Shown here: positions 1 through 64,000 of the stretch, one piece after another
How positions within the stretch are numbered: the stretch's first letter is position 1
Layout: every line of letters begins with the position of its first letter
NCBI GenBank assembly: GCA_032622095.1
Contig: CP136061.1
Location: 2,914,001 to 2,978,000 of the forward strand
DNA: 64,000 bases
Source: Siphonodentalium dalli
Lineage: Eukaryota > Mollusca > Scaphopoda > Gadilida > Siphonodentaliidae
Direction: 5' to 3'
Made by a program: the position numbers and the translations under genes
The notes under the pieces: model-generated
Told to the model about the DNA's origin: nothing
The model's input: the letters and a program-made list of their open reading frames with translations, nothing else
The model's database searches: none

Positions 1-131
1 CACGCGTAAATAGTTTGGTTAATATCAGTGTGGTTGGTCGGTTTATAAATTTTTTATTTTATTTAAAACAAATAAAATGAACTTGGGTCGGGTTACGGGA
101 AACACGCATTCATTTTGTTTTGGCCTTATTA
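1..131 (+). repeat. Left TIR of the composite element (outer and inner blocks)
   Basis: The outer block (1-50) and inner block (about 60-131) are contiguous here. They match, inverted, 7473-7520 and 5517-5605 respectively. A diverged stretch similar to about 105-185 also occurs in the same orientation at about 8180-8265. Confidence 0.75.
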
Positions 132-237
132 TTAAAGGTGGACTATATTAAAGGATGACATCGTGTTTATTTGATTTGTACATCATATCTGAATAATTTA
201 AATTGGTGAATTAATGGGGGAATGGACTTTTTTGTGA

Positions 238-500
238 GTGAGAAATTGATTTATCTAGCTGCTGTAGTTCTTGCTTTTTCCAGTCAAAATTTAGCTGTGG
301 GATAGCCCGGCCTGTCGTACAATTTCAACACAATTCAGTGTGGATTTATTAAAAAAAGTAAACACATAACCTTGGATTTTTCTTGCACTTTTGTGATCAA
401 CTAGTGTCAATCTAGCTGGGTAAACATCAATGGAATAGCCTGTAGGCTTAAATTCAGAGAATTCGGTCGAAACGTTAACACTATCGCTATGGAAAACCAT
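238..500 (-). pseudogene. Decayed copy of the 'terminal exon' found at 44.3-47.3 kb
   Basis: On the minus strand this encodes a peptide with DVYPARLTLVDH and VFTFFNKS. The copies at 44.3, 45.7 and 47.1 kb encode DVYPARLTPVDHENGRK and HVFTFKNKS. Homology continues into the 3' flank (to about 135), including sequence matching TCATCCTTTAATA. The upstream TGGTTTTCC versus TGGTTTCCC difference and an extra internal segment show frameshift and decay. Because it lies next to the left TIR, it is either the last exon of the element's own gene or a captured host exon. Function unknown. Confidence 0.6.
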
Positions 501-2419
501 TTAGTTCAGTGATTCCTCTAAACTGAACACAACAAAATAACTGGTTCTCAGAATTAGATAACACATATGAGCGTTTGCATGAAACAGCGTCTGGTTGATA
601 CTTTCTGTTCTCTAGAGTGTTCTCCTCAAGGCTTGTGAGATGGAACAGGTAGAATTATATCTTTATACTTGTCACGCATATCCAGGACATATATAATGTA
701 CCTGAAATACATGTATGCCCAAATTTTGCACGTCCAAATTAATTATATAACAAATGTCCAAGTCCAAATTAACTCTTTATAACAAAATAATTAATTGAAA
801 TTTTATTATTTATACTGGTTGTTGATCAATATCCATGGGAATTTATACATTTAGGCTTAGTGTATATAGATTCTCATGGATATTGATCAACAACTGGTAT
901 AATTATGAAATTTTATTGTTTCAGTTTTTATCCACGACTTGTAGGGTTCAATTTGTAACAAGTATATAGGAACAACACTTATGTGGGGTTGAGAAATATT
1001 AATAGTTTAATACCCCATAATCTATTGGGACATCCTTGGCACAACAATAGTTGTCCCCAAAATATTCTCAGACATGCCCCTGCTGTCATGCTTACCTAAG
1101 AATATTCCTTTGCATATCATTTACATGTACATACCTGTATGTGGGATTATAACATGTCATTTTTTTAAATTAGATTTACCCCTTATAACATTTAAGTTAA
1201 CATATAAACTAGTTTTGCTCAAAGCCTGCAATACTCATGAATGGTATTAATTTTCCAGTCCTCGAAATTGGCCATGGAAATAAGCAATGCCGTGGGAAAT
1301 GCCATAGCCAAATTGTTAAAATATATGCCACAGCATTAAATTAGCTGGAACTTTTTCCTAATTTCAAGGGCTGATTTGAAGTGCGCTAATTTCAAACTGA
1401 CTGAATAATAGTACAATTTAAAGTCATTAGCTTCACTCCCGGTGGGTATATATTTCATGTCAGACAGAACTGTATCCGATATACCATAAGAAAGGTCATA
1501 AAAAACTAGAAATAAAACCCCAAGGTTGCATATTATTGATGCGGTATTCGCCCCGTATTAAATTGTTGAAAACTGCGGTCAGAGTAAGAAATCTTCTCAG
1601 ATACAACCACATTTTCGGCGCGAATCATCGCGTGGAGGTCATGGAATTATATTCGGAAGAAATCGGAACCGCCCGAAAAACGACGATCGGCTGGCACGCA
1701 CGGTTAAGAGAACAGCCAAAACAATAGCCGACATGTCGATAACCGAAAGTAGATTCAACAAAACACAAACTAGATAATGTGATTATGTCTTGATTTTTGC
1801 ATCGATATCTCATGTTTTCTAATTGAAATGTCGAGAATTAATTGGCAACTAACAAAGTGTACACACTGTGTATATGTTATATATGGATTGTTTGCAAATT
1901 TAGGCGTGAATGGGTATTCGTGCACAGCATGCAAAATACGATTGGCACACCTCCGAACCGATCAGCTGATCCAGGTCGTCATGCTTCGCATCGATTGAAA
2001 ATAAACAAATCGGGGAATTCCTGCCCTTCTTATCAAACGTCAACACATTTGGTCGAATTTAAGATTAAGTTATCTGCAATGGCATTATTGACTTATGTAA
2101 ATGGAAATTATTAGCAATATTTCAAACGCAGAGAGTGCATGAACCACCGATCGATCTATAAATTATAATAGCCCAATCGGGCTGAACTAGATCGATTGGT
2201 CTTCCTGGCATAGTGGTTGCTGCTGTAAGAGAGGGAACTCTAAATTTCTTAAATATTAAAATTTTGTTTGTTTTCAGATTTGTACAAGTTTATAATGAAT
2301 ATTACTAGTAAAAAAATATACCATTGTCTTTCATTAGTTTCAAAATAAATGAGAATTTTTTTTAATTGGTAGAAACAGCTGGTCGAAAGAACAATTTAGA
2401 GTACTCCCCTTATCCCAGA
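501..2419. other. Element interior without recognisable gene
   Basis: No convincing coding sequence. Contents seen: the hairpin near 814-900, and a palindromic block at about 2135-2205 with GAACCACCGATCGATCTATA on one side and an imperfect complement (GATCGATTGGTC) on the other, around AGCCCAATCGGGCT. The latter is related to the array at 37.0-38.0 kb. A stretch near 1290-1390 resembles about 9920-9990 weakly. Confidence 0.45.
814..900. repeat. Imperfect 30-bp hairpin
   Basis: TTGTTGATCAATATCCATGG at about 819 is mirrored by CATGGATATTGATCAACAAC at about 876, with roughly 30-bp arms and a loop of about 25 bases. It lies in otherwise non-coding AT-rich interior sequence of the composite element. 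Confidence 0.75.
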
Positions 2420-2592
2420 TTCACTTTATAGTAGCTAATTACACTTAAGCATAAATTATTTATGCTTAAGCATAATTAACTTACGATCAGCGTAATACAT
2501 TTGAATTACGCTTGAGTGTAATTGGGTTCATCAGCTATCTCACCTCTATGGGAGGAAGCCAAATTAACATTTAATAAATAATTGAGCTAAAG

Positions 2593-2611
2593 CCCCCCCC
2601 CCCCCCCCCCC
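2593..2611 (+). repeat. Poly(C) tract, 19 bases
   Basis: Uninterrupted run of C within the CTTAAG satellite region. The exact length in a genome assembly is unreliable. Confidence 0.8.
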
Positions 2612-3337
2612 AATCAAGGAATCTCTAATTACACTTAAGTGCAATAAGAATATTTCTTATCGCGCTTAAGTGCAATAAGAAGATTCCTTATTGCGCTTAG
2701 AGATTCCTTATTGCGCTTAAGTGCAATACGATATTCCTTTTTGTGCTTAAGTGCAATAAGATATTCCTTATTGTGCTAAGCGCAATTAGATATTTCCTTA
2801 TTGAACTTAATCGCAATTATATCTTCCCTTATTATATCGCTTAAGCTCAATTATATCGCTTAAGCTCTATTATTTATTAAATGTTAATTTGGCTCCCCAT
2901 ATACCTCATGTATATTGGTATAACCTGATGTAGGTTACTGGCATTAGTAATGCGGTTGCATCCATTTCAGCTTGAGGGGAGTTCAATGAGAGTGTATATG
3001 AATTACGTTTAAGCGTACTTCATTTACGCTTAAGCGCGGAACTCATTTACACTTAAGCATAATTAATATGAATAATGCTTAAGCAAATACCTAACTCCAA
3101 CTGATTTCCTCTGTCTGAATAATTGAGTCCATCTCATAGTATATGGGGGAGTCTAAACCGATGTTTGATTGATGTCTTATTGCCAGAGTAAATTTGAGTT
3201 TAGAGGAAATCGCATGGGAGACAGCCTTTTCAAATATATTATTTATTAGTGTAAATCAATTGCGCTCAAGCGCAAAAAATATGTGTCTAATAATATATTT
3301 GCGCTTTAGCATAAAATTGCCATAAATGTGATCTATT

Positions 3338-4156
3338 ATATGGGAGGCCCTTTTCACATTTATTATTTATTTACGCTTAAGCGCAAATAACCTCTATCAT
3401 TTGCAATTAAGCAAATAGATCATATTTGCGCTTAAGCGCAAATAAAAATCAATATGCAATGATCCCCCCTGAATTAATTTTACATGGCACAGGCCTAAAC
3501 ACATCACTAAAGTTGATATAGCCCCACCATATGAGGGAAACAATCCCCCAGAAACCCCAAGATCTGTTTTATGACCATGGAAATGATATAGATCTGTGTA
3601 GGATATGTCTCTTTTATAAAATATACTATATCTCTGGGATGGCGACACAAATTCTTGGGGACAGGGATGCTGATATTATGAAAATAGGGGTTTTTCCCCA
3701 ACTTCAAGTCAATGAGTACACCATATGAGGGAAGCAAACCCCATTAACCCCTAATTCCCTATTTATGGCCATGGAAATGGTATATATCTGTGCAGGAGAT
3801 AATAAAATATACATGAGCTCTGGGAGTGAGGCACCAAATCTTGGGACACCAGGGACAGAGATGCTGATATGCATATGGAAATATGTTTTTTCTTCAATTT
3901 CGAGTCTGTATGGGGCTATTACTATGGGCCCATGCTAATATAATATGAGATGGACTCAATCATTCACATCAGAGGGATGTAATGGAGTGTTAGGTATTTG
4001 CGCTTAAGCGCAAATAAATTGATAGACACATATTTGTGCTTAAGCGCAAATGATTTACGCTTAAGCACAAATATTTGCGCTTAATGATTTATGCTTAAGC
4101 ACAAATATTTGCGCTTAAGCGCAAATAAATAATAAATGTGAAAAGGGCCTCCCATA
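3338..4156. mobile_element. CTTAAG foldback/MITE, copy A
   Basis: Bounded by inverted repeats of about 50 bp: TGGGAGGCCCTTTTCACATT on the left, and its complement ending GAAAAGGGCCTCCCATA on the right, each followed inward by CTTAAG units. The interior holds two diverged ~200-bp tandem copies, recognisable by TCAGCATC-type and CCATTTCCATGGCC-type sequence on the minus strand. The same interior, in opposite orientation, forms copy B at 22046-23169. Open frames in the interior are not supported as genes. Target duplication not determined. Confidence 0.75.
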
Positions 4157-4860
4157 CTATTTCCGCTAAAGCGCATATGATTTGTATTTAAGTATAAATG
4201 ATTTGCTCTTAAGTGCAAATGATTTACACTTAAGCGTAAATGATTTGCGATTAAGCAGAATCAGAATAAATGTGAAAACGGCTTCTCGTATAATCGCTTA
4301 AGCATAATTCATTTATGATTAAGTGTAATTAATCTATCAATGAAAATAAATGACCAGTGAGCTTAAGCGTAAATCAAATACGCTTAAGCACACTTTAATC
4401 AATTACGCTTAAGCACACTGGTCATAATTCTATTACTCATAGGAGTAATGCTTTATCTACATCATACGGTTAAGCGTAAGTGAAGTACGCTTTATATGTG
4501 TGCATTACACCTGAGTGTAATACATTACGCTTAATTGTAATTCACTTACGCTAATGTGCAATTAGCTAATACATGTGAAAAAGGCTTTCCATTATAGTTA
4601 TCATCCATCAGAATGAATAGTGCTTACTAAAGCTTGACAACAGAATTTGCCATTAAAAACATTTCATGGCCAATGAGCTAACAAATGTTCTGTACTGGCA
4701 TATTGAATACCAATTATTTGTACTATTGTACAGGTATAATGTAATTAAACAGTTTTGAGTTACAAAAGTAAGACAACTCTTTCTGCACGGTACTGTGCTT
4801 GCGGCCAGATTGATGTAAAAATTCGGTCAATGCGCTTACAATTTTCTATAAATAGTAACA

Positions 4861-5080
4861 TTTTGGAATTATTACCTCTCGATCACTGTTCGATTATAAT
4901 CTTTGCCACTAACTCGGCCAATGTTCTTCCGTTTGTGATTTCACGCAACAATTCCCTTTCTATTCCTTCCCTGTCGAATTGACTACCGATTGCGATGTCA
5001 ATTTGTTTTTCGCTTTAATATGCTGATGTGCATGACGCTATTCCAGCGAACGGTCATCCTCCCTAGAAGCCATTTCTGAG
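4861..5080 (-). pseudogene. Possible decayed coding remnant of the composite element
   Basis: On the minus strand an ATG at about 5074 opens a short frame starting MASREDDRSLE and then a stop. Downstream, in another frame, is a charged helical stretch (FDREGIERELLREI, then NGRTLAELVAKIIIEQ and a stop near 4890). This looks more protein-like than chance and lies inside the right TIR. With the remnant at 238-500 near the left TIR, it would fit one minus-strand gene spanning the element. No family recognised, and the call is tentative. Confidence 0.3.
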
Positions 5081-5516
5081 AACGAAACCCGATTCAATCC
5101 CAATCGAGTCGGAAGTGCTCGGGCATTTCCGTGACTGCACAAGACAACGCATCGGTTTGTATTTTCGTGTTATTATGGTGAGATTAATCGGGACGATTGA
5201 TGAATATAAATAGTTAGCCGAATGGCCGTATAATGTGTACAAACTGACTTCAGGATGGGGGATTTCGTGTATCTGAGTTATTTTATTCACTCTTCCCACA
5301 GAATGACGCAGGGAACTCAATTGTGAGGTTCAATTTACGTTTCACATCACTTTAATGAATTAGGCACAAACTGGTGGGAATAAAGTGGTTTATCACATAA
5401 TTAACCCACACAACCAACTTCATTATTATTGGTGAAGACACACGTGTAATATTAACACGTGCGATGTATCATGACATCATGCCATTATTTAATGACTTGC
5501 GATCGCTGAAGTTTAT

Positions 5517-5608
5517 GAGGCCAAAACAAAATGAATGCGTGTTTCCCTTAACCCGACCGACAGTCTTCAAACCCCGACCCAAGTTCATTTTATTGGTTTT
5601 AAATAAAA
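5517..5608 (-). repeat. Inner block of the right TIR
   Basis: Reverse complement of about 55-131: ATGAATGCGTGTTTCCCTTA and CCCGACCCAAGTTCATTTTA. It ends exactly where the 164-bp array element starts at about 5609, and its outer partner resumes at about 7473. Confidence 0.75.
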
Positions 5609-7466
5609 TGAAAGTGTCAATGACACTGTAGCTCAACTTAGGTAGGGGAATAATTTAATGGTTGACAGTAAATGGAGGAATAGGAAAGGTGCTACTTGAA
5701 ATGTCTAACCTGCATCAAAGGATTTAGTGATGCAAAGAGTAAAATATGAAAGTGTCAATGACACTGTAGCTCAACTTGGAAAGGGAATAATTTAATGTAT
5801 TACAGTCAATGGAGCGATTAGGAATGTGGAAAGTTGATGTCTAATACTAGTTTATAGACATGAAGAGAAAAGTAAAATCCAAGATGGCTGCTGGCGGCCA
5901 TATTTTCCGCCGAATGACCCCAAAATGAGTCGTTCCCATCTACATGTCATCGTTAACATCCATGACAAATTTTATGACGATCAGACTAAAGGTACGCCCT
6001 GTAGCCCATGCTAAAGAATTTAGTCATACAAAGAGTGAAATCCAAAATGGCTGCTGGCGGCCATGTTTTTTAGCCGAATGACCCAAAAAATGACTCGTTC
6101 CCATCTACATGTCATTATTAACATTCATGACAAATTTTATGATGATCAGACTAAAGGTAAGACATGTAGCCCATGCTAAAGAATTTAGTCATACAAAGAG
6201 TAAAATCAAAGATGGCTGCTGGCGACCATGTTTTTTGGCCAAATGACCCCAAAATTAGGTGTTCCCATCTACATGTCAATATTAACATCCATGACAAATT
6301 TCATGATGATCAGACGAACAGTACGACCTGTGGCCCATGCTAATGGATTAAATTTTGAAATCCAAAATGGCTGCTGGCGGCCATGTTTTTTGTCCGAATG
6401 ACCCCAAAATGACTCATTCCCATTTACATTCCAATTTCAACAGCCATGACAAATTTTATGATAATCAGACTAAAGGTACGACCTGTAGCCCGTGCTAAAG
6501 GATTTTGTGATACAAAGAGTAAAATCCAAGATGGCTGCTGGCGGCCATGTTTTTTGGCCGAATGACCCCAAAATGACTCGTTCCCATCTACATGTCATTA
6601 TTAACACTCATGACAAATTTTATGATGATCAGACTAAAGGTACGACCTGTAGCCCGTGCTAAAGGATTTAGTCATACAAAGAGTAAAATCCAACATGGCT
6701 GCTGGCGGCCATGTTTTTTGGCCAAATGACCCCAAAATGACTCGTTCCCATCTACATGTCATTATTAACACTCATGACAAATTTTATGATGATCAGACTA
6801 AAGGTACGACCTGTAGCCCGTGCTAAAGAATTTAGTCATACAAAGAGTAAAATCCAAGATGGCTGCTGGCAGCCATGTTTTATGGCCGAACGACCCCAAA
6901 ATCACTCGTTCCCATCTACATGTCATTATTAACATCCATGACAAATTTCATGATGATCAGACGAACAGTACGACCTGTAGCCAACGCCAATGGATTGAAA
7001 CTTGAAATCCAAGATGGCTGCCGATCAAAGATACGAGCTGTAGCCCGCGCCAAAGGATTTAGTCATGCAAAGAGTAAAATCCAAGATGGCTGCTGGTGGC
7101 CATGTTTTTTGGCCGAACGACGCCAAAATGACTCGTTCCCATCTACATGTCAATATTAACATCCATGACAAATTTCATGATGATCAGACGAACGGTACTA
7201 CCTGTGGACCGCGCCAATGGATTTAATTTTGAAATCTAAGATGGCCACCAGCGGCCATGTTTTTTGGCCGAATGACTCCACAATGATTCGTTCCCATCTA
7301 CATGTCAATGTCAACATTCATGACAAATTTCATAAAGATTAGACCAAAGGTACAACCTGTAGTCTGCGCCAAAGAAAATTGTTGACGGACAGACGCACAC
7401 ACGGACGACGGATGCCAAACCATGGCAATACCCGGTTGCTCAAACTTACAAAAGTAAGTTGAGCTG
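5609..7466. mobile_element. Tandem-repeat element, 164-bp units (pearl/Helentron-like), copy 1
   Basis: The left end has GAAAGTGTCAATGACACT, a small hairpin, then AGCTCAACTTA. The right end has TAAGTTGAGCT, a short subterminal inverted repeat. The left end is itself duplicated (about 5609 and 5747). Between lie about ten units of ~164 bp, each containing CCAAGATGGCTGCTGGCGGC, TGACCCCAAAATGACTCGTT and TGACAAATTT; unit starts are near 5879, 6043, 6206, 6361, 6526, 6690, 6854, 7008 (partial), 7081 and 7230. The period is not a multiple of three, so frames through it are not genes. Tandem core plus short conserved ends is the known layout of bivalve pearl elements; assignment is by layout only. 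Confidence 0.75.
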
Positions 7467-7520
7467 AAAATCAATCTATAAACCGACCGACCACACTGAT
7501 AACCAAACTATCTACGCGTG

Positions 7521-8690
7521 GTTCCATTTTATCTGATTCACCTCGCGAGATAAATGATATCTTTGATATATTTATATATTTTTCGCAAAGCCACATCGTC
7601 ACTCTTCAAACAGAAAGTCAAATTACGACCAGACGCAATACAGGAAGATTACAGGTTATTGTTCCCCTTCGCTGACAGGAAGCACGTGTTGATATGGACT
7701 ATTGTTGAGTGTACATGTATTTGGGCATAAAAAGCTGTGACTTATAAGACATGAGCAGTAGGAAGCTACAGCAGCCAGGGAAATGAATGGCTGCTATCAC
7801 TAAAGTAAACATTGTACCCCGACTCTGATAGGAGAATTTCTTATTGTGGAGATATTTGTTTTAAAACTGCTCCCTGGGGACACATACATGTACATTGTAA
7901 TTGTCTTTCCCATTTTGTTGGCATCAAACCAGCTGATTAAACTAGATATTTTATATCTACGATATATTTACTGTTTGGTAAATAATTAAACTTATTTCGT
8001 AAAAATATATATAATTATATCTTGTTTCCATATATCAGTTTTATCACCAATTTGTTGGTTGCTCGGGTCATTGTATTGTGTTTGATGGTCATTAGGCATG
8101 GCCCACACGAGACTATACAAAAAAATGGAAAAATTAAATAAAATGAAAAGCCTACCACCCGCCACTATTTTTTATGTTTGATACGGGAAACATGCATTCA
8201 TTTTGTTTTGGCCTGATTGCTGTAAAATTGTATTCGATGAATACTTCGCGTTTATTTGATCATATGATAAAAGATTTCTCAAACTCGTTCTATTTTATAC
8301 GTAATTTATCAACCTCGTCCATTGAATTCTATTTGAGCCTCAGTAAACCTCGGCTCAAATCTAATTTAGTGAACTTGGTTCATAAATTTTGTATAAAATA
8401 GAAACTCATGTGATATCATCTACTTGTATACTAATCATATGTAACATACTCTCAGGTGCCAATAATCATGATTGCCTGATAATCGTGATTGCAGGGATTT
8501 AGGCTGAATTTGATAATAGTGATGGCAATTTTCAATTTTTGCTCTACCGGTATGTCTCAAAGCCAAATACTAGTAATAGCTATTGTTGGAAATTCTCTCC
8601 AAAATTAAGAGTACGAGGTAACTCCAACTTTTTAAAGTCAGCAGCCTATCGATGGTCATTGATGTCATTTCAGATTTACTTATATATGGC
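7521..8690. other. No gene recognised
   Basis: AT-rich, apparently low-copy sequence. The one recognisable feature is about 8180-8265 (CATTCATTTTGTTTTGGCCT and CGTTTATTTGAT), a diverged relative of the composite element's left end at about 105-185. Confidence 0.4.
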
Positions 8691-9445
8691 CGTGGATAAA
8701 GAACGGTATACATGTACATCTCTTTAGTACCAAATGCTAATGAGTGGTATACCACGCTTTAGCTATGTGGTCCTGATACGCTATTAAATTAACAGTATAC
8801 CGCTCTTTTAGCGTTTGGTGCTAAAAGAACAGTATACCGGTACTGCTCTTTAGTGGCAAATGCTAAAAGGCAGTATACCATGCCTTAGCTACATGTATAT
8901 GGGCCTGATACGCTAATGAACGGCATACTGCTCTTTAGCGTTTGGTGCTAAAGAACGGTATACTGCTCTTTAGCAGTAGGTGTTAAAGAGCGGTCATGTT
9001 GGATGAGCAGCACGTGCGTTGCCAAAATATTTTGCGCATTGCGCCAACACACAACGTTATAATCCATACCGCTCTTTAGTCCTTATCGCTAAAGAGCGGT
9101 GTGCCGTTCTTTAGCGCTCAGTGCTAAAGAGCGGTACATGTTGGATGAGCGGCATGTGTGTTGCCAAGATATTTTGCTTATTGCGCCAAACGTATAATGT
9201 TATAATTCATAACGCTTTTTAGCCCTCATAGCTAATGAGCAGTGTGCCATTCTTTAGCCCTCAGCGCTAAAGAGCGGTCCATGTTGGACGAGCATCACGT
9301 GTGTTGCCAAGATATTCTGCGCATTGCGCCAATGTATAACGTTATAATCAGTATTGCTCTTTACTAGTTTTTAGCCCTCATCGCTAAAGAGAGGTATAAC
9401 GTTCTTTAGCCCTCAGTGCTAAAGAGCAGTACCTGTATACCGTTT
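8690..9445. repeat. GCTAAAGAGCGGTATAC palindromic repeat block
   Basis: Repeated GCTAAAGAGCGGTA and its complement TACCGCTCTTTAGC alternate, so neighbouring units can pair. Within this is a threefold tandem repeat of ~143 bp starting near 8994, 9137 and 9280, marked by ATGTTGGATGAGC, GTTGCCAAGATATT and GCGCATTGCGCCAA. Confidence 0.8.
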
Positions 9446-10228
9446 TTTAGTCACCCCGTTTACTTAATTTGAATGCATGTAAATGCCACCGAGAAAAATG
9501 CCATGTATTATACCGGGTAGTATAGGCCAGTTTATACCGGTATTTGTGCATGGAGAACAAATCTATCTTCAGCATCGATAAAGAACTGCACATGCACCAG
9601 CCTTGACCAAATTCACAAATTCAAATTGCGCAAAATTGCCAAATTTAAAACTAAGCAAAATATAATTATGCGCGGATTTAAATTTGAACAACGAATTCAC
9701 CCGATCGCAATGTTGTCGCAGATGAGTGTAGCGTGGGTTGTTCTTAAGCCATGGTTAACCTCCTGATCGCTACCGTACGATCTTTCTTCTGACTGCAATT
9801 CCGTCGAAAGTGGAGGTAACAAAGGATACGATACGATTTTGCATCTAAAATCAAACAGCACTTGATATTATTTTACGGAAATCGTTCCAATTACGATTGC
9901 ATCATGGACGTACCCTAAGTTTTATGCCATAGCATTGAATTTTCTAGACTATTGGACATTTTCCTAATTTCGCGTGCTGAAAATTTTGCACATGTTTGAC
10001 ACCCATCATTTTAATTTTTACCAAAAATGTTTACTTAAGTCTCAACTTTTAATAAACTGTACTGAAGACAATTGTATTATTCCATACTTTCACAACCCGC
10101 TTATCACCATGAAATCCATGTTATCATCTTCGCCGGTGTGTTTTCTAGCACTGAAATTCTGAATATCATTAGAAAAGTTAACTTTTTCGACAATGAGTTT
10201 CCGGTTTGTCGATAAAACTTTCGGTCGT
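9446..10228. other. No gene recognised
   Basis: No repeat unit or coding sequence identified beyond weak similarity of about 9920-9990 to 1290-1390 (GCATTGAATTTTCTAG-type sequence). Confidence 0.35.
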
Positions 10229-10770
10229 TGTTACAAACACCGACACAAAGCTGTGTTTATAAATTAATCAAGGGTGTACACCAAAGTTGGAATCACTGAC
10301 TTTTGACCGCAGGCCAGGTACACGCAGGAGTCATTATCAACTCCCAGCCTCACTCAGACTTAGAATTATCGAAATAATTTGACCGATTAGGGTGCATTTT
10401 AAGAGTGACTTTTTCATAAAACAGCGAATTCTGACATGAGTCTAATTGCAGATAAGCGCTGACATGACAAGAATTTCAGGTGTCAAACTCCCCTTTTTTG
10501 GGAGGTTAATCCGACTTCTCCAGATATCCCAAAATGTCGATTATGCTGAAAAGTGGAAGTGAAGTGGAGAAAACAAAATCAAGCGAGTAATTAATCTACT
10601 CGCGAGCTGTCATTGAGCTGGATTCTGCGCAGTAACCTCCCGGAAGTCACGTGTGAAATTTACAAAAAAGCATACACGCTATTTTCGCTCTTGGTATAGA
10701 AATATAGAAAAAATATATGACGTCATAATTCACACGCATTTAGGTAAAAAGCACCCTTGGTGGTTGCTAT
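10229..10770 (+). repeat. Dispersed ~550-bp repeat R550, copy 1
   Basis: Matches 61690-62252 in inverted orientation over essentially its full length (ACACAAAGCTGTGTTTATAA, GACATGAGTCTAATTGCAG, CTGCGCAGTAACCTCCCGGA). The last ~150 bp also occurs at 26078-26232 and 42485-42625. Each copy holds a TGACGTCA palindrome, here near 10719, and this copy has CCGGAAGTCACGTG upstream. It looks like a dispersed mobile repeat; family unknown. Confidence 0.8.
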
Positions 10771-10772
10771 AA

Positions 10773-11969
10773 TTGTTCACATGATAAAGGTACGAAATAG
10801 GTGGATGAATATCGTGATGGAAGAGAAAGGTAGCTGTAAATCATATTAAAGAGAATGATGTGTTCTAATGTTCTGGTGCCTAATTTGTACAGCTGATTTC
10901 CTAGTTTATCATGATCAGTTTTGTGAGGCATGATCCAGGAGCGGTTTATAGAATTTGGAAAAGAGATTGTGAACTTGCATATCAAATTAAAATTTAATAG
11001 CCCAAATTTTAATTTTAAATAGTTAAGAAAAAGGATCCCATATTTCTAAAGGTCGAAATGACATCGGAGAGCGGAAAGCAACTTATAACTTCGAGTTAGC
11101 ACCCTACTAGTAAACATTCCGCCCTTCCAGACAAACCTGTGTCATACAAGGCGGCGTCCGTGAATTTTCAAATTGAACTATTATATATGGTGAGGCTAAT
11201 TATGTACGACTTTATGTAGTCATAAAAATCTACCTGATTTCCGCCGTCCACTCTGTTTAATTAAAAACTATATTAATTTGGGCCATCACGACCTGACAAT
11301 ATTATTCCGATTTAGTTTTTCTAACTTGTCCATCGAACCAAAAAGTACATAAGATACCCACAGTTACTCTTAAGTTCACAATTTATGCCATTTTCAATTA
11401 AAATATCAATAAAGTATATTTAACATTAACACCAACCAGGACACCTGAAACTACATACGCCATCATATTTCCTCATTGTATTCTTTATTCAGGGGCAGCA
11501 GGAAGACGGCCATTATGTCATACTATTAATTCATATATCAATGTTGCTTTTTGTACAAATAAACATCTACATTGTGTGCGGTTTGTGCTCGTAGTGGAAC
11601 ACTAGATACACGTGTAGACTAATAACATGGAAGACAGAAACACATTCACGAATAAACGCTAGCAACTGATGACGCTCTCCGTTGTCATTTCGGAAATATG
11701 GGAACCCTTTGTTTATATATTCACAATTATCAATTTGGGCTATTTAACTTTACTTTAGTATGCACGTTCAAAATCTCTTTCCAAATTTCTATAAACACCT
11801 TCTGGATCATGCCTTACAATATTTACCATCATGGACGAGGAAACCAGTAACTATACAAATTTGGCACCGGAATCTTAAACGCCCCATTCTCTTTAAAATG
11901 CCTTACAGCTACCGTTCTCTTCCATCGCGATATGCATTCACCTATACCGTACTTGTATCATGTGACAAC
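10773..11969. mobile_element. Foldback element with ~300-bp inverted arms
   Basis: The arm at 10773-11073 is the diverged reverse complement of 11670-11969; compare ATCATGATCAG / GGATCATGCC, GAGAATGATGTG and CGAAATGACATCGGAGAGCG against CGCTCTCCGTTGTCATTTCG. The loop is about 600 bp and includes TACATCTACATTGTGTGCGG-type unique sequence. Both arms, read outward, hold an open frame of about 70 codons with similar residues (LPSRY, SYLSLPSR / SYRSLPSR). This may simply reflect arm homology. No transposase seen. Confidence 0.7.
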
Positions 11970-12044
11970 TTATATGTATGACGACAGAACATTCAGCCGT
12001 TTTACTTTTCTGTATTCATTTGTTGTCTTGTAGATAGTGGTGGG

Positions 12045-12495
12045 TTCACACCTCCGGTGGTCAGTTGATTTATCATACTGTTTTTATCTGCCAGTCCGGT
12101 GAGCCAGTGTGGCGTTGTTTTTTTCTGCCGAGCCAGTGTTTTTATTTGCCAGTCCGGTGAGCCAGTGAGACGTCGTTTTTATATGCCTGACCGGTGAGCC
12201 AGTGTGGCGTCGTTTTTATCTGCCAGTCCGGCGAGCAAGTGTTTTAATATGCCAGACCGGTGAGCCAGTGTGACGTCGTATTTATCTTCCAGTCCGGTGA
12301 GCCAGTGTTTTTATCTGCCATTCCGGTGAGCCAGTGTGGCGTTGTTTTAATCAGACAGTCCTGTGAGCCAGTGTGGCGTTGTTTTAATCTGCCAGTCCGG
12401 TGAGCCATTGTGGCGTTGTTTTTGACCTGCCAGTCCGGTGAACCAGTGTGGCGTTGTTTTGACCTACCAGTCCGATGAGCCAGTGTGGCGTTTGC
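12045..12495 (+). repeat. Minisatellite, ~30-37-bp unit
   Basis: Units of GCCAGTCCGGTGAGCCAGTG followed by TGGCGTTGTTTTTATCT repeat roughly a dozen times. Some lack the TGGCGT segment, so lengths alternate between about 30 and 37 bases. No coding or TIR context. Confidence 0.85.
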
Positions 12496-12916
12496 ATATC
12501 ATTTTAAGTTACTAGAGCTGACATCCACTTTGTCATAATTGGCATAAAATATAAAGCAAGCAAAAGAATCAGAATATGAAGAGTGGTCAGAACGCGGGCG
12601 CATAAGAGTAGATTTCAGCACTGGGGTTACCATGGTTCACCGTCTTATTGAGGTACCGAGGAGATGATACATGGAACATGTCGTAAATTGATGCAACTTT
12701 AATTTGTTTGCGTCTCTCCGCCAAAGGTTCCCAGCCAATATTAGAACTTATGTTGTATGTTGGAATTATATATCGAATCAACCTTTTTACATTATTCGGA
12801 CAACAGTATAACCAACGTATTTGCAGACAAACGCTTCCATGTGTACATAGGACAGCACATCATACCATACAGATAAATTCAAGTGGACATTCAATACTAA
12901 AATCAAAAATGTAGAC
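12496..12916. other. No gene recognised
   Basis: Short open frames on both strands lack family features. No repeats noted. Confidence 0.35.
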
Positions 12917-13802
12917 CAGGGGGAGTCTGGAAAAATATTGCTCTTATAGGGCCCATAAAGGTTTTTCCGACCCCGATGGACCCACCACCCCACTTGTGCA
13001 AAAACAAATTTGTTTTTCCTCTAAAATATTTGGGACCCACCCCCTTTCTCATGTTTTTATCAAAATTTCAGAGGTTTTTCTTAGCCGTTCTTCAATAACT
13101 GTGTTAACTGTCTTTCAATCCCATTCCACTATCCTTTTTTGAAAAATTAAACTATATTTCCAGGTGTTTCCTTGTGTTTTCAGTATCTAACAACAATAAT
13201 AAAGCATTGCGTAGGTATACTATATGTCACAAATCGCCCTAGACCCCATTATAGCCTTAATATATCGAGTGTCTGACAGAGAACAGTTCACCTATTTGTA
13301 AGTGATAACAGTATACAATTAGTATTTTAGTTTAGTCTTGTTGAGCAGTAAAGCTCCAAAATGAAGTTCGGAAATTCAATGAGAATAGCGTCACCTTCAG
13401 TTTGGATTGTATGAGCAGTAAACAGTAAAGGTCATTCAGCATAACCAATTCAGTTTTATTTGGATAAGCGTTGCAAATTAACATTACTTGCAATCATTCA
13501 AGATGAGAAATAACCAGAAGGAATGAATTTGATTACATGCCAGAACAAGACAGTATTTATGAGATACCATTTTCAATTTCATGTTATGCAACAATCAGGT
13601 TAATGATATATAGTCACCATGTAGTATCCTATACCAACAAGCATGGCACTAACATGCTTACAAACATCATTACATGGTCAGTACTTGTAAATTGTTTGAA
13701 AAAAACCCATTTTGGACAAAAATTACAAGCACGATTTTTTCCGCCTCTGGAACAACCACCCACCGGCCCTATATACGGAATTGTTTTGCTGACTCCCCCC
13801 TG
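12917..13802. mobile_element. hAT-like MITE
   Basis: The ends are CAGGGGGAGTCTGGAAAA and, complemented, CAGGGGGGAGTCAGCAAAA; the arms stay similar through TATAGGGCC. Flanks ATGTAGAC (left) and ATGTAAAG (right) match at six of eight positions, which suits a decayed 8-bp target duplication. CAGGG termini with 8-bp duplications are typical of the hAT superfamily. Interior 886-bp span has no transposase. Confidence 0.6.
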
Positions 13803-13997
13803 ATGTAAAGGTGATTTATTCGTAGTGGGGAAATGGGGCTACTTTTTTTTGTAGTGACAGGCCCATCTACATAGGATTAGACTGGATCATACTTCAAATG
13901 ATGACAATCCAACACTCGGACGCAAGAATCGCAAAGGAGAAGCTGAACAATTTGTTACATAACTATGAAGACTTATTGAAAGATGAACTTGGATGTA

Positions 13998-14100
13998 CGA
14001 ATAATAATAATAATAATAATAATAATATATATTATATGTATAGCGCCTCATCCCTGGTGTAGCTCGAAGCGCTTGGGATTCTATATACAAGTTATATACA
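13998..14100. repeat. (AAT)n microsatellite with AGCGC tail motif
   Basis: About ten AAT units followed by ATATATTATATGTATAGCGCC and GCTCGAAGCGCTT. An AAT run next to a TATAGCGCC…GAAGCGCTT motif is a common dispersed repeat end in marine invertebrate genomes, from memory rather than any comparison made here. Confidence 0.5.
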
Positions 14101-15440
14101 AACACTGGATGATAGCAATCACACACAGTTGGATAATAATACAATGTCATCTGCGGCTGGTTGTGTGTGGGTAAATTCTAATTTGAATATTTCTAGAGAT
14201 TGCGAATTTCGAACATCGAGAGGGATTGAGAATGTAACAGGTGACACTCTGATGAAAGCATGAAAGAAGAGGCACAACTTGTGTTCGCGAGGTGAGACCT
14301 GCCCCATGTGTGCACAAAGCAACAATTGATAATGGACATGACAGGCTTAAAAATAGTTCAGCAATTTAACAAATAGAAACCAGTGATTGGGCATCACAAT
14401 AATCACTGTGGTCAAGAAAGATAATTATGTCAGCATTGTGTTGTGATTATAAATCTACTGTTAATCCAGTAATTAAAAAGATAACAATCTAATATCAGAC
14501 ATTGAGGTTGTGTTTGCAAATTTGTCAATTGGACCGAAGTTCAGTAGCATTGATTTATCGAATGACTAATTATATTTACTATTTAGGTGAGAATTCGAAA
14601 GACGTTCTGACGATGAATGGCCACACAATTGATAATGGTCACTCTAGTAATAACACAATTGACGATATTGCAAATGCTCCTATACCCATAGGCAAGACAA
14701 AGTAAACTCGTTGGTAGTTATGGTAAATTTCAATGGTTCATTAGGAATTTATATACTGTTTCTGTTTAGTATATTAGGTAAAAATGTGAAATGGAATTGG
14801 ACTGGTGAATGTTATCAAGCTTTTCAAATGGCTGAAGATTATTGAAATCTGATGCACTTGTTCATTACAGTCTAGACATGGTAGTATGTGTCAACATACG
14901 ATTCCTCTCCACTAATCCGTTCTATATATATATATCTATATCTTATGTATGTATATATGTCTGTTTGTTCGCAATTGTTCTCCCAGACCAAAACTATAAA
15001 TAATCAAGTATAAGAACAACATAGTTAAATAGCAAAACTGAATAATTTAGCAGACACAAATAATTCAAGGTAAATTTAAGCAATTTATATAACAAATAAA
15101 CAAATTAGTGGATAGTTAAACAATTTATAGCAAAATATGAGAAGATATATAATAATTGGGCAAACATTTACCACAATTCAGAACTTAATCAAACATGGAC
15201 ATTATATTCAAAAATTATCAAAAAATATTAATATTCAAGAAAATGTGCAAAACTTTACAAAAATATAAAACAATTTCAAAGGTAAATGAACAATTTTTTG
15301 AAAATAAAAATAAAGCACTTCTACAGCAATTCAGCTGCGTTTTATGGGATTTAAATTACACTCGTGAATTTTGTTACCGTGATATGTTAAGCCCATACCT
15401 ACTCATAATCATACTGCAAACAATACATGCTATTAGTATT
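14101..15440. other. AT-rich, no gene recognised
   Basis: No coding sequence with family features. Simple (TA)n near 14925-14945, and weak repetition of ACAATTTATA-type sequence at 15080-15150. Confidence 0.35.
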
Positions 15441-15449
15441 TATACTAAA

Positions 15450-16425
15450 GACTGTGAGGGCGGCAATCTTGGGTCAGGGTGAGGTGTTTGTGCTGAGTAT
15501 TTAGGGTGTTCTGACTGCCACCATCATCACCCGTTGTTCAACCTGAATCTGTCAAGGGATCGATCAATAGCATGGGTCCCTATCTGAAGTTCTGAACCTT
15601 TTTGGACGACGGCAATCTTGGATCTGGTGGGTGTTTTGGTTTGATATTTAGGGTGTCCTGTCCTGAAACCGGCTGACGTTCACCTTACATCACCCTTTAT
15701 ACGACCTAAGTCATGGGGAAGGGAAGGGTCATACCTACTCATAATCATACTGTACAAATAGTATAATATTAGTATGTATGCTAAAGACTGCCAGGGCCGC
15801 CATCTTGGATCGGGTTGGGGTGTTTGTGTTGAATATTCAGGGCGTCCTGACGGCCACGCTACATCACCCTTTATGTTACCTAAATCGGTCAAGATATCGA
15901 GCAGAGGCATGCACCCCCAATTTAACCCATCTTGGACGGCGGCCGTCTTATGTCGGGTGGGTTTTGTGGGGTGTATGGAAAGGTTTCTCGCCCCCACCCG
16001 ACGACACCCTTTAATTGACCAAATTCGGTCAAGGGGGAGATAAATGACATGTGTCCCAATTTGAACCCCTCTCGGAGGCGATCAGCTTTGATTAGGGTGT
16101 TGATTTATGTAGAGTGCATTGACCTGCATACCCTTTAATCGACCAAAATCTGTCAAGAGGCCGATAAATGGTACAGGTCCCGTATTTAAAACCATCTGGG
16201 CGCCCATCTTGCATCGGAGTGGGTTGATTTTGGTGCATATTTAGAGTTTTCAGACGACTACCCTACATCACCCTTTATTCGACCTAAATCGGTCAAAAGG
16301 CCGATATATGGCATCGGTTCCATATTTAAGCCCCTCTGGACGGCGGCCATCTTGGATGGATCGGGTGTGTGGGTTGGGTGGGAATGGTGCCTGGCCGTCA
16401 CCCTACATCAATGTTTATTTGAGAG
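15450..16425 (+). repeat. Tandem array, ~150-bp units with GCCGCCATCTTGG core
   Basis: About seven diverged units recognised by GGCGGCCATCTTGGATCGG, TACATCACCCTTTA, TCGACCTAAATCGGTCAA and GCCGATAAATGGCA. Cores lie near 15458, 15609, 15797, 15940, 16078 (degenerate), 16198 and 16341. The unit is unrelated overall to the 164-bp arrays, but shares the CCAAGATGGC core on the opposite strand. Open frames through it are not genes. Confidence 0.75.
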
Positions 16426-16429
16426 GAAT

Positions 16430-17950
16430 TTACCTTCATTCCTTTGTAAAGAAATTCGCATTGACAATCTAGTTATCGTTGGTTCTGCATGCAGCTAGAT
16501 TTGGTTTGAACATTCAGGAACATAGACAAATCAAACGTGCCTAAATCCTACATGTACAGTATACGGTGTCACCGTATCACATGGTTATTATAATATGAGC
16601 ATACGCTAGTGTAATAAACGAACCACAGCTAAACCACACGCATAATCTATGATATATCTGTGCCTTTTTTAATATTATAAAAATAACTTCATTGTTGCAT
16701 ATTCCCATCAAATAATATTCACTTAAGCCTAATAGCGTGATGTGATTACTTTCACGCCAGACACGCACAGTGGTTCATCGAAAGAGTTGGTCCTATAGCT
16801 AGCAATTTCGTGTATAAATTAGGCCAATCAAACATCAGGTCATGTGAGAAATCAGAGATTCACAATGCAAACAAACTGCGATCCGTTCCTTTTGTACAAA
16901 TTATTATAGAATATAAAACTCTCAACATCAAACTAAAAGTATTCAAAAATCAAGACTGTTGGTTGCCATCGAGAGGGGCGTATTTTACTGAAATTAACCA
17001 TTATAATATTGACGCAATCCGATTGAGATGTGTACTATATGAAGATGCTTGTTGGTTTCATCATGTTTATTTCATTCTTAAAATGTCATGTCTATTTCAA
17101 AGAAACTCGACAAACAACGTTATTATGTAGCTTTCACCATCGACCGAAGTCACAATAACCTGAATGTATCTTTTGCTTTGTTCACAAGTATGTGTTTCCT
17201 ATCGATGCATGAAAATGGAAGGATATCTAAGGATTATCAGATTCACGTATGTACAATGTACTATTAGGATAATTTAAACGCGATATAATAACGTTTGCAT
17301 GCGTCACGAATTTCGATTTCGATTTCAGTATTGTCTCCCGCCCTGCCAGGGTGATTGAGAAATCTCATTGCACGCACAATATATATTTTAGGCAACTCCA
17401 AAGCAAATATTTGACAGTCCTTAATATGTTAGAATTATGTTCTCAATACAATGTAAACCATCGCTACGAATGAACTTCACTGTGTATAATTCCGATAGTA
17501 ACTCCCCTCATTTTGGAACGCCGGTAACTGACAGACACACATGTTTATTTCCGATTACGACATTAATGCTTTAAGCCCACCGTTCTACTTTGCAACAAAA
17601 GTGGTCACACAAATTCAAAATACCAGCGTCGTATTAGATACAAATTGGTGACGTCACAAAATCAGATATAGTCTATATACGACCCAAAGCGTCCGGCTTT
17701 GCTTCGTTATAATTATTTCCTAGTCGGCATCTAATAAACCAAATGGAAATAACTCCACTATAAGCTGAACTCTCTGACCCGACAAATATAACCCACCAAT
17801 GATAATACAGCAGTATATAATGTTCATCTGTTCTCTTGTTTCTATCTCCCACATTTCCCACGATGGTTACGTCGTCGTGTGGACATTTCAGTTTGCATGG
17901 CGAATACCCCGTTAATTACATTTTGGGGCGCATATTCTAGTTTCTCTTTA
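16430..17950. other. No gene recognised
   Basis: No repeat or coding family identified. A 106-codon open frame at 16810-17130 has AT-biased composition and no recognisable motif, so it is not called a gene. Confidence 0.35.
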
Positions 17951-17956
17951 AAGCAG

Positions 17957-18545
17957 TTTTTATTTTAAACATTGCAGAAGTCGAGTTGTTTAAGAGAGAT
18001 GTAGGATAACTAATTATCTGCATAATATAACTGTTTACAAGGTGTTTGTGTTGGATGGTGATTTGGCTCCGATGTTCAGTGGCTTCAAAGCATTGTGCAT
18101 GTAGTTATAGATCTACAATGGAAAGTAACTTCTGTTCTAAGCAGATAGCCTACATTGTCAGTGGCTTCAAAGCACTGTGCATGTAGTTATGATCTACAAT
18201 GGAGAGTAACTTCTGTACTGTGCTCATAGCTTACACTGTCAATTAGGCTCAAAACAGTAGAAAAACACTTACCACCTTTTAAAACGAAATATGTTTGTCT
18301 AACCTTTGTTTATTTATTTAATGGCAATTTCTTAATTTATTTACCAGCATCGGTATGCTTAAATGACTCATCGGTGGAACATTTAAATCAGCCCTCAAGG
18401 CAAGCACGCAGGGGTGACACACATTTAATGTTCACCAACTAGAAGGACAGTGAAAGGAAGTTTTTATTTTAAACCTTTCGAACGTCGAATCGGATTAAGA
18501 GAGATGTCTGACAACTAATTATCCACATAATAATATGATCGTACT
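17957..18545 (+). repeat. Dispersed repeat R430, copy 1, flanked by direct repeats
   Basis: The core at about 18031-18461 is highly similar to 26233-26582 (CAGTGGCTTCAAAGCACTGT, GTTATGATCTACAATGGA, TTACCAGCATCGGTATGCTT, AGCCCTCAAGGCAAGCAC). Inside, a ~93-bp segment is duplicated (CAGTGGCTTCAAAGCA at about 18079 and 18160). Outside, a ~75-bp direct repeat occurs at 17957-18032 and 18460-18540 (GTTTTTATTTTAAAC, TTAAGAGAGATGT, ACAACTAATTATC), so this was a larger tandem unit. Confidence 0.8.
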
Positions 18546-18618
18546 TGACACGTAATGGAGCAACCACCAAGTTGATCATTAAGTTCAATATTACAATAAT
18601 TATAGGACGTTCCGTACA

Positions 18619-19134
18619 GGGTGCTACACCACTCGGAGAAATATCTGTGTCATCACACTAAAATAGAATGTTAGAACTTGGATTGATATATTCCTTTAAT
18701 GGTATAGTTACCAATATCCGGGTTACTACCGTAGTACCTGACATTGCCCATCTAGTGAACTATTCAAACATAGCATTAAAATCATGGTTATGATAAGTCC
18801 AAACATATGACTGAAGTTCCAATATAAGATAATAATAGCAGAGAACCTGGTGTTAATTGAACTGTGGTGGGGTCTCAAGCATATCTACCCCTGCACGCCC
18901 GAACAAAATTATGCCATGAAATGGCATAAGTAGCTTGAGGATGGAAGTGAACCATTATCCCACAGCGAAATCAACCAGGCCTGCTGGGTTTGAATAGTTC
19001 ACTAGATAGGCAATGTCAGGTACCGGTACTACGGTAGTAACCCGGTTATTGGTGACCCTATACGATTATGAATATATTAAAGTTCTAACATGGTATTTTA
19101 GTGTGATGACATTTCTCCAAGTGGTGTAGCACCC
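18619..19134. mobile_element. Foldback MITE, ~150-bp arms
   Basis: The left arm 18619-18770 (GGGTGCTACACCACTCGGAG to TAGTGAACTATTCAAAC) pairs with 18987-19134 (GTTTGAATAGTTCACTAGAT to AGTGGTGTAGCACCC). Both arms include ACTACCGTAGTACC, itself nearly palindromic. The loop of about 215 bp holds AAATTATGCCATGAAATGGC. No coding sequence. Target duplication unclear. Confidence 0.8.
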
Positions 19135-19199
19135 GTTATGTATATATAAATATGTATATAAATATACCACAGCAGAAGTTTCATTAGAATTAATTGATG

Positions 19200-19640
19200 G
19201 AAATGGAATGCACTTTAATATTTGAGTCGGCAATAGATTACCTTTGCTGAAGGCAATCAATGCAATACATGTAAACTATGTAGAAAAAGAAATTATTGAA
19301 TAAAGTTTATTAAATATGATGTGTCACTTCAATATTTGAGTCGGACATAGATTACCTTAGGTAAAGACAATCAATGCAATAAGTGATACAGAAACGGAAA
19401 TTATTGAATGAAGTGTAATGAATATGAAGCGTCATTTTAATGAAATATCCATTGGGAGGAAGAGAAATGTCACTTTAATAATTAACAATAATATACAGAA
19501 TATAATAGAATAATATAGAATTATAGGGTATCCCCATTGAAGACGATCAATGCAATGAGCAGTGTAGAAATGGAAAAATGTTGCCTGAATGAATAGATGT
19601 GTGAACATAAAGTCTCAATTTAATGAAATGTTGAGATGAT
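19200..19640 (+). repeat. Tandem repeat, ~115-120-bp unit
   Basis: About four decaying units marked by CACTTTAATATTTGAGTCGG, ATAGATTACCTT, GACAATCAATGCAATA and GAAATTATTGAATGAAGT. The first two are most alike and the last two are increasingly degenerate. Confidence 0.7.
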
Positions 19641-19730
19641 AGAATCAACGATGAATTTGCAATTTCCTTTAATGATGAAATTGGTTTACATGTATATGCA
19701 GCTGAAAATCTGAATTGACTGAAATGTAAT

Positions 19731-22000
19731 TATGAAAGTGTCAAAGACACTGTATCTCAACTTTGAAAGGGAATACATGTAATTTCATGTGTTACAGTCA
19801 ATGGAGCGATTAGGAATGTGGAAAGTTGAAAGGCCTAGTTATGCAAAGATTAAAATCCAAGATGGCCACGACAGCCATGTTTTTTTGCCAAATAACCCCA
19901 AAAAAAAAGACTCCTTCCTATTTATATGTCATTGTTAACATCCTGCACAAATGTCATGATGATCCGACGAAAGATACGACCTGTAGCCTATGCCAAAGGA
20001 TTTAGTTGTGAAAAGAGTAAAATACAAGATGGCTGCTGGCGGCAGGTTTTATGGTTGAATTCAAAATGAATCGTTTCCCATCTACATGTAATTGTTAACA
20101 TCCATGACAAATCTCATGATGATCGGATCATAGATAAGACTTGTAGCCCTTGCCAAAGGATTTAGTCATGCAAAGAGTAAAATCCAAGATTGCTGCTGGC
20201 GGCCATGTTTTTGGCCGAATGCCCCCAAAATTACTCCTTTCCCATCTTCGTGTCAATTTTAAAGTTAGTAATGATCCGACAAAAGATACTACCTGTAGCC
20301 CGTGCTAATGGATTGAATTTTGAAATCCAAGATGACCGCTGGCAGCCATGTTTTTTTTTGGTTAAACAACCCCAAAATGACTCGTTCCCATCTACGTATC
20401 AATGTCAACATTCATGACAAATTTCATAATTATTTGACCTAAGTAAGGACCTGTAGCCTGTGCCAAAGGATTTAGTCAAGCAAAGAGTAAAATCCAAGAT
20501 GGCTGCTGGCAGCCATGTTTTTTGGCCAAATGATCCCAAAATGACTCATTCCCATCTACATGTCATTATTAACATCCATGACAAATGTCATGATTATCCG
20601 ACAAAGCTACGACCTGTAGCTCGTGCCAAAGGATTTAGTCATGCAAAGAGTAAAATCAAATATGGCTGCTGGCAGCGATTTTTGTTGGCCGAACGACCAC
20701 AAAATGACTCATTCCCATCTACAATGTCAGTATTAACATCCATGACAAATGTCATGATGATCAGACAAAAGGTACGACATGTAGACCGCGCCAATTGATT
20801 TAATTTTGAAATCCAAGATGGCCGTCAGCGGCCATGTTTGTTGGCCGAATGACCCCAAAAGGACTTGTTCCCATCCACATGTCATTGTTAACATCCACGA
20901 CAAATCTCATGATGATCGGATCAAAGATAAGACGTGTAGCCCTTGCCAAAGGCTTTATTTAGTCATGCAAAGAGTAAAATCCAAGTTTGCTGCTGGCGGC
21001 CATGTTTTTGGCCGAATGCCTCGAAAATTACTCGTTTCCCACCTTCGTGTCAATTTTAACATCCATGACAAATTTAGTATGATCCGACAAAAGATACGAC
21101 CTGTAGCCTGTGCTAATTGATTGAATTTTGAAATCCAAGATGACCGCTGGCTGCCATGTTTTTTTTGGTTAAACAACCCCAAAATGACTCGTTCCCATCT
21201 ACATATCAATGTCAACATTCATGACAATTTCATAATGATCTGACCAAAGTAAGGACCTCTCGCCTGTGCCAAAGGATTTAGTCATGCAAAGAGCAAAATC
21301 CAAGATGGCTGCTGGCGTCCATGTTTTTTGGCCAAATGATCCCAAAATGACTCATTCCCATCTACATGTCATTATTAACATCCATGACAAATGTCATGAT
21401 TATCGGACAAAGCTACGACCTGTAGCCCGTGCCAAAGGATTTAGTTATGCAAAGAGTAAAATCAAATATGGCTGCTGGCGGCGATGTTTGTTGGCCGAAC
21501 GACCCCAAAATGACTCAGTCCCATCTACAATGTCAGTATTAACATCCATGACAAATGTCATGATGATCAGACAAACAGTACAACCTGTTGACCACGCCAA
21601 TTGATTTAATTTTGAAATCCAAGATGGCCGTCAGCGGCCATGTTTTTTAGCCGAATGACCCCAAAAGGACTCGTTCCCATCTACATGTCATTGTTAACAT
21701 CCATGACAAATTTCACGAAGATCCGACCAAAGGTACGACCTGTAACCCGCGTCAAAGGATTTAGTCATACAAAGAGTAAAATCAAACATGGCTGCTGGCG
21801 GCCATGTTTTTTGGCTGAACAACCCCAAATTGACTTGTTTCCCATCTACATGTCAATTTTAACATTCATGACAAATTTCATAAAGATCAGACAAACGGTA
21901 CGACCTGTAGCCCGTGCCAAAGGAAATTGTTGACAGACACACGGATGATGGACGCCAACCCATGGCAATATCTCAAACTTACAAAGTAAATGAGCTAAAA
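19731..22000. mobile_element. Tandem-repeat element, 164-bp units, copy 2
   Basis: Same family as 5609-7466. The left end is TATGAAAGTGTCAAAGACAC then ATCTCAACTT; the right end is AAACTTACAAAGTAAATGAG. About 13 units have cores near 19857, 20023, 20182, 20327, 20492, 20656, 20813, 20981, 21135, 21299, 21464, 21618 and 21784. A higher-order period of ~806 bp (five units) is visible: 20460-20798 closely matches 21266-21604. The interval 21900-21960 (TTGTTGACAGACACACGGAT) matches the 3' part of copy 1 near 7378. No coding function. Confidence 0.8.
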
Positions 22001-22045
22001 AATTAAAAGATATACCGGTAATGAAAAATAGACTAATTCAGCCTC

Positions 22046-23169
22046 TATGGGAGGCCCTTTTCACATTTATTATTTATTTGCGCTTTAATAGGCGCAAATC
22101 ATTTGCCTTAACCACAAATATGTGTCTAGTTTATTTGCCCTTAAGCACAGATCATTTGCGCTTAAGCGCAAATACCTAACACTCCCTTACTTCACTCTGA
22201 TTGCGAATGATTGAGTCCATCTCATTGTATATTAGTATGGGCCTATAGTAATAGCCACAATCGCCCCATACATGAGGCCCGCATCCCCACACCAATGGAA
22301 TACGGAATACCACTTAACACAGAGGGTGGAATACCAGTTAACAGCCATATGAAATACATAAAAATATATGAAAACTTCATTTTTTTGAAGTTCGGCATAC
22401 GAATACATGTGCCGGTATTTTTGGAATACCTTCTAACAGAGGGACTGGAATACGGCGTGCCTCACAACAGGGCATGGAATACTGTGTACGAAAAAGGGGG
22501 TGGTGGCCTCATACTAAGTACTAGTACATGTACAGACTCGAGGTTGAAGAAACAAATATTTCCATATGAATATCAGCATCTCTGTCCCTGGTGTCCCAAG
22601 GATTGGTGCCTCACTCCCAGAGCTCCAGTATATTTTATCAAAGGGACATCTCCTGCACAGATATATACCATTTCCATGGCCATAAAAAGGGAATCAGGGG
22701 TTACCGGTGGCTTGTTTCCTTCATATGGTGCACTTATTGATATGAAATAGGGGAAACAAACCCTATTTTCATATTATCAGCATCCTGTCCCCAAGAATTT
22801 GTGTCTCCATGACTCCATCCCATAGATCTAGTATATTTTATAAATGAGACATACATGTATCCTGCACAGATCTATACCATTTCCATAAATTGTATGGGTT
22901 ATTGGGAGATTACTTCCCTCATATGGTGGGCTTATATAGACTATATAGAGTGATGTGTTTAGAACTGTGCCATTTAAAATTAATTCAAGGGGGGGGAATA
23001 AATGAATATTAATTTTGATTTCCGCTTAAGCACAAATGATTAACGCTTAAAGGTAAATATTTGCGCATAATCGCAGATGACAGAGGTCATTTCATATATA
23101 TTAAAATTGCTCTTAAGCGCAAATAAGTGTCCCGGTAAATAAATATTGAATGTGAAAAGGGCCTCCATA
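22046..23169. mobile_element. CTTAAG foldback/MITE, copy B
   Basis: Ends TATGGGAGGCCCTTTTCACA and TGTGAAAAGGGCCTCCATAA match copy A (3338-4156), with CTTAAG units just inside each end. Relative to copy A it carries ~275 extra bases at about 22256-22530 (between AGTAATAGCC and AGACTCGA) with repeated GGAATACC. The two ~200-bp interior tandem units are present. The 179-codon frame at 22211-22750 crosses both the extra segment and the shared repeat and is considered accidental. Confidence 0.75.
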
Positions 23170-23560
23170 AGCCTCAGCATTTATATACCTTTTCTGCATA
23201 GTGATTCAGTCAGTCAATTTAACTTGAATGCGGTACTTAAAACTGCATTTCATTGATGTTAGGACCACATTGTAAATGGCCAAGGACTGCGTTGAAGGAA
23301 ACTTTTATTTTGAGAATATGTACTATTATGTATCCTGTATTGATTACACTTGTATACAGACACTGTACTATAATCTGATTTATTAATATACCAAAAACAT
23401 GATTGTTTCAGCCTTCATGATTGGCTACGGCAATCAGCATTGCCGAAGTAATTTGCTGAAGTATACTGTTGCCGTAGAGGATTGTCGAAGCCAAACAATC
23501 TGAATTAAGAAGGCTGTTGTTTAGGGCGTTACTAGTACATGTATGGTTTATTAACGACCC
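23170..23560. other. No gene recognised
   Basis: Holds an imperfect palindrome about 23410-23520 (GCCTTCATGATTGGC, GCATTGCCGAAGTAATTTGC, then GATTGTCGAAGCC). Otherwise unremarkable. Confidence 0.35.
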
Positions 23561-23564
23561 GACA

Positions 23565-24115
23565 GGAATGATTTGGGGCCTTGTTACATGAGCCGGGACG
23601 ACTCGGTTAGCCGGGACAACCCGGTCCGTTGTGCTTTCTCATTAAAATAATGGTATGCTTTACATGACCCAGGGACAACTCGGCAAACCGAGTTGTCCCA
23701 ACAACTCGGCAAACCGAGTAGTCCCGTCCAGCCTAACCGGGACAACTCGGTTAGCCGGGACAGCTTGGTTGAGTCGGCTCATGTAATAGTGTAACGTAAC
23801 ATGTGACGTAACGCCATTCGTTGTAACTTGACAAGATGTTAGTCAATAAAATGCTTGCGTCGTGTGAGTGAAGTTTAGTCACAATCCAAGACTCTCATTT
23901 ATGGTGTTGCCAACATTATGGACCAATGTCGTGACGCGCGATTGACAACTAGTTGCGTGAACGTCAACCGAGTTGTCCCGGCTAACCGAGTTGTCTCGGC
24001 TCACTTAACACTGTGATCGAGTTGTCCCAGCAGACTGGGTTGTCCCGGCTAACCGAGATGTCCCAGCCCCTAACAGCCCGAGACGGAGTTAATCATTCCT
24101 GGACGGCTGTTAAGA
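23565..24115. repeat. GGGACAACTCGG repeat element
   Basis: The unit GGGACAACTCGGTTAGCC and its complement recur about ten times in two clusters, 23590-23780 and 23965-24070. The perfect hairpin GGGACAACTCGG-CAAA-CCGAGTTGTCCC lies at 23673-23700. The clusters are enclosed by CAGGAATGATT (about 23570) and AATCATTCCTGG (about 24093), suggesting a TIR element of ~540 bp. Confidence 0.65.
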
Positions 24116-24492
24116 AACCAAGGTGTCAGACAAAATCATGTTATTACTATTATTACTAGTACCACACCGTCCTCGTGTGAGCATGCGTTAATAAAAACAA
24201 AGCTTCTTTTATAGCACCCGCTTCTGTTCAACTTCACCTTAACATTATGGAATCTTAACGTGCGGGTAAAATAATGTTAATCTACTAGAGAATGCCCTCT
24301 TGAGTGGTAAAAATGTTAAGTAATAGCATTAATGTTGGAATCAACAGAAAGATATCTGCATGAATTTGAACTGAATACACATGTAAGACTGATCTTTAGC
24401 AATTTGAAAATAGAAACAAATCTTTTTCAGTCCTAAATCAAATAATGATTAAATTAATGTTAAGCAAATACCTGTGCAACCTTAGATTAGAG
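24116..24492. other. No gene recognised
   Basis: AT-rich spacer with several AATGTTAA-type motifs. No family signature. Confidence 0.35.
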
Positions 24493-25445
24493 AGGAAGTC
24501 GGTAGCCAAGAGGTAGCGTACTGGTCTCTCATGCTAGCAGACCGGGCTTCACTACCTGGTCAGGGTATTCTGACAAAACTCAGAACTGGGTCAGATACAC
24601 GAAGTTTGTCAGGCTGAAAAATCTCATTCGAGGGTATCTGGAGAAGTCAGCCCCGCGCAAAGTCGGCCCCATACGAAGACGGCCCCCATGCGAAGTCGGC
24701 CCCAGATATAGGCAGAATAGCCCAATTGCACGATATGGCTATTATACCGATAGTGGCACAATAATATTATCCCCTTATTATGCCGCTAGTGTACAATTTT
24801 TGTGACGTCATTTTGTCGGCAGAATAGCGGCATAATAAGAATACACCCTTATTCTGCCGCTAGCCTTTACCATGATTTTATAAGTCAGCTACTACGATGG
24901 ATCGCAGAGATTTCAGCACCCATCACTGACAGCGACGACGACGTTGTTTGAACTTGTTAATTTAATTTATTATCATATTGTCATTATTATTATTATCAGT
25001 TTCATAATTATATTTGGGGCCGACTTCTCTGGGGCCGACTTCGCGTGGGAGCGTCTTCGCATGGGACCGACTTCGCGCGGGACCGACTTCTCCTGTATTC
25101 CATTCGAGATCACTGAATTAAGATCCGAATGCAAAATGCCGACTTCCCCCATTACAACACTTGTCCAGGTATGTTGTGAGTCGTGGGTGCGCTGTCCAAT
25201 CAGGCACGGACATTAATGGCTGACCCGTGTGGCGTGTACACGACTCGGTGTGTGCACGTTAAAGAACGCTACTGGAGTCACCACAGGGTTATAAAGTCAC
25301 TCGGCCGTGGTGGCACCTGGACCAGTGCGTCTACAACCAGAATTGGTTCCTGCACTGTAATATCTACAGATACAGAAATTCAACAATGCCTACAGGCTCC
25401 AGCTGTCCTGTCCAGTCCAGAGTGCAATAAATTGAATTATCATGT
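24493..25445 (+). mobile_element. tRNA-related SINE, interrupted by a MITE
   Basis: The 5' part resembles a tRNA-derived SINE head. GGTAGCCAAGAGGTAGCGTA fits the Pol III A box (TRGCNNAGNNGG), and ACCGGGCTTCACTACCTGGT sits where a degenerate B box is expected. After AAGTTTGTCAGGCTGAAAAA the SINE is broken at 24633 and resumes at 25101 with TCACTGAATTAAGATCCGAA. The 3' part includes TGCACGTTAAAGAACGCTAC and GTCACTCGGCCGTGG, and ends near CAATAAATTGAATTAT. Excluding the insert it is ~480 bp. The B box is poor, so it is probably inactive and is not an amino-acid tRNA gene. Confidence 0.6.
24633..25100. mobile_element. 468-bp MITE with 8-bp target duplication
   Basis: Inserted in the SINE. The duplicated target is CATTCGAG at 24625-24632 and 25101-25108, a perfect match. 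Termini are GGTATCTGGAGAAGTC and, complemented, GAATACAGGAGAAGTC. The arms (~80 bp) are built of repeats of GCGAAGTCGGCCCCAT. The core has TTATTCTGCCGCTAG and its complement. An 8-bp duplication fits hAT-type transposition, although the termini are not the classical CAGGG. Confidence 0.8.
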
Positions 25446-26077
25446 CACTAACACTAACACTCATAACAGTAACACATTTTACAGTTTACACACATGATGT
25501 CATGAAATTGAATACACTTAACATTGAATTGACTGGTCTTCGTGTACCTATGGTACACAATAATCCATAAAATCATCAAAGAAACATTACAACAACATTC
25601 ATTGTTGCAAATTTCATGAAACACAGATTAATCACTCGTTCAATTTCATTCATGTCGGCCTTGACCTTGTAGTGGAGAGATGGTACACGCTATAAAGTGT
25701 TTGTTGACGCCGATGCCGGCTCTAAATAAAAGTGTAATGTCGCGTTTCTTCGTTGTTTCTCAGTGGATGTGAATGCGATTTGGTACATGTATGTGTGTCC
25801 GAGTTTTGTTTTTTAATTTACAAATTTCGCGTAGAAGATTTGTTTACAATCGAGATGGCTAATCACACACTGTGCCACGGTAATATTTCACCGAATGACA
25901 TGTTATCAAACTAGAAAGGCTGTGATTAATCCTCGATTAATCTAATATCCTAATGATTTTTATCAGATGAAATTAATCATCGATAAGAACGGAGTATCTA
26001 GAACCTGGGAATTAATTTGGTCAGTTGTTGTTGTCTGAATATTCCTCCGTTATATCTGAGCACCCTGTAGTTTCTGC
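25446..26077. other. No gene recognised
   Basis: No repeat or coding family seen. Confidence 0.35.
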
Positions 26078-26232
26078 TGGATTCTGCGCAGTAACCTCCC
26101 GGAAGTCACGTGTGAAATTTACAAAAAAAGCATACACGGTATTTTCCCTCTTGGTATAGAAATATAGAAAAAATATATGACGTCATAATTCACATGCATT
26201 TAGGTATAAACACCCACTGGGGTGGTTGCTAT
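26078..26232 (+). repeat. R550 end fragment
   Basis: Matches 10614-10770 closely (GGATTCTGCGCAGTAACCTC, GGAAGTCACGTGTGAAATTT, ATATATGACGTCATAATTCA, GGTGGTTGCTATAA). It is joined directly to the R430 copy that follows, so the two repeats may be parts of one larger element. Confidence 0.85.
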
Positions 26233-26582
26233 AACGTTTAACTTTTTACAAGGTGGTTGTAGTGTTTTGGCTCGGATTGTCAGTGGCTTCAAAGCACTGT
26301 GCATGGAGTTATGATCTACAATGGAGAGTAACTTCTGTACTGTGCTCATAGCTTATACTGTCAATTAGGCGCAAAACAGGAGAAAACATTTCCCACCTGT
26401 TTGAAAGAAATATGTTTGTTTAACCTTTGTGTATTTATTTAATGGCAATTTTTAATTTATTTACCAGCATCGGTATGCTTGAATGACTCCTCAGCGTAAC
26501 ATTTCAATCAGCCCTCAAGGCAAGCACAGATGGGTGACTCACAATTAATGTTCACCGACTTGAAGGACAGTGAAAGAAAGTT
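26233..26582 (+). repeat. Dispersed repeat R430, copy 2
   Basis: Close copy of 18031-18461 but without the internal ~93-bp duplication (a single CAGTGGCTTCAAAGCACTGT). It ends with TTCACCGACTTGAAGGACAG. Confidence 0.8.
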
Positions 26583-28017
26583 ATTTATTCCACTGGGCCC
26601 TTGCCAAATACATTTAAATAAATATATATACACCACCCATGACCACACAGCTAACGCATGTATGCATAATTTTACACACACCCATAACAATACAGTTATA
26701 CAAGTTATTGACGCACACACACACACACACATGTACACCATTTCAAAATATGGCACTTTTGTCCGGCAGTCGTGATACGATAGATGTGTATTTCGCTGAT
26801 ACATCACACTATATCAAGGAACGACAACTGTATCAAAAGCCGTCGTTTGGTATGTCGGATAACTTTTAGAGTTTCCTCGCTTTCATCAGGACTTATCAGA
26901 TTTCAAAGACAACTGTTTCGTTTTGTCGGGGGCTCCAAAACTAGTCAAACGCAAACTTATCTTTCAACATTATGTTGACGGATGATTAGCTGTAGTCAAC
27001 ATTGATCTTAAAACGAAAGCATTTCGTCTGAATCATAAAATTTGACAAGTTATTTATTCCTTAGACGACAATAAATGGTTATGTTTCGCCCGATATCGGA
27101 TCCGCGTGCAGCTAAGGAATTATAATCCGAATTTATTTCTCGAATTCTGCATTGCACACAATGACCCACTCCCCATTCTGCAAGTCCTGTTACAAATTGT
27201 ACGTTCCATAGATTTTGAAAATATTGATCACATTAAGATGAAAACATGATTATAACCATACATAAAGCTAAATGTGTTCCTAAAGTGGAATTGCCGTTTC
27301 CATAGTGCCCTTTGCGCGAGTCTGGTAATATAACTGTTGCGTCGCAGTTTAATGGGACCATTTGGAAGACGTGTATGGATCATTTCTCACAACACCATAT
27401 TATGCTAAAGTTTTTTATGCTCTGTAGACATCCACCGAACACATAAATGCGTTTTGCTATGAAGCGTAACTAGTGTATCATCGCTTTTAACATTGTAAAT
27501 TCTTGAGATTTATCCGAAACGCTCTTTAGGAACTTTTGGTCAAATTAGAGTGGCCCGCTCTCCATATAATCCAGATTAATTTTAGTCTCAAGTTTAGATA
27601 AGTTTAATTGGCAAAAAACATCCTTATAAGGACAGTGTGCATAACTAATAACATATAATTGTACATTGTGTATTGAACAGTATAATAAATGATATTAATA
27701 TAAGATCAAGCTGAATAAGCAATGGATCATCTATTCTGTATTTGTTCATTGATTTATGATACGATGCTCATCACGTGCGGAGAATAATCTTCGGATCATA
27801 TGACAAATTGAATTGCATGTATTTGAAACATTGTTGAATAAGAGTTTGACAAGCTGTTCAGTTTGGGTCATGCTTTCAAAGTCTGAGAACTGTGTCTGCA
27901 TCAGGTTTGTGAGCTCGAGACGGTGTGTGCGGTAAGCGCTGCCAACGTATGATTAATTATTCGCAGTCTAGTGAAAACGATTATATTTTCTATTGATGTT
28001 GTGTGAAGAAGATAAGG
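26583..28017. other. No gene recognised
   Basis: A (CA)n run lies near 26713-26732. Short open frames on both strands around 26508-26978 have no family motifs. No other structure seen up to LINE-A. Confidence 0.35.
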
Positions 28018-28418
28018 TTATATTTCGTACTTAAGTTTGAAAAGTCGGTATGTTCGTAACTTATTACTTCCCGTTTTTGAATATATATAATAATCTTCAA
28101 TAAGATTTCTTTTGAATTGACTCAGTACGGGACCAGCGTTTTGGAGGGCCGCAATATTCCACCCCAGTGATTCTGCCGTTTTAAAGATTGATTTCCTAAC
28201 CGATGCCACCTGTTGTTCCAACGCAGCACTGCGGGGAAGATTACAGTCCGACCGTGACAGTAACATAATCACATATGATGAAAGTCTGCATGCCACATCA
28301 ATGAATAATGGGTGGCTCCCTAACTCAGCGCGGACAGCGTTGTTCAAAGAACATTTACCGACTCCGAGTAACCGTTTACAGTATTTTAAGTGTACATTTT
28401 CACATGGCAGGCGGTCGT
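28018..28418 (-). pseudogene. LINE-A reverse transcriptase, C-terminal part (distal to insertion)
   Basis: The minus-strand frame reads CRLLGVGK-like then NAVRAELGSHPLFIDVACR and ends at a stop just below 28018. The order 'HLKYCKRLLGV', 'AVRAELG.PL' is the conserved segment after the RT domain in a lineage of invertebrate LINE proteins. The frame is open up to the target duplication at 28419-28427 and continues, on the other side of the 13.4-kb insert, at 41842. Endonuclease and RT catalytic domains are absent, so this is an old fragment. Confidence 0.75.
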
Positions 28419-28427
28419 GATTTTTAA
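28419..28427. other. 9-bp target duplication, left copy
   Basis: GATTTTTAA abuts the GGGATCTACT terminus; the right copy GATTTTTAG at 41833-41841 differs at one base. Removing the insert plus one copy restores an open LINE-A frame, which confirms the boundary. Confidence 0.85.
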
Positions 28428-28709
28428 GGGATCTACTAAAAGACGGGACGGGACGATTTTCCGGGACGGGACGGAACGATTTGTCTAAAAGACGGGACGG
28501 GACAGAACGAATATTTAAAAGTCATTTTATTCGGAAATGAAAGAGTTTAGAGGCACAAACATGGTCTCAACTTGTTTATTGGTATCTACTCTATACGAAT
28601 GTGATGTTTTCCCGATATAATTGAGCGTATGCTGAACGGTGAGCGTTCGAATAACGAAGCGTCGAAATTAGGGAAATTTATCACTTCTGGGACGATAATC
28701 TAAACACTA

Positions 28710-29700
28710 AAAGTCATATTTCGTTTACATTTTCATGTCTGGGTGACGGATTATTGCAGAAAATGTTTGTCTAATATATACTAAATAGTAAAATAGAAGT
28801 TTGCACTTGCTTTCTGCTGACAAAAGTAGTGTTTTTATCCACGGGACGATGACATCCGCATTCTTGAAAAATCTGCATTCCGCCGAACGAAAATCTTCGA
28901 AAATCTTAACAGAAAAACTAGCATTATGTTCACATTTTCATGTTTGGGTGACGGATTATTGCAGAAAATGTTAGTCTAATATATACTAAATAGTAAAATA
29001 GAAGTTTGAACTTGTTTTCTGCTTGTAAAAGTAGTGTTTTTATCCACGTGACGATGACACATCCATTCTTGAAAAATCTCCATTCCGCCGAACGAAAATC
29101 GTCGAAAATCTTAAAAGTAACTCTCGCATTTCGTTCACATTTTCATGTTTGGGTGACGGATTTTTGCAGAAAATGTTAGGCTAATATATACTAAATAGTA
29201 AAATAGAAGTTTGCACTTGTTTTCTGCTGGAAAAAGTAGTGTTTTTATCGACGGGACGATGACACCTCCATTCTTGAAAAATCTCCATTCCGCCGAACGA
29301 AAATCTTCGAAAATCTTAACAGAGAAACTGGCATTAAGGTTCACATTTTCATGTTTGGGTGACGGATTATTGCAGAAAATGTTAGTCTAATATATACTAA
29401 ATAGTAAAATAGAAGTTTGAACTTGTTTTCTGCTGGTAAAAGTAGTGTTTTTATCCACGGGACGATGACAAATCCATTCTTGAAAAATCTCCATTCCGCC
29501 GAACGAAAATCGTCGAAAATCTTAACAGAAAAACTAGCATTTCGTTCACATTTTCATGGTTGGGTGACCGATTTTTGCAGAAAATGTTAGTCTAATATAT
29601 ACTAAATAGTTAAATAGAAGTTTGCACTTGTTTTCTGCTGGTAAAAGTAGTGTTTTTATCGACGGGACGATGACATCCGCATTCTTGAAAAATCGGGAAC
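28710..29700 (+). repeat. ~210-bp tandem array in left arm
   Basis: Five units with GGGTGACGGATTATTGCAGA, TAGTCTAATATATACTAAAT, GTTTTCTGCTGGTAAAAGTA and TCCATTCCGCCGAACGAAAA; unit marks near 28741, 28953, 29152, 29361 and 29563. The same units, inverted, form the right-arm array at 32794-33262 plus 40819-41540. A 69-codon frame at 29135-29344 is a chance frame in one unit. Confidence 0.85.
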
Positions 29701-29854
29701 TACTATTTCACTGATCAGTAAACTGAATCAGTAGAATATGCTAAAACACTGAATGATGTCGATCGATATATCACTATAGTCGGCAAATCTGAACACTAAA
29801 AGCTATATTTCGTTCACATTTTGATGTTTAGGTGTATGGGCATGCAGCCAAATT

Positions 29855-30415
29855 AACATATACTCAAATATTTGGAGATATCTCTAAATATTTGAAGATA
29901 TCTCTAAATGATTTGGAGATATCTCTAAATATTTGTAGATATCTCTAAATATTTGGAGATATCTCTAAATATTTGGAGATATCTCTAATTATTTGGAGAT
30001 ATCTCTAAATCGGTACATATCTATAATTGGATTTGAGATTAACCTTATCTCTAAATCAATTAGAGATATCTTTAAATCCCCAAATCATTTGAAGATATCT
30101 CTAAATCCTTTGAAGATATCTCTAATTCATTTAAGGATATGTTCTATTTGAACATATCCGCAATAAAAACCTTTTTCTGTAATTCGATTTGAAGTTATCT
30201 CTAAATATTTGGAGATATCTCTAAATCGACATATCCACAATTGAGCATATCCATAATTAAGTACTTCTCCATAATTCGATTTGAAGATATCTCTAAATAT
30301 TTGAAGATATCTCTAAATATTTGAAGATATCTCTAAATAATTGGAGATATCTCCAAATGAATTAGAGATATCTCCAAATAGAATTGTAGATATCTCTAAA
30401 TCGACATATCCACAA
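29855..30415. repeat. AGATATCT palindromic minisatellite
   Basis: About 25 copies of the ~20-bp unit AAATATTTGGAGATATCTCT, each centred on the self-complementary AGATATCT, with spacers AAATATTTG or AAATCATTTG. It sits just inside the left arm of the foldback element. Confidence 0.85.
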
Positions 30416-31735
30416 TTACAATTTGAAATGAACATAAAACATATAATAATAATAAATTGTCCCCGCCAATTCCTTTGTGATTCATTGTTTGATTACACAA
30501 GTTGTCCCGCTCTCATTGTTTGGATACAATGAGCGCGATCCTCTGCATAACCTTCGGGAATGACTTTGTTTCAGTCGATCTTGATGCGAGACGATGTCTA
30601 GTCGTCATGTATAGCCCATCTGTGGGCGATATTTTTAGACGCCGAAGTCAAGTTGCCACGCAGTCGTCAATGACGCTTCGTTTACATAACACGAATCGTG
30701 GAAAAGTGGCCATGGACATTTTAATATGTATGAATCAGAAATTGTGTTGAGCCAATATTGTTATCACCACATATGAACTGGTTCCATTAACATAACTATT
30801 GACAATGTAATGATGGGTAAATATTGGATAACCGTTGAACAGTTTAACTTAATTTCTTGTGCGTTTGTAGTGCACGTGGTGCTCTACCAATCACTGGGTC
30901 CGAATTTGTCGCCCAATTCCGAAATACCCGATTTCGACTAGCGTGTGCCAAATGGGGCTCTACTTCAAATCACGGACTCATAAAAAAGTGCATGCATCAT
31001 AAATTCATATCCGCAATTCTAAGTATGCGTACATGTATGTACATGTATTTAAGTGCCGAATGCTATTATACACACGAATAGTGATACTCAACTACAAGTA
31101 ATTTATGTGAAAATAAAAATAAAATAACAAAAATCTTGGAAGGAGCTAAAAGTAAATCGAACAATATATTTATATACAACTGTGTGTAGTCTGTATAATT
31201 ATATGTATGCCTACCATGCACACTACGGCGTAGTCAGCCTATATTCATGAGTGACACGGTGACATGTATGTGGTGGGTTAGTTAGAGGTGATCCCATTTC
31301 TCACTCCAAATATTGAACCAAAGTTTAGTTAAAACTTTCAACAGTTGTAAATCTATATGCCTGCCTTTTGACCAGTTGACATACTGATGCACTCTACCAC
31401 ACTGACTCTCATATTTTTTTCTGCATCTCACGAATTGCTCTTTATCATAGTGGGCCTGAATACCCACATATCATGATGGTTCATCTCAGTTCCGTCTCAA
31501 ATTTCTGCCCAATTCTTTTCAATAATATGGCCAGAATCACAAAAGAGCTTCCTTGCAAAATTCCATACTGCAACTTTAAAATGAATTTGTCATGCCCCAT
31601 ACGGAACTGGAACAATTATAATAGAACGTATTTGTCAGTCAATTAACTAATACGTACAATAACCAAGTGAGTCACAATTTGCTATCTTTTTTTGGATAAC
31701 GCAGAGAATAATGTTCGGGATATGTTAACTTTTAA
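30416..31735. other. Element interior, no gene recognised
   Basis: Open frames at 30502-30750 and 30857-31081 lack any family signature and are not called. No transposase motif found on either strand. Confidence 0.35.
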
Positions 31736-32700
31736 CTTTTTACAAGTTTGGTTGCCATTTTGGAAGCCACCTTGAGCTTTTTAGTCTTTAATCACCACAG
31801 TGTGGCACACTTAAGATAGACCAAAACAATAAACACCTTTGATACCAAAGATAGTTGCATTTTACATGAACAAATGGTCGAACCCTGAAAAGTTAATTTT
31901 TGCCAATATTTTTGTCAAGTTTGTGACAGAAAAATCCCATATTTCTGGTGATGTCAGTGGTGACAATAGTAAAAATGATTCATGGTGCATTAGACATGTT
32001 AGTATGCAATGTATAGAATACAGATTAGCCAATTGTATACATCAACCACAACTTCTAAGCGATTGCACCCTGGGGCAATATTTACCATTTTCCATATTTT
32101 GGCGGCCATTTTCGCAGCCATTTTGAGCCAAGGTAAGATTTTTGGTTCCAGAGAGTTGGAATATTCATTGGTAATGATATGCCTCACTTACATTACAATG
32201 TTCTTTTCATTTCTTGATGAAATATGACTAGAATCCCAATTGTGATTTTTTGTAAAATGTTGTACCGCGTTCTGTAAAATCGAATTTTTGAGGGATCAGA
32301 AGGGGTTAGGACCCTAATAGTTGCACATTTAATTGCTCCAATGATCAGTTAATATACAAAACACTAAATAAAGTCGTATTACTCAACCAGTTCCAAACAG
32401 CATGAATTGATCTAGAAGATATTTGTGAAAAAATGTCATATTTTAAACTTCCGGCGGCCATTTTGGCGGCCATCATAGATAGTGAGTTTCAATTTTGTCC
32501 CAAAAAAGTGTCATTATGTCTTAGCTTCACGAAAATATATACATTTGTATACATTTTACAAGATTTTCCCGCGTTAATTTGCATAAAACTGATCAAGTTC
32601 TGGTCTGAAAAACGGCGGCCATGATGGACGCCATCTTGTCTGGAGTCTACACGGCCACTTTTTTTTCTTGTTAACATTGCTTAAAAGTTGAAGGACATAA
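31736..32700. repeat. Diverged ~350-bp repeats with GGCGGCCATTTT cores
   Basis: GCCATTTTGGAAGCC (31752), GGCGGCCATTTTCGCAGCC (32101), GGCGGCCATTTTGGCGGCC (32454) and GGCGGCCATGATGGACGCC (32614) are spaced about 160-350 bp apart and accompanied by similar AATATGACTAGAATCCCAAT-type sequence (also near 31530). This is read as a decayed tandem array, with moderate certainty. Confidence 0.45.
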
Positions 32701-32793
32701 TAAGGAACAAAATGAGTGGGGTGAAGTTAAGTCCCAGGGGGGTACAAGGGTATCCCTATTAGCTCCCGGACTAAATACAGGAAGAAAACATCA

Positions 32794-33262
32794 TGTGGCC
32801 GCCCTACATTTTCGTTCGGCGGAATGGAGATTTTTCAAGAATGGATGTGTCATCGTCCCGTGGATAAAAACACTACTTTTACCAGCAGAAAACAAGTTCA
32901 AACTTCTATTTTACTATTTAGTATATATTAGACTAACATTTTCTGCAATAATCCGTCACCCAAACATGAAAATGTAAACATAATGCTAGTTTTTCTGTTA
33001 AGATTTTCGACGATTTTCGTTCGGCGGAATGGAGATTTTTCAAGAATGGAGGTGTCATCGTCCCGTCGATAAAAAACACTACTTTTACCATAAGAAAACA
33101 AGTTCAAACTTCTATTTTACTATTTAGTATATATTAGACTAACATTTTCTGCAATAACCGTCACCCAAACATGAAAATGTGAACATAATGCTAGTTTTTC
33201 TGTTAAGATTTTCGAAGATTTTCGTTCGGCGGAATGCAGATTTTTCAAGAATGCGGATGTCT
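32794..33262 (-). repeat. Right-arm ~210-bp array, inner segment
   Basis: Inverted relative to 28710-29700: TTCGTTCGGCGGAATGGAGA, TCGTCCCGTCGATAAAAA, GTCACCCAAACATGAAAATG. It stops within a unit at ATGCGGATGTC, where LINE-B begins, and the same unit resumes at 40819 with ATCGTCCCGTCGATAAAAAC. Confidence 0.85.
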
Positions 33263-33310
33263 GTATCTCTGTATCTGTAGTTGTTACGTCATAGTGACCA
33301 AAGCTGGCTT
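33263..33310 (-). other. LINE-B 3' end
   Basis: Downstream of the LINE-B stop, the minus strand ends in short ATACAG-type repeats (ACAGATACAGAGATACAGA) and joins the array. A short repeat rather than poly(A) tail is usual for several non-LTR groups. Confidence 0.65.
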
Positions 33311-34803
33311 TTACAGGACGGTGTGAGGAGCGCTATTTTGTTCTCCTAGAGCCGCCTTGAATGTTTCTAGGTCGGCGGCATTGACCGTGCTGTTGTCCAG
33401 TTTGTTCCAGTCAAGTACAGTCCTCGGAAAGAAGGAATATCCGTATTGGTTTGTGTTTGTATGAATTGGTTCGTAGGCACTTTCGTTATTTGTGGTTAAT
33501 TTCTCCACGATGTTGTCACTAACAAAGTCCTTGAATTTTGTGGGTTTCTTTTTCCTCTTTGGGCGGTAGTTTCTTAGGTAGTGTTCGGAGTTGATGCCCA
33601 GGGCTGATCCCTTAACCACTTTGTAAAATACATGTAGTGTCAGTCTCTGTTCCTTTCTTCTTGCTTCTATGGATGGTAGTTGAAGTTCACTGAGCATTGA
33701 TGTTACACAGCCTTTCTCTCTCGTTCGGTAGTCCTGTTTTATAAATCTTGCTGCTTTGCGTTGCACCTTCTCCAGTTTTGTCTTGTCCTTTTCATAGTGT
33801 GGATCCCAGATTGTTGCTACATACTCTAGCTGAGGGCGGACTAATGCTATGTATGCCGTTTTTCTAAGATCCATTTGGCAGTACCTGAGATTTCGCCGGA
33901 GGAAGCCGAGGGTGGAGTTTGCCTTCTTCGTGGTGGACTCGATGTGGTGCTGCCACTGCATGTCATTGGAGAATTGGACGCCAAGGTACGGGTTGTTTGT
34001 GACTTCTTGGAGTATCTGCCCTGCTAGTTGGTAAAATCTTTGTGTCTTCTGCTTTAGGCTCATAATGTAGCACTTAGTTGGATTAAAGCGCATCCCCCAT
34101 TTGGTGGCCCATGATTCCAGTTTGCGTAGATCTTGTTGCAATATTTCGTGGTCTTCGTAGGTGTTTATCTGGCGGTACAGGAGGCAGTCACCTGCGAATA
34201 GGCGGACATGTGATGTTACTGTGTCCGGTAGGTCATTTTTGTGGCAGAGAAAAAGCGGCGGTCCCAATACAACTCCCTGTGGTACTCCCGATAGCACGTC
34301 AACTTCTTCTGAGTAGTATCCCTCGAGTGCAACTATCATCTTTCTTTCTTTCAGAAAGGATGCTAGCTATCTGTTGACCGGGCCTGTGATACCGTAGTGA
34401 TTTAGTTTGGTCTGTCATGTGGCACAGTGTCGAAAGCGTTGGAGAAATCAAGGATGGCCACGTCGATCTGCTTCTTGTTGTCCAATAATTGTAAGATGTC
34501 TTGTGTTGTCACTGCTAGTTGTGTTTCGCAGGAATATCCCCTTCGAAAGCCATGGTTTAGCTTTGTTAGTATGTTGTGCTTCTCCAGATGTTCATGGATA
34601 TGGCGGCATATGAGATGTTCTAGTAGCTTGCACGGTACTGATGTTAGGGACACAGGACGATAGTTTTTCGCTTGATGTCGGTCTCCTTTTTTGTAAACTG
34701 AGGCTATGTTGGCGCTGCGCCAGTCCCTTGTCAATGTGCCTGTGTCTAATGATAGTTGGAATATGAGCCTGAAGGCAGGTGCCAGTTGTTTTGAATACTT
34801 CTT
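33311..34803 (-). pseudogene. LINE-B reverse transcriptase, palm and C-terminal part
   Basis: On the minus strand: DWRSANIASVYKKGD, NYRPVSLTSVPCKLLEH, AILDFSNAFDTVPH, then SGVPQGVVLGPPLF, LFAGD, NPYLGVQFSNDMQW, ALVRPQLEYVATIWDP and KVQRKAARFI. This is the order of a non-LTR reverse transcriptase palm and thumb, followed by a ~150-residue C-terminal tail. Defects: a frameshift near 34412-34418 after the DTVPH motif, an in-frame TAG at 34367-34369, and the catalytic FADD changed to FAGD at 34187-34198. It is therefore a dead copy. Clade (CR1/Jockey-like) not determined. Confidence 0.9.
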
Positions 34804-34805
34804 TA

Positions 34806-35582
34806 CACTCTCAAATAAAGCAATTGATTTAGGTACCCCATGGAACCTAAAGCCGCGATAGTACCAGACAGTTTGGTACTATAAGCCTTTAGAGCCTTTT
34901 TAGCGTTATAGAACCACATGAGTTGGTACTCGTTGGCTCCATGCTGATTGGGTGAGACCGTGGGTGTGTCAATATCGAGTGCCGTGTGCAAACGATTAAA
35001 TTAAAGTGAAAAATGGCCGCCCGTCGACTCGCGGTTGTAGATCTGTAGGATTATTTCATTTAGCACTATGCAAGGGAGTCTTTGTGGTTTTGTACTTAAT
35101 TGGATGTTTAAACGCGGCAGCATAATTTGGAATGTAACATGTCACATTGTTAAATTTGCCGGTATCAGGGCTGTTTTGTTCTCTGGAGTATCAAATTGCT
35201 GGATCTATGCGTAGTACCTAAATACTTCAGAGTACCTGTCTTGATATTTTGGTACTTCAGATAATATATAGGGTGTATCATGAAAGCATCTATTTCTTGG
35301 CACCTCATATCGTGAGCGTCATGGCTTGGGTGACATAAATGCGGGGTGGGTATTATATGCACAATGCCCGGGTAGAACTTAAATAATTATTAGGTAATCC
35401 AGAGTACCAACAATTTGGTACTCTAGAGTACCAAGAAGTTGGTACTCCAGAGTACCAAACAATTTGGTACTCTAGAGTACCTAAACTTTTGGTACTCCAG
35501 AGTACCAAAAAGTTGGTACTCCCCCTGGGACAAAGCTTAGTACCTACGTAGGTACTCTGAAGAACCTATATTTTTAAGAGTG
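34806..35582. mobile_element. GGTACT MITE 1, TA target duplication
   Basis: Inserted in LINE-B. Ends are CACTCTCAAATAAAG and, complemented, CACTCTTAAAAATATAGG, flanked by TA at 34804-34805 and 35583-35584. Excision restores the LINE-B frame between PNSIL and KYSK. One end (about 35395-35570) is an array of GGTACTCCAGAGTACCAA palindromes. TA duplication and short TIRs suggest a Tc1/mariner-type MITE. Interior lacks a transposase. Confidence 0.8.
35395..35570. repeat. GGTACTCYAGAGTACC palindrome array in MITE 1
   Basis: Seven or so units of TTGGTACTCCAGAGTACCAA type. Each is a near-perfect palindrome centred on CTCCAGAG or CTCTAGAG. The same unit recurs at 36180-36400. Confidence 0.85.
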
Positions 35583-35584
35583 TA

Positions 35585-36167
35585 GGATAGAGTTTGGGAT
35601 ACCGTCTGGGCCCGAAGCTTTGGATGAGGTTAATCTCTTCAGCAGAGCTTCCACGCCATTCACTGTCACTGTCAGTTTGCCGATGTTTTCGCATTTGGGT
35701 TGAAGATCAGGAAGTGGTGGTTGGTTCTTGGTGAATACTGACTGGAACTGCTTTACCAGGATTTCTGCTTTGCCTTTTGGGTCGTCAATCAGCTTGCCTT
35801 GTGATTTCAATGGCGACACTCCGGTGTTATCTTGTTTTCTGCTCTTGATGTATCTCCAGAATGGTTTCGTCGACTTTTGTTCTAAACCTTCTTTAATCTT
35901 AGCGTTGATGTAATCCCACTCAGCCTTCCTCATTTCCCATTTACATTCTTTCCGCATGGCTCGATAGTTGGTCCATTTGTTGTTCTTCTTTGCCTGTGTA
36001 TATAGGCGCTGTTTCTTACGTAGCAATTTCTTGATCTTATAGTTTACCCATGGAGTGTTCTGCTTTGGTGATATCAGCTTAGAGGGTATGTGTTGGTTCA
36101 TAGATCTGGGTATGCCCTCCTTCAGATGTTTCCACATATCCTCCACGGTTGCACTATTTAGCGTACG
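35585..36167 (-). pseudogene. LINE-B, region between endonuclease and RT
   Basis: The minus-strand frame runs from TLNSATVEDMWKHLKEG through KKLLRKKQRLYTQAKK and FWRYIKSRKQD to SSKASGPDGIPNSIL. The basic linker and the GPDGIP motif are standard for the start of a non-LTR RT domain. It is bounded on both sides by TA-duplicating MITEs, and the frame continues into the flanking LINE-B segments when these are removed. Confidence 0.9.
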
Positions 36168-36179
36168 TACACTCTTAAA

Positions 36180-36665
36180 AAATAGGTACTTCAGAGTACC
36201 TACGTATGTACTAAGCTTTGTCCCAGGGGGAGTACCAACTGTCTGGTACTCTGGGGTACCAAAAGTGGTACTCTGGAGTACCAAAAGTTTAGGTACTCTG
36301 GAGTACCAAAAGTTTAGGTACTCTGGAGTACCAAAAGTGGTACTCTGGAGTACCAAAAGTGGTACTCTGGAGTACCAAAAGTTTAGGTACTCTAGAGTAC
36401 CAAAATGATTGGTACTCTGAATTACCTTATAAATATTTAGATTCTATCCGGGCATTGTGCATATAATACCCACTCTGCCTTTATGTCACCGAATTCATGA
36501 CGCACACGACATGAAGTACCAAGAAATACACGCTTTCTTGACACACCCATTATATTATATGAAGTACCGAATATAAAGACAGGTACTCTGAAGTATTTAG
36601 GTACTATGCATAGTACCTAGCAATTTGGTACTCCAAAGTACCAAACATATAGGTACTAAGTGGAG
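36180..36665. repeat. GGTACTCTGGAGTACC palindrome array in MITE 2
   Basis: About ten units of GGTACTCTGGAGTACCAAAA with occasional AGTTTAGGTACT spacers, dense in 36230-36415, plus isolated units to 36665. Confidence 0.85.
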
Positions 36666-36999
36666 AACCTGCCCAGATACCAAGCACTCGAAATTACGAA
36701 ACATGGCCGACGGCAAATTTAACAATGTGGCAATTTAGATTCCGAATGAAGCTATGGCGTTTAAACATTGAATAAAGTACAAAACCACTCCATTACATAG
36801 TGATAATGAAATAATCCGAATTATACATGCATTACTTTTATTAGTATAGAACCTTGATCGTGATTTTGTACTTAAATCAAAGTTTAAGATCTCGATTTCA
36901 GGATTCCCTGTTCCCTGCATGTGTAGTAAAATTGGTCTAAATGTCCAAAAATTATTTCTTAATTTGTGTGCAATAATATTAAGTAAACATAAATCAAAC

Positions 37000-37990
37000 A
37001 TCTTGGAACTGGTCTGGATGAAACACCGATCGATCTAGACTAGCCCGATAAATAAAAAAACTACCTTGCGATAAATCGCAAACCTTTGCGATTCGTAAAC
37101 AACTTTGCAACAAGTGCCGGTATATATCAGATTTAGTGTAAAGGTTTTCGATTGATTTCAAAATGTTTGCGATTAATCGCAATGGTTTGTGATTTATCGC
37201 AGATATATTTTCATGCATTGGCTTTAATGGACTTGAATCGTATAAATATAAATATAATCCGACAACTTCAACAGGTCTGGGTAAACCACCAATCGATCTA
37301 TAATAGCATGGTTGGGCTAAAATAGACCGATCGTTCTTTGGCAGCAAGCATGCATGTGGTATAAGGCGAGCAAACCTTCGCGATAAATCACAAAACAACA
37401 TTGCGAAAAATTACAAACACTTTGCGATAACGCGCAAACCTTTACGATAAATCTCAGACATCTTTACGAGGACTCTCAGACTGCGTACTGGGTGATTAAA
37501 TTTTGCGAATTATCGCAAACATGTTTGAGATTTGTCGCAAAGATTTTTTGGCACTAATTGGCTTCTGTGAATATTATAAATCAGAAATCTTAAACAGGTC
37601 TGAGTGAACCTATCAATCTATGCCCGGTCGGACTAAAATAGACCGATCAGTGATTCACAGCCAAATGCATGAGTGATGAGGGAGCAAATCCTTGCGATAA
37701 ATCACAAACACTTTTGTGATAACACACAAACCTTTACGATAAATCTCAAAGATCTTTACGATAACTCTCAGACTACGTACTGGGCGATTATATTCTGCGA
37801 TTTATCGCAAAGATGTTTGAGATTTGTCGCAAAGGCTTTTTGCCGATAATGGGCTTCTGTGAACATTATAAATCAGACATCTTAACAGGTCTGAGTGAAC
37901 AATCTATCAATCTATAATTGCCCGGACATGCTAAAATAGACCGATCGGTCATTCACAGCCAATGGAACAAATCTTTGCGAAAACTCCCAA
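37000..37990. repeat. ~265-325-bp tandem array with GCGATAAATCGC and GATCGATC palindromes
   Basis: Four units start near 37003, 37268, 37593 and 37883 with CAGGTCTGGGTGAACC-type sequence, then a palindromic block (AATCTATAATAGCCCGG…AAATAGACCGATCG), then runs of TTTGCGATAAATCGCAAAC and its variants, and GAGATTTGTCGCAAAG. The palindromic block is shared with about 2135-2205. No coding content. Confidence 0.8.
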
Positions 37991-39760
37991 ACCTTTGTAA
38001 ATAGTGTGCGATAAGCAAAATACTCAAAATTGGGGAGACCATTACGGTAACTTTGGTTAATTAACGGTTGTTTGAAAAATACCGCTATAGCGCTCACTAG
38101 TCCTCGCTACAAGGAGATGTTGAATGGGTTACCAGAATTATTATCACTCTCCAAAAAAAATTGCCACGGTGTTCAGTGTTTTGTTTATCGTACACTTCCA
38201 ATGCGCTGTATGAGTAAATTAACAAATACTAAGATACATGTAACACAAAGAGAGTTTAATGTATTTAATATATGATAAAGTTTGGTAAAGCCATAGCTAA
38301 TAAATTATTCTCCATTCGCATCTATGCGTCAATAAGTCAACACTTGGCATTGCCTGATCACCAGAGCCATATAATGTAGAATTTCGCTAATATGGTTTCC
38401 AGTTACAGTGTATGGATGAGGTTATTTCCTAGCAAAGCGGAAATGGCCGAATCGCTCAGAATGATAACCACACATGTAGCCAGACATGTTTTGATAAGAA
38501 CATGAAGCATCTGGACATTGGAATGGTCTACATGTTCATGTATGTATACAGCTAAGCTCTAATTGACCACTCCCCCTTAACGACATTGGCCACCGATATT
38601 ACGAGTAGTTGCGAATGATGGTCAGTGACCAACTTTGAATGTTAATTAAATCATAAACAAATTATTAATTGAAATATTGTTTTGTGTATAGTTAATATGG
38701 TGCATGGCGCTGATGAAAAGGTGGACTGGGTGTTTACAAGGTGTCCATGTGATAAATTAGTTCGAAGTACAGTGGTCGCAAAATATTATACTGTAAGATT
38801 ATCTGCGGTTGCCACATATCAACCACTTGACCATGGTTGAACGGCGGTATGGTATAACCGATGTCATTAATGCCCTACAACCTTGTTAAAGTGTGGGGGG
38901 GTGATCAATTAGAGCATAGCGGTAGTACGTTACTAAAAGCTTGCGATTGCGATTGATTCAGTTATAACGTGGAGCCCAGAATTGGATCCATATCTCCGAG
39001 ATTATCCACCATTCCATAAATATATCAGAACAGTATCACAGCATCACAGACGTTTCGATCGAAAGAATAGCAGACTCCGTAACTGGGCGACATATGTCAT
39101 GGCGACATGGTTCTCAAATCACGTTTCGATGAAAATTGAAGAATATTATCTGTCGTCCTTTGCACAGGTACTTGTACGTTATACCCATCAAACTTGTTGA
39201 ACTGTGACGTCATGACTCTGACTAATTTCTACATAATCGGATGTCTCGTAATCATAGTCACCAGTGGTTGACGCTTGTGAGTTAATTCAGGTTTATAATG
39301 TTGTGAAACTTAAGTATCTGTCTTTTGTAATTCACAATACTTTTGTGTTGTGCATGTAACACCACTGCACTCAATGACTTTTCAATTCGGTCTGGTTCGG
39401 TTCACCGAAAATTTGCTCTTTCAATAATGTAAACGCCCGTTATTTTTTCGGAGGTTATATATCATCTTGTCCCGTCCATGTACAACCATAATCCACAGAG
39501 TGCTGACAATATTCCAGGTTATTGAGAAGCCAGTTAGGTCCAATTTCACACACAAAAAATATGTTGATGAATTTCAGAGAAGTTACTTCCCTAATCTTAA
39601 ATCCACCCAGCGAGCGAACAACGTACCTAGACACTGGCATGATACTAAGGCGTGTAAGCCGACTCCGATACCAACATAAAATGTCTAAGTCTGAGGTGTG
39701 TTTGTCTCTTCGTCCATATTTATATACTGTGAAAAATCTCAATCGTCTCAACTTGAAGTG
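37991..39760. other. Insert interior, no gene recognised
   Basis: Apart from the TIR element at 38549-38928, I see no family. Open frames at 38982-39200 and 39455-39761 overlap on both strands and lack motifs. Confidence 0.35.
38549..38928. mobile_element. Small TIR element (~380 bp)
   Basis: Left TAAGCTCTAATTGACCACTC followed by CCCCTTAAC pairs with right GTTAAAGTGTGGGGGGGTGA then TCAATTAGAGCATAG. It contains a second near-palindrome, ACCACTTGACCATGGTTGAA. Target duplication not resolved. Confidence 0.6.
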
Positions 39761-40047
39761 ATGAACGCCGCCATTTTATCGAGATCGGCTAGTACCAAAA
39801 GAATTATATCACGTGATGCCATCACGTGGGTAACACTTGGGTACCGAGATCGCGCTAGTGCCAAATTAATTATCACGTGATGCCATCACGTGGCTAACAT
39901 TTGGGTTCCGAGAGTGGATAATACCAACATACGTGGTACTTTATCAATATTTAGAACCAAATTCTTCTCGGTACCCGTTGGTCTGGTACTAACAGACATA
40001 TTGGCACTACCTTAGTACCTATATGGCTTGTTATTTCTAAGTGTGTA

Positions 40048-40818
40048 TGCCTTCTCCCAGTATTTGCAGATCCAGTCCAAGTTGTGTCCAGTCTGCTTTT
40101 TTATATAGATAGCACTTCCTCGGTTTTGAATGTTGGTATCTGGGCTTCATGTCGATGTCAGTAATGACTATGGAGTGGTCAGAGATGCCTGGTATGCTGG
40201 TTGATGATTTTACCAGTGATGCATTGTTGGTGAAGACCAGGTCTAGCAAGTTCTTTTCCCGCGTTGTTTGTTCGTGGATTTGTTTTAGCCCTTTTTCTGA
40301 CATGATTTCTAGTAGTTGAGTTTGTATATCTTTGTCTTGGGCTCCTCTGTTTACTACTGAGCTGTTCCACTCTATATCCGGGCAATTAAAGTCCCCACAG
40401 ATGATCATGTGTTTTTGCTTTCCGGATGTCGCTAGGTTGATGGACTTCTCCAGCTCTGCGATGTGGTGGTTCTCTCTGTGTGGCATATAGTAAGCCCCTA
40501 TCAGTATGTCCTTGATGGATGTTGATCTGACCTTGACCCAGTTGATTTCGCTATCTGTCACCAGTTGTGGTTGCTCCGTTGATATTAAGCTCTTGTGGAC
40601 AAGGATGAAGACGCCCCCCTCCAGTGGATACTCTGTCATTTCGGTAGCACGCATAGTTCTCTGGGAAAATTTCGCTTGACTTGATGTGCTCAGGTGTTGG
40701 GTTTTTCCCAGGTTTGACTCCCTGTAGCCATGATTCAGTGCCTATTACAATATCTGACTTGGTGTATTCCAGTGATGCAGCTAGTTCGGCATGTTTGTCT
40801 CTTATGCTGCGGCAGTTA
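40048..40818 (-). pseudogene. LINE-B endonuclease domain, 5'-truncated
   Basis: The minus strand reads CRSIRDKHAELAASLE, then IVIGTESWL, GGVFILVHKS, GAYYMPHRE, IICGDFNCPDIEW, NLLDLVFTN and IPGISDHSIVI. These are the conserved blocks of an exonuclease-endonuclease-phosphatase (APE) domain, including the catalytic E, GDFN and SDH motifs. A one-base shift occurs in a G run near 40612-40617. The copy starts at the first endonuclease motif and joins the foldback array directly, so ORF1 is missing. Confidence 0.9.
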
Positions 40819-41540
40819 TCGTCCCGTCGATAAAAACTCTACTTGTACCATCAGAAAACAAGTTCAAACTTCTATTTTACTATTTAGTATATATTAGACT
40901 AACATTTTCTGCAATAATCCGTCACCCAAACATGAAAATGTGAACATAATGCTAGTTTTTCGTTCGGCGGAATGCAGATTTTTCAAGAATGCGGATGTCA
41001 TCGTCCCGTCGATAAAAACACTACTTTTACCATCAGAAAACAAGTTCAAACTTCTATTGTACTATTTAGTATATATTAGACTAACATTTTCTGCAAAAAT
41101 CCGTCACTCAAACATGAAAATGTGAACGTAATGCTAGTTTTTCTGTTAAGATTTTCGACGATTTTCGTTCGGCGGAATGGAGATTTTTCAAGAATGGAGG
41201 TGTCATCGTCCCGTCGATAAAAACACTACTTTTACCATCAGAAAACAAGTTCAAACTTCTATTTTACTATTTAGTATATATTAGACTAACATTTTCTGCA
41301 ATAATCCGTCACCCAAACATGAAAATGTGAACATAATGCTAGTTTTTCTGTTAAGATTTTCGAAGATTTTCGTTCGGCGGAATGCAGATTTTTCAAGAAT
41401 GCGGATGTCATCGTCCCGTCGATAAAAACACTACTTTTACCATCAGAAAAAAAGTTCAAACTTCTATTTTACTATTTAGTATATATTAGACTAACATTTT
41501 CTGCAATAATCCGTCACCCAAACATGAAAATGTAAACGAA
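40819..41540 (-). repeat. Right-arm ~210-bp array, outer segment
   Basis: About four inverted units (GTCACCCAAACATGAAAATG near 40921, 41312 and 41514; GTCACTCAAACATG near 41103), one internally shortened. It continues the array of 32794-33262, from which LINE-B separates it, and passes at about 41540 into the unique terminal part of the TIR. Confidence 0.85.
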
Positions 41541-41832
41541 ATATTACTTTTAGTGTTTAGATTATCGTCCCAGAAGTGATAAATTTCCCTAATTTCGACG
41601 CTTCGTTATTCGAACGCCCACCGTTCAGCATACGCTCAATTTTATCGGGAAAACATCACATTCGTATAGAGTAGATACCAATAAACAAGTTGAGAACATG
41701 TTTGTGCCTCTAAACTCTTTCATTTCCGAATAAAATGACTTTTAAATATTCGTTCCGCCGCGTCCCGTCTTTTAGACAAATCGTTCCGTCCCGTCCCGGA
41801 AAATCGTCCCGTCCCGTCTTTTAGTAGATCCC

Positions 41833-41841
41833 GATTTTTAG
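41833..41841. other. 9-bp target duplication, right copy
   Basis: GATTTTTAG follows the CCC terminus of the foldback element; the partner is 28419-28427. Confidence 0.85.
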
Positions 41842-42040
41842 TTGTTATTTCAACGCCACCTAATTCGCTACCATATAACAGTATCCGCTTAATTAATCTA
41901 TCGAAGAGTTTTAAAGACGTCGATATTGGAATCGGTGCGTCTTTTGTATATGCATTAATTATTGAATGCATTGCTCTTATCTCAATGAGCCCGGCTATGT
42001 TAACAATCGCTTTATTACCTGCACATCTTGGGAGATAGTT
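41842..42040 (-). pseudogene. LINE-A reverse transcriptase, part proximal to insertion
   Basis: The minus strand encodes IINAYTKDAPIPISTSLKLFDRLI then RILLYGSELGG, the 'LFD..VKPILLYG.E.WG' block that follows the RT catalytic core in many invertebrate LINEs. It reads on, after removal of the 13.4-kb insert, into 28418-28018. Upstream of about 42040 the similarity fades. Confidence 0.75.
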
Positions 42041-42484
42041 GCATATTTAGCCACATATAGTCAAGTAATTTGGCCAAGCAGTTATATAGTTTATAATAAC
42101 CGAAAACATATTATCTAGAACAGCCATTAAACTTGTCTTCATCCACGATAATAAATAAAGAATATTAGTAGACACTAGACAGCCAGTAACCTTTCCACTA
42201 CAATGTACTATTAAACATCGAGTAAATGCATAATCTCTTTCACTCACTTTTCCTATACAAAATTGATCTATGTAGATTCCTCCGTTGTCTTCGGAGCACC
42301 CTGCTCTCATGACAAAGGTTGAAGAATAAGTAATATAGTTGGCACCGCGCACACATTTGTCACGTTAATTGTCACTGTCACGGTCAAGAAGCCGAATGTC
42401 TTTTGTAGAATTTGAAACACAGTCGACGTCGAATTTACGGAAAAGTAATTCCATATCTCCATATGTACAGTTATCTCTCTTCTC
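42041..42484. other. No gene recognised
   Basis: The 101-codon minus frame 42047-42352 has no family motifs and may be decayed LINE-A or chance. Confidence 0.3.
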
Positions 42485-42625
42485 AAACCGGAAGTAACGT
42501 GTTAATTTCGCCAAAAAAAACGTACACGCTATTTTGTCTCATGGAAAAGAACATATTTAAAAATTATATGACGTCATCATTCACCTGCGTTTAAGGTATA
42601 AACATCCACTGGGTGGTTGTTAATA
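42485..42625 (+). repeat. R550 end fragment, diverged
   Basis: CCGGAAGTAACGTG, GTACACGCTATTTTG, TTATATGACGTCATCATTCA and ACTGGGTGGTTG correspond to 10630-10765 and 26095-26230. It is the most diverged of four copies, yet TGACGTCA is intact. Confidence 0.7.
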
Positions 42626-44300
42626 TGATCATACGTAAACGTAATAAAGCCCACGTAGATTTAATACATATGACGGTCTGCTCTCTAAAATAAACATAAT
42701 AACAGTTTTTGTTATATATTTTCCCGGTATCGAAATAGGTTAATGAAATTACAATTTCACCGAGAACGGGCGTGTATATATGTATGACACATGCATGCAT
42801 GCATGCACAACCGTTTGCAAGTGATTACAGAGTGTGATGTTTAGTCCATGGTATATTCATAAACTGATCTATAGACCTAGAAAGAAACATATACGTTGCT
42901 TGGTGAAACAACGCCGTGTACGAAGCATATGTCGCAAGAGTATGGGCGCAATTGTTGGAATATAATTTGTTCCCAACGTTTTCAACGCATGATTAAAATC
43001 TGAGCTGTCAGTGCTTCTGTGCATAAATTGAAGGTAACTATTATGTAAATCATATATATGTCCCAAATTTTGAAATGTTTTGTCATATATAAGTGTTACC
43101 AAACAGCAACATCATTTCTTGATCTGAGAAATTAATCTATGCAGCAATTATAATGGACTTTTAGTGTGTGTATAGACTGCCTGACAATCCCACTTTTTAA
43201 ATAAACATACGGACACAAATAAACACCATACAGGGCAGCAAATAGAAAAAAATAATAAGCATATAAGTATGCTTATTTGGATTCAAAAATTAGTGGGGGG
43301 AGCACATAGCGCCTTCGCAGAACAACGCGCCCATGTTACGTGTATTTGACGGAACATGCACCCTGTTACATGTCGCAAGTATGCATATGGACAAATATAT
43401 CCCAACTCTGAAACGCATTGTGAAATTAAGAAATAGCTATGATTTAAGATAGAACGTGCAATTAACGGATTTGTGAACTCTTGTGATAGTGCGTGTCGCA
43501 AGCATACGGACGCACATGCCACTATATCAATATCGCAAGCTTGGTATGACATATATACACAAAACCGCATGCGTGTGTTATACTGTCGTCAGTTTATCAG
43601 ACAAGTGCAATATCGTAAGGATAGCACGATCAGTCGAGAGTGGCTATAATGCAAGCTTGGCAGTTTTTAAGGGAGGTGACTAAAAGACAAGCTTGGTGGT
43701 TTGAAATTTGTAAAAGCCTTTTAAACGCTGTTTTCGCGTGAATTATGTTGGAACAGCACCAGCCAATGACTTATATGGCCCATTTTCGTAAAATTAATCG
43801 ACAATATTGGCAGTAATGTACCCGATTGGGGACATGACAACCTGCGGGATGGGATGGGAATGGGACAAAACGACATTCTGCGGGACAGAATTTCAAATTG
43901 CGTGGGAAAGCCGATATATCGATGAATAGAGCACGCAGAGGGCTCATTTTGGTATGTAAGGACAGGCCGATATTCGCACTAGCCACACATATTAATCCCA
44001 CCACTGTCCGAAGTTGCATTATTCTGTCGACAACTGATCTAACATAAAAATTTCGAAATCAAGGCGGTGGAACAGTGTGGAGCAGCTGTAGAAATGCATT
44101 TTACAGCGATAAGGCTATGCCCACAAGCAAACTTGGTATTAAAATGAAGTTTATCATCTAATGCACAACATAAATCTATTAATTTAAGCGAAGCTGCGAT
44201 TTATGCACACCTAAAGACCGATTAAGCCACCCATGCGAAGGTGCCACGATGAATCCGCTAGAAAACAACAAGTTTTAGGTATCAAATAACGCAGTGGAAT
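42626..44300. other. No gene recognised
   Basis: Short motif TCGCAAGTATGCATATGGAC-like recurs loosely near 42925, 43373 and 43495. No coding family or TIR identified. Confidence 0.35.
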
Positions 44301-44319
44301 ACTGCGCAGTCGCTTTTAG

Positions 44320-44569
44320 GAATCACGGAACTAAATGGTTTCCCACAGGCGACAGTGTTAGCGTTTCGGCCAAATTCACTGAATTGAAGCCTGCAGGCCA
44401 TATCAGTGATGTTTACCCGGCTAGATTGACACCAGTTGATCACGAAAATGGACGAAAAATCATAGGTCATGTGTTTACTTTTAAAAATAAATCCCCAAGT
44501 GTACGACAGGGCTATGTACAGCCAAATTTGATCTGGACAAATCCAGAACTACAGCAGCTAGTTAAATAA
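44320..44569 (+). CDS. Putative terminal exon, copy 1 (unknown protein)
   Basis: Open frame following an acceptor-like CTTTTAG (44313-44319), running through NHGTKWFPTGDSVSVSAKF, TELKPAGHISDVYPARL, DHENGRKIIGHVFTFKNKS and WTNPELQQLV to a TAA at 44567-44569. There is no in-frame ATG at the block start, so it fits a 3'-terminal coding exon of about 83 codons rather than a gene. Two further copies lie 1354 and 2708 bp downstream, and a decayed inverted copy is at 238-500. Residue identity is high between copies. Family not recognised; it could be a transposon-encoded or a captured host exon. Confidence 0.5.
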
Positions 44570-45660
44570 ATTTCCCGCTCACAAAAATCCATTCCCCCAT
44601 TCATTCACCAGTTTAAATTATTTAGATATGATGTACAAATCAAATAAACGCGATGTCATCCTTTAATAACGTGTCGCATGTATCAGGTGAAGGTCATTCT
44701 TCAGTTACCTTCACCTTTAGCATTCCACGGTGTACTCGTTCCCCGACTCTATAACACATTTAGCTCCCTGATTCCTATATATATATGTATATGTGTAAAA
44801 GACAGCGTTTCTTATCGTATTTTATCCAAATATAGACCTTACTGAAACCAAAAATGGATTATATCGGGCAGTAGTGGTTTATTTTTTCAATATGAGGCAT
44901 CCTGAAAATTTGTGTCAATCATCAAAATAGAGCCAAACAATTTAGATTTTTTTTTTCAATTTTATTAGCTGATGCATCTCGTATAACTGAAGTATGCCCT
45001 TATATACCATAATATTACTAAATTTAAGAGGAAATGTTAATATACATTTTGAGAGGGATATCTTGTCCAATTTTAACCCTTTTCGTGCAGAATTTGGCAA
45101 TTTATAATGAAGATTATAATAAAGATTTACCAAAATTAACAGAAAATTTAAATTAAAAATACTTTAATAGCAATATAAAGCAACCATAAGTCAATTGAAA
45201 TATCTAAACATAATGATACAACATCAGACAATGCCTCAGGCATGAAATTTGACCAGATGACAGGGCATACTGTCTGTTTAACAAACCTGCCATGACAGTC
45301 TTGCACGACAGTAACTCTAGTGGTGATGCCATCACCCCCACTTGGGGTGGGGCTACGATCCCCAATAAGGATACTGGGTGCCGGAAGCTTAATTAGGTCA
45401 ACTGCCACCTTTTCCCGATGGGGGGGGGGGGCTAACACTCCTCAAAATTGTGGGGAGGGGGACTTTAGACCATCTGACCCCCTAATGGTACCTGATGTCC
45501 ATGCAAAACTCCCAGATTTATCACTTTCTTTACTATCTACAGGCGAACCCATGCGTTTCTTCTTTAAATCTGTCCAAAATGTGGTCATTATCATTTGAAA
45601 ATAAGAAAATATGAAATTAACAACTTATCAAGGCGAAACGTGAAATTTCGTAAAATTCAA
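44570..45660 (+). other. Intervening part of the 1354-bp duplicated unit
   Basis: Holds the exon's 3' flank (AATCCATTCCCCCATTCATT, homologous to about 200-225 inverted), a (TA)n stretch near 44780, AT-rich sequence, and a poly(G) run near 45421-45430. Repeated almost base for base at 45924-47014. Opposing open frames near 45148-45598 overlap each other and are not called. Confidence 0.55.
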
Positions 45661-45673
45661 ATTTTTCTTATAG

Positions 45674-45923
45674 GAATCACGGAACTAAATGGTTTCCCAT
45701 AGGCGACAGTGTTAGCGTTTCGGCCAAATTCACTGAATTGAAGCCTGCAGACAATATCAGTGATATTTACCCGGCTAGATTGACACCAGTTGATCACGAA
45801 AATGGACGAAAAATCATAGGTCATGTGTTTACTTTTAAAAATAAATCCCCAAGTGTACGACAGGGCTATGTACAGCCAAATTTGATCTGGACAAATCCAG
45901 AACTACAGCAGCTAGTTAAATAA
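45674..45923 (+). CDS. Putative terminal exon, copy 2
   Basis: Preceded by a strong acceptor-like tract, AAATTTTTCTTATAG. Encodes the same frame as copy 1 with small changes (FPIGDS, PADNISDIYPARL) to a TAA at 45921-45923. The silent or conservative nature of most changes hints at coding constraint, but the number of differences is small. See copy 1 for alternatives. Confidence 0.5.
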
Positions 45924-47027
45924 ATTTCCCGCTCACAAAAATCCATTCCCCCATTCATTCACCAGTTTAAATTATTTAGATATGATGTACAAATCAAATA
46001 AACGCGATGTCATCCTTTAATAACGTGTCGCATGTATCAGGTGAAGGTCATTCTTCAGTTACCTTCACCTTTAGCATTCCACGGTGTACTCGTTCCCCGA
46101 CTCTATAACACATTTAGCTCCCTGATTCCTATATATATATGTATATGTGTAAAAGACAGCGTTTCTTATCGTATTTTATCCAAATATAGACCTTACTGAA
46201 ACCAAAAATGGATTATATCGGGCAGTAGTGGTTTATTTTTTCAATATGAGGCATCCTGAAAATTTGTGTCAATCATCAAAATAGAGCCAAACAATTTAGA
46301 TTTTTTTTTTCAATTTTATTAGCTGATGCATCTCGTATAACTGAAGTATGCCCTTATATACCATAATATTACTAAATTTAAGAGGAAATGTTAATATACA
46401 TTTTGAGAGGGATATCTTGTCCAATTTTAACCCTTTTCGTGCAGAATTTGGCAATTTATAATGAAGATTATAATAAAGATTTACCAAAATTAACAGAAAA
46501 TTTAAATTAAAAATACTTTAATAGCAATATAAAGCAACCATAAGTCAATTGAAATATCTAAACATAATGATACAACATCAGACAATGCCTCAGGCATGAA
46601 ATTTGACCAGATGACAGGGCATACTGTCTGTTTAACAAACCTGCCATGACAGTCTTGCACGACAGTAACTCTAGTGGTGATGCCATCACCCCCACTTGGG
46701 GTGGGGCTACGATCCCCAATAAGGATACTGGGTGCCGGAAGCTTAATTAGGTCAACTGCCACCTTTTCCCGATGGGGGGGGGGGGCTAACACTCCTCAAA
46801 ATTGTGGGGAGGGGGACTTTAGACCATCTGACCCCCTAATGGTACCTGATGTCCATGCAAAACTCCCAGATTTATCACTTTCTTTACTATCTACAGGCGA
46901 ACCCATGCGTTTCTTCTTTAAATCTGTCCAAAATGTGGTCATTATCATTTGAAAATAAGAAAATATGAAATTAACAACTTATCAAGGCGAAACGTGAAAT
47001 TTCGTAAAATTCAAATTTTTCTTATAG

Positions 47028-47277
47028 GAATCACGGAACTAAATGGTTTCCCATAGGCGACAGTGTTAGCGTTTCGGCCAAATTCACTGAATTGAAGCCT
47101 GCAGACAATATCAGTGATATTTACCCGGCTAGATTGACACCAGTTGATCACGAAAATGGACGAAAAATCATAGGTCATGTGTTTACTTTTAAAAATAAAT
47201 CCCCAAGTGTACGACAGGGCTATGTACAGCCATATTTGATCTGGACAAATCCAGAACTACAGCAGCTAGTTAAATAA
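47028..47277 (+). CDS. Putative terminal exon, copy 3
   Basis: Nearly identical to copy 2, with the same acceptor-like CTTATAG and the same stop. The visible coding difference is PYLIW for PNLIW. The duplicated unit ends about 180 bp beyond the stop. Confidence 0.5.
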
Positions 47278-47455
47278 ATTTCCCGCTCACAAAAATCCAT
47301 TCCCCCATTCATTCACCAGTTTAAATTATTTAGATATGATGTACAAATCAAATAAACGCGATGTCATCCTTTAATAACGTGTCGCATGTATCAGGTGAAG
47401 GTCATTCTTCAGTTACCTTCACCTTTAGCATTCCACGGTGTACTCGTTCCCCGAC

Positions 47456-47789
47456 TGTAGAACACATTTAGCTCCCTGATTCCTATAGCTACACTATGGC
47501 TGTTTTAGTACGAATACTGTAATGGCGAACACGCAAACTCGCGCCGATGATAAAAACAGCTAAAAATAGACTCGATGTTTACAATTACAGGATCGATTTC
47601 AGCTGATATATTCCACATAATGGGGCGTATTGTATATCAAAATGTAGGATCAGACACAGTGAATGCATTTTTTCCCAAATGGACCCACTACGCGGTGCAA
47701 TTGTTGCAGAAATTCGCTCCAAGAAAGAGCGCTACTTTTCTCGTAAAAAATAGAATGGCCGACTGAAGCCGTTTTATCGTTCCAACTAA
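47456..47789 (+). repeat. Dispersed sequence shared with 60.1-60.25 kb (left of insertion)
   Basis: At least 47700-47789 (AAGAAAGAGCGCTACTTTTC, AATAGAATGGCCGACTGAAG, CGTTTTATCGTTCCAAC) matches 60165-60245 in inverted orientation. The target TAA is at 47787-47789. Confidence 0.8.
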
Positions 47790-47992
47790 AGGTTGTTCCA
47801 CACCGGGCGCGAGCGAGCGATTATAACGGACGTTTTCTAACGTCCGTAGCAGTTCAAAGCGCGCGAGTTTTATGTCCACACCGCAAGCGACTAAAACGCT
47901 TCGTCGCGCGCGATAGTCAGGTTATTATTCTGTGTGTACGCTAATTTCAGGGGAGTCAGGTGGCTGCATGGGGGATACCCCCACCCCCACAC

Positions 47993-48763
47993 ACCTATGA
48001 CTAATGTGTAGGGTTTCTACAAACAACGTGTAGCCCTGCTACACAACCATTATTCATTTTTTATCTTAAACATATTTTACACAATAAATGGGTCAATTTA
48101 TACACATGTATACACACTGGTGTGCATAAAATCAACACCTATGCCTTACGCATATATATCGTAGACAAGAATGTAAAGTTCAGTATTCCGAACTGTGGGT
48201 ATATAGTATTCATGGCAAATGGAGATTTATATGTTAAAACTTTCATGGCGTACAATGGTACGTAATATTTTGCTCTGTCATGTGTGAGTTTTCGTTTTAA
48301 ATGAACAAACCATGGTCGTGGCGTGGTTGCACGTGATTAGTATTAACGTATTACAACAATCATATAAACAAGAGTAAGAGCAGTATGCTTCATGAAAGTT
48401 TTAACAAATATATCCTCATATATCATTAATACAATACTCACAAGTCGGAATTTTGAACTTACATTCCTTGTCTACAATTTGTTTATTCTCGTCACTCAAA
48501 ATTACATGGGTATTGAGACAGTAGTAAATTGTATTCCAAAACATATACTCAAATAATATCGTCGTCATGTATCAGACTATGAAACTGAAGGCACGCAATG
48601 CGCACGATCTACATTCTTACACAAGTGTGTGTAATAAAATGTACACATTATGTGTAGAACGGCACTTGGTCAATGTATTTGTATGTAAAACTACACATTG
48701 CTATGTGTATTAACCGGGTTTACACATTTGATGTGTAATCGTTTCTACACATTAGTTATAATA
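47993..48763. mobile_element. Nested foldback element with TGTGTAG motifs
   Basis: Outer ends GACTAATGTGTAGGGTTTCT and, complemented, AACTAATGTGTAGAAACGAT. Inner ~100-bp arms at about 48168-48262 and 48383-48476 (GTAGACAAGAATGTAAAGTT against TTACATTCCTTGTCTAC; GTTAAAACTTTCATGGCG against CATGAAAGTTTTAAC). Repeated TGTGTAGAAAC/CTACACA motifs lie at both ends. Confidence 0.7.
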
Positions 48764-49024
48764 GTGCTCCCACCCGGTAATACGCGATTATTATTAGTTG
48801 ATGAATGCATTGTCTCATGTTTACCACAACGTCTTTTGGAATGAACTAGCCTCGTTATATTCTTTATCATTTCCCCTGATTATACCAAAATATAATTCAC
48901 CAGCCAATGGAGCAGATTATACGGTCCATGATTTTAGTTCTTTACAAGGAATAAACTGAATATAGTAATCTAAGGTGGAATTTCAGTCACGAAAAATAAC
49001 AAAAATAAATGGTTTAATTATTTG

Positions 49025-49140
49025 GTCATATAGACATACAGTCATACAGAGACACATGGCATACATTCATACATACATACATACTGTCATACAGACAAAC
49101 ACAGTCATACAGACAAACATGTGCCATACAGACACACATG
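49025..49140 (+). repeat. CATACAGACA simple repeat
   Basis: Irregular repeats of TCATACAGACAAACA and CATACATACATAC in the right part of the TAA element. Confidence 0.75.
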
Positions 49141-49494
49141 CGTTGTACTTCGATTATTAGCCTCTCGCTAAAGTCCTCCATTGTCGCGGCGACAAATCAG
49201 TGTGCCGTCATCAAATAGAAAAATAACGGTCGTATAAACACCTATTTGAGAGCCGTCCAATTATCTCGCTGGTTTGTAACAAAGCGACAATTCGACGAAG
49301 CATAACATCACTCTATAATCGCCTCGTGATCAGCGAGTCGGTCGCTTGCGGTGTGAACATAAAAATCGCGCGCTTTGAACTGGTACGGACGTTAGAAAAC
49401 GGCCGTTATAATCGCTCGCTCGCGCCCGGTGTGGAACAACCTTAAGCCGTCCTTAGCAGCACTTCATCCACAAAATACGAATATACACCATGAT

Positions 49495-49700
49495 CATCGG
49501 ATAATATAAACCTCCACCACGTATGACAGCGGATAATATGAGAACCTCCCCCACGTTTGACCGGCGGATAATATGTTCATATGAGAACCCCCCACCCCCG
49601 CGTATGACCGGCGGATAATATGTTCATATGAGAACCTCCCCCCCCCCCCGCGTAGGACAGGCAGATAATATGAGAACCTCCACCGCATATGAATGGCGGA
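49495..49700 (+). repeat. Short minisatellite CGGATAATATGAGAACCTCC
   Basis: Four or five imperfect units of GGATAATATG(TTCATAT)GAGAACC followed by a C-rich run and GCGTATGACCGG. Unit lengths vary from about 45 to 60 bases. Confidence 0.75.
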
Positions 49701-49844
49701 CACATAAGTTTTTAAGTCTATAAACACTATTTGATTTGAATATTCGTTTGAATAGTCTTAGCATTGACATATTCATTCGTATGTATGTATGTATGGAAGC
49801 GTATTGGCGCCACATACAAATACAAATTTGTGTCCCAGTATGTT

Positions 49845-50360
49845 CTAATTAGGAGATCGTAAGTCCAAACTAGGAGATAGTAACTCCTAATTAGGACATA
49901 GTTAGTCCTAATTAGGACATAGTATCTCCTAATTAGGACTTAGTATCTCCTAATTATGACTTAGTATCTCCTAATTAGGAGATATTATCTCCTAGTTAGG
50001 AGATAGTATCTCCTAATTAGGACTTTGGTATCCCCTAATTATGAGATATTATCTCCTAATTTGGAGATAACACAGATATAAAGAACTCAACATGTTCGTG
50101 GTCAGATTCATATCGGATCCGGATCACTCGGCTGACGGTCGCATCGCTCCGTTCGTTCTCGTGCCTTTCGCCCTTGTTTTCAAAATTAAAGGCTTAACAT
50201 GAGGTTACTATCTCCTAATTAGGAGATAGTAAGTCCTAATTAGGAGATAGTAAGTCCTAATTAGGAGATAGTAAATCCTAATTAGGAGATAGTAAGTCCT
50301 AATTAGGAGATAGTAAGTCCTAATTAGGAGATAGTAACTCCTAATTAGGACATAGTAAGC
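49845..50360. repeat. TCCTAATTAGGA palindrome array, left
   Basis: About 20 units of ~21 bp: palindrome TCCTAATTAGGA plus a GATAGTAAG or CATAGTATC spacer. A non-palindromic stretch (about 50070-50200) divides it, and CTTGTTTTCAAAATTAAAGG occurs at about 50173 and 50363. Confidence 0.85.
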
Positions 50361-50365
50361 CTTGT

Positions 50366-50455
50366 TTTCAAAATTAAAGGCTTAAAATGAGGGGTTAGGG
50401 AAAGGACCTATGGGTCCTTTCGAGAATCCCGGAGTTAGCCATCCCATACCCCAAT
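50366..50455 (+). repeat. Dispersed ~85-bp repeat, partner of 60475-60565
   Basis: AAATTAAAGGCTTAAAATGA, GGGTCCTTTCGAGAATCCCG and GGAGTTAGCC align inverted with 60475-60565 (ACCCCGGGATGGTCGAAAGG). Confidence 0.6.
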
Positions 50456-50682
50456 CCGCCGCAGTCATTTTATTATATATATGACAAAGTTCTGTTACAG
50501 GGCCAGGTATGTGTACCATATACATGTAGTCAATCCACGGCATAGAGTATATGTATATACCAGTGACTATCCAGAGATAATCTGATGACACCTGTTTATA
50601 TGCCAAAATAATTTCATTTCCTTTTCAGTTTACGCTTAACAGTACGTAGACATATGTTCAAATTCCGTGTAAATTAGACATT

Positions 50683-51316
50683 TATCATAGTAAATCCCGT
50701 AAATCTGATATCATTCACACCCGGTTAAGATTGAAGTGCAGCCACCTGAGTTCTGACCTGACAGATAACCATGTAAAAAATTATCCCTTCTGTTTATGTG
50801 GGGAACTTGAGACAACTTACCACTATCTCTTTGAATGTACATTTTATCAAGAGCCAAGAAGAGAACTATATGACTCCCTACCCAATGTTGCCCTATCTGA
50901 GAATACTCTAATGCGGGGATCAAGGGAGCTTAGCCTTCGCGAAAACAAACAAATATTTAATGCAGTACAGACATATATCATGAGAACAAAACGATTTCCA
51001 TGATATGTATGGGTAACAAATTACTTTGGATTCCGGCTGCGTTATGCGGCAGCACGATGTTCCCCATTATATATGTAGTACTAAATGTCTTCCGATAACG
51101 ATTATTTTGTAAGTTTCTTACTTGACACTATCCTGTATATTCGTGAAATGATTCTACATGAAGAATGCAGCGATATTCACAGTGAACCCCATTGAAAGAG
51201 GAATTGGCCATTGCGATTGAGCCCCTCACATGGAGCCTGATGCATGCATATTACTACGAGCATAATTTTCACTACGCAGCAACTAAATTATTGAAAACTC
51301 TGTCCCCTCTACGTTC

Positions 51317-51361
<45 letters not shown>

Positions 51362-51690
51362 CTCTCTCACTCGTTGTCTTTCTCTCTCTATCTCTCTCTG
51401 CCTCCTGCTATCCCTAACACTATCTTCCCACTGTTTCCATCCCCAACTCAAACTTAGTTACTTCTCCTTTAAAAAGCATTATTTATATCCTTTCCCGTCT
51501 GATCGATACCCCTCCCTCACTTATTGGGGAAGGGGCATGTCGCCAAAGAGGAGAAGACTTCGGGCTTGTTGTCTGATCCTCATTTCCATACATTATCTCT
51601 TATATCTCTTATATGTTGTATATTTATGTCATTTGTGTATTATGTGTATTATGTTTGGATTTGAAAATAAAAATATGTTTACACTAAATT
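50683..51690 (+). pseudogene. LINE-C, 5'-truncated copy
   Basis: Homologous to 58545-59498. It keeps only the last ~100 codons of the LINE-C ORF, including the FCLCG…HYLFEC zinc-binding-like motif, ending at TGA 51001-51003, plus the 3' UTR with a (CT)n tract (about 51317-51400) and AATAAA at 51666-51671. It ends TATGTTTACACT. Few differences from the full copy indicate recent activity. It lacks ~12 bases including the 5' arm of the 3' UTR hairpin. 5' truncation is typical of target-primed reverse transcription. Confidence 0.9.
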
Positions 51691-52253
51691 AGACAAACAT
51701 TGGACGATGTATTTATAACTCAGCCCCAAATTGAAGTAGAGTTGCAATGCTTCGTCCATTGCAAACGAATGAATACAATAATTATGTGAGTGGGTCTAAA
51801 TGACCGCGAACCGTTTATTGGGAAATTGAGATTGGGGCCCGGGAGGATTTGGAAAGGCAGTATGTCCTCCCCCACGACCCACTTAGGAATGATGTTGGGT
51901 GTTATAAATGGTGATATAACAATGAAAAATGATGGGAAAATGATCTAAACTTTTTTTTACTTCTTCTTTTTCGCTTTTCCCCCTAATTCTGTATACTGTT
52001 TCTGTGTTTCACTTGTTCTTTTTCTTCTTCCCTCGAGTGGTCTTGATGGCCCCATGAGGGTGGTTTCCTGTCGGTCCTACCAGAGGTATATCATACCCTA
52101 TCAGGCCACTTCCAGTTACTGTTGCTACTGGTGTGACCTGTTACTGCAAAACCACTTCAAGTCAGCCTGCATGTGTACGTATGGTCCTGATTGGTCCATG
52201 GACACAATGCACCGACTGGAAAGAGTTCACATCGTGCGAGACTTGGCTGGGGA
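51691..52253. other. No gene recognised
   Basis: Spacer between the truncated LINE-C and the foldback MITE. No motif noted. Confidence 0.35.
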
Positions 52254-52257
52254 TTAA

Positions 52258-52598
52258 AGGGTACTGTACACTAAATCCGGCTATTTATGAGACCATCTCC
52301 TTTTATACTCAACATAATATATATGAATGAATACTTTTGGGCCATTGATTAGCGCAAAGTACACTCGTGTGCTCTACGAATGATGCAAACAACATGGTAA
52401 TTATAATGGAAATTAATAAACGGTTGGAGTCATAAATAAATTTTCATTATAATTACCATTTATTGTATTCGTCCAATGAGCACACGAGTGTATTTTGCAC
52501 TAATATTTGTCTCAAATTCATTCATTTGTTGCATAAACTCTGTTGAGTATAAACGGAGATGGTCACACAAATGGTCGGATTTAGTGTACAGTCCCCCT
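52258..52598. mobile_element. Foldback MITE, ~170-bp arms, TTAA flanks
   Basis: Ends AGGGTACTGTACACTAAATC and, complemented, AGGGGGACTGTACACTAAAT. Arms continue through GACCATCTCC, TATACTCAACA, TGAATGAAT, TACACTCGTGTGCTC and GGTAATTATAAT, meeting at a short loop near 52420. TTAA stands at 52254-52257 and 52599-52602, which fits a piggyBac-type target duplication, although piggyBac ends usually start CCC. Confidence 0.75.
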
Positions 52599-52739
52599 TT
52601 AAGCTATCCATGTCCAGCCAAGCCCGACAGAAAAATCAACCGTCTCTCAAAGAGGGCACGTCCTTTCTCTGGGTGGCGACTCTGAGCGATAAATGGGAAT
52701 GAAAATGACCGCTAACTGGGGTTGAGTTCTTTATATCTA

Positions 52740-52985
52740 TATTATCTCCTAATTAGGATAATAACTCCTAATTAGGAGACACTAAGTCATAATTAGGACT
52801 TACTATGTCCTAATTAGGACTTACTATCTCCTAATTAGGACTTACTATGTCATAATTAGGACTTACTATCTCCTAATTAGGACTTACTATCTCCTAATTA
52901 GGAGTTACTATCTCCTAATTAGGAGTTACTATCTCCTAATTAGGACATAGCTATCTCCTAGTTAGGAGTTACTATCTCCTAATTA
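52740..52985. repeat. TCCTAATTAGGA palindrome array, right
   Basis: About eleven units with ACTTACTATCTCCTAATTAGG sequence, same palindrome as the left array. It stops at CTAATTAG followed by AGAGTTGAATAA. Array-like sequence resumes at 59501. Confidence 0.85.
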
Positions 52986-55308
52986 GAGAGTTGAATAATT
53001 TACAAATAGTTCAAAAACCAGTATCTGATTCGCGATTCTTTAACGATTATTTTCTGTCAAATTAAAACACCCGGCCACCCACACCTAGAATCAGTTGCGT
53101 TTGCACATGTAACCCAAAGAATCAGTTACATTTGCACACGTAACCCAAAATAACGAATTTAAGCGAACTTAAATCTGCACATGTAAATATACGCACCTGT
53201 CATGCAGTGACCTCTGTATGGCGAAATCTTTTGAAATAATCCAATTTTGCACGGACAAGCTAGAATATCACGGATGTTCGTTGACTTGTACATGCATATC
53301 AGACGACTATATACAGAATAATTGACCACATTCATAATTATCCAATCCACTAGTATGTATACACAAGTCTACACCTGTTTGTTCAGCATAATAACACAAC
53401 AATTCTTATACCACGGAGCACGATTTGCCATCGCCATTACCAAATGAAACCGGCCAGAACGCCAACAGTAGATTGGGCATATAATCACGACCTTTCAGGT
53501 CAAACTCACACGAGATAATCATTTCTATGTCAAGCGGCCAGTCTGACTGGATAATTAAAACCAAACAACGACGTTAGTTGACCAAGGTTATGCGACGCGA
53601 ATACATGTTGATATGCGCACAGGGACGCTGTGAGTACATTTTGGCATTCACTGTATAGGGCGTATGCGTGCACGTGCAGGTATACATACTCAACCAGCTT
53701 AAAGCATATATTGTCTTATTTGTGTATTTGCATTCGTATTGTTATCTTGGTCTTATCGTTATGATAGACATTGTGTATTTATACTATTCATCGACAATAT
53801 TTATACCCCCATACCACGATATGTATAATGGCACATACTTATTCCAAACCGCCGTCTGTCCATCTGTTCATTCCGTACTGACTGTGAACTATTTAATTCC
53901 ATTTGAGATATTTCAACCCTTGCCGTCCGTTCCCATGCAAGCATAATCGAGTGTTGAGTTCACATGGACTCCGATATTTATACATTTATACATGCATGCG
54001 CATGCTCCGCTGTAAAACTTTTCTTAAAAGTGCATCTACGTAATTATCTACCTTGTGTGCAATGATGTACACACGGACTATACCTCAAATCCGCACTCAT
54101 TGACACATGTGTGTACATATACAAATATTACAACACTATTGCAACGTTCTTGCGTAACTTACGTGTACATGACAAATTTATGCCAATCTCGCCGTTCGTT
54201 CGTCCATCCATCCACAGTCTGTACTATTATAGCTTCTAATATTACTTTATATTTTATTATATCTATGATACTTCAAACCATAACGCTGTTCACTTGCGCG
54301 TGGTGAATGAATAACTATTAGAACATGCATATGTATGTTATACAATAATTAGGCACTTATAGGTCATTCAAGTATTCCACACTTCCTCCAGTTCATATGC
54401 CTACTCTGTTTTTTTTTTCTCCTTTCCATGGGGTTACTGTTACTCCTTGGGGGAGTTGATCATTTGCTGGTGTTTGATATAGTTTCATATGCCCTATGAT
54501 CGTGGCCTGTTTTTGGCTATTATAGCTATAGCCATTCAGCCGCTTTTTACTTAGTGGGTTTATGGACTGGAGCTAGCGAATACTCAGCATCATTAGTGTT
54601 AATTATATCAAATTATCCTCCAAATTAAATGCGACACATAAACTATGCCTTTCTCAATGCTCGTCTGAAGTATTGCGTACTAGTCTCTATATATTTTATT
54701 GTATCCGAGAATGGAGATATTTCAAACCATGCGGTTCCGCCCCCTGTGAAAACATAAGCGTGCGTATCAAAAACTACATTTAATGATCTGGGCACGCACA
54801 CACCTATATGTATGTATGTACGTGTGACTTTGTGTATGTGTATATAGGTGTGTGTATGTATTTAATTATATATGTGTGTAGTTGTGTATCTTCCTGTTAG
54901 TCTTATGAATAAATCGGACCTTTAAATCGAATAGTTGGCATGATAATCTCTATCCCTCACTTTAGAAACATAACTCCTATAGTCATTTCCGCTGCATATA
55001 CATTTTCGTGATGAAGAGCTCCGAGCTCAAAACACACCCTAAGATTATCAAACTTAAGAAGAACCCCTGTTTGGTCGACTCAAAAAACCCATCGGCCTGC
55101 ACAACCACGATTGGTATACATTCTATTGCCACTCACTATTGCTATCTCATACTCTCATTCACTATACTCAACTGCCCTTCTGTTCTACTCTGTTCTCTTT
55201 CTCCTACCTACTCACACCTACCTGTATGCTCTATTAATATGTTTGTTACTGTGCACCGAGGATGCCCAAAACAGAACTGCTCTCAGGATTTTGATATGAC
55301 TTTTGATA
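52986..55308 (+). other. Upstream of LINE-C ORF; no ORF1 recognised
   Basis: If LINE-C inserted in the array, this 2.3 kb would include its 5' region. I find no gag-like ORF1 or zinc knuckle. A 102-codon frame at 55008-55316 shows no motif. Features seen: a GCACATGTAACCCAAA direct repeat near 53103 and 53137, and a TGTGTATG-rich stretch near 54810-54885. Confidence 0.35.
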
Positions 55309-58300
55309 ATGGGTGACATAATGTTACATAGGGCAAGAATCGGTGCATTTCACAATCTTGCTGTCAGGCTGTCAGGGAGGGGGCGTCTATGTGTGAAACA
55401 ATCAAAAACATGCTTGTTTTATATCATGTTACGTTTACGTGGACTGGATCTTATAACTGCCTTAACATTGACACTGTTGGTTTTCATTTTCTTCCCGATG
55501 GAACAATTCTGCGCTCTCAAACATATCTTGGCAGGCAAGAAACTATCTAATTCTCCAAATTCCGATGATAAAAAGACGAAGTTGAACACTAAATTTGCGA
55601 TGTCACACACAATTGTATTCCTCTTCACATGCGTGACATTTCTAACTGTATTAGCGGTATCTTTAGCAAAGGCCCTTTTGGTCCTGGCAGGAGACGTGGA
55701 GACTAACCCAGGCCCCTCAACCGAACAACACAATCACTCGGTACTTGTACTAAATACACAGAGTATCAGAAATAAAGTAGATATACTTGCAGCCGAAACA
55801 TCAAATGGGGAGTACGACATATGTCTATTAACCGAATCCTGGCTCGATCATTCTATCCCGGATTCAGAAATCCATCTTCCTGGCTACCATGATCCTGCCC
55901 GCAAAGACAGGATAGATGGCAGAACAGGAGGGGGTGTGTGTATTTACGTTCGTGACACTATACCATTCAAAATACGCGATGAACTTGACAGTGACGAAGT
56001 AGAAAATATCTGGATAGAGGTTACAATTAACACAAAACGTTGTCTTGTAGGATGTTTTTATCGCCCTCCCAACTCCCCCGCAAGCCTGTGGACAAAAATT
56101 AATGATAACATTTCTCTTGCGCGCGATAGCGACCTGGATGTCATTATAGGTGGAGATTTCAATGAAAACTATGTACGCAACGGTAATGGTAAAATAAACG
56201 GCATATGTAGCGAACGAGGTCTGACCCAACTGGTCACTGATAAAACGCATTTTACTGAAAATTCCTCATCCATTCTCGACTTGCTCATGACTAGCAACCC
56301 TGACCTTATTGATTCCCCTTGTGTTCTTGGCAACATATTCGACAACACAATTAGGTATCACTGTCCGGTCGTTGCTCAGATAAAACTTTTGAAAAATAAG
56401 TCGGCTACAAATCTCACTAGACGTATCTGGAATTATAATCTGGCTGACTTCGATACCATGAACGAAGACTTCTTGAGCTGGAACTATGATGATAATACAC
56501 CATTTGAACTTTCAGCTCATGCAGATAACTTAACTGCAAAAATTCAAAAGGTATGCAGTGACAATATCCCAAATAAGATAGTACTTATCCGGAAAGGTAG
56601 TCCCCAATGGCTTACGTGTAATGTACGGAAACTGATGAGGCAACGAAATCGATTACACAAGATAGCTAAAAGGAAAAACACACCACAGACATGGGCAAAC
56701 TTCAGATCTAAACGTAATGAAACTACATCGGCTATTAGAAAAAGCAAACGTGATTATGACACCAAGAATGAGAACACATTGAATAGCCCATCACATGACC
56801 AGTCTTCCTGGTGGAAAACACTCCAAAAAATAGTATTTGCTACCAGTGATAGATCAATACCCCCCTTGAACACCAACGGCGACTTCCTGATATCACCAAC
56901 TGAAAAAGCAAATGCTTTCAATTCGTATTTTTGTAAAATTTCATCAGTTGATGACGTCGGGAAACGCCTACCAGTCCTTGAACCGGATAACTCCATATCC
57001 ACATTAAGCGATATAAAAATCACAGCCCCTGACATTTACAAAGCGTTAAAAAGTCTTAAAATATCTAAGTCAAGTGGGCCCGACGGAATAAGTCCGAGAG
57101 TTTTGAAAAGTTGTGCCTCCTCGCTCTGTGAACCTCTTGAATTCTATTTTAGAACATTTACCGAAAACAGTTACTACCCACACCAGTGGAAGCGTTCACA
57201 TGTTACACCTATATTTAAGAGTGGTGATTCCGGTCTTATATCAAATTACCGACCAATTTCTCTACTAAGCTGCGTCTCAAAGGTCTATGAAAAATGTATT
57301 TATAAATATCTATGGGAATTTCTTGATGAAAACAAACTCCTATCATTTTACCAAGCTGGTTTCATGCGCAACGATTCAACGGTTTTTCAACTTACCGAAA
57401 TATATGACAATATATGTCGATCATTAGACGACGGAAAAGAGGTCCGGTGTATATTCTGTGACATAAGTAAAGCATTCGATAAAGTCTGGCACCGTGGCCT
57501 CTTGAACAAACTGACAAAAATTGGTATAAGAGGAAACTTGTATAACTTGATGAAATCGTATCTAGAATGTAGACAACAACAGGTTGTCATAGACGGCACA
57601 CGTTCGGAACTACAAAATGTAACAGCAGGTGTGCCGCAAGGCTCAGTATTAGGCCCACTTCTGTTTTTAATTTATATTAATGATATAACCGAAAATATAC
57701 GATGTAACATTCGTCTATTTGCTGATGACACTTCTCTATTTCTTACTATCGAAGACCCCACCATGGCCGCAAAACTAATCAACGATGACCTCGAAACTCT
57801 CATGTGTTGGGCATCAGAATGGCTTGTAAAATTCAATCCCCTGAAAACGGAATCTCTCTTAATCTCCAGGAAAGAAACACCAGTATATCATCCACATTTG
57901 ACCATGGGAACCGCGACAATTGTTGAGGTTGACAGCCATAAACATCTGGGACTTACTTTCGACAACATGGGCTCTTGGGGTATCCACATCAGATCTATGC
58001 TTGACAAAGCATGGAGTCGAGTAAATCTAGTACGTAAACACAGATACAGGCTAAGCAGAGTAACGCTTGAAAAAATCCATTATACATTTATCCGACCAAT
58101 ACTGGAATATGCCTCCCCTGTTTGGGATAACTGCCCTGATTATCTTAGTGATGACATTGAAAAGGTTCAGTATGAAATGGCCCGAATAGTAACAGGTGCA
58201 ACCATCAGTACGAGTAACGCGTGCCTTTTGTCAGAGACTGGCTGGGAACTCCTCTCTTCACGCCGTAGAAAACACAAGCTGTGCCAATTTTTTAAAATGA

Positions 58301-58872
58301 TACGAGGAACTGCTCCATCAATTTTAAGAAATTATGTACGACCAATTCAGGCAAATAATTCCAGATATAACTTCAGATTTGAACATATAAGACTACCCTC
58401 GAATATTAATTATGACTATTATATGGATTCTTTCTTACCATCTGCAATTACCGAATGGAACAAACTGTCAGAAACTACAAAGAGCAGCAGTACAATCGAA
58501 GACTTCAAAAAGGAACTGAACAGTGACAATATACGTCCACCTGCCTATTTTTATCATAGTAAATGTCGTAAATCTCATATCCTCCATACCCGGTTAAGAT
58601 TGAACTGCAGCCACCTAAGTGGTGACCTGACAGATAACCATGTAACAATTTCCCCCTTCTGTCTATGTGGGGAATTTGAGACAACTTACCACTATCTCTT
58701 TGAATGTACATTTTATCAAGAGCCCAGAAGAGAACTATATGACTCCCTACCAAATGTTGCCTTATCTGAGAATACACTAATGCGGGGGTCAAGAGAGCTT
58801 AGTCTTCGCGAAAACAAACAAATATTTAATGCAGTACAGACATATATTATGAGAACAAAAAGATTTCCATGA
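55309..58872 (+). CDS. LINE-C polyprotein: hydrophobic N-terminus, 2A motif, APE endonuclease, reverse transcriptase
   Basis: Single intact ORF of 1187 residues from the first ATG (55309; A at -3, G at +4), preceded by an in-frame TGA at 55297. Numbering below counts from two codons upstream, at 55303. Residues 47-64 and 101-128 are hydrophobic. AGDVETNPGP (129-138) is a canonical 2A ribosome-skipping motif. Endonuclease blocks: LNTQSIRNK, LLTESWL (E178), GGDFN (283-287), SILDLLMT; the usual SDH is RYH (351-353). RT blocks: SGPDGISP (591-598), NYRPISLL, FCDISKAFD, AGVPQGSVLGPLLF, LFADDT (FADD 806-809). A C-terminal CxC-x7-H-x4-C lies at 1120-1135. CR1-like in layout. It makes and integrates cDNA of its own RNA; this copy has an intact RT but a doubtful endonuclease. 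Confidence 0.95.
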   Translation: MGDIMLHRARIGAFHNLAVRLSGRGRLCVKQSKTCLFYIMLRLRGLDLITALTLTLLVFIFFPMEQFCALKHILAGKKLSNSPNSDDKKTKLNTKFAMSHTIVFLFTCVTFLTVLAVSLAKALLVLAGDVETNPGPSTEQHNHSVLVLNTQSIRNKVDILAAETSNGEYDICLLTESWLDHSIPDSEIHLPGYHDPARKDRIDGRTGGGVCIYVRDTIPFKIRDELDSDEVENIWIEVTINTKRCLVGCFYRPPNSPASLWTKINDNISLARDSDLDVIIGGDFNENYVRNGNGKINGICSERGLTQLVTDKTHFTENSSSILDLLMTSNPDLIDSPCVLGNIFDNTIRYHCPVVAQIKLLKNKSATNLTRRIWNYNLADFDTMNEDFLSWNYDDNTPFELSAHADNLTAKIQKVCSDNIPNKIVLIRKGSPQWLTCNVRKLMRQRNRLHKIAKRKNTPQTWANFRSKRNETTSAIRKSKRDYDTKNENTLNSPSHDQSSWWKTLQKIVFATSDRSIPPLNTNGDFLISPTEKANAFNSYFCKISSVDDVGKRLPVLEPDNSISTLSDIKITAPDIYKALKSLKISKSSGPDGISPRVLKSCASSLCEPLEFYFRTFTENSYYPHQWKRSHVTPIFKSGDSGLISNYRPISLLSCVSKVYEKCIYKYLWEFLDENKLLSFYQAGFMRNDSTVFQLTEIYDNICRSLDDGKEVRCIFCDISKAFDKVWHRGLLNKLTKIGIRGNLYNLMKSYLECRQQQVVIDGTRSELQNVTAGVPQGSVLGPLLFLIYINDITENIRCNIRLFADDTSLFLTIEDPTMAAKLINDDLETLMCWASEWLVKFNPLKTESLLISRKETPVYHPHLTMGTATIVEVDSHKHLGLTFDNMGSWGIHIRSMLDKAWSRVNLVRKHRYRLSRVTLEKIHYTFIRPILEYASPVWDNCPDYLSDDIEKVQYEMARIVTGATISTSNACLLSETGWELLSSRRRKHKLCQFFKMIRGTAPSILRNYVRPIQANNSRYNFRFEHIRLPSNINYDYYMDSFLPSAITEWNKLSETTKSSSTIEDFKKELNSDNIRPPAYFYHSKCRKSHILHTRLRLNCSHLSGDLTDNHVTISPFCLCGEFETTYHYLFECTFYQEPRRELYDSLPNVALSENTLMRGSRELSLRENKQIFNAVQTYIMRTKRFP
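55690..55716 (+). promoter_or_regulatory. 2A ribosome-skipping site
   Basis: Codes GDVETNPGP, matching the consensus D-V/I-E-x-N-P-G-P. In known 2A peptides the ribosome skips the glycyl-prolyl bond, here between residues 137 and 138, giving two products from one frame. The second product would start with the proline just before the endonuclease domain. Confidence 0.9.
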
Positions 58873-59188
58873 TCTGCATTGGTAACAAATTGCTTTGGAT
58901 TCCGGCCGCGCTATGCGGCAGCACGATGTTCCCCATTATATATGTAGTACTAAATGTCTTCCGATAACGATTATTTTGTAAGTTACTTACTTGTCACTAT
59001 CCTGTATATACGTGAACTGATTCTACATGAAGAATACAGCAATATTCGCAGTGAACCCCATTGAAATAGGAATTGGCCATTGCGATTGACCCCCTCCCAT
59101 GAAGCCTGACGCATGCATATTACTACGAGCATAATTTTCATCACGCAGCAAATAAATTATTGAAAACTCTGTCCCCTCTACTTTCTCA

Positions 59189-59219
<31 letters not shown>

Positions 59220-59500
59220 GCCTCCTGCTATCCCTAACACTATCTTCCGCTGTGTCCATCCCAACTTAGTTACTTCTCCTTTAAAAAATATTATTTCTAT
59301 TATTTCCCGTCTGATCGATACCCCTCCCTCACTTATTGGGGAAGGGGCATGTCGCAAAAGAGGAGAAGACTTCATATAAGCCCTCGGGCTTGTTGTCTGA
59401 TCCTCATTTCCATACATTATCTCTTATATGTTGTATATTTATGTCATTTGTGTATTATGTGTATTATGTTTGGATTTGGGAATAAAAATATGTTTACACT
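58873..59500 (+). other. LINE-C 3' UTR
   Basis: Contains TTCCGGCCGCGCTATGCGGC, a (CT)n tract near 59188-59220, a perfect hairpin AAGCCC-TC-GGGCTT at 59378-59391 followed by TGTTGTCTGATCCTCATTTC, short TGTATTATG repeats and AATAAA at 59481-59486. It ends TATGTTTACACTA with no poly(A). The same layout appears at 51004-51690 and, diverged, at 59540-59925. Confidence 0.85.
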
Positions 59501-59533
59501 AGATAGTATCTCCTAATTAGGACATACTGGGAC

Positions 59534-59925
59534 CCACAGTTTTATTTTATATATTTATTTTATTATTGTATACAGCATTTATCACACTTCTTTTCTACCT
59601 ACTTTATTATCTTACTTGTCTATTTCATAATCTCCTCCCTTTTATCACTCCTCCATCTTTCTGATCCCTGCACTCACTTAACTAACTTCCCAACATTTAT
59701 TTGAAAACACAGAACAATATTCAAATTCCCGTCCTCTTTACCCTGTAGCTGTCTGTATTGACACTCGGGGTAACATTTTTGGAGGAAAAGATTTTTACAA
59801 AAGCCATAGGCTCATGGCTTGTTATCTAATCCTCATTTGAACTATGTTTTTTTTCTCAATATGTATAATTGTCAACGTGATGTTCTGTTCTTTTGTTAAA
59901 ATAAATATTGTTTACACTAAAGTTT
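59534..59925 (+). pseudogene. 3' end fragment of a LINE-C-related element
   Basis: CT-rich sequence, then AAGCCATAGGCTCATGGCTT (hairpin, 59801-59820), TGTTATCTAATCCTCATTTG, AATAAATATTGTTTACACTA. It aligns with the LINE-C 3' UTR in order but is clearly diverged. No coding portion remains. Confidence 0.65.
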
Positions 59926-60114
59926 TATTTTTATGTGGCACCAATACGCTTCCATACATTCGTTCAAACCAGTTGATCTATTTTGTAACTTGGGTTGTAA
60001 TCGCTGGACACGGTCCGGCTTCCGGCATCTGGGCTATTAATCACAACTGAAATAAAAATAAGTGCGAATTATAACTAATGAAGAGTAAAAATCCCTTACA
60101 ATATCACATTTGAT

Positions 60115-60250
60115 ACGTCTTCTGATATATGGTGTATATTCGTATTTTATGGATGAAGCTAAGAACGGCTTAGTTGGAACGATAAAACGGCTTCAGTCGG
60201 CCATTCTAATTTTTACGAGAAAAAGTAGCGCTCTTTCTTGCAGCGAATTT
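60115..60250 (-). repeat. Dispersed sequence preserving the unoccupied TAA site
   Basis: Inverted relative to 47700-47789 joined directly to 49443-49490 (CCGTTCTTAGCTTCATCC, AAATACGAATATACACCAT on the minus strand). The junction has one TAA in CCAACTAAGCCGT, showing the site before insertion of the 47790-49442 element. Confidence 0.85.
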
Positions 60251-61435
60251 TATATATATCACTGATTAGCCAAGAACCAGTTAGTTGCAATTCGAGTAGT
60301 TTACTCACCAGGATGAAGTCAATTATAATCGATATGAATACTCCGTTACAAAATAGATCCATACACTCTGTCAGAATTATCACACTAAACGCGTTGGCTC
60401 AACGTGGGAATCTGAACCCCAACTCATGATTTGTTTTAGTTTTTTTGACACAACTCAATTTTTGCATGGGTTATTTTGGGGGGCTAACCCCGGGATGGTC
60501 GAAAGGGCCGATATGCCCTTTCCTTCACCCCTCATATTTGTGCCTTTAATTTGTAAATTCAATATCAAAAAAAGAAGAAAAAAAAAGTCAACAAGAATTA
60601 ATACATATTTAGAAATTCCAACAGTGAGAGGCTGATGGCAAGCCTCGTCGGTTCTTCTTTTTCTTTCCCTGACACAGCTCAATTGACTAGCAATTGCTTT
60701 AAAAACAATTCATGACGCTTACTAATTCAGACAAACTGTTATGGCTCATTAACACACCATATAGCGCATTGTTAAGTGATGTGGTCGAGCTGTTTATTCC
60801 GCGACACGTCTATTTGCCGCTGTGTTGATATGGGTTTTTTTTTGCTTCCCTGCAGAACACTCATCACTTTGTATACATGCCGCCGATCATGCGAAGTGTT
60901 AACGATGACACGCACATGCGACGGTGTGGGTTTCGTTTGAGTTGAATTAGACAGGTCTTCTTGCTATAAAGTCCCACTGGTGAGCGAACAACATCAGTTC
61001 CAGAATATATATTATTGCATATATATAGCATTCAACTATAATCCGGTTATTGGTCCGTGTTTTTCATGGAAAGTCAAATAATATATTTTTTCAAGAGTTT
61101 ATTGTGAATAAAACACATTTAAGTGATGTGAATAATTGTGATATTGGAAAGGACTAATATAGACACTATAGTTAATGCCGACATGACTGACCACCGAGCC
61201 GCCAAGCTCGAATTTTAAATCAAAATATGATACACACCAAGTATTGTCAATGTGCACCCATTAAATATCGCCCATGCAACTAATCAAATTTGTTCAATTA
61301 TGTTATATACAACTTTTTTGTTTCGATGTAGCATTGGGATTTAAATGGCACGTACATTTATATATAATATAAGTTCGTCGTGTGTTGAACGGTCACAATG
61401 ATAATATATTCCAGAGGGCCGTTAATAAGGATTTG
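60251..61435. other. No gene recognised
   Basis: 60475-60565 is the inverted partner of 50366-50455. The remainder is AT-rich without a family signature. Confidence 0.4.
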
Positions 61436-61439
61436 TTAC

Positions 61440-61690
61440 CTCTAATTACGTAATACACTACTTGCGTGTGAACAAGGTACGATTGGTTGGGAAACCTTGA
61501 AATCACGTCGTGAAAAACACAAATTAAAAAAATTGTTTTATAAAATGTTAAATGGCCAGTCACCGACTTATATCTTGGCGTGAAACTAGACAAAGCAATC
61601 ACTTCATAATCCCTGGTTTTGACTATGAATATCACAGATCATTTTTACCATCAACGAAGTCCCTATGGAATAATCTCGACAAAAATATTA
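61440..61690 (+). pseudogene. LINE-D reverse transcriptase, C-terminal fragment
   Basis: Reads GWETLKSRREKHKLKKLFYK and MLNGQSPTYILA, then a stop and frameshift, then SNHFIIPGFDYEYHRSFLP and SLWNNLDKNIS. It aligns with LINE-C residues ~980-1058 (GWELLSSRRRKHKLCQFFK, YYMDSFLPSAITEWNKLSE). It stops at 61690, exactly where the R550 repeat begins, so that repeat probably inserted into it or deleted the rest. Confidence 0.8.
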
Positions 61691-62252
61691 GCAACCACCA
61701 AGGGTGCTTTTTACCTAAATGCGGGTGAATTATGACGTCATATATGTTTTCTATATTTCTATACCAAGAGCGAAAATAGCTTGTATGCTTTTTTGTAAAT
61801 TTCACACGTGACTTCCGGAACGTTACTGCGCAGAATCTAGCTCAATGACAGCTAGCGAGTAGACTCGCTTGATTTGGTTTTCTCCACTTCACTTCCACTT
61901 TTCAGCATAATCGACATTTACTATTAACACTTTGTGGGATATCTGGAGAAGTCGGATTAACCTCCCAAAAAAGGTGAGTTTGACGCCTGAAATTATTGTC
62001 ATGTCAGCGCTTATCTGCAACTAGTCACGACTCATGTCAGAATTCGCTGTTTTATGAAAAAGTCACTCTTAAAATGCACCCAAATCGGTCAAATTATTTC
62101 GATAATTCTGTGTCTGAGTGAGGCTGAGAGTTGAGACTGACTACTGCATGTACCTGGCCTGCAGTCAAAGGTCAGTGATTCCAACTTTGGTGTACACCCT
62201 TGATTAAATTATAAACACAGCTTTGTGCCGGTGTTTGTAACAACACAGGCAG
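61690..62252 (-). repeat. Dispersed ~550-bp repeat R550, copy 2
   Basis: Inverted full-length match to 10229-10770: GCAACCACCAAGGGTGCTTT, GAATTATGACGTCATATATG, CACGTGACTTCCGGAACGTT, GAAAAAGTCACTCTTAAAAT. It is more complete than the copies at 26078 and 42485. Confidence 0.85.
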
Positions 62253-62535
62253 TGGTAGTTTTATAAAAAAAAGGACTATAAGTAAGAATAAAGTCCAGGT
62301 ATATAAGTAATTCTGTAGCAGAAATCACGAAATTTTAAAACATTATTTATTTGTACACACTTGTGCAATTTATGTACTACACACGCTTTATATATAGTTC
62401 ACAACATCAAGATATATATTGCTTCCTTCTTTGAACACCACTCGTTCCTTGAAATGTGTATTTTGAAGAAGTAAATTTGTTAAAAAATTGTGTCTGTTAC
62501 AGAGGTCGCCATTACAATGGTTGTACTCGAATGGG
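62253..62535. other. No gene recognised
   Basis: Short unassigned spacer. An open frame crossing into the next array is not supported. Confidence 0.3.
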
Positions 62536-63460
62536 GAACTAGCTAGAACGGTAAGGATTTCGGCCAATTTGACGACATGGGTGGGTGGCCCGCTCCAAAT
62601 ATCCCATATAGACACCCTACCCTCATCCCTGGAGGGTACCACCCTGCTGGGGTGAGAATGGGGTATGGAGCATTTTATTCATTATTCGCAAAAACATGCA
62701 TATGTTGGTCAATATTACGGCATGTGTAGGTGTCCCGCCCCAAATACCCCATATAATGGGGTATGGACCGTTATCGAGAACGGTAAGGATTTCGGCCAAT
62801 ATGACGTCATTGGTGGGCGGCCCGCCCTCAAATATAGTCATAGAAACACCCCCACCCTTACCGCGGGTGAAAATGGGGTCCGGTGGGGGTGCGGTGTTTC
62901 TATGGGGGGCATTTGGGATGTGCCACCCACCGTTCTCGAAAATGGTCCATACCCCTTTTCACCCCCTCGGGGTGGCACCTCCGGTGAGGGTGTTTCTAGG
63001 GGGTAGTTGGAGCGGCTACACACACTGCTGACGTCAAATTGACCGAAATTCTTACCGTTCTCGAAAATGGTCCATACCCCATTTTCACCTCCTGGGGTGG
63101 TTCCCCCAGCGTTCAGGGGTGGGCTGTTTCTATGGGACATTTGAGCGGGCCATCCATCCATGCCGTCAATTGGCCGAAATCCTTACCAATCTCGAAAATG
63201 GTCCATATCCCACGTTCACCCCATCGGGTGGTAGCCCCCCCCCCCCCGGATGTGAGGGGTGGGGTGTTTCTATGGTTTATTTGGGGCGAGCCACCCACCC
63301 ATACTATCAAATTGGCCGAAATCCTTACAGTTCTCCAAAATATTCCATACTCCACCCCCTCAGTGTGGCCGTTACCCTCCCCCGGGTGAAGGCTGTGGTG
63401 TCTCTGATAGGTATTTGGGCGGGCCACCATCCCATGCGTCAAATTGACCGAAAGAGACCT
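62536..63460. repeat. Mirrored ~150-bp GC-rich array
   Basis: Units in one orientation (62545-62890: ACGGTAAGGATTTCGGCCAA, TGGGTGGGTGGCCCGC, GAGAATGGGGTATGG) are followed by units in the other (62930-63455: CCGTTCTCGAAAATGGTCCA, GGGTGTTTCTATGGG, CAAATTGGCCGAAATCCTTA). The whole forms a large inverted repeat with a centre near 62900. A poly(C) run lies near 63235-63247. Overlapping long open frames on both strands arise from the repeats. Confidence 0.75.
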
Positions 63461-64000
63461 TTTTGTGAATAAGGAATCAGTTTCAAAAGTCATGTTCGTG
63501 TCTAACGTGTCAATCTAATCAGTCCGATCCCGCCATGCTCTCAGCCGCCAAATCGACATCCGAACGAGCGAATTGCAAACAGACATATATAGCAAGAAAT
63601 CATCCATCACACTGGCACATATTTTGTTAGAATTTATCTCATAAGTACCCACATCGCCACCCCGAATTCCACTAAGGCTCTCCTGCATATACATTGAGTG
63701 GCAAACGCCCGCGCATAAACGCCTCCCCAATTCAAAATAAACACTCCCATATTCACGAAGAAACAACATCAATATTGGGCGAATAATATCGGCCGAATAA
63801 TTAAACCCAAAAAACTAGGTTTTAGTCAAACCTGGGGTAGGGTGGTTTAACTTTGAATTTGTTTTCAAAGTATATTTAAAGGTGTATGTTCGAGGCGAGA
63901 CGTATGGTACGTATAAATAATATACCTAAGCTTATACTGATGATTATATAGCCAATTCACCACAAACAATTAGTAATATTACCATAACTTTATCACGTTA
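63461..64000. other. No gene recognised
   Basis: Apparently low-copy sequence. An 85-codon minus frame at 63515-63772 has no motifs. Confidence 0.35.

Follow-up and report, generated by a model that had tools for sequence, protein, structure and literature searches.

The LINE L1Tc of Trypanosoma cruzi has a protist host and belongs to another LINE clade than the element described here. To judge from the title of a 2006 report by Heras et al., it reportedly carries a functional 2A sequence in frame with its LINE proteins; by the title of Odon et al. 2013, 2A sequences in APE-type LINEs are said to mediate translational recoding. 2A sites in LINEs are already published, and the site presented below belongs to this known kind: like the elements of Odon et al. 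it lies in an APE-type LINE, and like that of L1Tc it is in frame with LINE proteins (both compared by title). The first-pass annotation of this DNA had taken the setting within an intact ORF to distinguish the copy, a view that we do not uphold because the published LINE 2A sites are, by the same titles, also in frame. Trypanosome and sea urchin elements with 2A are mentioned in the available part of a review (PMC5972666).

StopGo (2A) sites are described as common in RNA viruses and rare in cellular genes, and are classed by the six residues preceding the core (Li et al. 2026, PMC12846837, available part, also below). L-rich classes carry (A/S/C)G directly before the Asp and, in viruses, favour Ser inside the core. 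An L-rich example proved active when assayed, and in the four StopGo classes tested activity was mostly lost when characteristic residues were mutated (PMC12846837). In sea urchin NLR proteins, an N-terminal 2A acts as both signal sequence and recoding site, with about 80% recoded (Roulston et al. 2016, PMC4981915, available part).

We analysed a window of 64,000 nucleotides of Siphonodentalium dalli DNA (contig CP136061.1, positions 2,914,001 to 2,978,000). GDVETNPGP is encoded on the + strand at 55690-55716, in the frame of a 1187-codon ORF, which confirms the position given by the first-pass annotation exactly. The frame is open from 55300, its first ATG is at 55309 and its stop codon ends at 58872. 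The features of the element are as follows.

55309..58872, + strand: LINE ORF with leader, StopGo site, endonuclease (EN), reverse transcriptase (RT) and C-terminal Cys/His motif, 1187 codons plus stop (Pfam; start by conserved N-terminal motif)
55309..55713, + strand: leader protein (135 residues) whose predicted release leaves a C-terminal Gly (hydropathy, start motif)
55309..55353, + strand: conserved leader start MGDIMLHRARIGAFH, motif MG(N)x4[YH]RxxIGxF[YH] (comparison with clade relatives)
55600..55692, + strand: hydrophobic stretch ending in LLVLAG and adjoining the StopGo core (hydropathy)
55675..55692, + strand: LLVLAG hexapeptide, L-rich StopGo class (sequence; class assigned by eye)
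55693..55716, + strand: StopGo core octapeptide DVETNPGP (frame, pattern search, chance expectation)
between codons 55711-55713 and 55714-55716, + strand: Gly-Pro bond at which skipping is predicted (core motif)
55753..56298, + strand: APE-type endonuclease, Exo_endo_phos 3.3e-10 (Pfam); by the place of SDH the domain reaches at least 56361
56353..56361, + strand: RYH in place of the SDH of APE-type endonucleases (alignment with relatives)
57238..57954, + strand: reverse transcriptase, RVT_1 6.7e-33, FADD present (Pfam)
58660..58707, + strand: C-terminal CLCGEFETTYHYLFEC, CCHC-like motif (by eye)
58873..59504, + strand: 3' untranslated tail without poly(A), end near ...GTTTACACTA (end common with the copy at 50681-51689)
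50681..51689, + strand: 5'-truncated sibling that retains the final 106 codons and the 3' tail and lacks the 2A region (sequence comparison)

The core DVETNPGP agrees with the (D/G/C/N)(V/I)ExNPGP definition of StopGo/2A sites, and the sequence is coding in frame both 5' and 3' of it. It begins at residue 129 of the ORF, with 128 residues preceding. When all six frames of the window were searched for D(V/I)ExNPGP with up to one mismatch, the only match was that at 55693-55716, against a chance expectation of the core per window of 4.8e-5 (window's own residue frequencies) or 2.6e-4 if D/G/C/N is permitted at the first core position. As had been annotated, the site lies between a hydrophobic N-terminal region and the endonuclease: hydropathy in 19-residue windows peaks before it, at residues 46-64 and 102-120, and the Pfam endonuclease match follows. 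Judged by eye against the published description, LLVLAG-DVETNPGP fits the L-rich class, and like the viral L-rich motifs 2/6 its hexapeptide ends in (A/S/C)G before the Asp (Li et al. 2026, PMC12846837). Unlike these, it stands in a retrotransposon and not in a viral polyprotein, and its core has Thr where the viral classes prefer Ser. It is very likely that the octapeptide functions as a StopGo site. More specifically, we are confident, with some reserve, in reading it as a recoding site that would end the leader protein of an APE-type LINE and split it from the EN-RT enzyme.

Exo_endo_phos precedes RVT_1, the layout of an APE-type non-LTR retrotransposon (LINE), and from this layout we read the element as a putative member of the Jockey superfamily (CR1/L2 lineages). 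The ORF matched eight solved sequences, all of them reverse transcriptases, including LINE-1 ORF2p and R2 proteins. The RT motif FADD is intact (RLFADDTSLF), and CCHC-like motifs such as that near the C-terminus are usual at this place in LINE ORFs. The Asp of SDH has a role in APE-type endonucleases. It was present in all 23 relatives with residues at this place (25 aligned), adjoining the His in 20 of them and, in L069, L070 and L073, one residue apart from it; SDH also occurs in LINE-1 and in the other LINE of the window. The window copy has Tyr in place of this Asp and hence an incomplete catalytic motif. Its endonuclease is probably impaired, and the copy may be dead because the motif is altered to RYH. 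The ORF described as intact is therefore open as a reading frame, but the enzyme that it encodes may not be intact.

LINE membership is also seen from one 5'-truncated sibling with a common 3' end (50681-51689). Over 106 codons, the sibling and the full copy differ by a dN of 0.041 and a dS of 0.260, from which we conclude that purifying selection has acted on this C-terminal part of the ORF in the family. A 5' end and a target-site duplication of the full element were looked for and not found. Directly behind the full element, at 59505-59925, lies a second, similar but diverged 3' tail (GGCTTGTTATCTAATCCTCATTT ... GTTTACACTAAA). Arrays of a 21-bp unit (CTCCTAATTAGGA...), inverted at the two ends, enclose the 5'-truncated copy (50136-53015), and the same unit also occurs just past the 3' end of the full copy (about 59505). 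The minus strand at 33311-40817 holds a fragmented other LINE (EN 40037-40654, with SDH; RT 33311-34339), in whose remains no 2A-like octapeptide was detected. Elsewhere in the window, the stretches 45151-45595 and 46505-46949, open on both strands, repeat 1354 bases apart with their first 60 residues identical, pointing to a local duplication, and an 81-base inverted repeat is 96% identical between 60170-60250 and 47710-47789. Scanning the window for Rfam families and tRNAs gave no matches.

Whole-ORF scans of the viral and genome collections gave no relative of the element. The motif GDVExNPGP occurred at 28 loci of genome_contigs, five of which encode LINE relatives (L022, L023, L031, L033 and L040). 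In the viral_contigs control, the octapeptide was found at 16 loci with Val and 8 with Ile, and none of these 24 encodes a LINE relative. We take the five relatives to be host DNA inside symbiont or metagenome bins. The Bathymodiolus brooksi symbiont bin (G001; L023 and other contigs) gave 22 LINE matches, which are probably mussel host DNA. A 2A linker was also seen in two contigs from the Pseudoalteromonas caenipelagi and Proteiniclasticum aestuarii assemblies (L034 and L043), which look like laboratory vector sequence.

Because the first five relatives had been found through the motif, searches by EN-RT only were run on 6, 83, 84, 42 and 369 genomes (bins and their kin; some genomes were searched repeatedly, and five of the bins had been entered via the motif). 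Nineteen elements reached the start of the endonuclease (L053, L058, L062, L064, L066, L068, L069, L070, L054, L056, L059, L022/L057, two in G056, L094-L097 and L104). L057 and L022, being one element, enter the count a single time, with a weak EN match that begins at query residue 34. Stops or frame breaks interrupt both G056 elements, which were left out of the tree described below. Outside this count are L102, which starts inside the endonuclease at a contig end; L055, L063, L065, L067, L071-L073, L076 and L077, which have no EN start; L074, L075, L078-L082, L103 and L105, with a best match in the RT or later and a diverged or cut endonuclease; and the weak or short L061 and L098-L101.

A StopGo-type octapeptide (up to one mismatch to the expanded core) precedes the endonuclease in the same frame in 11 of the 19 elements. 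Two more (L054 and L022) carry the site in a separate upstream ORF instead, and six (L068, L094-L097 and L104) showed none in the six frames of the fetched locus. After removal of the five motif-found elements, the site was present in 8/14 and absent in 6/14. In 26 ORFs (28194 residues) there were ten core matches with up to one mismatch, all upstream of the endonuclease. We conclude from this placement, and from the 6/14 without a site, that the site has a set place but is lacking in part of the wider group. The degenerate G056 copies have GIESNPGP and NIESNPGP, 21 and 29 residues ahead of the EN match. In L066, L069 and L070, a PHD finger lies between the StopGo site and the endonuclease; in L059 this place is taken by a stretch that is Cys-rich by eye and gave no PHD match in Pfam. 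PMC4120745 (available part) describes how diverse ORF1 is across the Jockey superfamily, including PHD.

An RT tree of 26 rows, built by maximum likelihood and containing no named CR1, L2 or Jockey references, placed the window element in a clade with L053, L062, L058 and L064 (support 99/99). The four partners come from mussel bins, and L062 alone of them had been found by the motif. All five members have a StopGo-type octapeptide just before the endonuclease: DVETNPGP in the window, DIHQNPGP in L053, DVEINPGP in L062, NIESNPGP in L058 and NVELNPGP in L064, with NPGP invariant. Mean pairwise identity in the clade was 0.68 for the octapeptide, 0.29 for the leader, 0.38 for the endonuclease and 0.51 for the RT. 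Two residues present among these relatives, Asn at core position 1 and His at core position 3, are rare viral variants reported to be more than 95% active (PMC12846837). L053 has Asn instead of the usual Gly before the core. Outside the clade, DTETNPGP in L066 and DISTNPGP in L070 carry changes that are not among the active variants reported in the available part of the same article. Conservation in related LINE ORFs, on which the first-pass annotation would have had the motif judged, is complete in the clade (5/5) and partial in the wider set (8/14).

These data bear on whether the motif in the window copy could be a product of chance or decay and inactive. The altered endonuclease motif, with which the copy itself may be inactive, and the missing site in 6/14 relatives found without the motif would agree with such an origin. 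The copy has nevertheless kept the full consensus octapeptide together with its context, at an expectation of 4.8e-5, and 5/5 clade members have a site at the same place, so that chance or decay is very improbable. The comparison supports the recurrence of the putative StopGo site, its place before the endonuclease and the leader start in the nearest relatives found.

The leader start, MG(N)x4[YH]RxxIGxF[YH], is common to the five clade ORFs, the window copy being without the Asn. A six-frame search of the window for the full motif gave a single match, at ATG 55309, against an expected 1.6e-5; as the motif was derived from the compared sequences, this value is a guide and no strict test. A 9-residue part of it arose once in 300000 leader shuffles and gave 13 matches in 123 fetched locus records, all in four clade elements or in G056:C20. 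Because the shared motif sits on ATG 55309, we fix the leader length at 135 residues, in agreement with the membrane-like peptide of ~135 residues annotated before: 135 codons run from this ATG to the Gly of NPG, and the product has hydrophobic stretches. Translation from the inner ATG 55600 would instead give a signal-type 2A leader of 38 residues, with the upstream part as 5' untranslated sequence. These 38 residues comprise one hydrophobic stretch plus the 2A, and codon usage of the window leader gave no coding-like signal, as an untranslated upstream part would have it. Against an inner start stand the conserved motif on ATG 55309 and the 100 open codons upstream, since only 0.4-0.6% of window stretches of that length stay open; we regard an inner start as highly improbable. 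A short ORF at 55011-55313, which overlaps the start of the LINE ORF by a few bases, had no Pfam match and was not accepted as ORF1.

Leaders in the clade range from 84 to 136 residues, counted through the final Pro. Between L058 and L064, pN and pS were 0.278 and 0.733 in the leader and 0.224 and 0.741 in the endonuclease, with synonymous sites close to saturation. In this one pair, the substitution pattern indicates purifying selection on the leader nearly as strong as on the endonuclease. A leader profile recovered G056:C20, which was absent from the alignment, with an E value of 8.8e-12. When the leaders of the four relatives, minus the 2A, were made into a profile, the window ORF ranked first of 2132 six-frame segments at an E value of 0.14, and the window leader was outscored by 8 of 2000 shuffled leaders; its homology outside the start motif is therefore weak. 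The leader matched no Pfam family above cut-off (one weak membrane-protein match, DmsC, 17.0 bits vs 22.3) and no solved structure. A single-sequence structure prediction of leader plus endonuclease had a mean pLDDT of 40.7 and was set aside. A leader with an MG...RxxIGxF start was not named in the titles and abstract starts found, where Odon et al. 2013 was compared by title and the motif is not text-searchable.

We propose that a ribosome starting at ATG 55309 would synthesize the 135-residue leader, and that its last hydrophobic stretch and DVETNPGP would then sit in the exit tunnel. The Gly-Pro bond would fail to form, so that the leader would be released ending in NPG, and translation would resume to give a 1052-residue EN-RT enzyme with Pro as its first residue. 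In a minority of translation events, the Gly-Pro bond would form, giving a leader-EN-RT fusion that the hydrophobic leader could send to membranes. The first-pass annotation had implied two separate products, the enzyme beginning with Pro. The site does predict these two, but some fused product is to be expected as well, since the tested N-terminal sea urchin 2A recoded ~80% and skipping need not be complete.

Two functions of the leader can be considered. The first is dual targeting, in which skipping would serve its purpose by being incomplete: the leader would be a signal sequence, the skipped enzyme would go to the cytoplasm and nucleus and the unskipped fusion to the secretory pathway. 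The hydrophobic stretch adjoins the 2A, and this junction of a hydrophobic N-terminal segment with 2A resembles the sea urchin NLR proteins, where an N-terminal 2A was both signal sequence and recoding site (about 80% recoded; PMC4981915, available part). However, the sea urchin sequences are 26-residue leaders at the N-terminus of immune receptors, whereas here a 135-residue leader precedes EN-RT; 128 residues with a polar, conserved start lie before the core, so the 2A is not within an N-terminal leader of ~26 residues. Nor are the clade leaders of this size (84-136 residues). The constraint in the L058/L064 pair moreover exceeds the apparent need of a bare signal, and a benefit of secreting EN-RT is not evident. 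We regard dual targeting as a rather unlikely function.

The second is that the leader is a protein with its own job, small and membrane-associated and at the place of ORF1, the StopGo site giving two proteins from one ORF. The conserved start motif, purifying selection in the L058/L064 pair and the recovery of G056:C20 from outside the alignment argue for this, as do L054 and L022, in which the 2A site is in a separate upstream ORF. The lack of a Pfam family above cut-off (DmsC, 17.0 vs 22.3 bits) or a solved structure, and the weak resemblance of the window leader to the others outside the start motif, count against it. We give such a leader a little less than an even chance. Because the start is conserved and the leader constrained, we favour a free small membrane protein over a dual-targeting signal.

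Taken further, a free membrane protein leads to a tentative picture for which we claim somewhat less. In an animal LINE lineage, a conserved small leader (MG(N)x4[YH]RxxIGxF[YH], with a hydrophobic C-terminal helix) may be encoded in place of a separate ORF1, with StopGo as the fixed splitter from EN-RT and a leader that has its own role in retrotransposition. Octapeptide variants (Asp, Asn or Gly first; Glu or His third) would have been explored within what viral StopGo tolerates; the relatives share Asn first and His third with active viral variants (PMC12846837, available part). Since such variants are tolerated in viral StopGo, counts of StopGo in LINEs may have missed sites that lack Glu. 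A clade with a fixed site whose octapeptide varies mostly inside the functional alphabet provides natural variants that are directly testable. Most worth pursuing is the conserved leader, whose role becomes a question for a deletion experiment.

StopGo-type sites were also met in an LTR-retrotransposon-like polyprotein, a 2462-aa ORF on the minus strand of a Planctomycetota MAG contig (L019). RT, RNase H and integrase zinc-binding domains were above the Pfam cut-off, a CCHC-like motif and the integrase core below it. The two sites have their cores at about residues 982 and 1858, at the boundaries between the CCHC-like motif and RT and between RNase H and integrase, and StopGo would appear to take the place of the usual frameshifting or protease.
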